This document shows, piece after piece, positions 1 to 62,756 of a stretch of DNA of 62,756 nt (positions are counted from its first letter, which is position 1; the number at the start of each line of letters is the position of its first letter). The stretch covers positions 1 to 62,756 of the forward strand of contig JAGYOX010000002.1 in assembly GCA_018399235.1 (NCBI GenBank), given 5' to 3'. Source of the stretch: Desulfobacterales bacterium. Lineage in GTDB: Bacteria; Desulfobacterota; Desulfobacteria; Desulfobacterales; Desulfosalsimonadaceae. The notes under the pieces are model-generated. The model saw only the letters and a list, made by a program, of their open reading frames with translations. It did no database searches and was not told the origin of the DNA. The translations under genes were made by a program, and so were the position numbers.

Positions 1-428
1 TCGGAGGATTCATCAAATTTTCCTGTGCAACAATAGGGTTGAATATATACCCAAACCAAATCAGTTTTTATTTTATATCAAATACTATTCCAATTTTAAA
101 CTTGACAGTCTCGTAAAAAGTAAATTTTGAGATGGCAAAGTAAAAAGTTCAAGCCCCATTTAAGATCAGGGGGCGCGCAAATCCATAGCAATGCAGCGTA
201 CTTAGCTGTACGTGAAATTCCGAGAAATGTAGCGCAACACAGATATTGGACTTTTTACGAGATTGTCAAAGTTCAAATAAAATAAAATGCCCTCGGAACA
301 ATTTTTTATTAACAAGGCAGGACGGTTATGGCAACATTACAATCCATGTTTTGACGTGAAAAAGTGTGTGTCAAATGATGTATCCATTGCCTTTAAATTA
401 ATATAACGCTGAATAAAATAATAACCAA
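1..428. other. Intergenic region with one MITE-like repeat
   Basis: AT-rich non-coding DNA before the antiporter gene. It holds one complete copy of the terminal-inverted-repeat element (103-268). I see no convincing promoter and no other gene; the sequence before position 60 may belong to a gene or repeat cut by the window edge. Confidence 0.6.
103..268. repeat. MITE-like repeat, TIR family, copy 1
   Basis: A 166-bp non-coding element bounded by 19-bp inverted repeats: TGACAGTCTCGTAAAAAGT at 103-121, and at 250-268 a sequence whose reverse complement differs at one position. The interior holds a dyad around GTACTTAGCTGTAC. A second near-complete copy lies at 46692-46845 and a third, interrupted, at 53387-53655. 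It has no coding capacity, so if mobile it would depend on a transposase in trans. Confidence 0.85.
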
Positions 429-1397
429 ATGACAAATTTACTACCCTATTTCCTGCTTATTGCCGGTTTTGCCCTCCTGATTAAAGGCGCGGATCTGCTG
501 GTTGAGGGCGCATCCGCCATCTCCCGACGGTTCGGCATATCCGATCTGGTCATCGGCCTGACCGTCGTGGCCTTTGGCACATCCATGCCGGAGCTGTTCG
601 TCAATATAACCGCCAGTATTAGGGGAAGCACTGGTATTGCTATTGGCAACGTCCTCGGAAGCAATATCTCCAATATTCTCCTGATTCTGGGGGCTTCCGC
701 CCTGATCCGGCCATTGCGGGTCACGCGGGGGACAGTTTGGCGGGAAATCCCGTTCAGCCTGCTGGCGGCCCTGGCCTTATGGGCGGCCGCCAATGACCAT
801 CTGCTCGATGGATGGGCGTATTCGGATATATCCCGATCCGACGGCCTGATTTTTCTTATGTTTTTTGCCATTTTCATATATTACGCCGCAAGCATCGCCC
901 ATGTCGGCAGCAATTACCAAGGGATACACCCAAGAGTGAATCAGGGGATGGGAAAAAGCGTGACCCTGATCATTGGTGGGCTGATCGGACTGGCCCTCGG
1001 CGGCAAATGGATTGTTGACGGGGCTATCCATATGGCATCGGCATTCGGGATGAGCGAAGCGATTGTCGGATTGACCGTTGTCGCCGTCGGCACCTCCCTG
1101 CCAGAGCTTGCCACATCGGCAACGGCCGCTTACAAAGGCAATGTCGAGATTGCAGTGGGCAACGTGGTGGGCTCCAATATATTTAACATTTTTTTTGTAC
1201 TGGGGATCAGCTCAACCATCAACCCCCTCCCCTTCCACGCAGCCGGCAATCTGGATATCGGCATGGTGGTTCTGGCGAGCCTTATTCTTTTTGCCGCCAT
1301 GTTCACCGGGAAGCGTCGGTCTTTAGACCGATGGGAAGGCGCGTTATTGCTTATCATGTATGCCGCCTATATCGGCATTCTGATATGGCGGGCGTAA
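429..1397 (+). CDS. CaxA/YrbG-family calcium/sodium antiporter
   Basis: Inner-membrane cation exchanger of the Ca2+/cation antiporter superfamily. The 322-residue protein is an internal duplication. The first half carries FGTSMPE (residues 49-55) and GNVLGSN (73-79); the second half repeats these as VGTSLPE and GNVVGSN near residues 220-250. These paired alpha-repeat motifs hold the ion-coordinating acidic residues of the family. About ten hydrophobic segments are visible and the length is normal. The ATG at 429 has only a weak ribosome-binding site. It is monocistronic and converges on metY with a 13-bp gap. The exported ion is inferred from the family. Confidence 0.92.
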   Translation: MTNLLPYFLLIAGFALLIKGADLLVEGASAISRRFGISDLVIGLTVVAFGTSMPELFVNITASIRGSTGIAIGNVLGSNISNILLILGASALIRPLRVTRGTVWREIPFSLLAALALWAAANDHLLDGWAYSDISRSDGLIFLMFFAIFIYYAASIAHVGSNYQGIHPRVNQGMGKSVTLIIGGLIGLALGGKWIVDGAIHMASAFGMSEAIVGLTVVAVGTSLPELATSATAAYKGNVEIAVGNVVGSNIFNIFFVLGISSTINPLPFHAAGNLDIGMVVLASLILFAAMFTGKRRSLDRWEGALLLIMYAAYIGILIWRA

Positions 1398-1410
1398 AAA
1401 AAATCAGGGA

Positions 1411-2697
1411 TCAGATACCGCTAAACGCCTGTTCCAAATCATCCAGGATATCATCAATATTTTCAATACCGATGGAAAGACGGATCATGTCGGGAGAAAG
1501 ACCGCCGGCAATCTGTTGTTCTTCGGTTAGCTGCGAATGGGTGGTGCTTGCCGGGTGAAGGGCCAAGCTTTTGGCGTCCCCGACATTGGCCAGATGCGAA
1601 AAAAGCCTCAGGTTGTCGATAAAGCGTTTGCCGGCTTCCCGGCCGCCCTTGATGCCGAATACCACCATGGCGCCATAGCCCTTGGTTAAATACCGACTCG
1701 CAACCTGATATGCCGGATCATCCGGCAAGCCCGGATACCTTACCCATGTAGCAGCTGTGTGGGACCGTAAAAATTGGGCTACTCGCATGGCGTTTTCACA
1801 ATGCCGTTCCATCCTGAGCGGCAGGGTTTCCAACCCTTGCAGAAAAAGCCACGCATTATCCGGGGAGATGCAGGCGCCCAGGTTGCGCAAGGGTATCTGC
1901 CGCATCCGGATAATAAACGCCATATGATTATCCTCTCCCAGGTCATGGGCGAACCGGAGGTTAAAATTGCTGGGATCGGGCGTGTTGTAAAGGTCAAACT
2001 TCGGGTCGGTCCAGTCAAATTTCCCGGCATCCACCACGATACCGCCGATACCCGTACCATGTCCCCCGATCCATTTGGTCATGGAATGCACCACGATATC
2101 GGCCCCATACTCAATGGGCCGCAAGAGATACGGGGTAATGAAGGTCCCGTCCACGATTACCGGCAGCCGATATTTCTCCCCGATCTCTGCCACAGCCTTG
2201 ATATCGGCCACTTCAAGCGCCGGGTTCCCGATAGCTTCAATGAAAATCGCCCTTGTTCTATCCGTCATCGCCGCCTCAAAATTTTCCGGATCGCGCGGAT
2301 CAACAAAATTTGCCCGGATATCGAACTGCGGAAAAATGTTGTTGAACATGGTAAAAGTGCCGCCGTACAGGTTGTTCGCGGAAACTACTTCATCGCCCGC
2401 CGAACAGATATTGATAATCGAATAATAGACGGCCGCTGTGCCCGATGCCAAGGCCAGGGCATCCGCCCCGCCCTCCAATGCCGCCAGACGTTTTTCAAGA
2501 ACCGCCTGGGTAGGATTCATCATCCTGGTATAAATATTGCCTGGCCGTTTCATGGAGAAAAGGTCCGCCGCATGATCCGAATCATCGAAGACATAGGAGG
2601 TCGTCCGGTAGACGGGCACTGCCCGGGAACGGGTTTCAGCATCCGGTACATGGCCGGCATGCAGACAAAGGGTTTCAAACTGATAGGGAGTTTTCAT
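1411..2697 (-). CDS. metY: O-acetylhomoserine sulfhydrylase (aminocarboxypropyltransferase)
   Basis: Cytosolic PLP enzyme of the Cys/Met metabolism family that makes homocysteine from O-acetylhomoserine and sulfide. The PLP lysine sits in SMTKWIGG; the N-terminal FETLCLHAG and the C-terminal HPASTTH motif, where the sulfhydrylase branch is characteristic, are present. I chose the ATG at 2697 (428 residues, usual MetY length) because AGGAAAG lies just upstream; an ATG at 2736 would add 13 residues and overlap cysK by 4 bp. Co-transcription with cysK makes a two-gene sulfide-assimilation operon, sensible in a sulfide-rich anaerobe. Confidence 0.94.
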   Translation of the reverse strand: MKTPYQFETLCLHAGHVPDAETRSRAVPVYRTTSYVFDDSDHAADLFSMKRPGNIYTRMMNPTQAVLEKRLAALEGGADALALASGTAAVYYSIINICSAGDEVVSANNLYGGTFTMFNNIFPQFDIRANFVDPRDPENFEAAMTDRTRAIFIEAIGNPALEVADIKAVAEIGEKYRLPVIVDGTFITPYLLRPIEYGADIVVHSMTKWIGGHGTGIGGIVVDAGKFDWTDPKFDLYNTPDPSNFNLRFAHDLGEDNHMAFIIRMRQIPLRNLGACISPDNAWLFLQGLETLPLRMERHCENAMRVAQFLRSHTAATWVRYPGLPDDPAYQVASRYLTKGYGAMVVFGIKGGREAGKRFIDNLRLFSHLANVGDAKSLALHPASTTHSQLTEEQQIAGGLSPDMIRLSIGIENIDDILDDLEQAFSGI

Positions 2698-2732
2698 ATC
2701 CGCTTTCCTAAAACCTTTACTGGTTGCTTTAT

Positions 2733-3659
2733 TCATTCAGATAGAAACAGATCCGTACTAATGTATCTTTCGCCTGTGCTGGGCAGCACGGTCACAATGG
2801 TTTTCCCCTTGGACGCCTCGCGTTTGGCGATGCGCAGTGCTGCGGCAACCGCGGAGCCCGATGATATGCCACACAAAAGGCCCTCTTCCTTAGCGAGTCG
2901 TCGAGCTGTTTCAAAGGATTCCTCGGCTCCGACGGTGACAACCTCATCGATAACCGACCGGTCAAGCACCTCCGGAATAAACCCGGCGCCGAGCCCCTGG
3001 AGTTTATGCGGGCCCGGATCGCCGCCGGAAAGAACGGCGGAGTCCGCGGGTTCCACGGCCACGCATTTAAAGCCCGGCTTTCGCTCCTTTATCACCTGGG
3101 CAACACCGGTAATGGTGCCGCCTGTGCCGACGCCGGCCACAAATATGTCCACTCCGCCCTCCGCATCATTCCAGATCTCTTCGGCGGTTGTTTCCCGATG
3201 GATTTTTGGATTGGCCGGGTTGGAGAATTGGTCCGGCATGAACGAGTTCTTGTTGGCGTCCAAGATTTCGCGAGCGGTCTGGACCGCCCCTTTAATCCCG
3301 TACTGCCCTTCGGTAAGAACCAGCTCGGCGCCTAAATGGGCCAGCAGTTTCCGGCGTTCCATGCTCATGGTTTCCGGCATGGTCAAACAAAGCCGATATC
3401 CTTTGGCGGCACAGATAAATGCCAGGGCTATTCCGGTATTCCCGCTGGTCGGTTCCACGATCAGCGTATCCGGCCCGATTTTACCCTCCTTTTCTGCGGC
3501 TTCGACCATGGCGGCCGCAATCCGGTCCTTAACGCTGCCCAAGGGGTTAAAAAACTCCAGCTTCACCAAAATTTCCGCCTCCAGGTCCGCGGTCATCTTC
3601 TTCAGCCGGACCAGCGGGGTGGAACCGATCGTGTAGCGCACGGTTGAAAAAACTTTCAT
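2733..3659 (-). CDS. cysK: Cysteine synthase A
   Basis: O-acetylserine (thiol)-lyase, 308 residues, forming cysteine from O-acetylserine and sulfide with PLP. The PLP lysine is K44 in PLGSVKDR, the substrate loop TSGNTG is at residues 71-76, and the phosphate-binding GISSGSA loop is near residue 265. Length and motifs are typical of CysK. It is first in the operon with metY, which starts at or just after its stop codon. A serine acetyltransferase that would feed it is found in this window only as a truncated gene at 26784-27284. Confidence 0.95.
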
Positions 3660-3723
3660 AATAATGGGCCCTTTACAAAATAAGGAGGAAGAATTGACTA
3701 CCTACCTTTAATACTTTAAGGAT

Positions 3724-4008
3724 ATGCAAAAAGTCCTGATTGAAATCATCGAGCAGAACCTGGAGGATATCGCCTCGCCGTTTATGCGGGACCTATCAAA
3801 AACCCTGCATAAATTAACGCCCTCCGAAATTCAGATCATCAACTTGATCAAGCATAACAAAACAACAAAAGAGATATCGGATTTATTGAATATTTCAAAC
3901 CGTACGGTAGATACGCACCGGGCCAATATCCGAAAAAAACTGGGCATTAAGAATCAAAAGATCAATCTCAAATCCTTTCTGCTCTCCATCGGTCAAACGG
4001 AACATTAG
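3724..4008 (+). CDS. Stand-alone LuxR-type HTH protein, probable remnant
   Basis: A 94-residue protein with a LuxR/GerE helix-turn-helix: LTPSEIQIINLIKHNKTTKE starts the domain, followed by ISNRTVDTHRANIRKKLG. The first 25 residues (EIIEQNLEDIASPFMRDL) resemble the linker that joins a PAS sensor to this HTH in longer regulators, so it may be the tail of a truncated gene. A TAA in frame at 3709 rules out a simple N-terminal extension. A strong AAGGAGG at 3683-3689 lies too far upstream for the ATG but suits a TTG at 3694 that opens a five-codon frame. It diverges from cysK; a role in regulating cysK-metY is only a guess. Confidence 0.6.
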   Translation: MQKVLIEIIEQNLEDIASPFMRDLSKTLHKLTPSEIQIINLIKHNKTTKEISDLLNISNRTVDTHRANIRKKLGIKNQKINLKSFLLSIGQTEH

Positions 4009-4038
4009 CTGCAACAACCGGTTCCTATGGCACCGGCA

Positions 4039-4752
4039 TTAGCCGTCCCGAATGACGCCCATCACACTGATCTTGAACTCCGGGGTGACCTGGCTGGATG
4101 TCTTGACAAAAACCTTGTCAATATACCAGCCTTTTTCTTTTTTCGTATTATAAATGGTGATCCGGTATCTCAGGCCATCCGGTTGCCTGATTTCAGACAA
4201 ATCGTATCGGATATTTTCGGCCTTTTCCATCCGGATGTCTGTTATCTTAAACGGGTTTTTTTCAGACGGAGAGATAATCACCGTCTCTTTGATTGTCTGG
4301 CCGGCGTTGCCGGTTAAACGGACGGTTGTTGTGGAGATGACATTCCTTTTTTTTACATCTCCGGCTATTTGCAGGCCGACTCGGGGGTGATGCGGGTCAT
4401 TGGTTTGAACTGAAATCGATTTGGTGATGTGCTTTCCGCCATGGCCAAAGGTTTTTAATTCAATCTTAATGGCCCCCTCGCCGCCGGGAGGGATCTGCTT
4501 CGGATACGAAACAGCCGTGCATCCTCAATCCGTTTCAACATCGATAATTGCGAGAGCACCGGTGCCACCATTTTCCACTTTAAATTCATACTGCACGCTT
4601 TCCCCTTCAAAGACCGGCGGGAACTCAAAACGGGTCTGTTTTATAAAAAGCTTGGGGCCTCCCGCTTCCTGCGCCATGATTGGATGATTTTGCAGCGATA
4701 CAGCCATTGCGAGAAGCAATATAATAAAAATCGAAATAATTGATGATCTCAT
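4039..4752 (-). CDS. Probable selenoprotein: secreted DUF1573 protein with in-frame UGA (UGC motif)
   Basis: Read through one in-frame TGA at 4525-4527, the frame gives 237 residues. There is an N-terminal signal peptide (hydrophobic residues 5-20, cleavage likely near AQEA at 27-30) and a DUF1573 Ig-like domain. Homologues carry a CGC motif after the first beta segment (typically ...CGCT); here the sequence is VETD-UGA-GCTA, so the UGA replaces exactly the first Cys (residue 76) and C78 is kept. The frame stays open for 161 codons beyond the UGA and keeps family features such as the ISVQTNDP strand. A SECIS-like hairpin follows directly. The start ATG at 4752 has GGAGAC upstream. It lies 14 bp after the foldase gene, in the same direction. 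The alternative is a nonsense-disrupted pseudogene, less likely because the rest is undamaged. selA, selB and tRNA-Sec are not in this window. Confidence 0.82.
4491..4524 (-). promoter_or_regulatory. Candidate bacterial SECIS element
   Basis: Numbering nucleotides after the UGA: 1-4 (GGAU) pair with 31-34 (AUCC); 5-10 form a bulge; 11-18 (CUGUUUCG) pair with 23-30 (CGAAGCAG) with one G-U wobble; 19-22 are the apical loop. If the G18-C23 closing pair opens, the loop begins GU, as in known SelB-binding loops. The loop lies about 19 nucleotides after the UGA, in the usual spacing for bacterial SECIS. Folded by hand, not by program. Confidence 0.7.
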
Positions 4753-4766
4753 TTTGTCTCCGTCAC

Positions 4767-5885
4767 TTAATTGCGTCCGTAAATGCGCTCCCTTTCATAG
4801 CGAAAAAAGCCGTCTTCTTCCTCAATCCGAATGGTTTTGGCCTCGTGCTTGAAATATTTTTTTCGAAGTTTCTGCAGCTGTTCCTCAAGCTCTTGTCCTT
4901 CATATTTCTGGACGATGGCCCCACGCTCTTCCATATATGCAAGCCCGTTTTCCCATCGCTTATTCCGGTGCGCGTCAACCTCTTCCATTTTTTGGATCTG
5001 TTCCTCTGTATACCCCAATTCCCGGCGAATCTGATTGATCTCCCACTGGCGCTCTTCAGGCGTCATTTGTTTGATTTCCTCCTGAACGGAGTCGATGCCG
5101 AAAAACACCTTTGCCAGCATACCCTTGTTTGCCAAAATATATTCTTCCGGTGAGCCATCATATGTCTGCTTCAACGTACTTCTATAAATATCGATCTTTT
5201 CCTCAATCGTCGTATCATAAGATTCCTCTAAGAGACTAATGGTTTCGCGCATGTCCTGCTTTCTTTTCTCGTAAGCCAATACTTCTTCCGTCCATATATC
5301 CTTAGCCGTAACGCCAAAAAGTTCTCTTCGCTTTTGCCACAACGCCCCCTGTCTTTCTAAAGGGTTCATATCGGCCAAAAAGTGCTTATTCTCCTCCAGC
5401 CATCGGTTATACTGCTCCATTTTTGCGAGGGTGCCGATGATCTCATCGGCCTGCTCTGGAAATGCCTGTCTAATAATCCTGTGAAACCGGTCCACCCCGT
5501 CCTCGGGATAAAGATCCATTAAAAATTTTTTGACTTTCAAAAGGATGGCCTGGGTGCTTTTTTGAAATATGGTATCGCCGTATAACTCCTTTAATTCCTT
5601 TACCAGCCGATCTTCCAAAGACAGCGCATCGGGTTTTTCAATATTTTTGAACCTATACTTCTCCGCCGGCGATCTTCTGGGCCCCCATCTGTCAGTATCT
5701 TTTTTACTGTCGCCCGACGGCGCACCGGACAAGCGGGCCGTATCCAGCGGATATTCATTGTTTGAGTCGGGCATAACAAAAAAATAGCCAAAGCCCAAAA
5801 GAGAGAGAACCAGGACGACCGCAATAGCCAAGCCCATTATTTTCAGATTTTTAGCAAACAGCATCTTATCCATTAACCCATGCAA
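4767..5885 (-). CDS. Lipase-specific foldase (Lif/LimK)-like membrane chaperone
   Basis: A 372-residue protein with an N-terminal membrane anchor (about residues 14-34, preceded by lysines) and a largely helical, charged periplasmic body. The C-terminal part reads IRRELGYTEEQIQKMEEVD followed by KRWENGLAYMEER, the pattern ending the proteobacterial lipase chaperone family, and RRELFGVTAKDIWTEE in the middle fits the same repeat-like helices. Lif proteins stay inner-membrane-anchored and fold a secreted lipase. No class I lipase lies beside it; the nearest upstream gene is an SGNH hydrolase. Several Met codons near the start (5885, 5873, 5864) make the start uncertain. It is 14 bp upstream of the DUF1573 selenoprotein candidate. 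Confidence 0.75.
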   Translation of the reverse strand: MHGLMDKMLFAKNLKIMGLAIAVVLVLSLLGFGYFFVMPDSNNEYPLDTARLSGAPSGDSKKDTDRWGPRRSPAEKYRFKNIEKPDALSLEDRLVKELKELYGDTIFQKSTQAILLKVKKFLMDLYPEDGVDRFHRIIRQAFPEQADEIIGTLAKMEQYNRWLEENKHFLADMNPLERQGALWQKRRELFGVTAKDIWTEEVLAYEKRKQDMRETISLLEESYDTTIEEKIDIYRSTLKQTYDGSPEEYILANKGMLAKVFFGIDSVQEEIKQMTPEERQWEINQIRRELGYTEEQIQKMEEVDAHRNKRWENGLAYMEERGAIVQKYEGQELEEQLQKLRKKYFKHEAKTIRIEEEDGFFRYERERIYGRN

Positions 5886-5973
5886 TTTTGCTGTTTATCC
5901 ATTAATGATTGACTCGATTTTACCTGCTGAAACGACAAGATGCAACAAATAGGCTTTTACGAACTATAAAAAA

Positions 5974-6009
5974 GGGCGCATGGAACTCTCTTACAAGCCC
6001 CTTGCGCCC
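5974..6009 (-). terminator. Rho-independent terminator after SGNH hydrolase gene
   Basis: On the minus strand GGGCGCA (6003-6009) and TGCGCCC (5974-5980) form a 7-bp GC-rich stem with a 22-nt loop, followed directly by six Ts. It lies 66 bp past the SGNH stop codon and suggests the foldase and DUF1573 genes have their own promoter. Confidence 0.65.
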
Positions 6010-6074
6010 CTTGGCTAATTTACTCCGCTACGGATAAATAATTAAACCACTGCCTGCCTGGACTGATGATATTA

Positions 6075-6830
6075 TTAAAGCAGCGGCTGAAGCACCGGCC
6101 AGATCAAATCCGCCAGCTTTTCAGATCCTGAAGTTGTGGGATGAATCGCATCTGATTTGATATCACTGTCATTTATCGTCCATCGCGGATCAATGAAGGT
6201 GCAATCCCCTGGTGCATACGCAGAATTCTGGCATGCCTTGGCGAGTCTTATGTCCCCGTAATCAACCGCCTCCTCCAGATTATCGAGCTGCATCAGCCAA
6301 GTGTCTTTGGTGTAATAGTATCCTTGGTAAATCACATGATCCACACCGTCGGCATACATCTCGTTTAGCAGGTTGACGGCGTCGACATAAATATCATCGA
6401 TAAAATCCTTACAGCTGTCGGACAAACGGCCCCATTCATACCACTGGGTTCTGCAGTCATAAGGATCAAATGCGATGGCAGGCAACAGGATATCGTTTCC
6501 CCTGCCGTCCATGAAAATAACATCGATATTGGAATTATCCGCTTTGGCGGTGTTGTATTGGCTGGCAACCGAAGGCGCCAAGGCGCCGCCTGTCAGCTCA
6601 GCCCCTGAGACCGCATAACGCCTGAATGTTTCCCCCGCATAGGAATGCAAAAATCCCTGAATTTCACCGGACATTGCGAATATGGAATCACCGATATTCA
6701 CCACCTGATCATTGTCGGCATTCCGTATCCAGGGCACACTGACAACAAATCCGCACCCGATCATTGTCAGGATCAATACCGCCGGGACAAACACCTTAGC
6801 CCATTTTGATTTTAATAAAAATTTTTTCAC
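6075..6830 (-). CDS. Secreted SGNH/GDSL-family hydrolase
   Basis: A 251-residue exported esterase-type protein. The signal segment is at residues 10-30; LTMIGC resembles a lipobox, so it may be a lipoprotein. SGNH block I is NIGDSIFA (Ser of GDS as nucleophile), block III fits DGRGNDI (Gly and Asn for the oxyanion hole), and block V is DAIHP near the C-terminus with the catalytic Asp and His. The start is a GTG at 6828-6830 with a strong GGGGGAGG 6 nt upstream. Substrate cannot be told. It precedes the foldase and selenoprotein genes and diverges from the sigma54 activator. Confidence 0.85.
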   Translation of the reverse strand: MKKFLLKSKWAKVFVPAVLILTMIGCGFVVSVPWIRNADNDQVVNIGDSIFAMSGEIQGFLHSYAGETFRRYAVSGAELTGGALAPSVASQYNTAKADNSNIDVIFMDGRGNDILLPAIAFDPYDCRTQWYEWGRLSDSCKDFIDDIYVDAVNLLNEMYADGVDHVIYQGYYYTKDTWLMQLDNLEEAVDYGDIRLAKACQNSAYAPGDCTFIDPRWTINDSDIKSDAIHPTTSGSEKLADLIWPVLQPLL

Positions 6831-7081
6831 GTGATAACCTCCCCCGGAAAATATGGTATTAAAAGAAAAAAAATTTTATTAAAATTAACTATCATTAAAC
6901 CTACAAAAAAAATCAATACTTCAATTTTACTTATTAAATACCTATATAAAATACGTATATAATTTAAGAAAGAGACCATGGGATGCCAAGCCTTGACACT
7001 TTCGAAAAAAACGGAAAAACTAAAAGAATAAACCCACTTTATGTCGAATCCCGTAATCGGTTTTTTAAATGAGGCGCAAAT

Positions 7082-8848
7082 ATGGTCGGCAATGGTAAAT
7101 ATGGTTCTTTAAAAAATGCATACGAATCCGTTCTTCATGAAAAGAAATCTCTTGAAACAATTATCGAAAGCATTGAAGACGGATTTATCGAGACCGACCT
7201 GAGAGGCAATATTTCGCGATTTAATAAGGCTTTTTGCGATATCAGCGGTTATTCACCCAAAGAAGCCGCCGGTTTGTCATACCAGACCTATATGGATAAA
7301 GAAGAGGCCGCGAATGTTTACCGGACGTTCAACCAGGTCTATAAAACCGGAATCCCAAACAAAGCCTTTGACCATGAGGTGATCCGAAAGGATGGTGCCC
7401 GGCGAATCGTTGAGATATCGATCACGCCCATAAAAAATTCCGACGGGGATGTGACAGGGTTCAGGTGCATCATGCGGGATGTGACCATGAGAAAGCAGGC
7501 GGAGGAGGAACTGGACCGACAGCAGAACCGCCTGTCTGCCATATTCCGAAGCGTTAAAGATGCCATTATCACCGTTGACCGTAATTTAAATATTATCGAG
7601 GCCAATACATCCGCCGGCAACATATGCGGACTTCAGCCGGAAAAGCTACCGTCAATGTTCCCCTCCCCGCCCCATGACCAGTGCAGCCTGGGCTGCAGGG
7701 ATATCCTGGAGGAAACGCTTAATAAAAAAACGGCTATACAGGACTACCAGATCAAATGCAACCGGCAGAGCGTCCCCCACCAGCAGGTGAGCCTTTCATG
7801 CGCACCGCTTGAGGATCATCACGGCAATTTTTTAGGAGCGGTTCTGGTGATTCGGGATATTACCCGCTTGTCAGACCTTGAGAGAGAACTCAAGGAAAGG
7901 CACCAGTTCCATCAAATCATTGGCAAAAGCCATAAAATGCAAGAAATTTACCGGCTGATCGAAGATATCTCCGATTATGAGGCAACGGTACTTATCACCG
8001 GGGAAAGCGGGACCGGGAAAGAACTGGTCGCCCGGGCGATTCACGACAACGGCGTCCGGCGGTTCAAGCCGTTTGTTTCCGTGAATTGCTCGGCCCTGGC
8101 CGAGCCCTTGCTTGAAAGCGAGCTTTTCGGTCATGTCAAGGGTGCCTTCACCGGTGCCATCCGGGATCATATCGGCCGCTTTCAGATGGCTGACGGGGGC
8201 ACTCTGCTTCTGGATGAGATAGGCGATATCTCGCCCCTTATCCAGTTGAAACTGCTGCGCGTCCTCCAGGAAAAATCCTTTGAGCGGGTGGGAGAGTCAA
8301 CACCCGTCCACGTCAATGTCCGGGTGATCGCCTGTACCCATCAGAACCTCAGAGAAAAGGTGCGTCGCGGTGAATTTCGAGAGGATCTGTTCTACCGTTT
8401 AAAAGTATTGGAGATCAATATTCCACCCCTGCGTAAGCGCATCGAAGACCTGCCGCTGCTTATTGAAAATTTTATGGCCCGGTTCGAGAGAAAGTTTCAA
8501 ATTAGCGTTGGCAGACCCACGGATGGGGTCATGGCCGCCCTTATTAATTACCATTGGCCGGGAAATATCCGTGAGTTGGAACACTGCATCGAGCGTGCGG
8601 TTATTCTGAGCCGCGGGGGCAGCATCTCGATAAACCATATTCCCGAAGAGATCATTGGAAAGAGCAAATCTAAAGGAAGACCCTCCAGGCTGACAAAAAA
8701 ATCGGAACGGCAGCAGATACTAAACGCCCTTGCCGACACCGACTGGAACAAGGCCAAGACCGCCCGGCTCGTTGGGATCAGCCGGAAAACCCTGTATCAA
8801 AAAATAAAAAAGCATGACATTCCTCTGGAAAATCCCAAAAGAATGTAA
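7082..8848 (+). CDS. Sigma54-dependent response activator, PAS-PAS-AAA+-Fis
   Basis: A 588-residue enhancer-binding protein. Two PAS sensor domains occupy about residues 15-135 (with a PAC-like end near FRCIMRDVT) and 145-260. The AAA+ domain begins near 280 with Walker A GESGTGKE (about 306-313), carries the sigma54-contact loop GAFTGA (about 354-359) and Walker B GGTLLLDEIGD. A Fis-type HTH ends the protein (KTARLVGISRKTLYQKIKK). There is no receiver domain, so the PAS domains probably sense the signal directly. The second PAS has CSLGC with clustered cysteines, which could bind a metal or act as a redox switch. Targets are unknown. Confidence 0.95.
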   Translation: MVGNGKYGSLKNAYESVLHEKKSLETIIESIEDGFIETDLRGNISRFNKAFCDISGYSPKEAAGLSYQTYMDKEEAANVYRTFNQVYKTGIPNKAFDHEVIRKDGARRIVEISITPIKNSDGDVTGFRCIMRDVTMRKQAEEELDRQQNRLSAIFRSVKDAIITVDRNLNIIEANTSAGNICGLQPEKLPSMFPSPPHDQCSLGCRDILEETLNKKTAIQDYQIKCNRQSVPHQQVSLSCAPLEDHHGNFLGAVLVIRDITRLSDLERELKERHQFHQIIGKSHKMQEIYRLIEDISDYEATVLITGESGTGKELVARAIHDNGVRRFKPFVSVNCSALAEPLLESELFGHVKGAFTGAIRDHIGRFQMADGGTLLLDEIGDISPLIQLKLLRVLQEKSFERVGESTPVHVNVRVIACTHQNLREKVRRGEFREDLFYRLKVLEINIPPLRKRIEDLPLLIENFMARFERKFQISVGRPTDGVMAALINYHWPGNIRELEHCIERAVILSRGGSISINHIPEEIIGKSKSKGRPSRLTKKSERQQILNALADTDWNKAKTARLVGISRKTLYQKIKKHDIPLENPKRM

Positions 8849-8899
8849 CCGGTTACATAAACGTCACGTTACAACAGTGTAACCATATCCATTTTTTTA
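8844..8899 (+). promoter_or_regulatory. Nested TGTAAC dyads, possible terminator or operator
   Basis: A perfect 14-bp palindrome TGTAACCGGTTACA (8844-8857) spans the stop codon of the activator gene. GTTACA at 8868-8873 and TGTAACC at 8878-8884 form a second dyad, and a run of seven Ts follows at 8892-8898. The GGTTACA (8851-8857) and TGTAACC (8878-8884) arms could make a 7-bp terminator stem. The repeated half-site also suits a regulator site. Confidence 0.4.
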
Positions 8900-8915
8900 A
8901 TAATCAAATCCACCA

Positions 8916-9066
8916 ATCTCGTAAAAAGTCGAATTATGGATGCCAAAATAAAAACTTCTATGTTCACAACTTTTTTGAATTATTTACTAATCCATCTGTC
9001 GCTTATAACATGATTATTGGCATGATTTTTGATAATTTTTTATTGATGGCTTCGTAAAAAGCGATT
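8916..9066. repeat. TIR-family fragments
   Basis: ATCTCGTAAAAAGTCGA at 8916-8932 and GATGGCTTCGTAAAAAGC at 9045-9062 match the terminal repeat of the MITE-like family, but both are in the same orientation and the interior between them does not match the complete copies. Probably decayed or recombined copies. Confidence 0.6.
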
Positions 9067-9101
9067 TATTCTGTTGGCGAGGTATTTTTGTAGAAAGGAA
9101 G

Positions 9102-9384
9102 CCCCCCGGGCTAATAGCCGAGGCCCGGGACCGAACCTATAAGTAACTTTTATGGTAGATGCGATGTAGAGGCTGGCTTTAGCCCGCCATTCGCAGAAGC
9201 GACCGATGTGACAAAGCGCGTCCAATGGAAGGCTAAAGCCTTCCACTACATTGATTGTACAAATCTCGATAAACCGATCAGGAATTGACGAATGCGCTTT
9301 GTTTATCCGCCATAGATGGCTAAGATTTTGATTTTTTTAACCTTATACCCTAAACCCTATACCTTAAACCGTTAAGTTACTTAA
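9102..9384. repeat. Modular repeat element, REP-hairpin type, copy A1
   Basis: About 283 bp. It opens with a GC hairpin (CCCGGGC...GCCCGGG), then ACCGAACCTATAAGTAACTT. The middle carries two hairpins of REP type: GGCTTTAGCC and GGAAGGCTAAAGCCTTCC. It ends with degenerate CCTTAWA heptads and AAGTTACTT, the reverse complement of the AAGTAACTT near the left end. Nearly the same sequence lies at 53019-53297. Confidence 0.85.
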
Positions 9385-9411
9385 AAAAATACAGCAAAAC
9401 GGGAGGCAGCT

Positions 9412-10284
9412 ATGACGATAAACTCCGTGCTGGTTATCGGCGCCGGACTGATGGGCGGCGGGATCGCCCAGGTATGCGCCCAGGCAAAAATAGATGTGTA
9501 TCTAACCGACAAATCCGAACAGGCCGTAAAAAAAGCTTTGGAAAATATTTCCTGGTCGGTCGGCAAGTTTGCGGAAAAGGGAAAAATCCAGGAGGATGTG
9601 AAAACCGTTCTTGACCGGATCAAACCGGTGCCGGATTTGAACGCCGCAAAAGACGTTGACCTGGCCATCGAAGCCGTGTTCGAGGACCAGGCCCTAAAAC
9701 AGCAAATTTTCAAAGAACTCGATGCATCGTGCGGGCCAAATGCGCTGATTGCATCAAATACCTCCGCCATTCCCATCACCGAACTGGCGGCGGCGACCAA
9801 CCGCGCGGACAAAGTGCTGGGGCTCCATTTTTTCTCACCGGTGCCCATGATGATGGCGGTCGAGGTGATAAAGGGGATGACCACATCCGATGAAACCGCG
9901 GCAGCGGGCCGGGAGTTCGCTTTAGCGATCGGCAAGGCGCCGATCATGGTCAACCGGGATGTGGCCGGCTTTGTAATCAACCGGATCAATTTCCCCTCCA
10001 CCATCGAGGCCATGCGGCTGGTCGAAGAGGGGGTGGCCACGTGCGAGGACATTGACAAGGGGCTTCGCCTGGCTTCGGGTCGGCGGATGGGTATATTCGA
10101 AACCGGGGACATGGTTGGCCTGGATGTCACCTACGGGGCCATGATGGCCTGCTACAATGAAACGGGCGACCCGCGGTTTTATCCGCCGCTTCTGCTCAGA
10201 CGAAAGGTCAAAGCCGGGCACCTGGGAAAAAAAACCGGCAAAGGGTGGTATGAATACAACCCGGATGGATCTAAAAAAGCGTGA
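9412..10284 (+). CDS. 3-hydroxyacyl-CoA dehydrogenase (3-hydroxybutyryl-CoA type)
   Basis: NAD-dependent oxidation of 3-hydroxyacyl-CoA to 3-ketoacyl-CoA, 290 residues. The Rossmann motif GAGLMGGGIAQV lies at residues 9-20, the catalytic His in GLHFFSPVPMM near residue 141, and the C-terminal dimerisation domain holds the GRRMGIFETGDMVGLD motif. Length is that of single-domain Hbd enzymes. Start ATG 9412 follows CGGGAGGC. First gene of a same-strand beta-oxidation cluster (acyl-CoA dehydrogenases, thiolase, enoyl-CoA hydratase, acyltransferase), 15 bp before the next gene. The pathway could run toward oxidation or butyrate-type synthesis; context favours oxidation. Confidence 0.94.
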   Translation: MTINSVLVIGAGLMGGGIAQVCAQAKIDVYLTDKSEQAVKKALENISWSVGKFAEKGKIQEDVKTVLDRIKPVPDLNAAKDVDLAIEAVFEDQALKQQIFKELDASCGPNALIASNTSAIPITELAAATNRADKVLGLHFFSPVPMMMAVEVIKGMTTSDETAAAGREFALAIGKAPIMVNRDVAGFVINRINFPSTIEAMRLVEEGVATCEDIDKGLRLASGRRMGIFETGDMVGLDVTYGAMMACYNETGDPRFYPPLLLRRKVKAGHLGKKTGKGWYEYNPDGSKKA

Positions 10285-10299
10285 GAGCAGGAGTTGGGC

Positions 10300-12090
10300 A
10301 TGGATCATTTTAAAGTCAACCAAAAGGACATCTTTTTTATTTTAAAAGATCAGCTTGAATATGGCGGGCTTTGCAAGCTTGACCGGTACCGGGCGCTTAC
10401 CGAAGATGCATTGGATCTGCTAGTGACTGAGGCCATCCGGTTTGCCAAGGGGGTCGTGGCGCCGTTGAATGAGATCGGCGAAAGGCAGGGGGTGGCCTTT
10501 GAAAATGGGCGGGTGACCTGCCCCGATGAGTTTCGTGAGGTGTTCCAAAGCTACGGCCGGCATGGCTGGACCGCAGCAGCACGGGACTCGGAATACGGCG
10601 GACAGGGATTTCCCCACATGATGCGCATCGTGATAAACGATTTCATGTACGGCGCCTGCCAGTCCTTTAACATGGCCCCGAGCCTGACCCACGGGGCGGC
10701 CCATCTCATTGAATCCTTCGGCACGGAGGCGCTTAAGCAGGCGTTTGTGCCCAGGATGTATGACGGTACGTTCTCGGGCACCATGTGCCTTACCGAACCG
10801 GAAGCCGGTTCCAACCTGGCGGCTACGCAGACCATGGCCTATCCGGAGGATGGCGATCACTACCGCATCTGCGGAAACAAGATCTTCATTTCCTGGGGGG
10901 AGCACGATATCGCCGATAACATCGTGCACCTGATACTGGCCCGCATCGAGGGCGCCCCTGCGGGCGTAAAAGGCATCTCGCTGTTTGCGGTGCCCAAGTA
11001 CCGGTTAAATGCCGACGGCAGCCCTGGCGAGCCAAACGACGTGGTTTGCACGGGTATCGAAGACAAGCTGGGCGTTCATGCCTCTCCCACCGCTGCATTA
11101 ACCTTTGGGGCGAAAAACAAATGCATCGGCTACCTGTGCGGCGAACCCAACAAGGGGCTGGCCCACATGTTCCAGATGATGAACTCCGCCCGGATTAATA
11201 CCGGCGTTTCCGGAATGACGCTTGCCAGCATCGCCTATCAGAACGCCCTGGCATACGCCAGGCAAAGGGTTCAGGGGGCGGATGTAGCCAAAAGAAAAAC
11301 CGGGTCCGTACCCATTATCGACCATCCGGATGTCCGCCGAATGCTTTTGTGGATGAAGGCAGCAGTGGACGGGATGCGGTCCATGATCTATACGGCCGCG
11401 TTCTGGGAAGACCTGGCCCGGGAATCTAATGATACGGAAACCCGTAAGCACTATCAGGCGCTTACGGACTTTATGACGCCCATCGTCAAGGCCTATTGCT
11501 CGGACACCGGCTTCAGGGTTTGCGAAACGGCCATGCAGTGTTTAGGCGGATACGGCTATTGCAGGGACTATCCCGTTGAGCAGTGCCTGCGCGACGCCAA
11601 GATCATGAGCCTTTATGAAGGCACCAACGGCATCCAATCCCTTGACCTGATGGGACGCAAGATGCGGATCAACAATGGAGCGCCCTATCATGCATTTATA
11701 ACGAAGCTCATGTCGTTTTGTGATCAATACAAAGATCATAAGGGGGTGGGCAGCCGGGTGCGGGCGCTGGCATCTGCCTGCCGGGCGGTGCAGCACATGG
11801 CCGAAGAGATGACCGCACGTAGCGAATCTGACCCCCTCCAGTGGGCGTCTTATACATTTCCGGCCCTTTTATGCTTTGGTGAGCTGGTCATGGTTTGGCG
11901 GCTTTTGGACATGGCGCGCATCGCCTATGGGCCATCGTTGCAGAAAGGACGGAAGAATGATTTTTTCAGGGGCAAAGTCGCCCAAGCCACGTTTTTTTCA
12001 GATATTACCCTGTCCCATACCATTGAACGAGCCAGAACCTGCATGAGAGACGGACGAGAAATCGTGGAAATCCCGGATACCGCTTTTTAA
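10300..12090 (+). CDS. Large acyl-CoA dehydrogenase (DmdC-like subfamily)
   Basis: FAD enzyme that dehydrogenates acyl-CoA at the alpha-beta bond. At about 596 residues it belongs to the long subfamily that has an extra short N-terminal segment and a C-terminal extension, as in 3-methylmercaptopropionyl-CoA dehydrogenases. The flavin/substrate signature is TMCLTEPEAGSNLA, and the C-terminal core has QCLGGYGYCRDYPVEQ followed by LYEGTNGIQ, where the Glu fits the catalytic base. The ATG at 10300 is preferred to a TTG at 10294 because CAGGAG ends 6 nt before the ATG. The true substrate is unknown; DMSP-type substrates should not be assumed. Confidence 0.93.
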   Translation: MDHFKVNQKDIFFILKDQLEYGGLCKLDRYRALTEDALDLLVTEAIRFAKGVVAPLNEIGERQGVAFENGRVTCPDEFREVFQSYGRHGWTAAARDSEYGGQGFPHMMRIVINDFMYGACQSFNMAPSLTHGAAHLIESFGTEALKQAFVPRMYDGTFSGTMCLTEPEAGSNLAATQTMAYPEDGDHYRICGNKIFISWGEHDIADNIVHLILARIEGAPAGVKGISLFAVPKYRLNADGSPGEPNDVVCTGIEDKLGVHASPTAALTFGAKNKCIGYLCGEPNKGLAHMFQMMNSARINTGVSGMTLASIAYQNALAYARQRVQGADVAKRKTGSVPIIDHPDVRRMLLWMKAAVDGMRSMIYTAAFWEDLARESNDTETRKHYQALTDFMTPIVKAYCSDTGFRVCETAMQCLGGYGYCRDYPVEQCLRDAKIMSLYEGTNGIQSLDLMGRKMRINNGAPYHAFITKLMSFCDQYKDHKGVGSRVRALASACRAVQHMAEEMTARSESDPLQWASYTFPALLCFGELVMVWRLLDMARIAYGPSLQKGRKNDFFRGKVAQATFFSDITLSHTIERARTCMRDGREIVEIPDTAF

Positions 12091-12108
12091 AAATAGAAAG
12101 GAGCAGCC

Positions 12109-13395
12109 ATGTCGGATAAAATAGTTCTTGCAAGCGGGGTGCGCACCCCTGTCGGCCGTTACATGGGCGGACTCCGCTCCGTGGAGGCCTATGATCTCGC
12201 CAGCCTGGTGTTAAACGAGGCGATTTCACGCGCCGGGCTGGAGCCGGAGCAAATCGACGAGGTGATCATGGGCCAGACCTACCAGAGCGGAGAATACGTC
12301 AACATCGCCCGCATGGCGCTTTTAAATGCGGGCTGGCCCGAGGAACTTCCCGGTTTCACAATCGACCGGCGGTGCTGTACCGGACTGGAGGTGATCCGCC
12401 TGGCCGCCTCCCTGATCCGAAGCGGTGATGCGGAAATCATTGTGGCCGGCGGGGTGGAGAGCATGTCCAACGCGGAGTTTTATCTACCCGGAAAGATCAA
12501 GTGGGGCATCGGCGGAGAAAAAGGCATGCCCCGCGGGCATGGCGACCTTTCCATCTGGGGGCTGCCGTTTTATGACCGCATCCAGCGGGCGCGGGTCATG
12601 AGCCAACCTGAACACCGCTACGGCCTGCTTCCCTCCATGATGTCCTGGGCTGAAACAGCGGCAGTGGAGGAAAACATCACGCGGGAGGCATGCGACCAGT
12701 GGGCCTATGAAAGCCAGATAAAGGCATGCTCAGCCTGGGACCGGGGCAAGTTTGACGAGGAAGTGGTTCCCGTGGAAGTACCCCAGCGAAAAGGCGATCC
12801 GGTGATTGTCAGCACGGATGAAACCCTGCGGAGGGATACGAGCATGGAAAAGCTGGCCAAGCTCACCCCAGTGCAGGGCGGCGTCTGTACCGCGGGAAAC
12901 TCCTCCTCTGAAAACGACGGCGCCGCGGCCGTGGTGGTCATGTCCGAACAAAAGGCCAGGGACTTAGGTATCAAACCGTTTATGTCCGTGAATGCCATCG
13001 CCGTTGCGGGCGCCGATCCGACCCGGACCCATCTTACCGTGGGAAGAGCGGTGAGAAAAGTACTGGGCATGTCGCAGATCCCTCTTGGCAGCATTGATCT
13101 CATTGAGATCCAGGAGGCATTCGCCGCCCAGGTGCTGGCCGACTTAAAGGATATGGGCATTTCCCCGGATGATTATGGAAGGATCAACGTTAACGGATCC
13201 GGCATATCCCTGGGCCACCCCATCGGGGCGACCGGCACGCGCGTGCTGGTCACCCTCATGCATGAAATGCGGCGCAGGGATGCCAAAATAGGCCTGGAAT
13301 GCATCTGCGGCGGCGGCGGACTGGGCATTGCCGGCGTATTTGAAAGTAACCCCCCCGGGCCAAGGGCCAAGGGCCGGGACCGAACCTATAAGTAA
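12109..13395 (+). CDS. Acetyl-CoA C-acyltransferase (thiolase) with repeat-derived tail
   Basis: Thiolytic cleavage of 3-ketoacyl-CoA (or acetoacetyl-CoA formation). The nucleophilic Cys lies in RRCCTGLEVI near residue 88, the catalytic His in LGHPIGATG, and the second Cys in CICGGGGLGIAG. Thiolases normally end just after this at a VFE-like terminus; here the frame continues from VFE for 16 residues (SNPPGPRAKGRDRTYK) encoded by the left end of a dispersed repeat, and the stop TAA lies inside the repeat's AAGTAACTT box. An AGGAGCAGCC stretch precedes the ATG. The core is intact, so the enzyme is probably active. Confidence 0.93.
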   Translation: MSDKIVLASGVRTPVGRYMGGLRSVEAYDLASLVLNEAISRAGLEPEQIDEVIMGQTYQSGEYVNIARMALLNAGWPEELPGFTIDRRCCTGLEVIRLAASLIRSGDAEIIVAGGVESMSNAEFYLPGKIKWGIGGEKGMPRGHGDLSIWGLPFYDRIQRARVMSQPEHRYGLLPSMMSWAETAAVEENITREACDQWAYESQIKACSAWDRGKFDEEVVPVEVPQRKGDPVIVSTDETLRRDTSMEKLAKLTPVQGGVCTAGNSSSENDGAAAVVVMSEQKARDLGIKPFMSVNAIAVAGADPTRTHLTVGRAVRKVLGMSQIPLGSIDLIEIQEAFAAQVLADLKDMGISPDDYGRINVNGSGISLGHPIGATGTRVLVTLMHEMRRRDAKIGLECICGGGGLGIAGVFESNPPGPRAKGRDRTYK

Positions 13396-13673
13396 CTTTT
13401 ACTGCCGGGTAAAGGCACTGAGGGAGAATCGAAATTTCAAATCTCAAATCTCAAAAAACAAACAATACCCAAATTCCAATGACCAAAATTCAAAACAACA
13501 GGGCATTCGAAAAAAGAGGGGTTGTTTTAAAAATTGGGATTTGATTTTTGGAATTTGTTTGTCATTTGAATATTGTAATTTGGGATTTAACCATGAACCT
13601 TAAACCTTGAACCTTACACCTCATACCCTATACCTTATACCCTATACCTTAAACCGTTAAGTTACTTAGAAGA
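13350..13673. repeat. Modular repeat element, AT-rich palindrome type, copy B1
   Basis: It begins inside the thiolase frame with the GC stretch CCCCCCGGGCCAAGGGCC, then ACCGAACCTATAAGTAACTT, an 8-bp GGCACTGA-type unit, a long AT-rich imperfect palindrome (about 13438-13590), CCTTAWA heptads (13600-13655) and the AAGTTACTTAGAAG end (13659-13672). Copy B2 lies at 43367-43745. It fills the whole 302-bp gap between the thiolase and the next acyl-CoA dehydrogenase; no promoter was recognised. Confidence 0.85.
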
Positions 13674-13697
13674 GGCAAATAACAAGGAGACGGTATC

Positions 13698-14861
13698 ATG
13701 CATTTTGAACTATCCAAGGAACACAAGATGCTGCAAAAGGCGGTGCGTGAATTTGCAGACAAACAAGTCGCCCCTTACGCCGACCAGTGGGACGCCGATA
13801 ACTACCTGCCCGTGGAGGAAGCCATCAAGCCCATGGCGGAACTGGGGTTCATCGGGACCGTTATTCCCGAGGCATACGGCGGCGAGGATGCCGGCTGGAT
13901 GGCCGCGGCCATTATCACCGAGGAAATCGCCCGGGCGTCGAGCTCGCTGCGCGTGCAGATCAACCTGATCGGGATCGGGTGCGCCTATCCCATCTATTTA
14001 TACGGTACGGAGGAAGCCAAGAAAAAGTATATCCCCAAACTCTGTGCCGGCGAATTGCTGGGAGCGTTTGCCATCACCGAGCCGGATGCCGGATCAGACG
14101 TCATGTCCATGCAGACCGTGGCGGAAGACAAGGGGGACCATTATGTGTTAAACGGTTCCAAGAACTGGATCTCAAACGCCCACCAGTGTGATGTGGCCGT
14201 CGTATACGGCTACACGGACCCGGATGCCGGCAGCAAGGGGATGTCCGCACTCGCCGTTGAACCGAAGAATTTTCCCGGTGTGACCACTTCGGATCTCGAT
14301 AAACTGGGCTCACATTCCTCGCCCACCGGCGAGCTCTTTTTTAACAACACGCCGGTTCCCAAGGAAAACCTGCTGGGCAAACCCGGAGATGGGGCCAGAA
14401 TCGTATTCAGCTCCCTTGCCAATACCCGGCTGTCGGCTGCGGCAGGCGCGGTGGGATGCGCCCAGGCATGCTATGAAATTGCGCTTAAATACTGCAACGA
14501 ACGGGTCCAGTTCGGCCAGCCCATCGGCAAATTTCAGATGAACCAGGAGCTGATCGCCAAAATGGCCACAGACATCGAAGCGGCCCGCCTGTTGGTATAC
14601 AAGGCGGCCTGGCAGAAGGACCAGGGAAACGTAAACAACGGATATGAAGTGGCCCAGGCCAAATACATGGCCGGCGAGGTGGCCATGCGGTGCGCGGAAT
14701 CGGCCATGCGCATCCTGGGCGCCTACGGGTATTCCACCGAATACCCCCTGGCCAGGTATTACCGGGATATCCCCACGTACGTCATCGTCGAGGGATCGGC
14801 AAACATCTGCAAGCATATTATTGCGCTTGATCGGTTGGGCTATCGGAAAGCCAATCGCTAA
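13698..14861 (+). CDS. Short/medium-chain acyl-CoA dehydrogenase
   Basis: A 387-residue FAD enzyme of the classic ACAD family, full length. FAD/substrate signature LLGAFAITEPDAGSDVMS is near residues 116-133, the second signature RVQFGQPIGKFQ near 270, and the catalytic Glu in YVIVEGSANICKH near residue 367. The ATG at 13698 follows AAGGAGACGG. It is separated from the thiolase only by a repeat and continues the same operon direction. It should pass electrons to ETF, which is not encoded here. Confidence 0.95.
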   Translation: MHFELSKEHKMLQKAVREFADKQVAPYADQWDADNYLPVEEAIKPMAELGFIGTVIPEAYGGEDAGWMAAAIITEEIARASSSLRVQINLIGIGCAYPIYLYGTEEAKKKYIPKLCAGELLGAFAITEPDAGSDVMSMQTVAEDKGDHYVLNGSKNWISNAHQCDVAVVYGYTDPDAGSKGMSALAVEPKNFPGVTTSDLDKLGSHSSPTGELFFNNTPVPKENLLGKPGDGARIVFSSLANTRLSAAAGAVGCAQACYEIALKYCNERVQFGQPIGKFQMNQELIAKMATDIEAARLLVYKAAWQKDQGNVNNGYEVAQAKYMAGEVAMRCAESAMRILGAYGYSTEYPLARYYRDIPTYVIVEGSANICKHIIALDRLGYRKANR

Positions 14862-14946
14862 TTGGTGCCCATCCATAAATGGCTAATTTATGGATGGACA
14901 CCAACGGACAAAAATTGAAAAAATCGGCTATCCCAAGGAGTTTGTT

Positions 14947-15717
14947 ATGACATATGAAAATTTAGTCGTCGATAAAAAGGACAACATCTGCATCATTACG
15001 ATTAACCGCCCGCCTGCCAATTCCTGGAGTCTTGCCGCCATTGAGGAGTTTGAAAAAATTCTTGAACAAATTGAAGATGATAAGGATATCCGTGTGGTGG
15101 TGCTTACCGGTGCCGGGGAAAAATGCTTTTCCGCCGGAATGGACGTGGAGGACGCCGGCAAATCCCCCAATATCGGCGCAAAAGGCCGCCAGGTATGGCG
15201 ACGCGTGGATCGTTTTGAAAAACCCATTATAGCGGCCATTAACGGCCATGCACTGGGGGGCGGCCTTGAACTGGCCCTGTCAGCCCATTTCAGAATTATG
15301 ATGGACTCCCCCAAGGCCAAAGTGGGGCTGACCGAATTAAACCTGGGGATCATTCCCGGCTGGGGCGGCACCCAGCGGCTTTACCGGGTAGTGGGAAAAG
15401 CCAAAGCGCTGGACATGATTCTTTTCAGCAAACGGCTAAACGCCCAAGAGGCGTATGAAATTGGTTTGGTGAACCAAATTTCGGCCCCAGACAGGTTCAT
15501 GGACGAGGTGTTGGAATTTGCCCAAAGATTGGCTGAAAGGCCCCCCATAGCGGTACGGTCGGTTTTAAAAGCCATAACGGCGGGGATTTATGAGGGCATG
15601 GACGCTGGTCTTAAAATGGAGGAGGAAGGCAGCACGGCGGTTAAAACATCCAAAGATGCCGTCGAAGGATTCACCGCTTTCTTCGAAAACCGCAAACCGG
15701 TGTTTAAGGGCGAATAA
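14947..15717 (+). CDS. Enoyl-CoA hydratase/isomerase family protein
   Basis: Crotonase-fold enzyme of 256 residues, probably hydrating 2-enoyl-CoA to 3-hydroxyacyl-CoA. Oxyanion-hole segments CFSAGMDVEDA and INGHALGGGLELAL are present, and the Glu in GLTELNLGIIPG is at a catalytic position; the second catalytic Glu of classical hydratases is less clear because ALGGGLELA is followed by HFRI. I use the ATG at 14947 with AAGGAG upstream; a start at 14890 lacks a ribosome site and adds non-family residues. It completes the beta-oxidation set with the dehydrogenases and thiolase upstream. Confidence 0.92.
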   Translation: MTYENLVVDKKDNICIITINRPPANSWSLAAIEEFEKILEQIEDDKDIRVVVLTGAGEKCFSAGMDVEDAGKSPNIGAKGRQVWRRVDRFEKPIIAAINGHALGGGLELALSAHFRIMMDSPKAKVGLTELNLGIIPGWGGTQRLYRVVGKAKALDMILFSKRLNAQEAYEIGLVNQISAPDRFMDEVLEFAQRLAERPPIAVRSVLKAITAGIYEGMDAGLKMEEEGSTAVKTSKDAVEGFTAFFENRKPVFKGE

Positions 15718-15728
15718 AAAGTGATGCC

Positions 15729-17177
15729 ATGGAGCTCTACCGGCTAACCATCTGGCTGCTGCGCGTGTTCAGCTATCTCTATTTTGTGGAAATACGGGCC
15801 CTCAATCCGGAACGCATCCCTGAATCCGGCCCGGTGATATTAGCGGCCAATCATCCGACCTCGGTGCTTGATGCCATCCTCCTGGCTACGCAGACCCACC
15901 GCCAGATTCATTTCCTGGCAAAAAGCGGTTTATTTAAAAATCGAATGATTGCGGCCCTACTGCATCGGCTGGGGGCCATTCCTGTCTATCGTGCCCATGA
16001 AGTGGAAGCCCACGATACGAAAAACTTGGATGTCTTCGAGGAGGTCTACAGGCTGTTTGAACGCGGCGGCTGCCTGGGGCTTTTCCCCGAGGGGGAAAAC
16101 TCGCCGGCTGGTAAAGTCATAGAACTGCGGACAGGGGGCGCACGAATGGCCTTGGGGGCTGAGGCCCGGAATGGGTATCAGCTTGGCCTGAGAATTGTGC
16201 CTGTGGGGCTTAATTTCGAACACCGGGAACTCTTTATGTCAGCTGTGCTGCTGCGGTTTGGCACGCCCTTCCGGGTGGCGGATTACGAAGAACTGCACAG
16301 GCAAGATCCGTCTGCAGCCATGCGACAGCTGACATCAGATCTCCAGGTGTTGTTGCGCCATCAAGCGATTCATGTCGAAGACGATCAGATTAGGAAACTA
16401 GCCGATGATCTATCTGAGGCGCTCGGATACCGGCTTGCGCCGCTGGCGCTGGACGAGCAAGGAGGGGCGGGAGGCGGATTAAAATCCCAATCCCGGCTGA
16501 AACGTTGGCTATGGAAGCTGCTGGACTGGTACCGGCCGGATACCGGCGAGATGGCTAATTCTTTTGAAACCCGTATACAGGATCGTAGAAACCTAACTGC
16601 CATTCTGGCAAGGGCCATGGCCGATGACCCGGCGTCGGTTTCCGCCCTGCGGCGTCAGGTAGATCGCTACCTGGGCCATTTGAGTCAAACCCGGCGCAGC
16701 CAAACCTTAAAACGATCAATGGATGAGCCTGTACGTCAGAGGCTGATGCGCCTGCGGATGACAATCTATGCGCTGCTTATGGCCCCTGTGGCACTCTTCG
16801 GCCTGTTACATAACCTGGTGCCCTATCTGCTGACCCGCTACTTGCCACGTTTCACCAGCGACGAGGCCATCCGCGCCTTTGCCTATTTCGGAGTCGGATT
16901 TCTGGCGTTTGGCTTAGCTTATGCCGCTTTCGGCTTTTGGCTCTGGCATGCTGCCGGCATGAGCTGGAAATCGGTGTTTGGCTATCTGGCCCTGCTTCCG
17001 CCGACCGGCTTTGCCACGCTCCGGTATCGACGCAACATTATTATCTATAGGGACAAAATTCTCTTGAGGAGTTTTTTCTGGAATAATGAGGAACTGGTCC
17101 AGCTCCTGCGGCGAGAGCGCCAGAGCATGATCGAACATTTTAAGGGACTGACTGCTAAAGATGAGACCTCAATTTAG
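15729..17177 (+). CDS. PlsC-family glycerolipid acyltransferase, membrane protein
   Basis: A 482-residue acyltransferase. The catalytic motif is NHPTSVLD (residues about 38-45; His followed by Asp after five residues, the NHPxxxxD variant), and the acceptor motif is FPEGENSP near residue 120. A hydrophobic N-terminus and at least two transmembrane segments near residues 345-420 place it in the inner membrane. The C-terminal 200 residues are beyond the usual PlsC domain and unassigned. It starts 11 bp after the enoyl-CoA hydratase, so it is probably co-transcribed, linking acyl-CoA turnover to lipid synthesis. It overlaps the opposite-strand CGGC gene by 9 bp at the 3' end. Confidence 0.85.
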   Translation: MELYRLTIWLLRVFSYLYFVEIRALNPERIPESGPVILAANHPTSVLDAILLATQTHRQIHFLAKSGLFKNRMIAALLHRLGAIPVYRAHEVEAHDTKNLDVFEEVYRLFERGGCLGLFPEGENSPAGKVIELRTGGARMALGAEARNGYQLGLRIVPVGLNFEHRELFMSAVLLRFGTPFRVADYEELHRQDPSAAMRQLTSDLQVLLRHQAIHVEDDQIRKLADDLSEALGYRLAPLALDEQGGAGGGLKSQSRLKRWLWKLLDWYRPDTGEMANSFETRIQDRRNLTAILARAMADDPASVSALRRQVDRYLGHLSQTRRSQTLKRSMDEPVRQRLMRLRMTIYALLMAPVALFGLLHNLVPYLLTRYLPRFTSDEAIRAFAYFGVGFLAFGLAYAAFGFWLWHAAGMSWKSVFGYLALLPPTGFATLRYRRNIIIYRDKILLRSFFWNNEELVQLLRRERQSMIEHFKGLTAKDETSI

Positions 17178-17531
17178 GTGAGACTTAACGGAGAAGGGAG
17201 TCATTCTTATGTCCGATATTGACGACCTCAACCGGCAGCTAAAATGGATGGCCCCCTCAAAAGCCTTCATGGCCTTCTCTTTTAACCCTTCAGCCGTTTT
17301 TTCGGCGTCCCCGGGCGCTTTAATGATATAAACCTCAAGTTTCTTTACCGATGACAAGTCGGCGCATGCGGTCTGGCACCCTTCGACGGCCAAGACCATA
17401 TCGATATTCTCCGCATCATAGGGTACAAACTCTACATACCCTGCCAGGCGGTTTTTTAATTCTTCCACCAACGCCACCCGGTCGTAATCCGGGTTGCATC
17501 CGCCGCAATATTTAATGCCCACCCGCCTCAT
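17169..17531 (-). CDS. Small CGGC-motif protein of unknown function
   Basis: A 120-residue cytosolic protein. It opens with VGIKYCGGCNPDYDRV and has VEGCQTACAD in the middle, giving four cysteines spaced as in a redox or metal-binding site; the fold looks alternating alpha/beta. Its last 20 residues (after KAFEGAI) look unlike the rest, which may reflect 3' end erosion where it overlaps the convergent acyltransferase gene. It begins 3 bp after the 4-hydroxybutyryl-CoA dehydratase gene, so translation is probably coupled. Family members often sit beside CoA-dehydratase or oxidoreductase genes as far as I recall; no function is established here. Confidence 0.7.
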   Translation of the reverse strand: MRRVGIKYCGGCNPDYDRVALVEELKNRLAGYVEFVPYDAENIDMVLAVEGCQTACADLSSVKKLEVYIIKAPGDAEKTAEGLKEKAMKAFEGAIHFSCRLRSSISDIRMTPFSVKSHLN

Positions 17532-17534
17532 CGT

Positions 17535-18986
17535 TTATTTCTCTTCGATCCCACACAGTTTTTGGGCAGCCTTCTGCTTTTCCAACATATTCACGAGACG
17601 CGATATCATGATGCGCTGGGCCTGGGGGGAGCCTGCCCCGTGCATGGATTCGGTTAGATATCCCACGGCCGCCGTGCCCAGGGTGATGTTTTCGATCAGC
17701 CGCAGAATGCGCATGCGGTTGACAGCGGAGACGTCATTTTTCGCTCTGAAATATTTTTCAATCCACTTGCCGGTTTCAGGCGCTTTCAGATCGCTTTCAG
17801 ACGGCATCGTGACCATCAAACCGCCGGCAATATCCTGCGCAAGCCGGGCCATTTCATAGGGAAACCGGGTGACATTCTGTTTGTGAACGTTGGCGAGCAG
17901 GGTGTTTACCGCATAGGTGCCGCTGGGCTCCTTATGCCCCTCCGAAGCGCAGGCAATGCAACCGCAATAAAGGGTTTCATTTAAGTGATTCATCTCAATC
18001 ACTTTGTCCTTGATGTGTGAGGCGCCGGCCACGTTATTATACTCGGCAGCCGTCTGGGCGGCGCCGATCAGCACATCCCCCACGCCGACCTTGCAGGCGT
18101 AGCTCTGCCGGTGATAGGCGGCAAATTGCGCGACCAGTTTGCCGGCGAATTCATACTCCCCGCACATAAAAACCCGCTGCCAGGGAACAAAAACATTGTC
18201 GAACACCACCAGGGCCTCATGGCCGCCAAAAACGATGTTGCCGCGATCCAGCAGGCCCGCTTCGAGTTTACGGGTATCACAGGACTGACGGCCCATGATA
18301 TAGATGATGCCGTCCGCGTCACTGGGCAGGGCAAAGGAAACAGCATAGTCCCGGTCCCCTTCACGCATGGCAATGGTGGGCATGACAATAATCTCATGAG
18401 AGTTGACCGCCCCGGTCTGGTGGGCCTTGGCGCCCTTTACGACGATGCCGTCTTCGCGTTTTTCCACAACGTGAAGGTAGTGATCGGGGTCCGCCTGCTT
18501 GTGCGGCGGCAGACTGCGATCCCCTTTGGGATCGGTCATGGCGCCGTCGCAGGTGAGATCGTTTTCCTGAACATACTCAAGGTATCTCAGAAACCGCTGG
18601 TAATAGCCGGTGCCCTTCTCCTGATCGATATCATAGGTTACGATGGACAAAGCGTTCAAAGTGTCCACACCGACGCAGCGCTGAAAGCAGCAGCCCGTCT
18701 CACGGCCCAGCAGCCGGCCCATCTTGCTTTTTTTGACAAGGTCGTTCACGCTCTGGTGGATATGGGTGAAACGATTGATTTTTTTACCGGTAATATGCGA
18801 GGTGGCCGTCATGATGTCCTCGTGTTCAGGGCGATGGGCCATTTCATATGTTTTGGCAACCGCCGCCATGGAAGGCCTTATGATAGGATCGTCAACTATG
18901 TTTTCAAGCCGCCTTCCAAACATGTACACGACGAGGTTCAGTTCACGCAGGCTCTCCTCATATTGTTCGGCATTCATAAGTGACAT
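17535..18986 (-). CDS. abfD: 4-hydroxybutyryl-CoA dehydratase / vinylacetyl-CoA isomerase
   Basis: Oxygen-sensitive FAD and [4Fe-4S] enzyme converting 4-hydroxybutyryl-CoA to crotonyl-CoA by a radical mechanism; 483 residues, normal length. In the clostridial enzyme the cluster ligands are C99, C103, H292 and C299. Here C100 and C104 in CCFQRC and H292 with C298 in YHRQSYAC fall in these places. The fold is that of 4-hydroxyphenylacetate 3-hydroxylase-type flavoproteins. GGAG precedes the ATG at 18986. Crotonyl-CoA would enter the beta-oxidation enzymes encoded just upstream on the other strand. Closely related hydroxylase-like homologues exist, so the reaction is probable, not proven. Confidence 0.87.
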   Translation of the reverse strand: MSLMNAEQYEESLRELNLVVYMFGRRLENIVDDPIIRPSMAAVAKTYEMAHRPEHEDIMTATSHITGKKINRFTHIHQSVNDLVKKSKMGRLLGRETGCCFQRCVGVDTLNALSIVTYDIDQEKGTGYYQRFLRYLEYVQENDLTCDGAMTDPKGDRSLPPHKQADPDHYLHVVEKREDGIVVKGAKAHQTGAVNSHEIIVMPTIAMREGDRDYAVSFALPSDADGIIYIMGRQSCDTRKLEAGLLDRGNIVFGGHEALVVFDNVFVPWQRVFMCGEYEFAGKLVAQFAAYHRQSYACKVGVGDVLIGAAQTAAEYNNVAGASHIKDKVIEMNHLNETLYCGCIACASEGHKEPSGTYAVNTLLANVHKQNVTRFPYEMARLAQDIAGGLMVTMPSESDLKAPETGKWIEKYFRAKNDVSAVNRMRILRLIENITLGTAAVGYLTESMHGAGSPQAQRIMISRLVNMLEKQKAAQKLCGIEEK

Positions 18987-19580
18987 TGCGTCTCCTTCAC
19001 TTATAATTATTTTTAATTTTTACTTAAACTGAATAATTTTAACATATTTAGATGATAAAGCCCAATAAATATCTAGTTTATATCAAAAACAGATTGTTTC
19101 CAACCGTTAAGTGACACCCACAGGAATATATTTTTTACTTGTCTTTTGTGGTTCTATAAGATATTATAAAGTTAACTTGCGATTAAGATATAAGTGGCGG
19201 TGAGGACGCCAAAACAAAATTGAGAAAATAATTGAATTATTATCCATAGTGTAAAGTAACGGCTTAATTTAGTTATATTTTCCATGAAGGGCACAATCAG
19301 CTGAGTTTCAGTTTCACTCACTTCTTACGCATATAGCATTCCTGAATTTTCAAGTGGTTTTTTCTTCGCGTTAATCCGGCTTGGGTTGCATTCTCTTCTC
19401 CACTGTTGCTTCAATTTTATGTGGGGCCGTAATAAAAACAACCGCGTTTCGTTTACGATTGATTAATACCAGAAGTGCCGCCGGAACCCAATGATCGTAA
19501 TGAATCACCCGTCCTTCATTAATCAAAAAGCACTACGAAGAAATCAACCAAATTTACTTCGAAGAGGAGAACAGTATCTC
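18987..19580. other. Long intergenic region before the PrkA/YeaH/SpoVR cluster
   Basis: About 590 bp, AT-rich, with no ORF resembling a protein and no repeat shared with the rest of the window. A GG-N10-GC pair (TGG at 19355-19357, GC at 19368-19369) could be a poor sigma54 promoter for the stress cluster, but the flanking bases fit badly. A frame extends upstream of the chosen prkA start to 19491, without family support. Confidence 0.45.
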
Positions 19581-21626
19581 ATGGACACATTGAATGCGCA
19601 TATTTCAAGCGTAAAAAAAGGCGAAAGAAACTTTGAAAACGCCTTCCAATCCGTCGCCCGAATGATCCTTGAAAACGGCTTTGAAAAGGTTACGGTCAAC
19701 GGCAAAACAACATATGATTTTAATATATTCCGAAATGGGAAAAAACACATCGTCGGCATGTTCGATGAAATAAACAGTTTTGTATCCTATGTAAAGGACG
19801 CATCCGAAGGCGGCTCTTCCATGGAGATGGCCTACGTCCTGGTTGGCGAACCGGGAAACGGCAAGACCTTCTTTGTGGATTTCCTGTGCAATAAGTATCG
19901 CGAGTTTCTAACCCAAAAGAGGAATGGCAAATATACTTTTCGTTTCAAAAACCTTGATCGTTTAGGCACCTATGGTCAAATCAAGGCCATTGAGTCGCAG
20001 ACCTATGAAGACCCCATGGTTCTTGCCATGAACCTTTTCCCGGAAAACGGCCGAAACCGGGAGTATCTTGCCGCCACATACGGATTTTCAGACAAGGAGC
20101 TGGAAAAAATTTACGAAAACTACCGTCCGCTCGGGGCCTGCAGCGGCTATATCTGGAATGACATCCGGAAATACGCCGATGACGATATTGACACCATGCT
20201 TGATTTCGTCGAAGTCCTACCCGTGCCCTTGGTGGAAAGCCTGGGCACGATAACGGGAAAATATCCCGCCAAGGATAAAATCACCTCCTCGGCCGTAGAC
20301 CTGATCGGCGAGGAATCGATTCAACGACTGCTCCATATCACGGACACGAACAACCCTTACCGGTTTGACTTGAGACGGGGGGCGCTTGCCCGGGTCGCCG
20401 GCGGCGGCATCCACTTCACCGACGAAATCTATAAAAATAAAAAAGATCTGGTCCAGATTTATCTTGGCGTCATCCAAAACAGGGAAATTGAACTGGATGG
20501 ATTCAAATGGCCCATTGATACCCTCGTGATTGCCACCAGCAACAATTCTGAATTCAACCAGTTCGTATCAGAAAAAGAGGAAGCCCCCATCGTGGACCGC
20601 TGCCGGATCTGTAATGTTTCGCATAATACCAACTACCGGCTTCAAACCGAACTCACCCGCTACGCCATCGGCAGTGAAACCAAAACCACCCTGGCCCGGG
20701 AAAACCTGCATCAGGATCCGAACCTCAATCACGCGGCGTCGGTGGCAGTGGTTCTCACCCGGCTTCCCCGAACGGAGAAACTCACCCCCGTTGAAATTAT
20801 GAAACTCGCCGCCGGTGAGGTGGCGGGCGAGAAAAGCATCAAAACCCTCTCGGAGGTGATCGATTCCTTGAATCAGGTCCCGGATGTGACGCGCCGATTC
20901 GGGCAGAAAGGTCTCGGCCAGCGCAACCTGGGCCGGGCGATTCAGCTGATGGTTGAAAGTTCCGAGACCAACGAGGGCCAATGCATGTTCGCCTATGACT
21001 TCTTCCGGGCTGTGGAACGGGTTATCCTTGACTATGTATCCGATGCCAATGACCGCGTTAAGTATCTTGAAGACATTAAAATAGCCAAGGGGCTTTACCG
21101 GGAACGGATAATGACCGAGATGTTTAACGCCTACATGGACGAACCCCTGGCGATACGCAAGGATGTCCTTAACTATGTCAACATGATCATCGGCATAGAT
21201 GCCGAGAACCTCGGCCAGGACCTGATGTGGAAATACAAGGATCCGCAGAGCGGTGAACTTCGGGCGATTAAAATTGACGAACGATTTATCAACAGCGTTG
21301 AAAAACGTCTCGGCCTGGAAACTTCCGAACAACGGGAAATGTTCCGGACATCCCTACGAAAGATATACGGCCAGAAAATCTCTGTGGACCCCAACTATGA
21401 TTTCATGGACAACTTCGAGCTGGTCAAAGCAGTGACGGATGTCAGGCTCAAATCCGATATCGCGGGCGCCGGAAGCCTTGTCGGCGCGCTGGCCAACAGA
21501 AGCAACGAGGAGAACCAGAAGCTCTACAACCGGATCATCGACACCATGCTCTCCAAGCTTAACTACTGCCAGACTTGTGCGCAGAAGACGATAGAGTATT
21601 TCTGCACCCAGGATGATGAAATGTGA
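19581..21626 (+). CDS. PrkA/YeaG-like AAA+ serine protein kinase, first copy
   Basis: A cytosolic 681-residue protein. Walker A is GEPGNGKT (89-96) and the Walker B/acidic segment is IHFTDEIYKNKKD. Downstream is the PrkA-type C-terminal region that in homologues carries the kinase-like part. Four cysteine/histidine positions in DRCRICNVSHN may bind metal. Start: ATG 19581 has AGAGGAG upstream; a start at 19491 would add 30 residues that are partly the ribosome site translated. The next gene begins before its stop, so it is coupled with yeaH. Divergent from the second PrkA-like protein in this cluster. In other bacteria PrkA with YeaH and SpoVR acts in starvation and sporulation-type stress. 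Confidence 0.86.
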   Translation: MDTLNAHISSVKKGERNFENAFQSVARMILENGFEKVTVNGKTTYDFNIFRNGKKHIVGMFDEINSFVSYVKDASEGGSSMEMAYVLVGEPGNGKTFFVDFLCNKYREFLTQKRNGKYTFRFKNLDRLGTYGQIKAIESQTYEDPMVLAMNLFPENGRNREYLAATYGFSDKELEKIYENYRPLGACSGYIWNDIRKYADDDIDTMLDFVEVLPVPLVESLGTITGKYPAKDKITSSAVDLIGEESIQRLLHITDTNNPYRFDLRRGALARVAGGGIHFTDEIYKNKKDLVQIYLGVIQNREIELDGFKWPIDTLVIATSNNSEFNQFVSEKEEAPIVDRCRICNVSHNTNYRLQTELTRYAIGSETKTTLARENLHQDPNLNHAASVAVVLTRLPRTEKLTPVEIMKLAAGEVAGEKSIKTLSEVIDSLNQVPDVTRRFGQKGLGQRNLGRAIQLMVESSETNEGQCMFAYDFFRAVERVILDYVSDANDRVKYLEDIKIAKGLYRERIMTEMFNAYMDEPLAIRKDVLNYVNMIIGIDAENLGQDLMWKYKDPQSGELRAIKIDERFINSVEKRLGLETSEQREMFRTSLRKIYGQKISVDPNYDFMDNFELVKAVTDVRLKSDIAGAGSLVGALANRSNEENQKLYNRIIDTMLSKLNYCQTCAQKTIEYFCTQDDEM

Positions 21627-22959
21627 TGGCAAAGCAAAATGTTCAAGAGACGAACAAATGGATAGTTTCTCAAAAAAACCGGACAAGAAAACCGTAAGGT
21701 TGACGCCCCCCGGCTCCGGCTCAGAAATTTTTCAGGGTATTTACGGGCGTTCGGACTTTATTCATCTGCAGGGCGCAAGCCGGCCTTCGGGAGATTTCGA
21801 TGTTTGCCTGCGCTCGTTAGAAGAGCTGCTCGAGCGCGACAGGCAGCGGGAGAAAGACGGTTTCCCTCGAAAAATCAAAATCGGCCGTTTGGTGCGGCCG
21901 GGCACCAAAAATAGGGTAACCGTCGTGCCCACTACCGTAGAGGAAAAGTTCATCCACGATACCATAACCTATAAGGAAGATGAAGAAGGCACCAGCGGGG
22001 GTTCAGGCGAAGGTGAAGCGGGCGAGATCATCGACGAGCGTCCCATTGACGATCCCGGCGCCCAAGGAGCCGGAGGCGCCGGTGAGGGGGAAGGCGGTGC
22101 CCACGAATTGGAATCCGATGCCTATGAGATCGGCCGCATTCTGACCGAAAAATTCGAACTGCCCAATCTCCAGGATAAAGGCAAAAAAAGGTCTTTGAGC
22201 TACTACACCTATGACCTCACCGACAAGCACCGCGGAAGCGGTCAGCTGCTGGACAAAAAGGCCACCCTCAGAAAAATTCTCGAAACCAATATGACACTGG
22301 GCGCTGTTCCGGATATCAACCATATCGACACCACCCGCTTTCTGATTGCCCCCCGGGATAAAGTCTTCCGGATCCTTTCGCGGGAAAGGGATTATGAATC
22401 CCAGGCGCTGGTTTTCTTCGTCCGTGACTATTCAGGGTCCATGTGGGGGAAGGCTACAGAAATTGTGGTGGCCCAACATGTATTGATCTATAGCTGGCTG
22501 CTGTATCAATATGCGCGCCAGGTGGAAACCCGCTTTATTCTCCATGACACCGAGGCAAAGGAGGTTGAGGATTTCTATACCTATTACAGCCTCAGGGTCG
22601 CAGGGGGCACGAAGATCGTATCCGCATTTCGGCTGATCAATGACATTATTGAAAAAGAGAGCCTTTACCGGGATTACAATATATATGTGTTTCACGGCAC
22701 CGACGGAGATGATTGGGATACAAAGGGTGAGGATACCCTGCCGGAAATACGAAAAACCATCGACTACGCCAACCGTGTCGGCATCACCCTTGCGGCCAGT
22801 GAAAACAGGGGAACCAGCCGGATGGCATCCTATTTGAATGACTCCCGGCTTATTGAAGAGAAGAGGGCCAAAATACGGCTGGACCAAATTTCCGAAAGTG
22901 CCGATGAACAAAGGCTTATTGAAGGCATCCGCCGCCTGACGGCCGAAGATAAAGGCTGA
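21613..22959 (+). CDS. yeaH: YeaH-family (DUF444) VWA-like protein
   Basis: A 448-residue protein of the YeaH/YhbH family that is nearly always encoded next to PrkA. A low-complexity Gly/Glu stretch (about 120-170) precedes a von Willebrand A-like domain with a MIDAS motif DYSGSMWG near residue 272 and a later Thr/Asp segment (FHGTDGDDWD). The ATG at 21613 overlaps the kinase gene by 14 bp; an internal ATG at 21658 is also possible. The metal-ion MIDAS suggests protein binding, perhaps presenting substrates to the kinase, but the biochemical role is not established. Confidence 0.92.
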   Translation: MMKCDGKAKCSRDEQMDSFSKKPDKKTVRLTPPGSGSEIFQGIYGRSDFIHLQGASRPSGDFDVCLRSLEELLERDRQREKDGFPRKIKIGRLVRPGTKNRVTVVPTTVEEKFIHDTITYKEDEEGTSGGSGEGEAGEIIDERPIDDPGAQGAGGAGEGEGGAHELESDAYEIGRILTEKFELPNLQDKGKKRSLSYYTYDLTDKHRGSGQLLDKKATLRKILETNMTLGAVPDINHIDTTRFLIAPRDKVFRILSRERDYESQALVFFVRDYSGSMWGKATEIVVAQHVLIYSWLLYQYARQVETRFILHDTEAKEVEDFYTYYSLRVAGGTKIVSAFRLINDIIEKESLYRDYNIYVFHGTDGDDWDTKGEDTLPEIRKTIDYANRVGITLAASENRGTSRMASYLNDSRLIEEKRAKIRLDQISESADEQRLIEGIRRLTAEDKG

Positions 22960-22990
22960 AGCTGAAGGCCGGCCCAAAAAGGGATATTCA

Positions 22991-24610
22991 ATGCAACTGA
23001 TTGACCAACACACCAAGGGCATAATGGAGGGATGCAAGGAAAGGGCCCGGGATGCAGGGCTTAGTTTTTGCGATGAGAGCCTTGAGTATATCGTCACCAA
23101 CAGGGATCTGCTGGAACTTTCAGCCAAGTCCATGATACCCAATTTATATGACTACTGGGTTCATGATGTGGATGTTCTGCGGGAAAAGGGGCGATATGAG
23201 CTTTACCCGAGCAATCCCTATGAAACGGTCATTAATACGAGGCCCGCCATATCGTATTACAATGACAACAATCCGGACTGGTTGAATGTAATGATTTTTT
23301 ACCATGTGCTCGCCCACATGGATTTTTTCCAGAATAACATGTATTTCCAGCATACCTGGGCGTACGACTATAACGGCGAGGCCCTTGCCGACAAGCGCCT
23401 GATTGCCAGGCTCAGATCCACCCACGGCAGGTGGGTGGATTACGTGATAGAATTTGCCAGGGGCGTTGACAACCTGGTGGGTTATTTTAACGCCCTGTAT
23501 CAGATCGACCAGCCGGAAAAGCCCGCCCGGGAAAAAATGGTGGACTATTATTTCGATCAGTTCCTCCAGGTCGAAGAGGAATTCACCCAGGTCGACTACC
23601 TCAAGGAGATCGATGCCTTTAACCGGTCGGTTCGGGAGGACGGGTCGGAAACAGGCACCGATACATTTTTCATCCAGGTGAGAAGAAAATATCCGGAGTT
23701 TGACGAGAAATATAAAAACTGGTCCGAATCCGAAAAGGGAAAAAAACAGCGGAAACAGGATCTCATGGAATTTTTCATGGACCACTCCGATTTTCTGAAC
23801 AAACAGGAAAACAAATGGATGAAGTCCGTAATTGAGGTGGTCAGAAAAACCAGTCTGTTTTTTCAGCCCCAGATCCGCACCAAAATTATGAACGAAGGCT
23901 GGGCGACCTATTGGAATGATCGACTCTTTCTTGAAGATGACCGGATCAACGGGCATGAAATTGATTTTTCCAAGGTCAACAGCCAGGTGGCGGCGCTCTC
24001 GCGAATCGGGCTCAATCCTTATGCCTTGGGCCTTCGACTTTTCCAAAACATTAAGGAAAAAGCCAAAGCGGGCAAATACAGCTACGAGTTTGAAAAACTG
24101 GTGGATCAGAAGGCACGCCGGGATTTCAACAAAACCAATGGCGACAGTCTTGATTTTATCTTTGCGGTCCGCCGCCATCTTTGCGACGGACTGTTTATCC
24201 GAAAGTTTGTCGACCAGGATTTCGTGGATCAGCACAGACTGTTTGTGGCCGGAAAAAAGCTAAACCGAAGCAAACGCACCTGGCAATACTATGTAAAAAG
24301 CCGAAAGGCAAAAGACTATCGGAATATGCTTCTGGAAAACCTTTACCATCCGCCCAGCATCCGCTTTAGCGTGGATGCGGGCGGTGTGTTAAACTTGGTT
24401 CATGTATTCGAAGGCTACCCTTTGGTAAAGGATTTCATCGCGAACACCATGCTCGGCATCGAATACCTGTGGGGCAAACCGGTAACCCTGGAAACCCATC
24501 AGGTCCAGCAGTTCAATAAGACAGATGATAAACAAGAGGAACCGGAAATCATATGGGAGAAAGTCAAATATACCATGGATCAGCGAAAACTGAACATGGA
24601 ATGGATATAG
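22991..24610 (+). CDS. spoVR: SpoVR family protein
   Basis: A 539-residue cytosolic protein matching SpoVR/YcgB. Typical segments are YELYPSNPYETVINTRPAI, FYHVLAHMDFFQNN, and MNEGWATYWNDRLF with a His/Glu-rich centre that may bind metal. The family is named for spore cortex formation in Bacillus but is widespread in non-sporulating proteobacteria beside prkA and yeaH. AAGGGA precedes the ATG at 22991. The last codons overlap the start of the second PrkA-like gene, showing a tightly coupled operon. Confidence 0.93.
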   Translation: MQLIDQHTKGIMEGCKERARDAGLSFCDESLEYIVTNRDLLELSAKSMIPNLYDYWVHDVDVLREKGRYELYPSNPYETVINTRPAISYYNDNNPDWLNVMIFYHVLAHMDFFQNNMYFQHTWAYDYNGEALADKRLIARLRSTHGRWVDYVIEFARGVDNLVGYFNALYQIDQPEKPAREKMVDYYFDQFLQVEEEFTQVDYLKEIDAFNRSVREDGSETGTDTFFIQVRRKYPEFDEKYKNWSESEKGKKQRKQDLMEFFMDHSDFLNKQENKWMKSVIEVVRKTSLFFQPQIRTKIMNEGWATYWNDRLFLEDDRINGHEIDFSKVNSQVAALSRIGLNPYALGLRLFQNIKEKAKAGKYSYEFEKLVDQKARRDFNKTNGDSLDFIFAVRRHLCDGLFIRKFVDQDFVDQHRLFVAGKKLNRSKRTWQYYVKSRKAKDYRNMLLENLYHPPSIRFSVDAGGVLNLVHVFEGYPLVKDFIANTMLGIEYLWGKPVTLETHQVQQFNKTDDKQEEPEIIWEKVKYTMDQRKLNMEWI

Positions 24611-26829
24611 ACGGCAAGCCGGGCAATCTGGAAAAGGCCAGACGGTTTTTGAAAACCATAGACGGCCACCGGATTCCGAGGACCCTTTCATTCGATGAAT
24701 TTCTCGAACACCTTTATGCCGATCCCCAGAAAATTTTAAGAAATGTTTTTCAGCTTTTCTATGACATGATCAAAACCTATATCGGCGAACGCGTGGATGA
24801 GTATTCCGATGACTCGGAGTCCATTCAGTATGTCCATTACGACTGCACAAAGCTGTTCGTGGAAGGTGTGGATTATCCCTTTTTTGCCGACCGCCTGTTC
24901 GCCAACCGGCTGGTCAATCTTGTGGAGACGCTCAAACGAAGCGCCCAGCAGAACAAAATATATATTTTCAGGGGGCCGCCCGGCAGCGGTAAAAGCACCT
25001 TTTTGAATACCCTGCTGCTCAAGTTTGAGGAGTATACGGGTACCCCTGAAGGCCTGGCCCTTCGAACGGTCTGGAACATTCCCGCACAAGCGATAGGATT
25101 TGAAGATGCCGATCAGCCCCCTGAGATCAACCCTGACAAACCTCTGGAGATTCCATGCCCCAGCTACGACCATCCGATACTGCTGATACCCAAGCAATAC
25201 CGGATGCAGTTTTTCAAGGCCCTGTTCGACGGCCATCCGTTTCTGGAGCAGCTTTTTTATGACAAGGAATACGACTGGATCTGGCGGGCCGAGCCCTGTA
25301 CGATTTGCAGCTCCATGTATCAGGCCCTGCTTGAGCGGGTAAAGGACAGCGCCAAAGTGTTTCGAATGATCGGCGCCAGCCCCTACCGTTATAACCGGCG
25401 GCTTGGCGAGGGGATAAATGTTTTTATGCCGGGAGACAAGCCGATCAAGGAAAACCGGTTTCAAAATGAAGAGCTCCAGAGAAAAATCGATGCGGTTTTG
25501 GGCGACAGCAACCGCGTCAAATACATATATTCCCAGTATGCCAAAACCAATAACGGCATTTATGCCCTGATGGACCTGAAGGCCCACAATAAAATCCGCC
25601 TCATGGGCCTGCATAACATTATCAGTGAAGGCCTGCACAAAATTGAAGACCTGGAGGAATGCGTTCACCCCCTTTTTCTTGCCGTCATGAACCCGGAGGA
25701 TTTGAGCAGCTTCAAGGAGTTCCAATCGTTTGAGGACCGTATCGAATACATCAAGGTCCCATACGTCATGGACCTGAATACAGAAGTCGAAATCTATCGC
25801 AAAACCTTCGGTGAACAGATTGACCAACATTTCCTCCCCCGGGTGCTCCATAACTTTGCCCGGGTGATTATCTCCTCCCGCTTAAATAAAGAATCTCCCG
25901 CCCTCAATGAATGGATCGACTGCCCGGAAAAATACAGCCGATACTGCGACCCCAACCTGCATCTGCTTAAAATGGAAATCTATTGCGGCAATATTCCCAA
26001 ATGGCTGTCTGAAGAGGACAGGAAGCGGTTTACATCGGACCGGCGCCGAAAAATCATTGCCGAAGCGGAATCCGAGGGCGACAAGGGTATCTCCGGGAGA
26101 GAATCCATAAAGATATTCAACGCGTTTTATTCCAGATATGCCAAAAACGGCAAACTCATCAATATGTCAAACCTTTATAACTTCTTTATGAGGGTATATG
26201 CCGAACTCATGGAACTCATCCCGGACGGCTTTCTTGACGCATTGATCAACCTTTATAACTTTACCGTCCTCCAGGAGGTCAAGGAGTCACTCTATTCATA
26301 TAATGAAGACCGGATTTCCTGGGACATTCAAAATTATATCTTTGCCGTCAATTTCGAGCCGGGTACAATAGAGCAATGCCATTTCACCGGCGAACGCCTG
26401 GAAATCACCGAAGATTACTTTAAAAATATCGAACAGCGCTTCCTGGGCGTAAGGGAGAGAAGCGTTTTATACCGGGTTTTCCGCGAGGAGACCCAAAAGC
26501 GCTATGCCACTGAAACGCTGCCCGGTGAAATCATGCAGGAAGGCCGGGATATCACTGACACCCTCCTCTACCAAAACCTTTACGAGCGATACGTATACAA
26601 CCTAAAGGAAAAGGTGCTGGATCCGTTCTTAAAGAACGAAAATTTCAGACGGGCGATCAAAGACTTCGGCGAAGAAGAGTTTAAAACGTATGACAAGCGA
26701 ATCCAGGAAGAGGTTAGCTTCCTGATCAAAAACCTGCAGCAGCGGTGCGGCTATAACCGGGAAGGGGCCAAGGAGGTCTGTATCTATGTGGTGGACAAAA
26801 ACCTAGCCGAGGATTTTGACGTATCGTGA
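24601..26829 (+). CDS. PrkA-like AAA+ protein, second copy
   Basis: A 742-residue relative of PrkA distinct from the copy at 19581. The N-terminal SFDEFLEHLYADPQKILRNV is the usual opening of PrkA proteins; Walker A is GPPGSGKS (125-132) and a long helical C-terminal half follows. The sequence contains CTICSSMYQ with paired cysteines at a place comparable to the Cys motif of copy one. The start is either ATG 24601, overlapping the SpoVR stop, or ATG 24553. It ends by overlapping a truncated cysE on the opposite strand by 46 bp. Whether it is an active kinase cannot be read from sequence. Confidence 0.86.
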   Translation: MDIDGKPGNLEKARRFLKTIDGHRIPRTLSFDEFLEHLYADPQKILRNVFQLFYDMIKTYIGERVDEYSDDSESIQYVHYDCTKLFVEGVDYPFFADRLFANRLVNLVETLKRSAQQNKIYIFRGPPGSGKSTFLNTLLLKFEEYTGTPEGLALRTVWNIPAQAIGFEDADQPPEINPDKPLEIPCPSYDHPILLIPKQYRMQFFKALFDGHPFLEQLFYDKEYDWIWRAEPCTICSSMYQALLERVKDSAKVFRMIGASPYRYNRRLGEGINVFMPGDKPIKENRFQNEELQRKIDAVLGDSNRVKYIYSQYAKTNNGIYALMDLKAHNKIRLMGLHNIISEGLHKIEDLEECVHPLFLAVMNPEDLSSFKEFQSFEDRIEYIKVPYVMDLNTEVEIYRKTFGEQIDQHFLPRVLHNFARVIISSRLNKESPALNEWIDCPEKYSRYCDPNLHLLKMEIYCGNIPKWLSEEDRKRFTSDRRRKIIAEAESEGDKGISGRESIKIFNAFYSRYAKNGKLINMSNLYNFFMRVYAELMELIPDGFLDALINLYNFTVLQEVKESLYSYNEDRISWDIQNYIFAVNFEPGTIEQCHFTGERLEITEDYFKNIEQRFLGVRERSVLYRVFREETQKRYATETLPGEIMQEGRDITDTLLYQNLYERYVYNLKEKVLDPFLKNENFRRAIKDFGEEEFKTYDKRIQEEVSFLIKNLQQRCGYNREGAKEVCIYVVDKNLAEDFDVS

Positions 26830-27284
26830 GTTCTTATCTGTATATCAGACGGGGCGAGGGTACTTTGCATTTCCGGAACCGATTCAAGCAAACTTAAAGC
26901 ATGCCTGTATCCGCGTTCCCTGCAATCCGTGCAATCCAAATCATACTTGAAACACTCGTGTCGGATGCTTCTCGATATCTGTTCCGCCAGCATATCAAAC
27001 AATTCGGCAACCGTCTGGCCGATATGATAGCTCAGATTGGCGGGGTCAAGCCTCGCCCGGTTGAAATAGCCGGGAAACAGTATTTCCCGGAATTTATGGA
27101 TCATCTCAATAACCGCGGATCTCGATGGCAACTGCTCATAGTCAATATGAGAATAACAGCGGGTATCATCGCAGCCATCGACTATACGATTGACCAAGTC
27201 GATCAACCGGCTACGGTATTTGGAATAGTGCTCTGTTTCTTCCCGGCAGGTTTTGGCCTTGCCGGCTTCATTCTCTGTTTTCAC
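26784..27284 (-). pseudogene. cysE: Truncated serine O-acetyltransferase (N-terminal domain only)
   Basis: 166 residues matching only the N-terminal helical domain of EpsC-type serine acetyltransferases: LPSRSAVIEMIHKFREILFP, then HIGQTVAELFDMLAEQI and CFKYDLDCTDCRERGY, ending LLESVPEMQSTLA. The acetyltransferase left-handed beta-helix that should follow (about 140 residues with the catalytic His) is missing. The last 15 residues are antisense to the 3' end of the PrkA-like gene. Start GTG at 27282-27284 has GGAG 6 nt upstream. The cut point coincides with the end of the stress cluster, so a rearrangement probably removed the catalytic half. A residual product cannot acetylate serine. Confidence 0.82.
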
Positions 27285-27429
27285 GGTTGCTCCAGAAAAT
27301 CCAGTGATAGGCGGTTAGGTATATTTAATAATCTACCATGCTTCCGGAAATTGTCAAAAAAACACTTTGCCACCCCATGCTATTCCTATGCCGTCCTTAA
27401 AAGCGGGGACGGCATGGGTGTGTCGCTAT

Positions 27430-27750
27430 TCATATCGGCGGGGCGATTGTCACAAGCACCCGCATATCGGTTTCCGCTTGGATGCCGTGGGGTTCGGCAA
27501 TATCGGAAACCAGGACATCGCCGGTTTCCGCCGGCATTTCCGCTTCGTCTTTTCCCAGAAACTTACCCTGACCCTCCAAAACGGCAATAGTGAGTTGTCC
27601 TTCAATGTCATGGGAATGGACCGGCAGTTTCTGCCCGGCTTTAAAATTGAAATTAATCACCTTGAAGTAGGGGGAATCATGAACCAGGTAGTTATTCGGC
27701 GCCTCGTCCTTGAATCCTGCTTCCTGGAACAATGCGTGTCGCTTCATCAT
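27430..27750 (-). CDS. Small single-domain cupin protein
   Basis: A 106-residue cupin. Motif 1 appears as PVHSHDIEGQLTIAVLEGQG, motif 2 as PAETGDVLVSDIAEPHG; the two His of motif 1 and the His of motif 2 could bind a metal. Start ATG 27750 has an excellent AAAGGAGG 8 nt upstream, better than a start at 27780. Stand-alone small cupins include sugar isomerases, dioxygenases and sensors, so no reaction can be given. It precedes nothing on its strand within 140 bp except the molybdenum gene group in the opposite order. Confidence 0.85.
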   Translation of the reverse strand: MMKRHALFQEAGFKDEAPNNYLVHDSPYFKVINFNFKAGQKLPVHSHDIEGQLTIAVLEGQGKFLGKDEAEMPAETGDVLVSDIAEPHGIQAETDMRVLVTIAPPI

Positions 27751-27867
27751 GGCGGAACCTCCTTTTTGTAATTCGTTCACCGGGAGCCCAAATTAACAAC
27801 CATTCTGGAGGCGCCCCGGTTTGAACACGTCTATACCTAATGTCGGCAAGGGATTCTTTGACTTAGG

Positions 27868-28479
27868 TCAAGCGGGAAAAATTTTTAATTGCCGGGATGC
27901 CAGGGATAGTATCCGCCGATAATCGGCCGGCGTATCCATGTCATAGACAATCCCCGGATCATCCACTGGGATTCGGCAGACGCGTTCCGGGTTGGCATGC
28001 ACCACCCGGTTCAGCGGAATGCCCTTTTGCACGGCATTGCACAAGGTTCGGGGAAAAACGGTGGGATGGCCTCCCCGGCCCTCATAGACGGGAAGGAGTA
28101 TAGAATCCGGCGCCTTGTAATAGTGAGCTTCCAACGCCGCATAGGTGTTCCGGGATACCAGCGGATGATCACAAAGGGCCACCATGATGCCGGTTACTGA
28201 TTCAGGCATTATAGACAGGCCTTTGCTCACGGATTCGGCCATATGGCTTTCCAGTTTGGCATTAACAGCAATCCCGACAGGCAAATCCCCTATTACCGGC
28301 CTAATTGTTTCCCGGCCTGCGCCAAGCACAACAATAATTGTTTCAAGACCGGCCTCCAGCATCTGGTGGAGGCAAAACCTTACCGCCGGTTTACCCCGCA
28401 CAGGGAGAAGCTGCTTGCTTTGCCCCATTCGCTGTGACGCCCCGGCGGCCAGCAGTATGGCCCCCAGTTTTGCGGCCAT
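27868..28479 (-). CDS. MocA-type molybdenum cofactor nucleotidyltransferase
   Basis: A 203-residue NTP transferase with the N-terminal signature LLAAGASQRMGQSK (residues 9-22), and ALCDHPLVS as the metal-binding Asp region. MocA/MobA-like proteins add CMP to molybdopterin to make the cytosine dinucleotide cofactor used by xanthine-dehydrogenase-family enzymes. It is the last gene after the three enzyme subunits and XdhC, fitting a dedicated maturation role. The reading frame overlaps the xdhC gene by 89 bp, unusually long. GMP versus CMP transfer cannot be told with certainty; context favours CMP. Confidence 0.88.
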   Translation of the reverse strand: MAAKLGAILLAAGASQRMGQSKQLLPVRGKPAVRFCLHQMLEAGLETIIVVLGAGRETIRPVIGDLPVGIAVNAKLESHMAESVSKGLSIMPESVTGIMVALCDHPLVSRNTYAALEAHYYKAPDSILLPVYEGRGGHPTVFPRTLCNAVQKGIPLNRVVHANPERVCRIPVDDPGIVYDMDTPADYRRILSLASRQLKIFPA

Positions 28480-29248
28480 GAAGCCTCCTTTGTTCGATCA
28501 ATTCGCCCACAATGCTAACGGCGATCTCGCGGGGGGTCATCGCCCCGATATCCAGCCCAACCGGGGTGTATACCCGCTCACATTCATTATCCGAAAACCC
28601 GTCCGCCCGAAGTTTTTCAAAAAATGACGCCCGCTTGCGCTTGCTCCCCAAAAGCCCTATGTATGGCGCATCGGTTTTAAGCGCCTTTTCCACAGCGGTT
28701 AAATCCTGAGCATGCCCCCGAGTACAGACAACAACCAATGTATTTACGTCCACGGGAATCTCCAAAAACGCGTTCTCAAAGGCGCAGGCCACTACCGAAT
28801 CCGCATCCGGCAGCATTTCCGGACTGAGATAATCCTGTCGGTCGTCCATTACCGTTACGGAGAATCCCGCGTAAGCCGCCAGATGACAAACCGCCTGTCC
28901 CACATGGCCTGCGCCGCATACAATTACGCGTGGAGCCGGGAGGATTGGCTCTATATAAAGACTAACGCTGCCGCCGCAAGCATATCCGGCCGCTTCCGTC
29001 AGTTCAATGTGGATCAGGCGCGGATCGCCTTCAGCCATGATTCGAAGGGCCTTATCCGCCGCCTCCTTCTCCATGGTGCCCCCGCCCACGGTACCGATTG
29101 TGGTCCCATCTTCGCCAACGAGCATTTTGGCGCCTTTCTTGGCCGGCACCGAGCCCTCGCTGTCCACTACAATAATCAAGGCGCAGGGGTCTCCCTTCTT
29201 CCGCCGCGCTTCTAATGCTTCAAATACGTTTGTCTCACCTAACGGCAT
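28391..29248 (-). CDS. XdhC/CoxI-family molybdoenzyme maturation protein
   Basis: A 285-residue cytosolic chaperone that in homologues binds sulfurated molybdopterin cofactor and inserts it into xanthine-dehydrogenase-type enzymes. The N-terminal XdhC_CoxI domain has GTVGGGTMEKEA and AGYACGGSVSLYIEPI; the C-terminal Rossmann domain starts VIVCGAGHVGQAV and ends YIGLLGSKRKRASFFEKL. The last 28 residues (after GRKTGG) have no family match and coincide with the overlap with the MocA gene. It overlaps the FAD-subunit gene by 14 bp, so the whole set is one operon. Confidence 0.93.
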   Translation of the reverse strand: MPLGETNVFEALEARRKKGDPCALIIVVDSEGSVPAKKGAKMLVGEDGTTIGTVGGGTMEKEAADKALRIMAEGDPRLIHIELTEAAGYACGGSVSLYIEPILPAPRVIVCGAGHVGQAVCHLAAYAGFSVTVMDDRQDYLSPEMLPDADSVVACAFENAFLEIPVDVNTLVVVCTRGHAQDLTAVEKALKTDAPYIGLLGSKRKRASFFEKLRADGFSDNECERVYTPVGLDIGAMTPREIAVSIVGELIEQRRLHGRKTGGHTAGRRGVTANGAKQAASPCAG

Positions 29249-30209
29249 TCAGCTCCTCTTCTATTACCCCCTTAAAAAGATCCAGCTTATAGGTATTTTC
29301 GGGCAGCGGGTCGGCGCCCTCAGCAACCGCCTGAGCGGCCCTTTTAATGGTTGCATCATCAAGGGTCTTGCCGCGGATGGCATTCTCCACGGATTGAGCT
29401 CTCCAAGGCACCGGTGCGGCTCCGGATAAAACGACCCGACCGTCGATAACCCGATCGCCGTCCATTTCCAAAGCGATAGCTGCTCCGGCAAGCGCAAAAT
29501 CCCAGGATCGCCTGGCCCGGACTTTACGATAGGAGCTACGCATATTACCCGCCGGTCTCGGCAATTCAATATAGGTAATCACCTCCCCCGGCTTTAGCAC
29601 GGTTTCCACCTGCGGATTTTTTCTTGGCAGCACATGAAAGGTTTCCACCGGCAGCGTCCGCTTGCCATCCGGCCCCATGGTTCGAACCTTTGCCGCTAGC
29701 GCCGCAAGCGGCGGCGCCGTATCTGAAGGATGCGTGATTATGCAGATCCGGTCATGCCCGAATATGGCATGGAACTGATGCTCTCCGCCCAGCGCGTAAC
29801 AGATATCCCCGCCCTTTCTGAGGCAGTTAAACTCCCCTCGGTAATACCAGCAGCGAGGCTTCTGGCAGAGATTGCCGCCGAGCGTTCCCTGGTTTCGAAG
29901 CTGGGGACTGGCCACTTCCGATGCGCCCTGGGCAAGGCACGGGTATTTTTTTAGGATCATCGGATTTTCGGAAACTTCCGTAATGGTGGTCAACGCACCG
30001 ATGATCAAACCGCCGTCTGCGGTCTCCTTTACCCCTCGAAGATCATGTAATGCGCTTAAACTTACGACTTTGTCCACATCCATAATGCCATCCCGCAGGC
30101 ATCCGAGCAGGTCGGTGCCCCCGGCATGTATGGCGGCCCCTCCAGCGCTCAGGTGTTTTACGGTATCCTTTAGCGTTTCCGGCCGGACATAAGAAAATTG
30201 TGGTAGCAC
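29235..30209 (-). CDS. Molybdo-hydroxylase FAD subunit with extra FeS cluster (PaoB-like)
   Basis: Medium subunit of a xanthine-dehydrogenase-family enzyme, 324 residues. FAD-binding motifs AGGTDLLG (near 30-37) and LGGNLCQKPRC are present. The stretch from CQKPRC through FNCLRKGGDIC contains four cysteines, as in PaoB and 4-hydroxybenzoyl-CoA reductase beta subunits, which carry an additional [4Fe-4S] cluster; this is absent from ordinary xanthine dehydrogenases. It follows the large subunit by 3 bp. Together with a Tat-type signal on the FeS subunit this points to a periplasmic aldehyde oxidoreductase-like complex. Confidence 0.92.
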   Translation of the reverse strand: MLPQFSYVRPETLKDTVKHLSAGGAAIHAGGTDLLGCLRDGIMDVDKVVSLSALHDLRGVKETADGGLIIGALTTITEVSENPMILKKYPCLAQGASEVASPQLRNQGTLGGNLCQKPRCWYYRGEFNCLRKGGDICYALGGEHQFHAIFGHDRICIITHPSDTAPPLAALAAKVRTMGPDGKRTLPVETFHVLPRKNPQVETVLKPGEVITYIELPRPAGNMRSSYRKVRARRSWDFALAGAAIALEMDGDRVIDGRVVLSGAAPVPWRAQSVENAIRGKTLDDATIKRAAQAVAEGADPLPENTYKLDLFKGVIEEELNAVR

Positions 30210-30212
30210 AGC

Positions 30213-32531
30213 TTATCCCTCCTTCCTTGCCGCAAGGCGACGGCACATTCCCATCGGACTGACCGGCGCGTTGGTAAACCGGATGCCGGTTGCCATATAA
30301 AGGGCATTGGCAATCGCCGAGGCCGTTGGAATGGTAACCGGCTCACCCAGTCCCTTTGTGCCGGTATTGTTGGCCTCCGGGTCATCAATTTCAATGGGCA
30401 GGCTCTCCATGTCCACGGGTACGTCAAGGGCCGTGGGGAGTTTGTAATCATGCCAGTTCCGGTTGCAAAGTTTTCCCGTTTGTTTACCGTCAAGCTGCCT
30501 GAACTCGGTCATCCCAAAGCCAATACCCATGACGATGCCCCCGAAAACCTGGTTGTCATAAGTCAACCGATCAAGCACACGGCCGCTGTCATGCGCTCCC
30601 AGAAAGCGAAGAACTCTCATTTCACCGGTTTTCGTGTTGACCTCAACCTCGCAAAACTGGGCGCCAAATGGATTGACCGTTTTTGTTCGCGGATTGGGGC
30701 CCCGGTAGCCCACCCCAACGACAACGCCCCGCTTCTTCAGACGACCCACATCCGTCACCCTAATCCGCTTGCTTTTGTCTTTTCGCCAGACGATTTCAGT
30801 TCCCTCATAATCAAGCTCGGCTGTCCGCACATCCAGATCTTCCGCAGCCATCTCAAGAATCTGTCTTTTAACATCAATGGCCGCATTCCGCACCGTGGGC
30901 GACTCCGTGGGAACCGTCTTGCTGCCACCGCTGGGCGTGGCATACTGGGTGGTACCCGTATCCGCATGCTCGATCTGGATGACTTCGGGCTTAACCCCCA
31001 ATTCCTCTGCAGTCACCAATGCCATCACTGTTTTGGTGCCGGTACCGATGTCACTCGCACCCATATTCAGATTCACGGATCCGTCCCGAAAAAGCTTGAT
31101 AATCACTGTGGAAGGCGGCCCGCCGCCGCCCACGTACCAGACGCAGGCGCCCATCCCAACGCCGCGCTTGATATGGGAGGCCGATTGATTCTGTTCTTTG
31201 GCGCGCTTAAGCGCATTCTTCCAGCCGAACTGCTGAGCCCCCCGCTCTATGCATGCCTTAAGGCCGGTAGTGGTATAAGGCTCGCTCCGCCCCTGGCTGA
31301 TGGCGGGAATATTTTTAAGCCGCAGTTTAACAGGATTCATGCCGATCTTTTCGGCCAGGGCATCCATCATCTGCTCAAGCGCCCAGCTGCCCTGCGGATG
31401 GCCGGGCGCGCGGAAGGGTCTTGCGGTTCCGGCGTTGATGTAGACATCCTTTGATCTGCACCTGACATTATCACACTTATAAAGGTCCCGAACCAGCCAG
31501 TCCACGAGTGCCGTACCGCCGCCCGGATAGGCCCCGCTTGGTCCGATGCACTCGAATTCAAACGCGGTAAGCGTACCGTCACTTTTTACTCCGGCTTTTA
31601 ACCGCATGGTGTTGGCCGGACGGTTGCCGACGCAGAGGTAGGTTTCCTCGCGGGTCAAAATCATCTTGACCGGCCGGGCCGCCTGTTTGGCCAATAGCGA
31701 CGCAAGCACGGTGTATTTACCCGGCTTCAGTTTGCTGCCAAATCCGCCGCCCATATAGTGGCCGATTACCCGGACTTTGGAAAGCGGTATGCCAAGCACC
31801 TCCGCCACATTGGATTGAACGGCGTATACCCCCTGGCTCGACTCCCAAATGGTCAACCGATCTCCGTCCCAGTTGGCAACGCAACCGTGAAGCTCCATCG
31901 GGGTGTGTATCTGGCACGGGGTTTCATAGGTCTCTTCTAAAACCGCATCCGCCTCGGCAAACCCCCTGGAAATGTCTCCCCGTTCATACTCATCCATACC
32001 TGCCAAGTTGCCGCCATCGTGGACTTTTGGCGCACTTTCCGACAACGCCTCTTTATAATCCGCTACATACGGTAGTACCTCATATGCGACCTCAATGGCG
32101 TGCGCCGCGTCCCATGCCTGATACCGGGTATCCGCCGCCACGGCCGCCACAACCTCTCCCTCAAACCGGCAATGGCTGTCAAAAAGCGGACCGGTATAAT
32201 TGCGGTATTTCCAATTCAGTCCCTTGACTTTCGGAGAAACCCCGGTAATTACCGCCCGTACCCCCGGCATGGTCTTGGCCCGGCTGGCATCCACCTTCTT
32301 GACTTTTGCATGCGGGTGCGGGCACCGCAGAATGGCGCCGTAAACCATGTTGGGCAGCTTGATGTCAGACGGATAAACCGCGGTCCCGCTGACCCGTTCA
32401 TAGGCGTCCACCCGCGGGATGCGTTTGCCCACGACATCGGTCTGTTTCCAGAATGCCGGCTTATCGCCCGGCGCCGGGGTCTCGGGCACAGGCAGCCCCT
32501 CAGTGTAATAAACATTGCTGTCTTCAGCCAT
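30213..32531 (-). CDS. Molybdo-hydroxylase large subunit (PaoC-like)
   Basis: A 772-residue molybdopterin-binding catalytic subunit. The N-terminal hammerhead domain contains YERVSGTAVYPSDI; cofactor-binding segments GHYMGGGFGSKLKPGK, FRAPGHPQGSWALEQ and GASDIGTGTKT follow. The catalytic Glu that activates water in this family is seen in GTKGLGEPVT. No signal peptide, so it would be carried out with the Tat-bearing FeS subunit if the complex is exported. The substrate may be an aldehyde or a heteroaromatic; the sequence does not decide. It is 3 bp from the FAD subunit and 8 bp from the FeS subunit. Confidence 0.94.
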   Translation of the reverse strand: MAEDSNVYYTEGLPVPETPAPGDKPAFWKQTDVVGKRIPRVDAYERVSGTAVYPSDIKLPNMVYGAILRCPHPHAKVKKVDASRAKTMPGVRAVITGVSPKVKGLNWKYRNYTGPLFDSHCRFEGEVVAAVAADTRYQAWDAAHAIEVAYEVLPYVADYKEALSESAPKVHDGGNLAGMDEYERGDISRGFAEADAVLEETYETPCQIHTPMELHGCVANWDGDRLTIWESSQGVYAVQSNVAEVLGIPLSKVRVIGHYMGGGFGSKLKPGKYTVLASLLAKQAARPVKMILTREETYLCVGNRPANTMRLKAGVKSDGTLTAFEFECIGPSGAYPGGGTALVDWLVRDLYKCDNVRCRSKDVYINAGTARPFRAPGHPQGSWALEQMMDALAEKIGMNPVKLRLKNIPAISQGRSEPYTTTGLKACIERGAQQFGWKNALKRAKEQNQSASHIKRGVGMGACVWYVGGGGPPSTVIIKLFRDGSVNLNMGASDIGTGTKTVMALVTAEELGVKPEVIQIEHADTGTTQYATPSGGSKTVPTESPTVRNAAIDVKRQILEMAAEDLDVRTAELDYEGTEIVWRKDKSKRIRVTDVGRLKKRGVVVGVGYRGPNPRTKTVNPFGAQFCEVEVNTKTGEMRVLRFLGAHDSGRVLDRLTYDNQVFGGIVMGIGFGMTEFRQLDGKQTGKLCNRNWHDYKLPTALDVPVDMESLPIEIDDPEANNTGTKGLGEPVTIPTASAIANALYMATGIRFTNAPVSPMGMCRRLAARKEG

Positions 32532-32539
32532 GCTCCCCC

Positions 32540-33175
32540 CTACTTTGTTTTGAGTCCAGCCGCCCTGCTGGCGGCCCGGAAAATATGATTATATGCGCCG
32601 CACCGGCAGAGGTTTCCGGAAACGCCTCTCCGGATTTTGTCCATAGAGGGTTTCAGGGTCTTCCGCAAAAGCCCCTCGACGGCCATCATCTGGCCGGACG
32701 TGCAGTAACCGCACTGGAATGCATCCTCCTCCAGAAACGCGGTCTGCACCGGGCCAAGTTCCTCGCCCATCATCAGCCCTTCAACAGTTGTAATCCGACG
32801 GCTTTCGGCTTCCACCGCCAGCGTCATACATGCATAGCGCGGGATATCGTCGATAAGCACCGTACATGCCCCGCATTCCCCTCGGCCGCACCCCTCTTTT
32901 GTACCGGTCAGGCCGATCGTCTCGCGCAGAACGTATAACAGGGTCCAGCGGGGCTCGACCAGAACCGCATGATTCACCCCGTTAATATTAAGATTGATCT
33001 TTACGGTATCGGTTGCATCGAGTATTTTTGCCGGCGGTTCCGGCTTTGAGCCTGCAGCCATTGCCGCCCCTGACAAAGAGGCCCCCACCGCCCCGGTACC
33101 CATAATCTGCATAAACCCCCTTCGGGTCATGCCTTGTTTGCCGGTCCCTTCATTATCGCGATGTTCCGAGCACAT
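32540..33175 (-). CDS. Molybdo-hydroxylase 2Fe-2S subunit with Tat signal (PaoA-like)
   Basis: A 211-residue subunit carrying two [2Fe-2S] clusters: plant-type C...CGRGECGACTVL...C and alpha-helical CGYCTSGQ...CRCG. The N-terminus has a twin-arginine signal, MTRRGFMQIMGTGAVGAS followed by an Ala-rich region, so the folded complex is probably exported, as in E. coli PaoABC. Start ATG 33175 has GGGAGGGTG upstream; the longer frame to 33262 adds 29 residues that would bury the signal. First gene of the five-gene operon ending with xdhC and the nucleotidyltransferase. Confidence 0.94.
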   Translation of the reverse strand: MCSEHRDNEGTGKQGMTRRGFMQIMGTGAVGASLSGAAMAAGSKPEPPAKILDATDTVKINLNINGVNHAVLVEPRWTLLYVLRETIGLTGTKEGCGRGECGACTVLIDDIPRYACMTLAVEAESRRITTVEGLMMGEELGPVQTAFLEEDAFQCGYCTSGQMMAVEGLLRKTLKPSMDKIRRGVSGNLCRCGAYNHIFRAASRAAGLKTK

Positions 33176-33543
33176 AAACACCCTCCCGGTTGATTGGTGG
33201 AATGGTCGGTTTTGATAACCGCCTGATTCATATAACGACATCACCGAAAAAACATACGTCATGAAATTAAAAAATTGAATAAATTATAATATAACCCGCC
33301 CCTGCCGTGAATACATGAAAACCCGTATTTCTCGGTCAAATTTACAGTAATGTGATAATAAACTTAAAATCCCTGCGGCCAGTCCGATGTAAACGACGGA
33401 CGGGATTGTCAAACGACAATTTTCTTGACATAGATTGACGCCGTTTATATCCAAGGTTGATGGCTTAGTAAAAAAACTTTTTACGAGACCGTCAGCGTTG
33501 GAGAGCCGTAAAAAATTATTTTCCTCATGATGAAGGGTAGTTG
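33176..33543. other. Intergenic region between molybdo-hydroxylase operon and AGCS gene
   Basis: Divergent control region. It contains a collapsed TIR-repeat hairpin at 33458-33494. I see no clear sigma70 or sigma54 promoter on either strand and no further gene. Confidence 0.5.
33458..33494. repeat. Collapsed TIR-family element (terminal repeats only)
   Basis: The two terminal repeats of the MITE-like family lie back to back (TGATGGCTTAGTAAAAA then ACTTTTTACGAGACCGTCA) with the interior missing, forming a hairpin of about 17 bp with mismatches. It sits 50 bp upstream of the AGCS gene and could act in transcript folding or termination. Confidence 0.7.
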
Positions 33544-34893
33544 ATGCAGGAATTTCTGGGATCAATCAGTGGATTCGTTTGGGGGCCGGTAACCATCATC
33601 CTCCTGGTGGGAACCGGGGTTCTGATCACACTTGTTGTTAAGCTTATCCAGTTGCGCAAGTTCGGATATGCATGGAAACTGATCTCCGGCAAGTATGACG
33701 ACCCCCGGGATAAGGGGGAAATCACACATTTTCAAGCCCTTAGTGCAGCGCTTTCCGCCACCATCGGCACCGGAAACATCGCCGGGGTGGGCACCGCCCT
33801 TGCTCTTGGCGGACCGGGGGCGGTTTTCTGGATGTGGATCACCGCGGTATTTGGCATGGCCCTCAAATACGGCGAATGCCTGCTTTCATTGAACTACCGG
33901 ACCATCCATCCAAATGGGGTTGTCGGTGCCGGTCCGATGTACTATCTGGAAAAAGGGCTGGGGCAGAAATGGCTCGGGGTTCTTTTCGCCATATTCGCCG
34001 CCGTGGCCTCCTTCGGCATCGGCAACATGGTCCAGGCCAATTCCGTGGCCGAACCGGTCCAGACCTATTTCGGCATACCCAAGCTAGTCACCGGTCTAAT
34101 TATCGGAATCCTTGTCTTCCTGGTCATTGTGGGCGGAATCAAGCGTATCGGGCAGGTGGCCAGCCGACTGGTCCCGGTAATGGCTGTCTTCTACGTCGTT
34201 GGGGCGCTGGTTGTGATATTCGCGAATATCGGCGAGGTGCCGGCCGCCTTAGGCAGAATCTTCAGCGACGCTTTCACCGGCACGGCCGCCACAGGCGGAT
34301 TCGCCGGTGCGGCTGTATCCCAGGTCATCCGCTTTGGCGTGGCCCGGGGCGTCTTTTCCAACGAGGCCGGGCTGGGCAGCGCACCGATTGCCCATGGCGC
34401 CGCAAAGACTAAAGAGCCGGTGCGCGAAGGCTTGGTTGCCATGCTTGGGCCCTTTATCGATACCATCGTTATCTGTACAATGACCGCCCTGGTGATCATC
34501 CTTACCGGCGCGTTTTCCACCGGTGAAACCGGCGCGGATCTAACGGCCAAGGCCTTTAACATGGGGCTTCCCGGACCGGGGGGCTACATTGTAGCCATAG
34601 GTATCATCTTTTTCGCCTTTTCCACAGCCATTAGCTGGTCCTATTATGGCGACCGGTGCATTGACTATCTCTTCGGAGAAAAAATGGTCATGCCCTACCG
34701 GCTTCTGTACTGTATACTGCTGCCAATCGGTGCCTACGTTAAATTGGCGACGGTATGGACCATATCGGATATCTTCAACGCACTCATGGCCTGGCCCAAC
34801 CTGATCGGTCTCATCTGCCTGACACCGGTCATCATACGCCAGACCAGAGAGTACTTCAGCGATCCCACGCGGGTCTATCCGAATATTGTTTAG
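33544..34893 (+). CDS. Sodium:alanine/glycine symporter (AGCS family)
   Basis: An inner-membrane amino-acid symporter of 449 residues with about ten to eleven transmembrane segments. The family signature GPGAVFWMWITAVFGMALKY is near residues 90-110, with SATIGTGNIAGVGTAL before it and VFSNEAGLGSAPIAH in the middle; these loops coordinate sodium and the amino acid. ATG 33544 is preferred to the adjacent TTG at 33541. The gene converges with the oxidoreductase operon, overlapping by 4 bp at the 3' end. Uptake of an amino acid would suit the neighbouring indolepyruvate oxidoreductase operon, though it is not co-transcribed. Confidence 0.94.
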   Translation: MQEFLGSISGFVWGPVTIILLVGTGVLITLVVKLIQLRKFGYAWKLISGKYDDPRDKGEITHFQALSAALSATIGTGNIAGVGTALALGGPGAVFWMWITAVFGMALKYGECLLSLNYRTIHPNGVVGAGPMYYLEKGLGQKWLGVLFAIFAAVASFGIGNMVQANSVAEPVQTYFGIPKLVTGLIIGILVFLVIVGGIKRIGQVASRLVPVMAVFYVVGALVVIFANIGEVPAALGRIFSDAFTGTAATGGFAGAAVSQVIRFGVARGVFSNEAGLGSAPIAHGAAKTKEPVREGLVAMLGPFIDTIVICTMTALVIILTGAFSTGETGADLTAKAFNMGLPGPGGYIVAIGIIFFAFSTAISWSYYGDRCIDYLFGEKMVMPYRLLYCILLPIGAYVKLATVWTISDIFNALMAWPNLIGLICLTPVIIRQTREYFSDPTRVYPNIV

Positions 34894-36080
34894 TCCCTTA
34901 CAAATTCCCTGCCGGAATAATAATATTTCATTGGCTTATAATGCATTAACATCTCGATAGCGCACCGGTTGCAGTTGACGCAGGTGATGACATCCCCTTC
35001 TTTTTTTTCCATTAAATTAACAAGGTTGGGTTGCCTGATAAAAGGCCTGGAAAGAGAGATAAAATCGGCCTTTCCGTTTTCAATGGCTTTTTCCATGATC
35101 TCCCGTCTGCGCATGCCGCCCACGGCAATAACCGGCGCTTTAACATTTTTTTTGATTTCCGCCGCATATGGTAAAAAATAGGCCTCTTCAAAATCCGCCC
35201 ACCGCCGAAGGGAATTTTCCAAGAACCGCATCAGAAAGCGCTCCATTACATTCAGCCGCTGCGCCATAAGATCTGTGGGCAGATCGCCTCTTATAGTGGA
35301 AAGACCTCTTTCGGCGATGCCTCCGCTCACCTCAATCGCATCAATCCCCATTAAATCCAATTTCTTACAGACTTCAACGGCTTCTTTAAGATTAAACCCG
35401 CCTTTTATACAATCATCCGCATTGATTTTAATGAGAATGGGGTAATCGGAGCCCACTTCATCACGAATCTTTTGATAGACTTCCATGAGAAAACGGGCAC
35501 GGTTTTCAAGAGAGCCTCCCCATTGATCCTTTCGGCGGTTCGTATGGCCTGAGAGAAATTGATTGATCAGATAGCCATGCGCCGCATGAATTTGTAAACC
35601 GTCAAAGCCCGCTTTTTGTATTCTTTTTGCGGCGTCCACATAGCTGCCAATCGTTCCTTTGATTTCATCAACCGTCATCCCTTTCGGTTTTACTAAACTG
35701 AGCATATCTCTCACGGGTGAAGGGGCAACAGGCTTTGTTTTGAAATATTTAGGGTCACGCTGTCTTCCTGCGTGGTTAATTTGGGCCACTATTCTCGCTC
35801 CATGAATGTGTGCCGAATCAACCACAGGGCGCAGATCCTCTATCAGTTCATCTTTATCAATGGTTACGTTGTAAGGGTATGCTCTCCCGACTTCGTTTAC
35901 ATAAAAATTTCCCGAAACGATTAAACCTACTCCCCCTTTAGCCAACCTTTCATAAGCATTTTGATATTGATCCGTGACACGGCCCCCTTCGGTGGCTAAA
36001 AATTCTGCGGTCGCGGAACGCACAAACCTGTTTTTCAAATTCATAGGGCCAATTGATCCAGATTTAAAAAGAGATGACAT
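34890..36080 (-). CDS. Old-yellow-enzyme family NADH:flavin oxidoreductase
   Basis: A 396-residue FMN-binding TIM-barrel ene-reductase. The N-terminal KNRFVRSATAEFLA, the central AAHGYLINQFLSGHTNRRKD and the C-terminal FISLSRPFIRQPNL are typical. It ends with CVNCNRC (residues near 375), part of the Cys cluster that in 2,4-dienoyl-CoA reductase-type members binds [4Fe-4S]; however the protein stops there without the FAD/NADPH domain, so it is the short form. Last gene of the six-gene minus operon. The substrate is probably an enoate or related activated alkene. Confidence 0.9.
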   Translation of the reverse strand: MSSLFKSGSIGPMNLKNRFVRSATAEFLATEGGRVTDQYQNAYERLAKGGVGLIVSGNFYVNEVGRAYPYNVTIDKDELIEDLRPVVDSAHIHGARIVAQINHAGRQRDPKYFKTKPVAPSPVRDMLSLVKPKGMTVDEIKGTIGSYVDAAKRIQKAGFDGLQIHAAHGYLINQFLSGHTNRRKDQWGGSLENRARFLMEVYQKIRDEVGSDYPILIKINADDCIKGGFNLKEAVEVCKKLDLMGIDAIEVSGGIAERGLSTIRGDLPTDLMAQRLNVMERFLMRFLENSLRRWADFEEAYFLPYAAEIKKNVKAPVIAVGGMRRREIMEKAIENGKADFISLSRPFIRQPNLVNLMEKKEGDVITCVNCNRCAIEMLMHYKPMKYYYSGREFVRD

Positions 36081-36118
36081 TATTATTCCTTTTTCTTATA
36101 AAAAATTATTACGAGCCA

Positions 36119-36799
36119 TTACCACCTATAAAGCTTTTTAATGATTTCAGCCGAAAACGGATTCCCATGGGCAGGGTAGATCTTCTTAACCCCTCTATCC
36201 AGCAGTAGCTTCCAGCTATTCTTTACCTCCCGCATATCGTCGGCAAATATAGGCAGACCAGGGGTGAGACGCAAAGGAAAGGCGTTCATTGCCAAATCAC
36301 CGACAAATGCCTCCCCTGTGTCCAACAGGATACTCACAGACCCGGGAGAATGGCCGGGGGTTGGTACAACTTTTCCGGCAATCCCGAATCCATCCAAAGG
36401 AAAATCCTTATCATCCAAAACAATATCAACATCAGTTGCAGGTATATCTACGTGGGGAACAGACATTGCCAAAATTCCTGTAACAATCCGTCCCCACAGT
36501 GTTACCCCCGGGGCCAAAGGTTTTAGTGACTTTTCAAGCCAGTCTTTTTCCCGCTTGTGCATAGCCACTTTTGCCCCGGTGATATTTTTGATGTCCTTTG
36601 CCGAGCCTATATGGTCCCAATGCCCATGGGTTAAGATTAACAATCTGATGCTTTCAGGCGTTACTGAATTTTTTTTCAAGCCCTTGATTAAGGTCTTTAT
36701 TTTCTTGGGCGCGCCGCCATCTATCATGATAACCCCTTCGCATTTGACAATATAGGTTCGGTCAAACCCCAAAGGGATCGTGAAAATACTCGTGTCCAT
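36119..36799 (-). CDS. MBL-fold metallo-hydrolase
   Basis: A 226-residue metallo-beta-lactamase-fold protein. The metal motif is LTHGHWDHIGS (HxHxDH), with further ligands in PTPGHSPGSV and a terminal PAHGNPF His. No additional domain, so it resembles glyoxalase II or thioesterase-like hydrolases rather than flavo-diiron proteins. It lies 17 bp after the flavoprotein gene and 38 bp before the reductase gene. Within a CoA/keto-acid operon a thioesterase role is possible but not shown. Confidence 0.9.
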   Translation of the reverse strand: MDTSIFTIPLGFDRTYIVKCEGVIMIDGGAPKKIKTLIKGLKKNSVTPESIRLLILTHGHWDHIGSAKDIKNITGAKVAMHKREKDWLEKSLKPLAPGVTLWGRIVTGILAMSVPHVDIPATDVDIVLDDKDFPLDGFGIAGKVVPTPGHSPGSVSILLDTGEAFVGDLAMNAFPLRLTPGLPIFADDMREVKNSWKLLLDRGVKKIYPAHGNPFSAEIIKKLYRW

Positions 36800-36816
36800 A
36801 ATTCGTTATTCTTGGG

Positions 36817-38448
36817 TTAACTGTTTTGAGTACGCGCCCCGGCGATCGATCGGGCCGCCATGCGACTGGTCAGAATGCAGTTGGAGATGAACAGCCCTTC
36901 CAGCGAGCGCCTGCCGTTGCTTCCACCTCCCCCGAATCCGGCGGCCTCGCCAACCGCATAGAGGCCGGGAACCGGTTCCCCCTGGACATCCACCACCCGG
37001 CTTTCCAGGTCTGTCTGGATCCCTCCCAGCGATTTACGGGTGAGGATATGCGCCCGGATGGCGATTAGGGGAAGAGACTTAGGATCCATAATTTTGCTGA
37101 ACTTGCAGGTCCGGATCTTGTCGCCCCGGAAATTTCTGAACTGGGCAATGCGCCGCAGTTGATCATCAGCATAAAAGGCGGGGCCGCGATCAATCTGCGC
37201 ATCATATTCGGCGATATCCCGGCAGAGCGTTCCGGGATCGACATCCTCGGAGCCGGTCAGTTCATTCATCTTCGCCGCCAGTTCCTCCACGGAATTTGCG
37301 GTGAGGAAATCCGGACAGTCACTGATCATTTCATCAAGCAGGTCTTTCTGGCCGAACACGATCGCCTTGATCAACCCCGGAATATCCTTGTCACGGATGG
37401 CCGGGTTATGCTCAGCCCCGGAAATCGCCAGCTCTTTTAAAGCGATTTTCCGGTTAAGGATGAGCCAGGAATATTTTTTCTGCTGCTTACAGACCTGGTG
37501 CCAGAGGAAACGGTTGTCGTAATAGCCAACCAAGGGCTGCGGTCCGATCCGGCGTCCTTGATAGTCCATCCAAAGCGCGGAACGGAACGGTATGAGAGAA
37601 AGTCCGTGGCCTTCAAACCTGGGATTCGGATGGGTAACGCCGCCGGGATAGTTCCACAGGTGCTGAAGATTGGCTACAACCCCGCCCACCTCCATGGTTT
37701 GATCATGCAGTTCGCCGTTACAGTAAGGATGGGTTCCGATAAAGATCCTCTCCGGCGGCTCGCTCAGCTCCGGCGGCCAGTTTTTACGGATTCGCTCCAG
37801 GTCGCCTCCGATTCCTCCGGTAGCGATGACGATGGCATCCCCTGAGGCGCTGAAGCGTTCCCCGGTCGCTTCTATCACGCCGGAGCATTCATTTATCCGG
37901 GAGCCGGATTTATTGAAATGCCGGACATAGTGCCCGAAGTGGAGCTGCAACTTGTCTTCGTTCGGATGATGGGTCAGCCGATCGATAAGCTTTCGTGTCA
38001 GCTCATAACCAGTCCCCCAAATGACATGGTATCGGGGAAGCGTGTTACCGGGCGCATATAGCCCTCTTTCGACCCATACCACCTGGGGCAAAAATTTGAC
38101 CCCTTTTTCGCGAATCCAGCCGTAGATATCGGACCGGCAGGTATGGCAATAAAGTTCCGCCCACTTCCGGGGGAACACATCACTCTCCGACAGTTCCGAA
38201 TATCTCAGCCAGTCGGAAAGAAACAGGTCCTCTGAATCGGCGATTTTGCACCTTTTTTGTTCAGGCGTATTGATCAGGAGCATGCCCCCGAAGGCGGTAA
38301 TGGCCTGGCCCCCAAAGTTTTCCCGACTGTCCCTGTCCATCAGGATGACACGCTTTTTGTGTTCGAGGAGCTCCAAGGCCGTTGTGATACCTGCAATCCC
38401 CCCGCCGATGATGACGGCATCCGCCCGGTATTTTTTTTCAGATGGCAC
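36817..38448 (-). CDS. FAD-dependent dehydrogenase (fumarate reductase/ketosteroid dehydrogenase type)
   Basis: A 543-residue flavoprotein. FAD-binding motif VIIGGGIAGITTALELLEHK at the N-terminus with RVILMDRD closing the Rossmann unit; GGQAITAFGGM next to it; a C-terminal FAD segment VPGLYAVGEAAGFGGGGSNG followed by RRSLEGLFISNCILTSR. The family performs hydride transfer to or from carbon-carbon double bonds (fumarate reductase, 3-ketosteroid dehydrogenase). No heme or flavin-transfer motif is seen. It starts on the last base of the iorB stop codon, so is translationally coupled. Confidence 0.9.
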   Translation of the reverse strand: MPSEKKYRADAVIIGGGIAGITTALELLEHKKRVILMDRDSRENFGGQAITAFGGMLLINTPEQKRCKIADSEDLFLSDWLRYSELSESDVFPRKWAELYCHTCRSDIYGWIREKGVKFLPQVVWVERGLYAPGNTLPRYHVIWGTGYELTRKLIDRLTHHPNEDKLQLHFGHYVRHFNKSGSRINECSGVIEATGERFSASGDAIVIATGGIGGDLERIRKNWPPELSEPPERIFIGTHPYCNGELHDQTMEVGGVVANLQHLWNYPGGVTHPNPRFEGHGLSLIPFRSALWMDYQGRRIGPQPLVGYYDNRFLWHQVCKQQKKYSWLILNRKIALKELAISGAEHNPAIRDKDIPGLIKAIVFGQKDLLDEMISDCPDFLTANSVEELAAKMNELTGSEDVDPGTLCRDIAEYDAQIDRGPAFYADDQLRRIAQFRNFRGDKIRTCKFSKIMDPKSLPLIAIRAHILTRKSLGGIQTDLESRVVDVQGEPVPGLYAVGEAAGFGGGGSNGRRSLEGLFISNCILTSRMAARSIAGARTQNS

Positions 38449-39077
38449 TATCCGTCTCTTTTGTCATCTTTAACCATCGACATGCCTTTGTCGAAGGCGA
38501 CAAGATTCTTTTCCACCTTATCGGCGGACAGCCACCGGGCGATCACGGTTTCGAACAGGTCCCGTTCCAACGGCAGATCACCGGTGCCGGCCAGGGCGCC
38601 GATAAGCATAATATTGCTGAAAATCGGGTTTCCCAGCTTCACAGCCGCCTCCGTCGTGTTCACAAACCATGCCTGCCCCGACAAATCGGACAGCCATTCC
38701 TTGTGCTGCTCCGCGCTCGGATAGGTGAAATCGCCGCAGATCACGTTCACCGAATGAATCGGCCGCATATTACAGATCACCTTAACATCGGGATTCCCAA
38801 GTTCACCCAGTACCCGAATGGCTTCCGCCGGTTCCATGGCGACGATCATGTGCGCCCGGCCTTTGGGAATCTGGGGGGAAAATGCGATCTCTTCGGAAAT
38901 TCGCAGATCGCTCCGAACAGATCCCCCCCGCTGGGATGCGCCGAAAGTCTCCCCGATGGTAATCCGGTAGCCATGAATCGAGAGCATATTGCCGATCACG
39001 CGGGAGGCCATCACATTGCCCTGCCCCCCTACCCCGGTGATCACCAGGTTGTATGGGTTATGCTTCAGGGGTGTCAT
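38448..39077 (-). CDS. iorB: Indolepyruvate:ferredoxin oxidoreductase beta subunit
   Basis: A 209-residue gamma-type pyruvate oxidoreductase domain protein that pairs with IorA. The N-terminal NLVITGVGGQGNVMASRVIG and the FGASQRGGSV segment are typical of IorB. The real start is the ATG at 39077, overlapping the iorA stop codon as TGATG; the frame further upstream lies inside iorA. The complex decarboxylates aryl pyruvates (from Trp, Phe, Tyr transamination) to aryl-acetyl-CoA, reducing ferredoxin. Confidence 0.94.
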   Translation of the reverse strand: MTPLKHNPYNLVITGVGGQGNVMASRVIGNMLSIHGYRITIGETFGASQRGGSVRSDLRISEEIAFSPQIPKGRAHMIVAMEPAEAIRVLGELGNPDVKVICNMRPIHSVNVICGDFTYPSAEQHKEWLSDLSGQAWFVNTTEAAVKLGNPIFSNIMLIGALAGTGDLPLERDLFETVIARWLSADKVEKNLVAFDKGMSMVKDDKRDG

Positions 39078-41032
39078 CAGGCCACCTCCTTTCCGTTGGC
39101 AGCCAAGGGTGTTTTCCGGATTGCATTGGCCGGACAGATGGAGGCGCATACGCCGCATCCGGTGCACAGGATCGAATCTATCCGGGCCGTTTTACTCTCC
39201 TGGTCCCAGACAAGCCCCGGGCAGCGGAAAATGCGGGTACACAGCCGGTTGCAGCCGCACTCCTCGCCTATACACAACTCCGTATCAACGCTCATCTCAA
39301 ACTTCTTTGACCATTTTTTTTCAGGGCTTAACGCGCACACCTGCTTGAGGACCAGCACCTTGGCCCCTTCTTCTTCCAGAAGCTGAAACAGGGCTTCCTG
39401 GGTCGCTTCCACTTCAAAGGGATCTTCGACCCGGACCTTGGCGCCGATGGCCTCACAAACTTTGGCAATGTCTATGGACTTGGCGACATCGCCCATGGCG
39501 TTCTTTTCAATCCCCGGATGAGGCTGGAATCCGGTCATTGCGGTTCCGCTGTTGTCAAGCACCACCATGATCATGTTCGACCCGTGGTGAACGGCATTGA
39601 CCAGTGCGGGTATGCCGGTATGAAAAAAGGTGGAATCTCCGCAGACGGATAATACCGGCTGCTCCATGCCAAATCGGTCGAGCTTGCCGAATCCACTGGC
39701 CAGTCCTGTTCCCGATCCCATGGAATGCGCTGTCTTTAGTGTGCCGAAGTTGCTTGGCGACAGCCCCATGGTATAGCAACCCACATCGCCGCACACAAAT
39801 CCCTGCCGGTTATCCATCTGAAGCACATTTTCAATGGACCAGAGCGACGCCCGATGGGGGCATCCGGGACAGAATGTCAAATCCCTTGCTGGAGCGCCGA
39901 AGAATACCCGCTCGTTGACCTTTTTTTCGTATTCTTCGGACCTTTGGTCAACGCTTGTGCCGGTAATTCCGGCCAGGGCTCCGGCGACCACGTCCGGACG
40001 CATTTCGCCGTGAGAGGGAAGGGTCCCGTCACGCTTGCCCAAAATAGGCTTGATGCCGATCTCCGAAGCTATTTCATAGGCCAATACCTTGAGGTTTTCC
40101 TCCATAAACGGCAGGACCTCCTCCACCACTAAAATTTGCCCGGCCGTTTGCAGGTGTTTTTTAATCAGTCGCTTTGGCAGGGGCCAGGTGGTGGTCAGCT
40201 TCAATATCCCCGCGCGGTTCTGCAAATCCAGCATATGAACGGCTTCGATGCTGTAAAAGGTACAGGCGCTGCTTGTGATGATGAGGACATCGGGGTTCTC
40301 CGGACCGGTGTAGCTGTTGAACGGACAGCCTTCATACCGTTCGGCGGCCTTTTGGAGTTTTTCCTGGAGCTGCGGGTGTTTGAAGGCAATGGGGAGGCTT
40401 ATTACCGAGCCGGTCATCTGATCCAGAATGAAGCCGTCGTGCCGGAATGCCGCCTTTCTTTCGGTTTCCGGCAACTCATCCAGGACGACCTGGCCGCTGG
40501 CATGGGAAAGCCGGGTAGTACCGCGAATAAAAACAATGCTTCGAAGTTCCTCGGATAACTCAAACGCCCATTTAATTAGATCCTTGGCATCCTGGAAGCT
40601 GCCGGGTTCCAGAAGCGGGATCTCCAGCATCTGGGCAAAATGCCGCATCTCGGCCTCATTCTGGCTCGAATGGGCGTTTGGATCGTCGCAGGCGACGATG
40701 ACCATGCCGCCCCGCGTCCCGGTTAAGGCCAGGTGCAGGAGAAAATCGGATGCCACGTGGACGCCGTTCATTTTCATGGTACACATGGACCGGAGTCCGG
40801 CCAGGGAACCGGCGGCCGCGACTTCCGCGGCCACCTTTTCATTGACCGACCACTCCACGTATATGTCCCGGTCTTTGGCAACCCTGCTCAGGCTCTCGAT
40901 GATCTCCGAAGAGGGTGTGCCCGGGTATCCTGCGACCACGTTAACGCCGGCCTCAAGGGCGCCGCGGGCAATCGCCTCGTTCCCCATAAACAGACGCTGA
41001 TCGCCTTTCTTTCCTTTAAGTATCGCCGACAT
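39077..41032 (-). CDS. iorA: Indolepyruvate:ferredoxin oxidoreductase alpha subunit
   Basis: A 651-residue thiamine-pyrophosphate enzyme. The N-terminal pyrimidine-binding part includes GNEAIARGALEAGVNVVAGY; the TPP/Mg motif is CGDSTFFHTGIPALVNAV with VVLDNSGTAMTGFQPHPG; the C-terminus is a 2[4Fe-4S] ferredoxin domain (CIGEECGCNRLC and CTGCGVCASICPANAI). This order is characteristic of IorA. It overlaps the FrhB-like gene by 17 bp and iorB by one base. Together the enzymes allow ferredoxin reduction from aromatic amino-acid breakdown, or the reverse with reduced ferredoxin. Confidence 0.95.
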   Translation of the reverse strand: MSAILKGKKGDQRLFMGNEAIARGALEAGVNVVAGYPGTPSSEIIESLSRVAKDRDIYVEWSVNEKVAAEVAAAGSLAGLRSMCTMKMNGVHVASDFLLHLALTGTRGGMVIVACDDPNAHSSQNEAEMRHFAQMLEIPLLEPGSFQDAKDLIKWAFELSEELRSIVFIRGTTRLSHASGQVVLDELPETERKAAFRHDGFILDQMTGSVISLPIAFKHPQLQEKLQKAAERYEGCPFNSYTGPENPDVLIITSSACTFYSIEAVHMLDLQNRAGILKLTTTWPLPKRLIKKHLQTAGQILVVEEVLPFMEENLKVLAYEIASEIGIKPILGKRDGTLPSHGEMRPDVVAGALAGITGTSVDQRSEEYEKKVNERVFFGAPARDLTFCPGCPHRASLWSIENVLQMDNRQGFVCGDVGCYTMGLSPSNFGTLKTAHSMGSGTGLASGFGKLDRFGMEQPVLSVCGDSTFFHTGIPALVNAVHHGSNMIMVVLDNSGTAMTGFQPHPGIEKNAMGDVAKSIDIAKVCEAIGAKVRVEDPFEVEATQEALFQLLEEEGAKVLVLKQVCALSPEKKWSKKFEMSVDTELCIGEECGCNRLCTRIFRCPGLVWDQESKTARIDSILCTGCGVCASICPANAIRKTPLAANGKEVA

Positions 41033-42158
41033 TATCCTCCCCCGATTCGATATTCATTTCTTTAAGTATGGTTGGACTCACGCGAAGCGCGGCATGTCCG
41101 TCATCTTTATTGTTCAGGCAGCCGTCTTCCATTGCCTGCCGGAACGCCCTGGCTTTTTTATTTCCGGCCGCCATGGAGAGGTGTTCAAAGCTTTCCTTCG
41201 GCATCTTATCTGTAACCAGGAACCCGGATGCCTCGGCTTTCGATATGAGTTCCGCCCCTTTCTGCGTCCGGATGATCAGCGTGTTCCACCCGGGGCTGCC
41301 CTCCAAACCGCCTACGGAAACGTCGGCCCATTCGGCCGTCATATCCGGACAGACCGAACAGGCGCGGGGGATCATGGGCCGGATTTCGGAAAGGGGGAGC
41401 TCAATTTCGTCATCAACCGTGGTAACTGTCAGGACTTCCGCGGGCGGCGGGGGAATATCCAGTTTCTTTATTTTTTCGACATCAATCCTTGCTGACAGAT
41501 ATTTCAGAAGATCCCGGGCATCCAGCGTCCATGTACAGAACAGGCCGACGGTCAAGCCGGCGGTGTCTTCAAAATCTTCCCTGTCCAAGGGATTGGTTCG
41601 GATTTTCGCAATAGCGGTCAACTGGCAGGGGGTCCCCACTATACCCACCCGCTTGTAACCCAGTTGCTTGGATTTATTAAACATTGATACGGTAGGGGCG
41701 GTTACGTATTTCGAAGATGCGAACCGGGTCACATCGCCGGGTTCCGTAATCAGCTCCGGAACCGGGATCAACCCTTTCCAGTCAGTAAGCACCGCCGCGT
41801 CGATCTGCCTTTCCATCAGTGCATGGGTCATCAGCGCTGAAACCGTGCCGCCGGATTGGAAATTGCCCGGAATCATTTCAGGACCCGCCTTTGAAATCAC
41901 CACGCTCTGATATGAACCCAGGGGACTTCCTTCATATGCCTTCCCGAACATGAAACTTGAAAGCTCATCCAGGTCCACCTCGGCTTTCGGGCAATGGGCA
42001 TGGCACCGGCCCTCCTGTCTGGTGCAGGAAAAAAGCATACTGGTCCTGCCTTTATAACTCTTAAAATAGGGACATATCTCCGTGCAGGCCCCGCAGCCGA
42101 TACAGAGATCCTTCTTTAAAACATCCGCCAGCAGTTCATTGGGGCCAAAGACTTGCAT
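41016..42158 (-). CDS. FrhB-family ferredoxin/flavin oxidoreductase
   Basis: A 380-residue member of the coenzyme F420 hydrogenase/dehydrogenase beta-subunit family. It opens with a [4Fe-4S] motif CIGCGACTEICPYF and a further CTRQEGRCHAHCP; the FrhB N- and C-domains follow, with VGIVGTPCQLTAI and CSVCPDMTAEWADVSVGG. The family binds FAD and FeS clusters and moves electrons between ferredoxin and a second carrier. First gene of the operon with iorA and iorB; it could pass electrons from reduced ferredoxin to NAD(P) or to the downstream flavoproteins. F420 use is not implied. Confidence 0.9.
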   Translation of the reverse strand: MQVFGPNELLADVLKKDLCIGCGACTEICPYFKSYKGRTSMLFSCTRQEGRCHAHCPKAEVDLDELSSFMFGKAYEGSPLGSYQSVVISKAGPEMIPGNFQSGGTVSALMTHALMERQIDAAVLTDWKGLIPVPELITEPGDVTRFASSKYVTAPTVSMFNKSKQLGYKRVGIVGTPCQLTAIAKIRTNPLDREDFEDTAGLTVGLFCTWTLDARDLLKYLSARIDVEKIKKLDIPPPPAEVLTVTTVDDEIELPLSEIRPMIPRACSVCPDMTAEWADVSVGGLEGSPGWNTLIIRTQKGAELISKAEASGFLVTDKMPKESFEHLSMAAGNKKARAFRQAMEDGCLNNKDDGHAALRVSPTILKEMNIESGEDNVGDT

Positions 42159-42389
42159 TGGACCACCTCCTGATCAGTGCTTTAACAAAGGCGATTCAGT
42201 TCCGCCGATTCCGGGGTTTATGGTCGGTTGGTTCAACTTCTTCAATAAAATAAGCAGGGTAACAAAAGATAAGAACGGGGGCGAAGTTGACTCCAAGAGT
42301 AAAGGTTTTAGCCTAACCTGATTAAATTAATAGTTATTTAATACTGCTATTTATTTTGTGTGTCAATGGTTTGCTAACTGCCGTTTATT

Positions 42390-43316
42390 TTAGTTGTTTA
42401 ATAAAATCTTTGTAATAAGGCGATTAATCTTCCTGGGATGATCGATCATGACAAAATGTTTGCTGTTTTCGATTTCTTTGATGGTGATCAGGGGGTCAAT
42501 GGCAAGTTCTTGTCGATGCTTGGGCAGAAGCTTAACAAGGTCGCCGGCCCCCCGGACATACATAACCGGCTGGTCCGTCCGGGTTAATCGTTTTGCTAAA
42601 TCGCCATGGCTATCGATATGATTAAAAAAGGCTTGGATGAGCCGCTGCGCCACATGTTTCGGGGTTTTTTGGGCTTCTGCCACTAAATCGTTAATTTTAT
42701 ATTTTTTTTCATCGATGAAAAAGGGCTCAAATGAAGAATACATCATCTGGTAGGATATCAACGTGCCGACCTGCCCAATTATCGGAACTCTGCTGATTCT
42801 GTCATAGAAACGCGTATCCGAATCTTCAGATTTTCGGCTAAACGACGGCGACAAAAGCATCAAAGGCCCTTGGTATCGATCATTGACAGCCACTTCAATT
42901 AACACGTTGGCAAAAAAGCTATGCCCGACAATCAGGTCATATGACTCAAGTTCATTTAAATCGCAGACTTCCCTGGCATAACTCTCGATGCTGAAATTAA
43001 AACCTTTTTCAACCGGCAGCCCCTTGAAGCCAGGCGGATTTCCGGCAACAAGTTGAATTCCGATGGCTTGGAGGGCCATGTCATTGAGCATATCCTGGTA
43101 AATTACATCCGTGCACAGAAAACCGGGCAACAGCAGAACCCGATATTTTGTTTTGACCGGTTGATTTTCGACCAAAAACCAGCCGTTTTGAAAGCGGGTT
43201 TGGATGTGGGGGTGTCTGGTGTATGGGTCTGAGATATGATAAGAACTTGTCCGGGCGCAGCTGCAGAACATGGCCAGGCAAAAAATGATCAGAATCGATA
43301 GCCTCGTAAAACGCAT
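42390..43316 (-). CDS. Alpha/beta-hydrolase lipoprotein
   Basis: A 308-residue exported hydrolase. The N-terminal signal segment ends in LAMFCSC, a lipobox-like sequence with Cys20, so the protein is probably lipid-anchored. The alpha/beta-hydrolase fold shows VLLLPGFLCTDVIYQ (oxyanion region), the nucleophile elbow GHSFFA, and a C-terminal SKHFVMIDHP with the catalytic His. Substrate unknown; a lipase or esterase role is reasonable. It stands alone, with 230 bp of unassigned AT-rich DNA between it and the FrhB-like gene start and a modular repeat just upstream. Confidence 0.86.
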   Translation of the reverse strand: MRFTRLSILIIFCLAMFCSCARTSSYHISDPYTRHPHIQTRFQNGWFLVENQPVKTKYRVLLLPGFLCTDVIYQDMLNDMALQAIGIQLVAGNPPGFKGLPVEKGFNFSIESYAREVCDLNELESYDLIVGHSFFANVLIEVAVNDRYQGPLMLLSPSFSRKSEDSDTRFYDRISRVPIIGQVGTLISYQMMYSSFEPFFIDEKKYKINDLVAEAQKTPKHVAQRLIQAFFNHIDSHGDLAKRLTRTDQPVMYVRGAGDLVKLLPKHRQELAIDPLITIKEIENSKHFVMIDHPRKINRLITKILLNN

Positions 43317-43836
43317 AAACCAAATATATCACCTTTCAATAAGTTTTGGGGATTTTTAATTGAAGACCCCCCCGGGCCAAGGGCCAAGGCCCGGGACCGA
43401 ACCTAAAAGTAACTTTTACTGCCGGGTAAAGGCACTGAGGCACTGAGGCACTAAGGCACTGATGGAAAAATAAAATCTCAAATCTCAAAAAACAAACAAT
43501 ACCCAAATTCCAATGACCAAAATTCAAAACAACGGCGCGTTCCAAAAAAGAGGAGTTGTTTTAAAAATTGGGATTTGATTTTTGGAATTTGTTTGAAATT
43601 TGAATACTGTAATTTGGGGTTTAACCATGAACCATGAACCATAAACCTTGTACCTTTCACCTTAAACCTTGTACCTTAAACCTTAAACCTTAAACCTTAT
43701 ACCTTATACCTTATACCTTATACCCTAAACCTACACCTTAAATTTGTATATCAAGTTGGACTTTTTGCACTGCCATTCTTATTATTTAATTTTAATGATG
43801 GATAATTTTTAATGCTGAGCACAGGAGGACCAAGCC
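43317..43836. other. Intergenic region dominated by a modular repeat and heptad array
   Basis: Contains modular element B2 (43367-43745) including the CCTTAWA heptad array. Downstream, 43746-43836 is AT-rich and probably holds the promoter of the next small gene; I see no clear boxes. Confidence 0.6.
43367..43745. repeat. Modular repeat element, AT-rich palindrome type, copy B2 with heptad array
   Basis: Starts with a perfect 8-bp GC hairpin (CCCGGGCC ... GGCCCGGG), then ACCGAACCTAAAAGTAACTT, four 8-bp GGCACTGA-type units (43431-43460), the same AT-rich imperfect palindrome as copy B1, and about sixteen heptads of the form CCTTAAA/CCTTATA (about 43625-43735). The right AAGTTACTT end is degraded or missing. 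Confidence 0.85.
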
Positions 43837-44085
43837 ATGAACAAAAAAGAGTTGTGCGACAAAATTCGCGAGCTTTATCCCGATATCGGCGAATGTGGGA
43901 TCGATGTCGATGTCAGTTATAATAATGACCAGAATCGATGGGAGGTGGATTTAACAAAAGGCCGGCATCACCTGAAAACATATTTGGAAGACGGGGATGC
44001 GGAATCCTGTATGCAAGGCCGGCAATGTGTGAGCCTAGGCATCGAAATAGCCCAATTAAGAAACAATATTGAACAAATGAAGTAG
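43837..44085 (+). CDS. Hypothetical small protein with Cys residues
   Basis: An 82-residue acidic/neutral protein, not recognised. It begins MNKKELCDKIRELYPDIGEC and contains a second Cys pair (ESCMQGRQCVSLG). The first half looks like a short helix plus two beta strands (IDVDVSYNNDQNRWEVDLTK), the last part a helix. CAGGAGGA 7 nt before the ATG supports translation. No neighbour on the same strand close enough for an operon. Confidence 0.7.
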   Translation: MNKKELCDKIRELYPDIGECGIDVDVSYNNDQNRWEVDLTKGRHHLKTYLEDGDAESCMQGRQCVSLGIEIAQLRNNIEQMK

Positions 44086-44229
44086 TATTCTTGATCTTGA
44101 ACTGCTTACTTGGCCATCCCAAAATTAAAATTTTACGGGACCGTCATGTATAGAAATTAACCCAAAGCAAAGATGGATTGAGGGGCGTTTTACCAATCTC
44201 ATCATAAAGGGACTTTTCCGGTTCAGCGC

Positions 44230-44493
44230 TCAGCAGGTTAAGGGATAGAAATGGAAATAGCAGTATCCTCCCGGATCACTGTACATGAGCTCGGTGTCCG
44301 CCAAACACGCTCCTATCATCTTTTGGGCCGTCTCCTCGTAATCCGGCAATTTTTCCTCTTCACCTTTGCATTTCATACAAAGGGGCTGATGATCATAAAC
44401 TGAAAGGATGCGCTTGTCCTCAGGTTTCAGGCTGGTACCGCACCTCCCGCATTCCAGAGCGCAACTCAAGGCTTCTTTCCACTCTTCAGCCAT
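44230..44493 (-). CDS. Hypothetical small Cys-rich (zinc-ribbon-like) protein
   Basis: An 87-residue protein with CALECGRCG and, 24 residues on, CMKC, a spacing that suits a zinc ribbon; three more cysteines occur toward the C-terminus (ACLADTE, GYCYFHFYPLTC). Start ATG 44493 with GGGGG about 6 nt upstream is preferred to 44514. The stop is TGA directly after a Cys; I found no conserved extension beyond it, so I treat it as a true stop. No function can be assigned. Confidence 0.68.
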   Translation of the reverse strand: MAEEWKEALSCALECGRCGTSLKPEDKRILSVYDHQPLCMKCKGEEEKLPDYEETAQKMIGACLADTELMYSDPGGYCYFHFYPLTC

Positions 44494-44813
44494 TGTAACC
44501 CCCATGAAAATCAACTAGTTGGATCAACTGCGAATCAATGATGCGGCCCGCCGATGGCGGCCACAACCATTCGCCTCACTTTTTCACTATTAAAAACTTA
44601 AGCATGCAGATCATCGGAGGCAAGCCGCGCTGAAAGATTTCAGTTAACGATCAAGGTCATTTTTCAGCTTCCACCCTTGGCCGCTTAGCCCATCATAGGC
44701 GACCATCCCACCGGCTCAACAGACATTGCGATCAAAAATTTGACAAATGGATGCAAGCCTCTAGATTAAAAAAAACACACATAAACTATAACTAACAAGA
44801 AAGGAGACCACTT
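44494..44813. other. Intergenic region without recognised features
   Basis: About 320 bp between two divergently transcribed small genes. Apart from a short TGAAAGATTTCA dyad and the ribosome site of the next gene, I see no gene, repeat or convincing promoter. Confidence 0.5.
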
Positions 44814-45128
44814 ATGGATGCGAAATCATACTGCGATACCATCAATCACCAGCTCACCGGATGGAAAGCCGCCATATACGATGCTCTTCTGGCTACAAGA
44901 AAACTGGAAGGAGAAGACAAGAAGAAGGTGCAGCCTGTCATAGAAAGCCTGAACAAAATTGTTACCGAGCTTAACCAAAGCCTTGAACAACTGAGGTCCG
45001 AATGCCCGGCAGACTGGTCACCTCAGAAAAAAACCATCGAAAACAAGCTTGAAGAGCTGAAAACAACCTTTGAACAGCTCTCCGATAAAATGGACAGCAT
45101 TATGCCGGATACAACCGCATGGGTTTAA
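44814..45128 (+). CDS. Hypothetical small coiled-coil protein
   Basis: A 104-residue, charged, all-helical protein; residues 45-95 show heptad spacing of Leu/Ile with Glu and Lys (VTELNQSLEQLRSE, KLEELKTTFEQLSDKM). Only two cysteines, no signal peptide. AAAGGAGA precedes the ATG and a strong terminator follows, so it is very likely a real, separately transcribed gene. It might be a small cytosolic scaffold or stress protein; no family was recognised. Confidence 0.75.
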   Translation: MDAKSYCDTINHQLTGWKAAIYDALLATRKLEGEDKKKVQPVIESLNKIVTELNQSLEQLRSECPADWSPQKKTIENKLEELKTTFEQLSDKMDSIMPDTTAWV

Positions 45129-45132
45129 CCAA

Positions 45133-45174
45133 AGCACCCCGGCAGTGAATTAAGATCGCTGCCGGGGGAGCTTT
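45133..45174 (+). terminator. Rho-independent terminator
   Basis: CCCCGGCAG (45137-45145) and CTGCCGGGG (45159-45167) form a perfect 9-bp stem with a 13-nt loop, extended by AGC/GCT, then CTTTTGTTT. It lies 4 bp past the stop codon of the small coiled-coil gene. Confidence 0.88.
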
Positions 45175-45341
45175 TGTTTAAAAACATCACATTTTACTCC
45201 CCGCCTATGGTTCCCAAGCCATCTCGTCTTCTGTAGCCTGCGATAAAACCCGGCAGCCGCAGCTTTGCATTAAAATCTCCCCACGCGGGCCCGTACGTGC
45301 CCGCCGCCCGACCCGGTAAGAATATAATAAAAATTAAACAA

Positions 45342-46607
45342 TTACTCTCTCAATTGAGCGGCCAGGGCCTTTATTTCCGTTAAATCCCGCTGCATAGCGC
45401 TCCATCCATACCAGATGGTGTAATCGGGATTGGCATGAAAAGCACCCTGGAAGGTACGCATTCGGTGTTTTAAGAACATGATGAAAAGCTTCTGCTCAAT
45501 CACTGTAGGGGCGTCATGAAAGGTTAAAAGATCCGGAAACGGGTAGGAATAATTTTCCGGCTTTTCCAAAAGCCCATCCTTGTAAAGACCGGCAACTGTT
45601 CGAATCGCCTGTGCCATCAGGTGATCCGCCTCGCGGATCATCTGGTCGGCCTTATGAAGCTCCTGCTTGGCAAAATTACTCGAATGGCACTTGCCGCACA
45701 CGGCAAGCATTTCATCCCTTTCAGACTGCCAATCCTCCTGGGTCAGCCTTGCGACATCCGCTTTTTTGACGACATCCAGACGGGCTGTGGGATTGCCATC
45801 CGGATCCAGCACCCCAAGGGCCTGAAGAATGGTCGTCCGGTCCTTGGCCCACTGTTCATCTTCAGGCATGGGCAGACGAACCGCTAAAAACCCCCAGGCG
45901 GTTCGAACCGCGTGATTCCCCGCATCCATATGGCAGGTCTGGCAGGTGGGGGCGGCCACATCCTCAGGCAGCTTCCCAACCTGCTTTAAAAGGTATCTTA
46001 CCCCGTGCTTAGAGGATTCATACATCTCCCACTGGGGATGATCCATACCCATGTGGCAGGTCCGGCATGCCTGGGGCTGCCTGGCCTCTTCCTTAGAAAA
46101 CACATGGCGGGTATGGCATACGTCACAGGAGGCCAATCCAAAACCGGGGCTGTCCTTTTTAAGCTCCCGGATCTCCTCTTCGGATTTAAGCCCCTGTTTA
46201 TGGCATGCGCCGCAGCCCTTCAACCCCTCTGTCAGCCCCATCGGCTGCCAATGGATGGTGGGCATGGCCTTCATGGCCGCCCATGCCAGGGCATGTTTTC
46301 CCTGTTTGAACTGTTCCGCCTGAGTCCTGTGGCACATGGCGCATCTATCCAATGTAGCAAGCTTCGCCTTTTCAACATCATCGGCGGCCATATGGTCTCT
46401 GCCGTGGCAGGTTATGCAGGACACGTTTACCTCACTATGACGGCTAAGCTGCCAGTCCTTTACAATCTGTGGCGTCTCCTTGGTATGGCAGTTAAGGCAC
46501 GCGTCGTTTGGGGAGGCGTCGTCATCGGCAGCTGCAGACATGGGCAAGAATGAAGCTATAAAAAAAAGCAAAATTAAAAACGGCAGGCTAAAACGGATCG
46601 GTTTCAT
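45342..46607 (-). CDS. Octaheme cytochrome c of the hydroxylamine oxidoreductase family
   Basis: A 421-residue periplasmic multiheme cytochrome with a cleavable signal peptide (hydrophobic residues 7-24, ending SAAA). Eight CxxCH motifs are present (CLNCH, CITCH, CAMCH, CGACH, CDVCH, CRTCH, CQTCH, CGKCH). The C-terminal GAFHANPDYTIWYGW is a landmark of the HAO/octaheme nitrite-hydroxylamine reductase group. Start ATG 46607 has GGAG 10 nt upstream; the longer frame to 46763 lies in repeat DNA. Family members in anaerobes act as hydroxylamine or nitrite reductases; whether the tyrosine cross-link of true oxidases is present cannot be settled here. No dedicated quinol dehydrogenase gene is adjacent. 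Confidence 0.92.
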   Translation of the reverse strand: MKPIRFSLPFLILLFFIASFLPMSAAADDDASPNDACLNCHTKETPQIVKDWQLSRHSEVNVSCITCHGRDHMAADDVEKAKLATLDRCAMCHRTQAEQFKQGKHALAWAAMKAMPTIHWQPMGLTEGLKGCGACHKQGLKSEEEIRELKKDSPGFGLASCDVCHTRHVFSKEEARQPQACRTCHMGMDHPQWEMYESSKHGVRYLLKQVGKLPEDVAAPTCQTCHMDAGNHAVRTAWGFLAVRLPMPEDEQWAKDRTTILQALGVLDPDGNPTARLDVVKKADVARLTQEDWQSERDEMLAVCGKCHSSNFAKQELHKADQMIREADHLMAQAIRTVAGLYKDGLLEKPENYSYPFPDLLTFHDAPTVIEQKLFIMFLKHRMRTFQGAFHANPDYTIWYGWSAMQRDLTEIKALAAQLRE

Positions 46608-46658
46608 TTTATTTTTCTCCTGAAAGGAATGGGAGTTAAAAACCGAAATGACAATATT

Positions 46659-46688
46659 TGTATATCTCATGAATGGAACAGATGTCAA
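46659..46688 (-). promoter_or_regulatory. Candidate sigma70 promoter for octaheme cytochrome
   Basis: On the minus strand TTGACA (46683-46688) and TATACA (46659-46664) are separated by 18 bp, about 52 bp before the start codon. The -35 box lies 3 bp from the end of a TIR repeat, so the insertion fixes what lies upstream. Confidence 0.45.
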
Positions 46689-46691
46689 TAT

Positions 46692-46845
46692 TGACAGTCT
46701 CGTAAAAAGTCGATTTTGAGATGGCAAAGTAAAAAGTTCAAGATCAAGGCGCGCAAATCCCAAGAAATGCAGCGTACTTAGCTGTACGTGAAATTTCGAG
46801 GGATGCAGCGCAACACAGATATTGGACTTTTTACGAAGCCATCAA
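46692..46845. repeat. MITE-like repeat, TIR family, copy 2
   Basis: Left end TGACAGTCTCGTAAAAAGT at 46692-46710 is identical to copy 1; the interior matches with a short deletion; the right end (GACTTTTTACGAAGCCATCAA) is a diverged variant. ATAT occurs directly outside both ends and could be a target duplication. Confidence 0.85.
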
Positions 46846-46852
46846 TATTGCC

Positions 46853-46995
46853 GTAAACCTTAGACCTTATACCTTGAACCGTGAACTGTGAACCTTGAAA
46901 CTGGAAGGCTAAAGCCTTCCGCTACATAGATTGTACAAATTTTGTTAAACAGGTAAGAGAACCTTGCACCTTGAACTGTGAACCGTGAGTTATTT
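46853..46995. repeat. Degenerate modular repeat fragment
   Basis: CCTTANA-like heptads, then the REP hairpin GGAAGGCTAAAGCCTTCC with CGCTACATAGATTGTACAAA downstream, as in the interior of copies A1 and A2, then more diverged heptads. The end boxes are missing. Confidence 0.7.
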
Positions 46996-47094
46996 GGAAA
47001 ACAGCTTTGGATGGTATAAAAAATCTCTTTAAACCATTATCAAGATAGGGTATGGGCTTATGGTACGAGATACCAGGTTATGGGCAAAACGTCA

Positions 47095-47130
47095 CCCGGA
47101 TCAAAACCCGAATCAAAACCCGGATCAAAA
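47095..47130 (+). repeat. Three tandem 12-bp repeats
   Basis: Three contiguous copies of CCCGRATCAAAA (47095-47106, 47107-47118, 47119-47130) end 20 bp before the aspS start codon. The middle copy differs by one base. They could be an operator or an accidental expansion. Confidence 0.75.
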
Positions 47131-47150
47131 AATTTTGACAAAGGATAAAT

Positions 47151-49289
47151 ATGGACACAATATGCCAGGATAGAACCATGTGCGGACACGTGGGCGCCTC
47201 CCATATCGGCCGCCAGGTGGTTCTGGCCGGATGGGTCGATGCATTAAGGGATCATGGCGAGGTGCTTTTCATCCACCTGCGTGACCAAAGCGGCATCGTG
47301 CAGGTGATATTTAGTCCGGAATTCACGGAAAAGACCGTATGCGAGCAGGCCGGACACCTGAGAAACGAATTCTGCGTACGTATTAACGGCCGGGTAATGG
47401 AACGGTCGCCAGGCACGGAAAACCCTCATATCTCCACCGGAAACGTGGAGGTGAATGCATCGGAGCTGAAGATCCTGAACCGATCAAAAACCCCGCCGTT
47501 TCCCATATCGGAAAAATCCATGCTGGCCGGAATCCCTGTAAGACAGGATCATAATGTAACCGAAGACCTGAGGCTCCAATACCGTTACCTGGACCTGCGC
47601 CGGCCGTCCATGCAGGAAAATCTTATCAAACGGCACGCCATTGCCCGAACCATCCGCAATTTTCTGGACGAGAACGGCTTTATTGAGGTCGAAACCCCCA
47701 TGTTAACCCGGAGCACGCCGGAAGGGGCGCGGGACTATATCGTGCCCAGCCGCCATCACCCCCGCACCTTTTACGCCCTGCCCCAGTCTCCCCAGTTGTT
47801 TAAACAGCTGCTTATGGTTGGCGGCGTTGAGCGTTATTACCAAATCGTCCGGTGTTTCCGGGATGAGGATCTGCGCCCCAACCGCCAGCCGGAATTCACC
47901 CAGCTCGATCTGGAAGCCGCATTTATCGACGAGGAATTCATTTACCGGATCTTCGAAGAGCTGACAACGCAGATGTTTGCCATAGGCGGCATTGAACTGC
48001 CCCGGCCCTTTGCCCGAATGACCTGGACCAATGCCATGAATACCGCGGGAAGCGACCGGCCCGACCTGCGATTCGACATGACCTTTATGGATGTCACGGA
48101 CGTTTTTACGGATACAAACTATGCCATTTTTAAACAAATTCTGGACCGGGGCGGATGCATCAAGGGCATTAACGTAAAGGGACAGTCCGGCCGTCTTAGC
48201 AAAAATATCCTGCAAAACGAATATGCCAAAGAGATCGTGCCGGGTTTCGGCGCCCGGGGCATGACCTGGATGCGGGTAACCGATGCCGGCCTGGAAAGCA
48301 ATATTGTCCAATTTTTCAGCAAAAAAGAACAGGAAGAGATCTTGCGCCGATTCGGCGCTGAAACAAACGATGTGATCCTGATGATCGCCGACCCATCCTG
48401 GCACTTGGTCTGCACGGCCCTGGGCCAGCTCCGCCTGCACCTGGCCCGCCGGCTTGACCTGATCCCCGGGGACGTTTACAAACCCCTGTGGGTGACGGAT
48501 TTCCCTTTATTTGAAGCCGCGGATACGGGCGTCACCTCCAGCCACCACCCCTTTACCATGCCGGATAAAACCGACTTTGACCCCAAGGATACAGACGAAC
48601 TGCTGTCCTTGAAATCCCGGGCCTATGATCTCGTGGTAAACGGCGAGGAACTCGGCGGCGGCAGCATCCGTATCAATGACCGGGATCTGCAGGACAAGAT
48701 TTTCAAGGCCCTGGGCCTGTCCCAAGCGGATGTGGGGGAAAAATTCGGATTTTTTCTTCAAGCCCTGGAATACGGGGCGCCGCCGCATGGCGGCATGGCT
48801 TTGGGCCTGGACAGGGTCATAGCCATGATTTTATCTGCCCGCTCCATCCGGGAGGTCATTGCTTTTCCCAAAAACCGAAGCGCCTTCTGTCCACTAACAC
48901 AGGCGCCGGCCCCGGTCTCCAGGGAACAACTGGCCGAACTGGAACTGCTCGACATAAAGGGCGGCGAAGCGCTTCCCGGCGCGGGACGACAAAAAGACCT
49001 TATGGCGTCTTTATCCTGGGTGTCACGCATCGGCATTGAAGAAGCGGAACGTGAGGAAATCCGCACTGCCGTTGAACAGGCAAAAATCCTGGCCGAAAGG
49101 GTCAAGCAGGCGGCCTTAGAAAACGGCGGAAAGTCAGCCGAGCCTCTGTTTTGCGTACTGCCGGCAGCCAACCGGTTCCGCGCCGGCAAAACAGCCAAGG
49201 TCTGCCAATTGTCGGAAGGCAATGATCTATTGAAAAACGCCCCCGCAGTCAAGGGGGGATATTTTAAAGTCGCATCGGTTCTTGAATAA
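47151..49289 (+). CDS. aspS: Aspartyl-tRNA synthetase fused to GatC
   Basis: A 712-residue fusion. Residues 1 to about 610 are a full bacterial class II AspRS: OB-fold anticodon domain (GWVDALRDHGEVLFIHLRD), the catalytic core with QSPQLFKQLLM, motif 2 FRDEDLRPNRQPEFTQLDLE, the GAD insertion and motif 3 GLDRVIAMI. H35 in RDHG is the residue type reported for non-discriminating AspRS. Residues about 615-712 match GatC end to end: WVSRIGIEEAEREEI at the start and NAPAVKGGYFKVASVLE at the end. Normal AspRS stops near 600 and GatC is a separate protein of about 95 residues. AAAGGAT precedes the ATG. Followed 14 bp later by a gatA homologue and gatB. Probably charges tRNA-Asn with Asp and tethers the amidotransferase. 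Confidence 0.93.
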   Translation: MDTICQDRTMCGHVGASHIGRQVVLAGWVDALRDHGEVLFIHLRDQSGIVQVIFSPEFTEKTVCEQAGHLRNEFCVRINGRVMERSPGTENPHISTGNVEVNASELKILNRSKTPPFPISEKSMLAGIPVRQDHNVTEDLRLQYRYLDLRRPSMQENLIKRHAIARTIRNFLDENGFIEVETPMLTRSTPEGARDYIVPSRHHPRTFYALPQSPQLFKQLLMVGGVERYYQIVRCFRDEDLRPNRQPEFTQLDLEAAFIDEEFIYRIFEELTTQMFAIGGIELPRPFARMTWTNAMNTAGSDRPDLRFDMTFMDVTDVFTDTNYAIFKQILDRGGCIKGINVKGQSGRLSKNILQNEYAKEIVPGFGARGMTWMRVTDAGLESNIVQFFSKKEQEEILRRFGAETNDVILMIADPSWHLVCTALGQLRLHLARRLDLIPGDVYKPLWVTDFPLFEAADTGVTSSHHPFTMPDKTDFDPKDTDELLSLKSRAYDLVVNGEELGGGSIRINDRDLQDKIFKALGLSQADVGEKFGFFLQALEYGAPPHGGMALGLDRVIAMILSARSIREVIAFPKNRSAFCPLTQAPAPVSREQLAELELLDIKGGEALPGAGRQKDLMASLSWVSRIGIEEAEREEIRTAVEQAKILAERVKQAALENGGKSAEPLFCVLPAANRFRAGKTAKVCQLSEGNDLLKNAPAVKGGYFKVASVLE

Positions 49290-49303
49290 AAAAAAGGACA
49301 AAT

Positions 49304-50527
49304 ATGGATTCCGATCTTTTCACCCATCAACCCGCATCTCCCCTGCAGGAGACGCCGGACGGCCCCTTGGCCGGAAAAGAAATACTGATTCAACCCGATC
49401 TTTCCGTACAGGACTGGCTTACGGATTCCGGATGCAAAGCTTTGACCGGTTTTCATGCGGTCATGGATGCAACCACCGTGACCCGTCTGAAGGCCGCAGG
49501 CGCCTGCCTGGCCGGCAACACCCGCATGGCGGAACTGGGACTCGGAATAAACGACAATACCATGGCGCGCGCCCTCTGCGCCGGCCATGGTCATTTGGGT
49601 CTGGTGACGGACCTTCTGGGCGAAGCCCGTATGACTGCCTGCCTTGCCGGTTGCTATGGGTTCAAGCCTTCTTACGGGTTGGTTTCGCGCGCCGGTCTGG
49701 TGGGCTTGGTGCCCTCCATGGAATGCACCGGGTTTCTGGCCCCCACGCCCGAAGAGATAACCACTGCCCTTGGGGTCGTGGCCGGACCGGATGAAGCCGA
49801 TTATTCCATGTCCCCGGATCCAATCCCGACTATAACCCCCACGGAGATTTCCGGCCATGCGCCAAACCGAATCGGCGTACCCCGCGAAATCCGGCAGTAT
49901 CTGTCAACATCCGCACAAAATGTTTTTTTTGCCGCCCTTGAGCAGGCGGCCCAGGCCGGATTTGACGTTCAGGAGATAGACCTGCCCGGCTTTGATCTGT
50001 TCGCCGCCGCACACCAGGTCATCGCCTCAGTGGAAGCATCCTCTTCCTGCGGCAAATATGATGGGGTCCGCTACGGGTTTCGGACAGAAGACGCCCAAAA
50101 TTGGAACGAGATGTACCTTCAATCCCGAAGCCAGTCATTCGGCTGTCGAATCAAGTCCTTTTTGTTCCAGGGCGCCTACTTCCAGTTCGAAAATTACGCG
50201 GCCTTTGAAAATGCCTGCGCCCTGAGGCAGAAACTGGTGAATCAGCTTAATCATCGGTTCGAATCGATTCCGCTGCTGGCCCTGCCCACCCGCCTGCCCC
50301 ATGCGGACCCCGGCCGGGCAGACACCGTCGAGGAGACCTATGCCGCTTTTGGGCTGACCCTGCCGGCCAACCTAGCCGGATTGCCCGCCCTTTGCATACC
50401 CGGCATGGTCTGTGAGGGCGAAACCGATCTCGGCCTGCAGCTCATGGGGCCCCTTATGACAGACGCACAGGTACTGGCCGCCGGTCAAAAAATATATACC
50501 CGCATCCAGGGAGACGGAAACAAATGA
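49304..50527 (+). CDS. GatA homologue lacking the glutaminase catalytic triad
   Basis: A 407-residue protein, shorter than GatA (about 485). Homology is clear in DATTVTRLKAAGACLAGNT, GFKPSYGLVSRAGLVGLVPS, SSSCGKYDGVRYGFR and LPANLAGLPALCIPG. The amidase triad is gone: the Lys of the usual IKDN is Q30 in LIQPDL, the GGSSGGS segment with the cis-Ser is deleted, and the nucleophile Ser of TGGSIR is E108 in LGEAR. It cannot hydrolyse glutamine by the known mechanism. The frame is undamaged, GC use matches its neighbours, and the 4-bp overlap with gatB is tidy, so it looks selected, not decaying. Roles to consider: structural partner of GatB, use of free ammonia, or another nitrogen donor. Confidence 0.88.
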   Translation: MDSDLFTHQPASPLQETPDGPLAGKEILIQPDLSVQDWLTDSGCKALTGFHAVMDATTVTRLKAAGACLAGNTRMAELGLGINDNTMARALCAGHGHLGLVTDLLGEARMTACLAGCYGFKPSYGLVSRAGLVGLVPSMECTGFLAPTPEEITTALGVVAGPDEADYSMSPDPIPTITPTEISGHAPNRIGVPREIRQYLSTSAQNVFFAALEQAAQAGFDVQEIDLPGFDLFAAAHQVIASVEASSSCGKYDGVRYGFRTEDAQNWNEMYLQSRSQSFGCRIKSFLFQGAYFQFENYAAFENACALRQKLVNQLNHRFESIPLLALPTRLPHADPGRADTVEETYAAFGLTLPANLAGLPALCIPGMVCEGETDLGLQLMGPLMTDAQVLAAGQKIYTRIQGDGNK

Positions 50528-51972
50528 ATCCGGATATAAACAAATATGAAGCGGTCATCGGCCTTGAAATCCATGTGCAGCTCAATACGGCCACCAAACT
50601 GTTCTGTGACTGCCCCAATCAGCCCGGGGACGCCCCCAACCGCAACACGTGCCCGGTCTGCCTCTGGCTGCCCGGGGCCCTGCCCCGGCTTTCCGCCGAA
50701 GCGGTTGAAAAGGCGGTGCTGGGATGCCTGGCCGCCAACTGCACCATTGCCGAAGAAAGCGCATTTGACCAGAAGGTCTACTATTATCCAGACCTGCCCA
50801 AGGGGTTTCAGCTGTCCCAGCACCACAAGCCCCTGGCCGTAAACGGGTGGATCGATATTATCGGCGAAAGCGGGGAGACCCGGCGCCTTGGCATCCACCA
50901 CATCCACATGGAAGAAGACGTGGCCAAGCTGGTCCATGAAACCGAGGGGAGAACGCCCATCAGCCTGGTCGATTTCAACCGGGCGGGCGCGCCGCTGATT
51001 GAAATCGTCACCGAACCGGATATGAAAAGTCCTTATGAGGCCATGGAATTTTTAAAGGCCCTGCGCACCCGTCTGCGCTATACCGGCTGTACAGAGTGCA
51101 GCATGGAACAGGGTACAATGCGGGCCGATGCCAATATCTCCCTGCGCCCGGCGGGCAGCGACACGCTGAACACAAAGGTAGAAGTCAAAAATATGAATTC
51201 CATTCACCACGTGGGCGATGCCATTGCTTACGAAATCCGGCGTCAGGCCGAATGCCTGGAACGGGGCGAACCCGTCACCCTGCATACGCGGCTGTGGGAT
51301 CCGGACAAGCGTGTCACCACCCCCATGCGTGAAAAATTTGCCGGCCCCTGCGTGCCCGATCCGTCAGTGCCCGCTATCCGAATGGATCCGGCGTGGCTGG
51401 AAAAAATCCGGCAGCGGCTACCGGAAATGCCGTCCCAAAAAACCGACCGGTTCATGGCCGACTATGGGCTGCCGGCAAGTGAAGCTTTTGCCATGAGCCA
51501 GGAACGGGATCTGGCAGAGTTTTTCGAAGCTGCAGTCAAACAAAACGTAATCCCGCGCAAGGCTGCCTCCTGGATCAGCGGCCATTTGACCCCGGCCCTC
51601 AAGGAACGGGGCCAGACCCTGGCCGATACCTGCCTGACCCCTGAACGTTTTGCGGATCTGCTTCTGTTGCTTGATCAGGAAAAAATCAATGCCGTGGCCG
51701 CCCGCGAAGTGCTGATTCAGATACTCGAAAAAAAGGACTCCCCTGAAAAAATTGTCAGTCTGGGCGGGTTTGAACAAGTATCAGATGTGGAAAAACTCGA
51801 GACCATTGTGGATGCCATCCTAACCGAGCATCCTGATGATGTCGCCGATTATCAGAAAGGCAATTCCAAGGTACTCGGTTTTTTCATGGGGCTGGCCATG
51901 AAGGCCTCCCAAGGAAAGGCCAACCCCAAACGCCTTAAAGAAATTCTGTCCAAACGGCTCAATAGTAACTGA
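50524..51972 (+). CDS. gatB: Asp-tRNA(Asn)/Glu-tRNA(Gln) amidotransferase subunit B
   Basis: A 482-residue GatB that phosphorylates the aminoacyl-tRNA side chain and adds ammonia. Active-site segments VIGLEIHVQL, YYYPDLPKGFQLSQ, HMEEDVAKLVHE, FNRAGAPLIEIVTEPD and VEVKNMNSIHHVGDAI are kept, and the C-terminal YqeY-like tRNA-binding tail is present. It is divergent from typical GatB: CPVCLWLPGALPRLS instead of LGLPGALPVLN, and the usual YRYFPDPDLPP is replaced by AGPCVPDPSVPAI. The ATG overlaps the gatA stop as ATGA. The kinase part looks functional, which makes the loss of glutaminase residues in its partner striking. Confidence 0.92.
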   Translation: MNPDINKYEAVIGLEIHVQLNTATKLFCDCPNQPGDAPNRNTCPVCLWLPGALPRLSAEAVEKAVLGCLAANCTIAEESAFDQKVYYYPDLPKGFQLSQHHKPLAVNGWIDIIGESGETRRLGIHHIHMEEDVAKLVHETEGRTPISLVDFNRAGAPLIEIVTEPDMKSPYEAMEFLKALRTRLRYTGCTECSMEQGTMRADANISLRPAGSDTLNTKVEVKNMNSIHHVGDAIAYEIRRQAECLERGEPVTLHTRLWDPDKRVTTPMREKFAGPCVPDPSVPAIRMDPAWLEKIRQRLPEMPSQKTDRFMADYGLPASEAFAMSQERDLAEFFEAAVKQNVIPRKAASWISGHLTPALKERGQTLADTCLTPERFADLLLLLDQEKINAVAAREVLIQILEKKDSPEKIVSLGGFEQVSDVEKLETIVDAILTEHPDDVADYQKGNSKVLGFFMGLAMKASQGKANPKRLKEILSKRLNSN

Positions 51973-52022
51973 TCAACCCGCTTGAACGCCTTGAGATAGG
52001 AATAAGGCTGATCAAAAAGGGC

Positions 52023-52796
52023 TCAATCTTTGGACCAGTGCACAGGAACGCCGCGCTTTTTCAGGTAGGCCTTTAACTCGCCGATGCCAATCATACCGAA
52101 ATGAAAAACAGAGGCGGCAAGCAGAATCGTCGCCCCGGCCTCTACCGCCTCATAAAAATGCTCGGGTTCCCCGGCCCCGCCGGATGCCACTATTTCGGCG
52201 GAAACGGCCTGTTTCATGGCCCGGATCACCGGCAGGTCGTACCCGGTGCGGGCGCCGTCGCCAGCTTTGCTGGTGGGCAGGATCACGGGCACCCCATACC
52301 CATCCACGCGTTTGGCCCACTCTATGGCATCCATACCCGTGGCCGTTCTTCCGCCATCGATATAAACTTCGTAGCCCGAGGCCATAGCCGGATTCTGATC
52401 CACGTCAATGGCCACAGTCACCCTATCGGCACCCAAGGCCTTTACCATCTCCGGGATCAACTCCGGCTTTCGAAAAGCGGCACTGCTAGTGGAAACCTTG
52501 TCCGCACCGGCTTTCAATATCATTTCGGCGGATTTCACATCCGAGACCCCGCCACCCACCGTAAAGGGCACGGTTGCAACTTCCGCTACGCGCTGGACTA
52601 CATCAAGCATTGTGGCCCGGCCTTCTACGGTAGCCGTGATATCCAGCAAGCCCAGTTCATCAGCACCAGCTTCGCAATAAGCTCTTGCGCATTCCACCGG
52701 ATCGCCGGCATCCCTTATATCGACAAAGTGCACGCCCTTGACTACACGTCCGTTTTGCATATCCAGGCACGGCATGATTCGAATCGTCTGATCCAT
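52023..52796 (-). CDS. hisF: Imidazole glycerol phosphate synthase cyclase subunit (HisF)
   Basis: A 257-residue TIM-barrel enzyme for histidine biosynthesis, using ammonia from HisH and PRFAR. The catalytic Asp in IMPCLDMQNGRVVKG near residue 11 and the second in VAIDVD near residue 135 are present; phosphate-binding GGGVSD and ASGGAGEPEHF occur. The usual LTSMDRDGT loop reads LPTSKAGDGART, a noticeable departure. No hisH or other his gene is adjacent, so it could be a HisF paralogue, but overall length and motifs favour HisF. It converges on gatB. Confidence 0.85.
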   Translation of the reverse strand: MDQTIRIMPCLDMQNGRVVKGVHFVDIRDAGDPVECARAYCEAGADELGLLDITATVEGRATMLDVVQRVAEVATVPFTVGGGVSDVKSAEMILKAGADKVSTSSAAFRKPELIPEMVKALGADRVTVAIDVDQNPAMASGYEVYIDGGRTATGMDAIEWAKRVDGYGVPVILPTSKAGDGARTGYDLPVIRAMKQAVSAEIVASGGAGEPEHFYEAVEAGATILLAASVFHFGMIGIGELKAYLKKRGVPVHWSKD

Positions 52797-52935
52797 AAAT
52801 ACACTCCCCTATCTAAATATTTCAAATTCGCCTTATTTTCGAATTAAAAAAACCATGCATACATAGCATATTTTGCAAAACCGCTGCAAAAAAGTTTTTT
52901 GCAGAATATTAAAAACAGCACTATTATTCTTTGCA

Positions 52936-53386
52936 ACGAGGTAAAGGCACTGAGGTTTTGATTTTTTAACCTGATACCCAATACCTAATACCTAATACCC
53001 GAAGTTACTTAGAAGTGTTCCCCCCGGGCCGCGCCCGGGACCGAACCTAAAAGCAACTTTTATGGTAGATGCGATGTAGAGGCGGGCTTTAGCCCGCCAT
53101 TCGCAGAAGTGGCCGATACAACAAAACGCGTCCATTGGAAGGCTGAAGCCTTCCGCTACATTGATTGTACAAATCTCGATAACCGATCAGGAATTGACGA
53201 ATGCGCTTTGTTTATCCGCTCTACATGGCTAAGATTTTGATTTTTTAAACCTTATACCCTAAACCCTATACCTTAAACCGTTAAGTTACTTAGAAGGCAC
53301 TGAGGCACTGAGGCACTGAGCTTTTGGTTTTTTTTAACCTAATACCTAATAATACCCAATACCTAAAACCCCAAGTTACTTAGAAG
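52936..53386. repeat. Modular repeat cluster including copy A2
   Basis: Three right-end boxes AAGTTACTTAGAAG occur at 53003-53016, 53283-53296 and 53373-53386. The first ends a fragment with CCTAATA heptads. The second ends complete copy A2 (53019-53297), with the GC hairpin CCCGGGCCGCGCCCGGG, AAGCAACTTTT and REP hairpins GGCGGGCTTTAGCCCGCC and GGAAGGCTGAAGCCTTCC. The third ends a fragment with three 8-bp GGCACTGA units. The pile-up suggests repeated insertion or recombination at one site. Confidence 0.85.
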
Positions 53387-53655
53387 TCCAATATCTGTGT
53401 TGCGCTGCATTTCTCGGGATTTGCGACGCCACCTGATCTTAAATGGGCTTGAACTTTTTTCTTTGCCATCCCAAAATCGACTTCCAAGGAACTTAATCGT
53501 ACTCAGTCCCGCGTAAGCGGGACGGTTCTCGTTCTCGTACTCGTACTCGAAAAATAAAAGCCGATTACGAGAACGAGCACGAGTAAGAAGCAAACGTTAC
53601 TTTCTGCAAAAATGCCGCGCCAGCGGAATAAATCGACTTTTTACGAGACTGTCAT
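53387..53655. repeat. MITE-like repeat, TIR family, copy 3, with nested insertion
   Basis: Reverse orientation relative to copies 1 and 2. The left terminal repeat is missing where the modular cluster abuts; the right one is split. AATCGACTT occurs at 53475-53483 and 53631-53639, enclosing 147 bp of unrelated DNA; removal of one repeat plus the insert restores the normal element end (TTTTTACGAGACTGTCA). Confidence 0.8.
53484..53630. mobile_element. 147-bp insertion flanked by 9-bp direct repeat
   Basis: The insert lies within the terminal repeat of a TIR element and is flanked by AATCGACTT on both sides, the mark of a transposition-like event. It contains a perfect hairpin GTCCCGCGTAAGCGGGAC (53506-53523) and a dyad of CTCGTTCTCGTACTCG and CGAGAACGAGCACGAG. 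No coding region and no other copy in this window. The insert ends show no clear inverted repeats. Confidence 0.65.
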
Positions 53656-53846
53656 TAATTGTTAATCAGGAAGTGCCTCTTTATTTTCGGAAAAAGAAAA
53701 GTGATCGAACTGGAAAGATTCAAACGGTACTTTTTGACGGCATTTTTAGCGTAAAGGACACGAGCCGATTCATGCGAGAAATCGAAAGAGGGATTGGCCC
53801 GGCCAAGGCTTTTGGATGTGGCCTTCTATCCATAGCAAAGCCTTAA
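53654..53846 (+). pseudogene. Cas6e (type I-E CRISPR endoribonuclease) C-terminal remnant
   Basis: Reading the frame that ends with TAA at 53844-53846 gives a stretch ending TSRFMREIERGIGPAKAFGC then GLLSIAKP. RGIGPAKAFGCGLLSIA is the hallmark C-terminal glycine-rich loop of Cas6e (typical GIGPAKAFGFGLL), and VLFDGIFSVKD fits the strand before it. Only about 55 residues remain; the 5' part (some 150 residues) is cut by the TIR element ending at 53655. Cas6e normally precedes cas1 in type I-E operons, and a cas1 fragment lies downstream. Confidence 0.85.
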
Positions 53847-53862
53847 AGGAAATCGTATTATA

Positions 53863-54743
53863 ATGAGTGATACACCCGAAGAATCCACCCAACATCTCTA
53901 CCAGCAGATCAAAGACCTTCTCATTCAAGCCAAGTCCAAGGCGTTGCAGGCAGTCAACACCGAGATGGTGGTGTCTTACTGGCACATTGGGCGGTTGATT
54001 GTTGAAGAGGAGCAGCGCGGAGAAGAGCGAGCTGAATATGGGGAGTACCTTATAAAAGACTTATCTAAGCGTTTGACTGAGGAGTTTGGAAAAGGGTTTT
54101 CTTTATCAAACCTGAAATATTTCAGACAGTTTTATCTGTCCTTCGCAATTGGCCACGCAGTGCGTGACCAATTCCCGGATGAAGAACCGGTTAATAGCAT
54201 TTCTGATCATAAATCATATCTCCACGAAAAAAGTCACTCAACGCGTGGCCAATTACCGGTTATTCGACCTGAACTTACCTGGACTCATTATCGCCTGCTA
54301 TTAAAGGTTGAAATGGCAGAAGCGCGCTCTTTTTATATGACTGAAGCGGTGAATGCCCGCTGGTCCACCCGCGAGCTGGAACGGCAGATCAATTCACTGC
54401 TGTTCGAGCGGCTGGCGCTCTCAAGGGACAAAGAGGGTATCAGGGAACTGGTTGAAAAAGGCCACGACGTTCAGAAGGCCATTGATTTGGTCAAAGATCC
54501 TTATGTGTTGGAATTTGCAGGACTTCCGCAGCAAAGTCGGCTCTTGGAGAAAGACCTGGAAAGCGCCCTGATTGACAAGCTGCAGCAGTTTCTTTTGGAG
54601 TTGGGCAAGGGTTTTGCCTTTATGGCCCGACAACAGCGGATCAGTCTTGATGATAAGCATTTTTATATTGACCCTGGTGTTTTACAACCGCTTGACCCGA
54701 AGTTTTGTGTTGATCGACTTGAAGGTGGGGGAGTTGAAACATC
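53863..54743 (+). pseudogene. Frameshifted DUF1016 (YhcG-type PD-(D/E)XK nuclease) gene
   Basis: The frame matches the DUF1016 family from the start: an N-terminal domain with VVSYWHIGRLIVEEEQRG and SLSNLKYFRQFYLSF, then RPELTWTHYRLLLKVEM and FMARQQRISLDDKHFYID. After FYID (about 54672) an extra C in a CCC run shifts the frame; the next frame gives LVFYNRLTRSFVLIDLKVGE, the nuclease core with the catalytic Asp and Lys. The gene then stops matching at about 54743, losing the last 60 or so residues, and cas1 sequence follows. If unrepaired, no nuclease is made. It lies 16 bp after the cas6e stop, inside a cas operon, so was probably an inserted defence gene. Confidence 0.85.
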
Positions 54744-55025
54744 TATCAATCCAAATCAGCGCTTGATGGAGAGCTGTGTTTGAAAGTGGTACGCAGAATG
54801 TTTGAGATCCGTTTTGGTGAAAAACCGCCGGATCGGCGAAGCGTAGATCAGTTGCGGGGAATTGAAGGCGCCCGGGTCAAAAAAATGTATGAACTTTTGG
54901 CAAAGCAGTATGGCGTCCCTTGGAAGGCCGACGTTATGATCCCAAACAGTGGGAGGCCGGTGATCTTCCGAATAAGTGCCTGAGTGCCGCCACTTCCTGT
55001 CTGTATGGGGTAACCGAAGCGGCGA
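54744..55025 (+). pseudogene. Cas1 (type I-E) internal remnant
   Basis: Two frames together give LKVVRRMFEIRFGEKPPDRR, then VDQLRGIEGARVKKMYELL and AKQYGVPWKA, and after a one-base shift near 54925 RRYDPKQWEAGDLPNKCLSA and ATSCLYGVTEAAIL. This is the central part of type I-E Cas1, including the RGIEGARV motif with the conserved catalytic-domain Glu. The N-terminal half is missing, joined to the DUF1016 fragment, and the rest ends before the following segment that normally carries the catalytic His and Asp. A strong hairpin follows. No cas2, cas3, Cascade genes or CRISPR array are visible. Confidence 0.88.
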
Positions 55026-55050
55026 TTTTGGAGACTTTTTTAGCTCCAAA

Positions 55051-55091
55051 AAAAGCGGATCACCCTGAATTCGTGAGGGTGATCCGCTTTT
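55051..55091. terminator. Strong bidirectional hairpin terminator
   Basis: AAAAGCGGATCACCCT (55051-55066) and its perfect complement at 55076-55091 form a 16-bp stem with a 9-nt loop containing GAATTC; A- and T-runs flank it, so it can terminate on both strands. It follows the cas1 fragment by 26 bp. Confidence 0.9.
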
Positions 55092-55277
55092 TATATTTTA
55101 GCGACGTTCTGCTCCGTCGCTTTCCAACTTGAAAAAGCATGAATTGTGCCAAAATATAAGAGCAAAGCACATGTAAAAATAACATCTTGATATTTATCTT
55201 AGGTTCAGGGGGATAGGGATACGGCTTCGGAACATACCCGGCGATATCCCCGTGACGATTTGGCACATGTATTATTC

Positions 55278-55337
55278 TGTCACAGAAAAGGTTCGGGCTT
55301 AGCCCGCAGACAATGGTTCTGTGTTGCTTCTGACACA
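55278..55337. promoter_or_regulatory. Candidate upstream activator sites
   Basis: TGTCACAGAA at 55278-55287 and, on the other strand, TGTGTCAGAA (55328-55337) are similar 10-mers in opposite orientation, 95-155 bp before the sigma54 promoter, the usual distance for enhancer-binding proteins. Which activator would bind is unknown. Confidence 0.35.
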
Positions 55338-55432
55338 AATACCCCATTTGGCTTCAGCCCCCGCCTGTGTCGGTGAGCGCGGTAACAGCCCGCAAGACCG
55401 GCATCTTGTAAGCCAATCTTTATCTTTGCTGA

Positions 55433-55448
55433 TGGTATAAAGCTTGCA
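55433..55448 (+). promoter_or_regulatory. Sigma54 (-24/-12) promoter
   Basis: TGGTATAAAGCTTGCA matches the TGGCAYRNNNNTTGCW consensus with GG at 55434-55435 and GC at 55446-55447, ten bases apart. It lies 80 bp before the start of the DUF4168 gene and would drive that gene and probably ptsI and the antiporter. Confidence 0.75.
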
Positions 55449-55527
55449 TTAATCTTGTTAAACAATCCGGAAACGGCTCCGGCCGTGTACGGATTGAATG
55501 ATAACAAAGAAGTAAAGGAGGTACATC

Positions 55528-55911
55528 ATGAAAGGCTTCAAATCCATGACATTTATGCTTCTCGTTACGGCTATGATCCTCACCGGCGGCTACGGCCCGG
55601 CCTTGGCCGGCAGCACCCCTGATGATGTCTACGAAAAAGAAACTGACAAAAATACGGAAATGTCCGCCGAAGATATAAAAGCTGAAGACATTGAAGCTTT
55701 TGTTGCGGCGGCCAAAGAAGTCCAGGAGATCCGGGCGGATTACGCCGAAAAAATCCGCGATGCTCAAAATTCTGAATACAAGGACCTGAGAGAGGATGCC
55801 GTCAGGAAGATGGTTGAAGCCATTGAGGATCAGGGCATTGATGAAGAAACCTACCGCGGTATTGCCTATCATGTAAAAGAAGACAAAGAACTGCTTTCCA
55901 AAATGTATTGA
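55528..55911 (+). CDS. Secreted DUF4168-domain protein
   Basis: A 127-residue exported protein with a signal peptide (hydrophobic 6-25, cleavage near GPALAGS) and a helical DUF4168 domain: IEAFVAAAKEVQEIRADYAE, DLREDAVRKMVEAIEDQGI and EETYRGIAYHVKED. AAAGGAGG precedes the ATG. Function of the family is unknown; it probably acts in the periplasm. First gene after a sigma54 promoter, 126 bp before ptsI. Confidence 0.85.
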   Translation: MKGFKSMTFMLLVTAMILTGGYGPALAGSTPDDVYEKETDKNTEMSAEDIKAEDIEAFVAAAKEVQEIRADYAEKIRDAQNSEYKDLREDAVRKMVEAIEDQGIDEETYRGIAYHVKEDKELLSKMY

Positions 55912-56037
55912 ATTGTTCGTCCCTTTTTTTTCTGATCATAGGCAGCTGATCTTTATAATTGGATCTGAAACAATGCGCCGGCCAGAGGCAGGCTCTCTTT
56001 TGGCCGGCGTTCGCAGCCGGAGGGGGAAGGTTCATCA

Positions 56038-57672
56038 ATGTGCGATAAAGACCCAAACAAGAAATTTTTCGGTAAAACCATTTCTCCCGGGCTGGGTCAT
56101 GGCAAAACTTTCCTTTATCGAAGGAAACCGTGGCGTTTCAATGAAATCCAGGATATAGAAGTATCTGAGATTGAAGCCGAGCTGAGACGTTTTGAATTGG
56201 CTGTGGCGGAAGTCTTGCGGGATCTGAAAAATATTGCCGAGCAGGTAGCCGAAGAAATTGATGAAGACCTTTCGGCCATTTTCCAGGCGCATATGGCGAT
56301 GGTAAGCGATAAGGGCCTGAACGAAGAGGTAAAGAAGAAAATCAATGAGGAACAGATCTGCGCGGGCAGCGCTGTCAGCATTGTATTCGGCCGATGGGAA
56401 CAGCGTTTCAGCGCAATGGAGGCGGAGATTGCCAGAGAAAAAGCAGACGATATTCATGACCTGACCCAACGGCTTGTTTTAGCCCTCGCCGGTGTCGGGG
56501 CTCATGAACTCAAGGAGAATCTGCCTCGTGGTGCCGTGCTGGTAACCGACCGCTTGATGCCATCGGATACGATATTTCTCAGCGGCCGCAATGTATCGGC
56601 CGTGGTTCTTGAAACCGGCGGCAAAGCTTCCCACGCCGCTTTATTCGCCCGCGAAATGGGTATTCCCTGTATCGCCGGGATTAAAGGAGTAGTAGACGAA
56701 GTACCATCCGGCATGCTTGCGCTGGTAGATGCGGATGAAGGCACTATCATCATTAACCCGGATCAAGACGAAAAAAGTAATTTTCAGAAAAAAAGCGCAC
56801 GGAAAAATCAGGTCAGATCAAAGGTGCGCGCGCGTTCTCATAAGCCTGCGATAACCAAATCAGGAAAGGTCATATCCGTGTTTGCCAATGTAGGGCAGAA
56901 AGAAGATGTAAGGGAAGCAATAAAAAACGGTGCCGACGGCATTGGGCTATTCCGGCTTGAGAACATATACCTGGGGCGTCAGGGACCGCCGGATCATCAC
57001 CGTCTGCTCAAAGAAATCCGGGAAACGCTCTTTGACGCCAGGCAATTGCCGGTATTTGTCCGGTTGCTTGATATCGGCGCTGACAAGCCGTTTCCGTTTA
57101 AAAAAAAGCAGCGGGAGCCCAACCCTTCCCTGGGGCGGCGCGGCATCCGCTTTCTCCTGGAATACCCGGAACTTCTGATGACTCAGCTGGCGGTGTTTCT
57201 TCAATTGGCCCGGATTTTTGATCTCCATGTGCTGGTGCCCATGGTCACGCTGCCTTCTGATATGCAGAGCGTAAAAGATTATCTGAAGCAGGCGGCATCA
57301 CAGGCGAAGACCGCCCCGATGCCAAAGCTGGGCGCTATGATCGAAACACCAGCGGCTGCCCTTTCTGCTTCTGAAATCAATAATTATTCGGATTTTTTGA
57401 GTTTTGGCACCAATGACCTTGTGCAGTACACCTTTGCCGCCGACAGGGAAAATGGAGCGGTTGAGGCGTATTTTGATGATACCCATGAAGCTGTTTTCCG
57501 GCTGCTGGAAATCGCCGGCCGTGAGGCACCGCAGATGCCGCTGTCGATTTGCGGCGAATTGGCCGGCCGGGAGGAAGCCCTCCCCAAAATACTCAGTTGC
57601 GGCATTACCACCGTAAGCGTTGTCCCGGCATCAATTCCAAGGATTAAAGAAGCCGTTCGCCAATGCGACTGA
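56038..57672 (+). CDS. ptsI: PTS enzyme I (phosphoenolpyruvate-protein phosphotransferase)
   Basis: A 544-residue cytosolic EI without a GAF domain, so PtsI and not PtsP. The N-domain has helical HPr-binding segments; the phosphorylated His is in GGKASHAALFAREMG near residue 200; PEP-binding segments GIGLFRLENIYL, VPMVTLPSDMQ and FGTNDLVQYTFAADREN follow, and the active-site Cys is in SICGELAG near residue 505. EI is about 30 residues shorter than the E. coli protein, with gaps in the linker (about 245-275). GGAGGGGGAAGG precedes the ATG. No HPr gene is present; the next gene carries an EIIA domain, so phosphate flow to the antiporter is the likely purpose. Confidence 0.93.
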   Translation: MCDKDPNKKFFGKTISPGLGHGKTFLYRRKPWRFNEIQDIEVSEIEAELRRFELAVAEVLRDLKNIAEQVAEEIDEDLSAIFQAHMAMVSDKGLNEEVKKKINEEQICAGSAVSIVFGRWEQRFSAMEAEIAREKADDIHDLTQRLVLALAGVGAHELKENLPRGAVLVTDRLMPSDTIFLSGRNVSAVVLETGGKASHAALFAREMGIPCIAGIKGVVDEVPSGMLALVDADEGTIIINPDQDEKSNFQKKSARKNQVRSKVRARSHKPAITKSGKVISVFANVGQKEDVREAIKNGADGIGLFRLENIYLGRQGPPDHHRLLKEIRETLFDARQLPVFVRLLDIGADKPFPFKKKQREPNPSLGRRGIRFLLEYPELLMTQLAVFLQLARIFDLHVLVPMVTLPSDMQSVKDYLKQAASQAKTAPMPKLGAMIETPAAALSASEINNYSDFLSFGTNDLVQYTFAADRENGAVEAYFDDTHEAVFRLLEIAGREAPQMPLSICGELAGREEALPKILSCGITTVSVVPASIPRIKEAVRQCD

Positions 57673-57723
57673 AAAGCCGTCTGTTTTGAGCAAAAAAAGA
57701 TTCTGAGCAAAAGCAAACACAAT

Positions 57724-59457
57724 ATGGAAACCCTGAGCCCCCATCAAATCATGGTGCTGTTTTTCTCCCTGGGAATCCTTTTGGGCACGGCACGCCTTCT
57801 GGGAGAAATCGCTCAGCGGCTCCACCAGCCCTCGATTCTGGGAGAACTCATTGCCGGTGTTATCCTCGGGCCGACGATTCTGGGCAACATCGCTCCCGGG
57901 GCAAGTGAGTTTCTTTTCCCGCTGCAGGGCCCCAACGCCATTGCACTGGAGACCATCGCCACTCTGGCGATCGGGCTGTTCCTGCTGGTCGCAGGAATGG
58001 AAGTGGATCTGTCAACGGTCTGGAAGCAGGGGAAAACCGGTTTTAAGGTCGGTCTGGCCAGTATTGCCGTCCCGTTTTTTATTGTCCTGACTGCGGCGCT
58101 GATCATACCCGAGGCCCTAGGGCGCCACGCGGACGCCGACGCCATGACATTTGCCCTGTTTCTGGCCATTGCCATGTCCATTTCAGCCCTGCCTATTATC
58201 GCCAAAACCCTCATAGACATGGATTTTTACCGCAGCGATATGGGCATGGTGGTCATCAGCGCGGCGATTTTCAACGATATTGTCGGCTGGATCATTTTTG
58301 CCATAATACTGGGCCTTATGGGTGAGGCGTCAGGAAACGGCACGCCCGTCATGCTCACCATTATCCTGACGCTGGCTTTTATTGCGGCGATGCTAACGGC
58401 CGGCCGCTGGCTGATTCACAGGATATTGCCGTTTATCCAGGCCTACACCCGTTGGCCGGCCGGTGAGCTCAGTTTTGCCCTGGTCATAGGCCTCCTGGGT
58501 GCCGCTTTCACCGAATGGATCGGCATCCATGCAATTCTGGGCGCCTTTATCATGGGCGTGGCCATCGGGGACTCCTCCCACCTGCGCGAGCGTAGCCGGG
58601 TGATTATCGGCGATTTTATTTCATTTATTTTCGCCCCTGTATTTTTTGCAAGCATCGGCCTGAAGGTCGATTTTGCGGCCCACTTCGATCTTCTGCTGGT
58701 TTTGGCGATACTGCTGGTTGCCTTTGTTTGCAAACTGGCCGGCGGCACAATCGGCGCCTGGTGGGGGAAAATGTCGTCCCGGGAATCCTGGGCGGTGGGC
58801 TTTGCCATGGTTTCGGTGGGTGCAATGGGCATCATTGTCGGCATCATTGCGCTGGAAGCAGGGGTTATCCGCGAACGGCTGTTTGTGGCCCTGATCATAA
58901 TGGCCATTGTCACCTCAATGGTAAGCGGGCCGGGCATGCGCTTGATTCTTCGCCCGGAGAAAAAATTACGTCTGCTCGACCTTTTTTCCCCGAAACTTTT
59001 TCTGCCGGAGCTCAGGTCCGCCTTCCGCCGGGAGGTGATCTATGAAATGGCTGAGGCAGCCGGAAATGCGGCCGGTTTGGATGCACAGGCACTGGGGGAT
59101 GCTGTCTGGGCAAGGGAAACTGTGATGAGCACCGGTATCGGCAAAGGTGTTGCGCTTCCGCACGCACGCATTGAGAAGTTGAAAAAGTCCATGGTCGTCA
59201 TCGGCATATCGCGCCTTGGCATCGACTTTGATGCGCCTGATGATAAAATTGCCCATGTCATCTTCCTCATCCTCACACCCGTTGATGCCCCTGAAGAGCA
59301 GCTTACCATCGCAGCTGAATTAAGCCGGCTGTTCCGGGACCCGGCCATGCTTGACAACATTCTCCAGGCACGTTCCTATACGGATTTCATCGCCTTATTG
59401 CACGCCCCGGCCCCGACGGAACCCGGCAGTGCCGCAAAAAATCCTGAATCGCCCTGA
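57724..59457 (+). CDS. Kef/CPA2-type cation:proton antiporter with C-terminal PTS EIIA domain
   Basis: A 577-residue fusion. Residues 1 to about 410 form a monovalent cation/proton antiporter of about 12-13 transmembrane segments, with the NDIVGWIIF segment carrying the conserved Asp in the transport region. Residues about 430-570 are a PTS EIIA type 2 (fructose/nitrogen) domain with the phospho-His in TGIGKGVALPHARI, near residue 480. So the transporter carries its own regulatory phosphoacceptor domain. It lies 51 bp after ptsI. Phosphorylation from PEP probably gates ion exchange, linking carbon or energy state to cation balance. Which cation is moved is not decided by sequence. Confidence 0.93.
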   Translation: METLSPHQIMVLFFSLGILLGTARLLGEIAQRLHQPSILGELIAGVILGPTILGNIAPGASEFLFPLQGPNAIALETIATLAIGLFLLVAGMEVDLSTVWKQGKTGFKVGLASIAVPFFIVLTAALIIPEALGRHADADAMTFALFLAIAMSISALPIIAKTLIDMDFYRSDMGMVVISAAIFNDIVGWIIFAIILGLMGEASGNGTPVMLTIILTLAFIAAMLTAGRWLIHRILPFIQAYTRWPAGELSFALVIGLLGAAFTEWIGIHAILGAFIMGVAIGDSSHLRERSRVIIGDFISFIFAPVFFASIGLKVDFAAHFDLLLVLAILLVAFVCKLAGGTIGAWWGKMSSRESWAVGFAMVSVGAMGIIVGIIALEAGVIRERLFVALIIMAIVTSMVSGPGMRLILRPEKKLRLLDLFSPKLFLPELRSAFRREVIYEMAEAAGNAAGLDAQALGDAVWARETVMSTGIGKGVALPHARIEKLKKSMVVIGISRLGIDFDAPDDKIAHVIFLILTPVDAPEEQLTIAAELSRLFRDPAMLDNILQARSYTDFIALLHAPAPTEPGSAAKNPESP

Positions 59458-59505
59458 AAATGAAAGGGCTCTCATGTGATCATGAATTGCCGGAAATGGT
59501 TTTGA

Positions 59506-60762
59506 TTAAGTTCCCACCTCTTCTTTGACCCGGCGAAACGCGATTTCCGCTTTTTCAAGCGTTTCATCGATATCCGCATCCGTATGCGCCGCACAAAGGA
59601 ACCAGTTGTGGTGCGGATGCAGAAAAACCCCCCGGGCGATCATTTCCCGGCAGAATATTTGAATATGATAGAGGTCCGGATGATCGTCAAACGTCATATA
59701 GGGCAGCGCCGGCGGGCCGGATAACGTTACCCGAAAGCCTTGCGCGGTGCCGATTTCCTCAAGCCCCGTTTTAAGTCGTATGCCAAGGCGTTCCATTTCA
59801 GCGATGGCATTTCCGGTTTCAAGGATATTCAGGGTGGTTAAAGCGGCGGCCATTGGCGCCGGTGCAAACCAGAAGGTGCCGGCAAAAAAGACCTGTTCGG
59901 CCGCCTCCCTGAATTTCTGGCGGCCGACGGCGGCAGCGATGGGATGGCCGTTGGCCATGGCCTTGGCATAACAGACAAGATCCGGGCAGATGCCGTAAAC
60001 TTCGTGGCTGCCGTGTATGCTCAAACGGAACCCCGCCCGGATATCGTCCAGAATTAGTATGATCCCCTCAGTGTCGCAGATCTCGCGAACCCCTTCCCAG
60101 AATCCGTCTGCCGGCATTTCCTGGGCCGTATAGGTGGGGTGGTGGTAGGGGGTCAGGACGATTCCGGCGATTTCACCGCTATTTTCAGCCACGCATTTCT
60201 CCAGATCATCCAGACGGTTCCAGCGAATGGGCCGGACGTTTGCCGCCTCTTCGGGAAGCACGCCGCCGGGATAGGCCGTGCACCACGCATGGGCGCCGTG
60301 ATAGGCGCCGCTGGCTATGATGATTTTCTTTCGGCCGGTAAACTCCCGGGCCACTCGGACGGCGTAAGTGGTGACGTCCGAGCCGTTTTTGGCGAATATG
60401 GACCAGTCTGCGATTGAAATAAGCCCGGTCAGGCGTTCTGCCAGCCTTACCATGATCTCCCCGGGATGATTGAAACAAACGCCTTTTGAAAGCAGGCCGG
60501 AAACCGCCTTTTCGACCTCTGGATGGGCGTGGCCCACTACGACAGGGCCGTATCCGCATAGAAAGTCGATGTAATCGTTTCCATCAACATCCCGAAAATG
60601 CGCGCCATGGGCGGAATCTGCAAAATAGGGGCAGTTTCCGGGGAGCACGAACGCCGGGTTCTGGTGCCCGTATATGCCTTCCGGTATGACTTTTGCCGCC
60701 CGGGAAAACAATGCCAGCGATTGGTCAAAATTGAAATTTTTGTTGCTTGAGGCCGGTTTCAT
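59506..60762 (-). CDS. Class III aminotransferase (glutamate-1-semialdehyde aminomutase-like)
   Basis: A 418-residue PLP enzyme. The cofactor Lys is in VCYAKAMANGHPIAA near residue 260; the Asp/Arg region LILDDIRAGFRL binds the PLP ring nitrogen; GSDVTTYAVRVAREFTGR is the glycine/serine stretch typical of the subgroup II family. It resembles HemL-type proteins, but no heme gene adjoins it, so it is better called a class III aminotransferase. The start ATG at 60762 is followed by a small SCP2-like gene upstream on the same strand, 12 bp apart. Confidence 0.9.
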   Translation of the reverse strand: MKPASSNKNFNFDQSLALFSRAAKVIPEGIYGHQNPAFVLPGNCPYFADSAHGAHFRDVDGNDYIDFLCGYGPVVVGHAHPEVEKAVSGLLSKGVCFNHPGEIMVRLAERLTGLISIADWSIFAKNGSDVTTYAVRVAREFTGRKKIIIASGAYHGAHAWCTAYPGGVLPEEAANVRPIRWNRLDDLEKCVAENSGEIAGIVLTPYHHPTYTAQEMPADGFWEGVREICDTEGIILILDDIRAGFRLSIHGSHEVYGICPDLVCYAKAMANGHPIAAAVGRQKFREAAEQVFFAGTFWFAPAPMAAALTTLNILETGNAIAEMERLGIRLKTGLEEIGTAQGFRVTLSGPPALPYMTFDDHPDLYHIQIFCREMIARGVFLHPHHNWFLCAAHTDADIDETLEKAEIAFRRVKEEVGT

Positions 60763-60774
60763 TGATTGGCTCCT

Positions 60775-61575
60775 TTAAACCTCCATAATTTTGCCAAACC
60801 GATAAAGGAAGAGGCTGGCTTTTTCAATCAGCGGCAGCAGACCCCGGATGCTGATTTCGCGGCCCAGCCCGATGGCCGTGATCGCGTTTAGCTCGCCGTC
60901 AATAAGCCGTTTTGCAGTATCTATATCGGCGATTTCCATCATCGCATTGGGCGATTGGATGGGTTGGCCAAATGTCGCAGAAAATTCGGTGCCGTTTTCA
61001 GTCACTAATTTCGAAAACGTACCAAATGGGCCGTCAGGCAGAACATTAATCAGCAATGTCCCCTCGGGTGTGGCCATGGCAACATTCTCCAAAGACGGAT
61101 CCTCCGCTGCAATGGTTGCCATGCCAGCCAGCATGGCATGAAGGCCTAAAGACACCCGGAGTTTTATGGTTTCCGCATCAGTCGCATGCCGCCCCTCGCC
61201 TTCCAAAAAATAGGTTAATCGATCCGCTATCACCGGAAACTGTTTAAGTAAAAAGGGAAGATGAAGGAACCCTTTCCTGAGGCTCGGCCGAATATTTTCT
61301 CCGGCAAACATTCGGTTTAACAATTCCGGGGTTTTAAACAACAAGCGGATGCTGGCGGACGGATGCCGGCCGATACCGTGCCGCACGGTATCGCTGTCAA
61401 TGCTCAGGTATGCCGCCGGACCGTTTTTGACTTCAAGCTGGATGACGCATCGTTTGCCTTGAACAGCCCCTCTGGCATGTGGATCCGCATGGGCAAGGTC
61501 TGCCATCAAAGGAAAGATGGCCTTTAAGTAGATGGCGGCTTTTAGTTTTTCAGCCGCTAGGGGACGGGGATGCAT
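60775..61575 (-). CDS. SCP2-like sterol/lipid-binding domain protein
   Basis: A 266-residue protein with no signal peptide. The N-terminal half contains SIDSDTVRHGIGRHPSASIR and the C-terminal half IADIDTAKRLIDGELNAITA, both like the SCP2 ligand-binding fold in which a hydrophobic tunnel binds acyl-CoA or lipid; the protein may carry two such units. GAGGAGG precedes the ATG. It is in an operon with the class III aminotransferase. The family assignment rests on pattern and should be confirmed. Confidence 0.65.
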   Translation of the reverse strand: MHPRPLAAEKLKAAIYLKAIFPLMADLAHADPHARGAVQGKRCVIQLEVKNGPAAYLSIDSDTVRHGIGRHPSASIRLLFKTPELLNRMFAGENIRPSLRKGFLHLPFLLKQFPVIADRLTYFLEGEGRHATDAETIKLRVSLGLHAMLAGMATIAAEDPSLENVAMATPEGTLLINVLPDGPFGTFSKLVTENGTEFSATFGQPIQSPNAMMEIADIDTAKRLIDGELNAITAIGLGREISIRGLLPLIEKASLFLYRFGKIMEV

Positions 61576-61647
61576 GGCAAATGCCTCCTCATAGGATGAA
61601 CTCGAAGGTCAAAATAATATTACTCAGGCGCTCAGCCGCCTTGCCAT

Positions 61648-62592
61648 TTACGCCCGCGGGGTCTTGGCCAGACCGGCGGCAAAAGCGATCCAGTCTTCTT
61701 CCGAACGGACTTCGTAGACGTGCAGACCCTTTCTCGCCATTTCATCGGCCACCCATTGCCGCTTGTTCCCGATGATGCCGGAGCAGATAAAAACTCCGGT
61801 TCCCTTTAATAGGGCAGGAATATCTGAGAGCAGTGGCAGGATGACTTCAGTCAGGATGTTGGCGGCGATAAAATCAAACCTGCCGGGGGTTTGAGCCGAC
61901 AGATGGCCCGTTTTCACCGTATATTTTTCCGGAGCGATCCGGTTTTGCGCTAAATTCTCAAGGGCGACGGCAACCGCGTCTTCGTCCTTATCGGTGCCGG
62001 TCATACGCTTCGCGCCGAGCTGGTCTGCGGCAAGCATCAGGATGCCCGAGCCGGTTCCCACATCAAGGAAGGTATCGCCGGGTTTTAAATAGCATTCCAT
62101 TAGTTGAATGCATAACCGGGTGGTGGGGTGGGTTCCAGTGCCAAAGGCCATGCCCGGATCGATTTCCAGGATGCTTTCCCCGGGCTTTGGCTGATAGTCC
62201 CGCCATGTGGGTTTAATGACGAACCGGTCGGATATTTTCCGTGGATAAAAAAATTTTTTCCATGACTCGGCCCAGTCCTGCTCGTCCATGTCCGTGTAGG
62301 TCATTCGCGTGACAATACCATCATTTTCATTAATCCGGCTGAGCGCCGCCTCAAGATGCCGGCACTGCTCGGCCAGTCGGTCATTTTTGGCAAAATAGCC
62401 GATAACCGCGTAATGATCCGGCATGGAAACCGCATCCCTTGCCCAATCGGCATTTTGGTCATATTCCGGGGATTCCACGGCTACCCCGTTTAAGCCGATA
62501 TCGTAATAAATATCGGATATCAGCGCGACAGCGGTATCCATATCCTGATAAAGCGAATAGTCAATGACGACTTTGGCTTCAACCCACTTCAT
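61648..62592 (-). CDS. prmA: Ribosomal protein L11 methyltransferase
   Basis: A 314-residue SAM-dependent methyltransferase for ribosomal protein L11. The N-terminal substrate domain is followed by the SAM-binding motif DVGTGSGILMLAA near residues 178-190, with the preceding IDPGMAFGTGTHPTT loop characteristic of PrmA; the NILTEVILPLL segment (near 245) corresponds to motif IV. The start ATG 62592 is close to the window end; the following 164 bp are AT-rich and unassigned. It is probably separately transcribed from the SCP2-like gene, 72 bp downstream. Confidence 0.95.
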   Translation of the reverse strand: MKWVEAKVVIDYSLYQDMDTAVALISDIYYDIGLNGVAVESPEYDQNADWARDAVSMPDHYAVIGYFAKNDRLAEQCRHLEAALSRINENDGIVTRMTYTDMDEQDWAESWKKFFYPRKISDRFVIKPTWRDYQPKPGESILEIDPGMAFGTGTHPTTRLCIQLMECYLKPGDTFLDVGTGSGILMLAADQLGAKRMTGTDKDEDAVAVALENLAQNRIAPEKYTVKTGHLSAQTPGRFDFIAANILTEVILPLLSDIPALLKGTGVFICSGIIGNKRQWVADEMARKGLHVYEVRSEEDWIAFAAGLAKTPRA

Positions 62593-62756
62593 GTGTCAAG
62601 TCTCTTGGCCGGAGGATTTGTTCCAGTTCACTTAAGTTTTCACTTTTGCGCATGGATTTGTTGCTAAATTAGGTTGAATTCCGACCAAATACAAGAATTT
62701 TTTAAATCTATTGTTTGCTTCAATCGGGTACCGGCGTCATAAAAAAATAAACGATT

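Follow-up and report, generated by a model that had tools for sequence, protein, structure and literature searches.

What would a GatA homologue that seems to have lost its glutaminase active site contribute to the operon in which it lies next to gatB? The question is raised by a gene of a Desulfobacterales bacterium (Desulfosalsimonadaceae; subsequently designated the host), which is located on contig JAGYOX010000002.1 of assembly GCA_018399235.1. Positions 1 to 62,756 of the forward strand of this contig were analyzed, a stretch of 62,756 nucleotides that is referred to as the window. The reading that we favor, and to which we give about as much belief as doubt, is that the gene belongs to a dedicated Asp-tRNA amidotransferase, i.e. 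a fused asparagine transamidosome that is fed with ammonia and makes none of its own.

Results

The GatA homologue is encoded between an AspRS-GatC fusion and GatB

Three genes follow each other head to tail on the + strand of the window, encoding an AspRS-GatC fusion (AspRS2-GatC), the GatA homologue (psGatA) and a GatB protein (GatB2):

47151-49289, + strand: AspRS2-GatC (712 aa); AspRS of bacterial type including a GAD domain (residues 1 to ~600), followed by a C-terminal GatC domain
49038-49286, + strand: GatC domain of AspRS2-GatC, residues ~630-712 (Pfam GatC; family profile against PDB)
49304-50527, + strand: psGatA, predicted glutaminase-dead GatA homologue, 407 aa, ATG start
50524-51972, + strand: GatB2 (482 aa), with GatB catalytic and YqeY domains (TIGR00133, Pfam GatB_N, GatB_Yqey)

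The psGatA frame is open, 14 bp separate its start from the stop codon of AspRS2-GatC, and its TGA stop and the GatB2 start codon overlap in the sequence ATGA. The initial annotation had described the gene as intact and coupled to an intact gatB, which agrees with the open frame, the overlap and the presence of the ATP/Mg2+ ligands in GatB2. The upstream AspRS-GatC fusion, which ties the unit to Asp-tRNA, was absent from that annotation.

psGatA has lost its active-site residues and kept the GatA fold

psGatA scores 172.2 bits with Pfam Amidase PF01425 (cut-off 27) and 233.8 bits with the gatA equivalog model TIGR00132, under its cut-off of 481.1 bits. Its top PDB sequence match is 3h0l_A, the GatA of A. 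aeolicus. The following positions of psGatA are relevant for catalysis or glutamine binding:

49391-49393, + strand: Q30, replacing the catalytic Lys (3h0l K72), from HMMER alignments and family alignment
49592-49597, + strand: site at which the cis-Ser segment (PGGSSGGS) is deleted, residues ~97-98, gap in 92/92
49622-49624, + strand: E107, replacing the nucleophilic Ser (3h0l S171), Glu in 92/92
50159-50161, + strand: F286, probably replacing the Arg that binds the carboxylate of glutamine; column placed partly via S. aureus R358
50348-50350, + strand: F349, probably replacing the glutamine-recognising Asp; column placed partly via S. aureus D425

In four HMMER alignments, all to GatA structures, 3h0l K72 falls on Q30 and 3h0l S171 on E107. 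The cis-Ser loop is gapped in the family alignment. The Lys to Gln exchange at residue 30 claimed by the initial annotation was thus borne out in four alignments; the Ser to Glu exchange stood as well, at residue 107 rather than 108. For a family-wide view, 92 distinct psGatA proteins were obtained from 106 sequences (the window, 25 further genomes and 80 contigs, with some genomes present in both sets), a collection that is silent on intermediates because it was recruited with the family's own sequences and motifs. The catalytic-Lys column of these proteins contains Gln 73 times, Glu 8, Arg 5, His 4, Trp and Pro once each, and Lys in none. Glu occupies the nucleophile column in 92/92 and the cis-Ser loop is gone in all of them, so that the deletion that had been claimed for the window is a family trait. 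Accordingly, 0/92 keep any residue of the Lys/cis-Ser/Ser triad of GatA and the amidase signature family, and the loss of glutaminase chemistry proposed in the initial annotation is supported as far as sequence can tell. Relocation of the catalytic residues to elsewhere in psGatA was ruled out, since neither the four alignments to GatA structures nor the 92-member alignment offers an alternative.

The columns of F286 and F349 were placed partly with residues R358 and D425 of S. aureus GatA, the glutamine-binding Arg and Asp. The former holds Tyr in 63, Phe in 24 and Leu in 4 proteins and one gap; the latter holds Phe in 80, Cys in 5, Leu in 3, Gly and Tyr in one each and two gaps, two rows being partial proteins. 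Both glutamine-binding residues are therefore probably replaced in psGatA, too. In yeast GatA, an Arg holds the glutamine carboxylate and an Asp recognises glutamine, according to PMC4027206.

An AlphaFold2 model of psGatA, built from 24 family members, reached a mean pLDDT of 89.8. It superposes on whole GatA chains, 3kfu_E (Z 44.7) and 3h0l_A (Z 44.5) being tied with 397-400 residues aligned; 4wj3_A gave Z 43.1. Because the model covers whole GatA chains, the fold is kept despite the lost active site. Model residue 1 falls on chain residue 31-36, i.e. ~30-35 N-terminal GatA residues are absent from psGatA.

The fused synthetase retains its catalytic positions

AspRS2-GatC matches the NCBI model PRK12820 for an AspRS-GatC fusion with 1175.5 bits, under the cut-off of 1379, over model positions 21-723 of 723; the fused gene is thus already known to annotators through this model. 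Pfam detected the tRNA-synt_2, GAD and OB-fold domains in AspRS2, and GatC on the tail with 20.3 bits, under the cut-off of 23. When a profile of 26 family tails was compared with the PDB, GatC chains made up the best four of six matches (2df4_C, E 2e-6).

Nine class II catalytic positions of the window AspRS2 are identical to those of ordinary AspRS, a comparison whose rows include L196, an unfused AspRS of AspRS2 type, and they are kept in 78/78 AspRS2 proteins long enough to check. A His and a Gly in the anticodon domain are the signature of non-discriminating AspRS, which charges tRNA(Asn). The His is present in 87/87 and the Gly in 86/89 ungapped AspRS2 rows. Ordinary AspRS has His in 21/21 and Gly in 17/21, with the host counted twice and one row misgrouped. 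Two AspRS of AspRS2 type, L196 (G080:C44) and L200 (G015:C89), are unfused, i.e. without the GatC tail, and 74-77% identical to the fused ones; L200 is a fragment with its 5' end cut off.

GatB2 keeps the ATP/Mg2+ ligands and carries new cysteines

GatB2 scores 506 bits with TIGR00133 (cut-off 314.8), and both Pfam GatB_N and GatB_Yqey were found in it. Its ATP/Mg2+ ligands are E15, H17, E131, E160, T163, N204 and S206, with roles taken from PMC4027206. The Glu, His, Glu, Glu, Asn and Ser ligands are kept in 88 or 89/89 GatB2 proteins, the sole exception being a gap; the T163 column contains Thr in 69 and Ser in 20. Canonical GatB and GatB2 disagree at 27 positions that are otherwise conserved. 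Among these is the KEEAHDYRY segment, rebuilt and three residues shorter in GatB2. Two of the new residues are cysteines:

51097-51099, + strand: C192 of GatB2, near-invariant new Cys (Gly in canonical GatB)
51349-51351, + strand: C276 of GatB2, near-invariant new Cys (Tyr in canonical GatB)

C192 is Cys in 87/89 GatB2 and Gly in 22/22 canonical GatB. C276, which resides in the rebuilt segment, is Cys in 86/89 (two gaps, one Thr) and Tyr in 22/22 canonical GatB, and both cysteines occur together in 84/89. A quick tree (109 rows) separated 87 GatB2 from 22 canonical GatB proteins of the carrier genomes by a branch with SH-aLRT 100, and GatB2 is therefore taken as an old paralogue.

These features bear on a different product. 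Asp on the tRNA could be activated in a GatB-like manner and then joined to another nucleophile, or processed via the two new cysteines, rather than converted to Asn-tRNA. We consider this unlikely, if the most serious of the competing readings: nearly all GatB2 have the two cysteines and none of the 22 canonical GatB does, the C276 segment is rebuilt and 27 sites differ, E107 of psGatA is invariant in 92 proteins and F349 kept in 80/92, and the carriers already possess AsnRS (25/26). However, the neighbourhood contains no conserved fourth gene to provide or consume such a product. Among 480 neighbouring ORFs of 87 loci, no family occurred in more than 6 loci, and the commonest, a HisF-like family, in 6/87.

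No T-box or other Rfam element was detected near the operon in the window. An Rfam scan of 12 carrier loci returned a cobalamin riboswitch on L057 (3010-3201) only, and a tRNA scan of 27 loci one tRNA-Glu. Several neighbours were recorded in addition. Within the window, they comprise:

45342-46763, - strand: multihaem cytochrome (Pfam Multi-haem_cyto, 90.9 bits), upstream of the operon on the opposite strand
52023-52796, - strand: histidine biosynthesis protein (PF00977, 228.6 bits), HisF-like by eye, converging on GatB2
53863-54783, + strand: DUF1016/YhcG nuclease-like ORF

The last gene may be cut short, since its YhcG_C match ends at position 62 of 157. At three other loci (L042:4983-5948, L048:5483-6475, L055:11404-12432), a GMP synthetase C-terminal-like protein is encoded near the operon, scoring 296-305 bits with TIGR00884 (cut-off 338.75). 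Its glutaminase domain is absent, making it another amidotransferase-like protein without glutaminase.

The operon is conserved and under selection

psGatA is encoded by 26/291 genomes of the order, the host included (subsequently designated carriers). A wider scan of genome contigs yielded 376 stretches encoding a relative, the best 80 of which were kept for analysis. Desulfobacterota or 'Deltaproteobacteria' predominate in the titles of these 80, with Desulfosarcina alkanivorans PL12, Desulfocicer vacuolatum DSM 3385 and Desulfatitalea alkaliphila as examples; Nitrospirota, Verrucomicrobia, Acidobacteria, Omnitrophota, Chloroflexi and further groups appear as well. Many of the records are metagenome bins and may be mislabelled.

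The window aside, the family comprises 91 unique loci. All three genes were found in 85 of them, and gene order and strand are identical in 85/85. In L063, L112, L115 and L126 the contig ends directly beside psGatA. L080 has two genes, one for a DUF3108 protein, between psGatA and a GatC-like tail that was judged by eye and has no Pfam hit. In L062 (genome G279) psGatA runs into the end of GatB through an internal deletion, and in L059 (G257, a one-contig genome) stop codons break AspRS2 and GatB2 while psGatA is open. The AspRS of L100 and the GatB of L130 are each split over two frames. As the operon is broken in G257 and G279, it is dispensable there.

dN/dS values (Nei-Gojobori) of psGatA were 0.17 and 0.23 against the congeners G240 and G221, respectively, and 0.10-0.14 for AspRS2-GatC and GatB2 against the same two genomes. 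Judged by these ratios, psGatA is under purifying selection. Between the three proteins, the distance matrices show correlations of r 0.85-0.92 over 70 loci, psGatA being the most divergent, and on this measure the three genes are co-inherited as a unit. The broken copies in G257 and G279 and the split frames in L100 and L130 are what one would expect of functionless, decaying leftovers of a duplicated aspS-gatCAB. Such decay would, however, hardly produce the same residue changes across 92 distinct proteins, dN/dS values of 0.10-0.23 for three genes against two congeners, and a family filed under records of several phyla, so that we regard it as highly improbable.

Most carriers possess further enzymes for Asn-tRNA synthesis

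The initial annotation raised the matter of a second, normal gatCAB. Indeed, contig C57 of the host carries an ordinary gatC-gatA and gatB, which rules out that the genome has no gatA other than that for psGatA; the operon is an extra unit beside them. The host also encodes a second, ordinary AspRS, AsnRS and GlnRS, the latter being its single match to PF00749 (class Ic synthetases). GluRS was not detected in the host assembly, which is 92.8% complete, and is probably missing from it; absences in the host are soft owing to this completeness and the lack of a detected GluRS. A search of the host for the ammonia-dependent asparagine synthetase AsnA found none, and the Asn synthetase domain gave three short matches (20-26.5 bits), of which a single one exceeds the 21-bit cut-off. 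Since AsnA was lacking and these matches were weak, the Asn of the host may derive from tRNA-dependent amidation.

Across the order, with ancestry ignored in all three comparisons, AsnRS is present in 25/26 carriers vs 209/265 other genomes (P 0.036), AsnA in 0/26 vs 33/265 (P(0) 0.038; two-sided Fisher 0.055), and the Asn synthetase domain, whose proteins include more than AsnB, in 18/26 vs 208/265 (P 0.32), i.e. without separation.

Canonical GatB was found in 22/26 carriers; TIGR00133 did not detect it in G160, G095, G234 and G287. Ordinary AspRS was likewise found in 22/26, and TIGR00459 (E 1e-60) did not detect it in G160, G095, G234 and G015. The sole AspRS detected in G160, G095 and G234 is of the operon type, both G095 pieces included, and G015 has a further, unfused AspRS of AspRS2 type. 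G160 encodes GlnRS, GluRS and AsnRS. The two absences coincide across carriers (Fisher P 0.006, or 0.0015 when G015 is left out of the carriers lacking ordinary AspRS), a coincidence that shared incompleteness can inflate, G160, G095 and G234 being 100, 95 and 90% complete. In certain species the operon may replace the ordinary AspRS and GatB, and in other species it may have been lost.

This pattern concerns two further explanations. GatB2 and AspRS2-GatC might borrow ammonia from a working glutaminase, e.g. canonical GatA, with psGatA acting as a stabiliser or docking piece; a normal gatC-gatA in the host and canonical GatB in 22/26 carriers would permit this. It strikes us as improbable, as psGatA would be expected to compete for the place of GatA on the same GatC and GatB2, and canonical GatA is doubtful in the four carriers without detected canonical GatB. 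Alternatively, the unit could act chiefly as a further AspRS, stabilised by a non-catalytic GatAB-like collar, with amidation weak or lost. No other AspRS was detected in G160, G095 and G234, and an unfused AspRS of the same type occurs in G080, a fragment of one in G015, both in line with this idea. A collar would, however, have no need for the ATP/Mg2+ ligands, which are kept in 88 or 89/89 GatB2 (Thr or Ser at T163), and we rate it as rather unlikely, only marginally ahead of the borrowed glutaminase.

Discussion

A putative ammonia-fed asparagine transamidosome

In the ammonia-fed Asp-tRNA amidotransferase that we favor, AspRS2-GatC, psGatA and GatB2 would form one complex. AspRS2 would load Asp onto the tRNA, and the fused GatC domain would tether the synthetase to psGatA and GatB2. 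GatB2 would phosphorylate the Asp side chain with ATP and then amidate it, presumably yielding Asn-tRNA, while psGatA would serve as a scaffold and partner of GatC and GatB2 that neither binds nor splits glutamine. Since psGatA is predicted to be unable to bind or split glutamine, the ammonia would have to be supplied by the solution or another enzyme. Free ammonia or another source, as the initial annotation had suggested, is thus the best, if unproven, reading of the psGatA unit. At the sequence level, this reading is supported by the conserved operon, the loss of glutaminase residues, the kept active-site residues of GatB and AspRS, selection and co-inheritance.

Also in favor of amidation are G160, G095 and G234, in which no AspRS or GatB beyond those of the operon was detected. 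The absence of AsnA from 26/26 carriers fits an ammonia-fed enzyme, though the statistics are weak. Yeast GatFAB was assayed with NH4Cl, and a truncation that weakened its glutaminase raised NH4Cl-driven transamidation, as described in PMC4027206, which supports that a GatB-type enzyme can use ammonium. On the other side of the balance are AsnRS in 25/26 carriers and ordinary GatB and ordinary AspRS in 22/26 each, the broken operons of G257 and G279 together with the split AspRS of L100 and GatB of L130, the divergence of GatB2 at 27 sites with its shortened KEEAHDYRY segment, and the failure of Asn synthetase domain proteins to separate carriers from the rest.

Relation to known systems

The unit resembles canonical GatCAB (A. 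aeolicus 3h0l, S. aureus 2df4) in the GatA fold, the GatC domain, the neighbouring arrangement of the genes, and a GatB with ATP/Mg2+ ligands and YqeY domain. It differs in that psGatA lacks Lys, cis-Ser and Ser, has its presumed glutamine-binding residues replaced and is ~30-35 residues shorter at the N-terminus, that GatC is fused to AspRS, and that GatB2 has a rebuilt KEEAHDYRY segment and new cysteines. The structures 3kfu (T. thermophilus) and 4wj3 (P. aeruginosa) are, to judge from their entry titles, asparagine transamidosomes in which AspRS and GatCAB form one unit. This is the arrangement proposed here, and the psGatA model fits 3kfu_E and 4wj3_A; in contrast, these transamidosomes have a separate GatC and a GatA with the residues that psGatA lost.

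Bdellovibrio with one AspRS and Clostridium acetobutylicum with an extra GatCAB are treated in passages of PMC4206432, which also states that bacterial GatCAB needs the U1-A72 pair of tRNA(Asn). Like the carriers, the systems covered there combine AsnRS with GatCAB, a possible second route to Asn-tRNA, but none in these passages is described with a GatA devoid of its active site or with an AspRS-GatC fusion. AsnA likewise uses ammonia rather than glutamine for the Asn amide, but it is another protein, acts on free instead of tRNA-bound Asp and occurs in 0/26 carriers. In a search of the open-access literature, we found no account of an active-site-less GatA in an AspRS-GatC operon. The initial annotation had named the system as a candidate for an undescribed one; this holds within that search and not for the fused AspRS-GatC gene, which PRK12820 models.

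We tentatively propose, at a confidence below that given to the ammonia-fed reading itself, that the family represents a widespread, glutamine-free branch of amidotransferases, in which AspRS, GatC, a scaffold GatA and a rebuilt GatB would make up a machine whose natural substrate is free ammonia, or which would produce a non-amide on tRNA-bound Asp via the two cysteines. In amidotransferases of the GatCAB type, an ammonia tunnel couples the glutaminase to the tRNA-modifying kinase, as outlined in PMC4027206. A conserved form that has apparently dispensed with the glutaminase asks what role the tunnel and GatA have beyond ammonia-making, and would provide a natural test. A GatA-like 'amidase' beside gatB can, by all appearances, be without amidase chemistry, which affects genome-based predictions of Asn and Gln routes.
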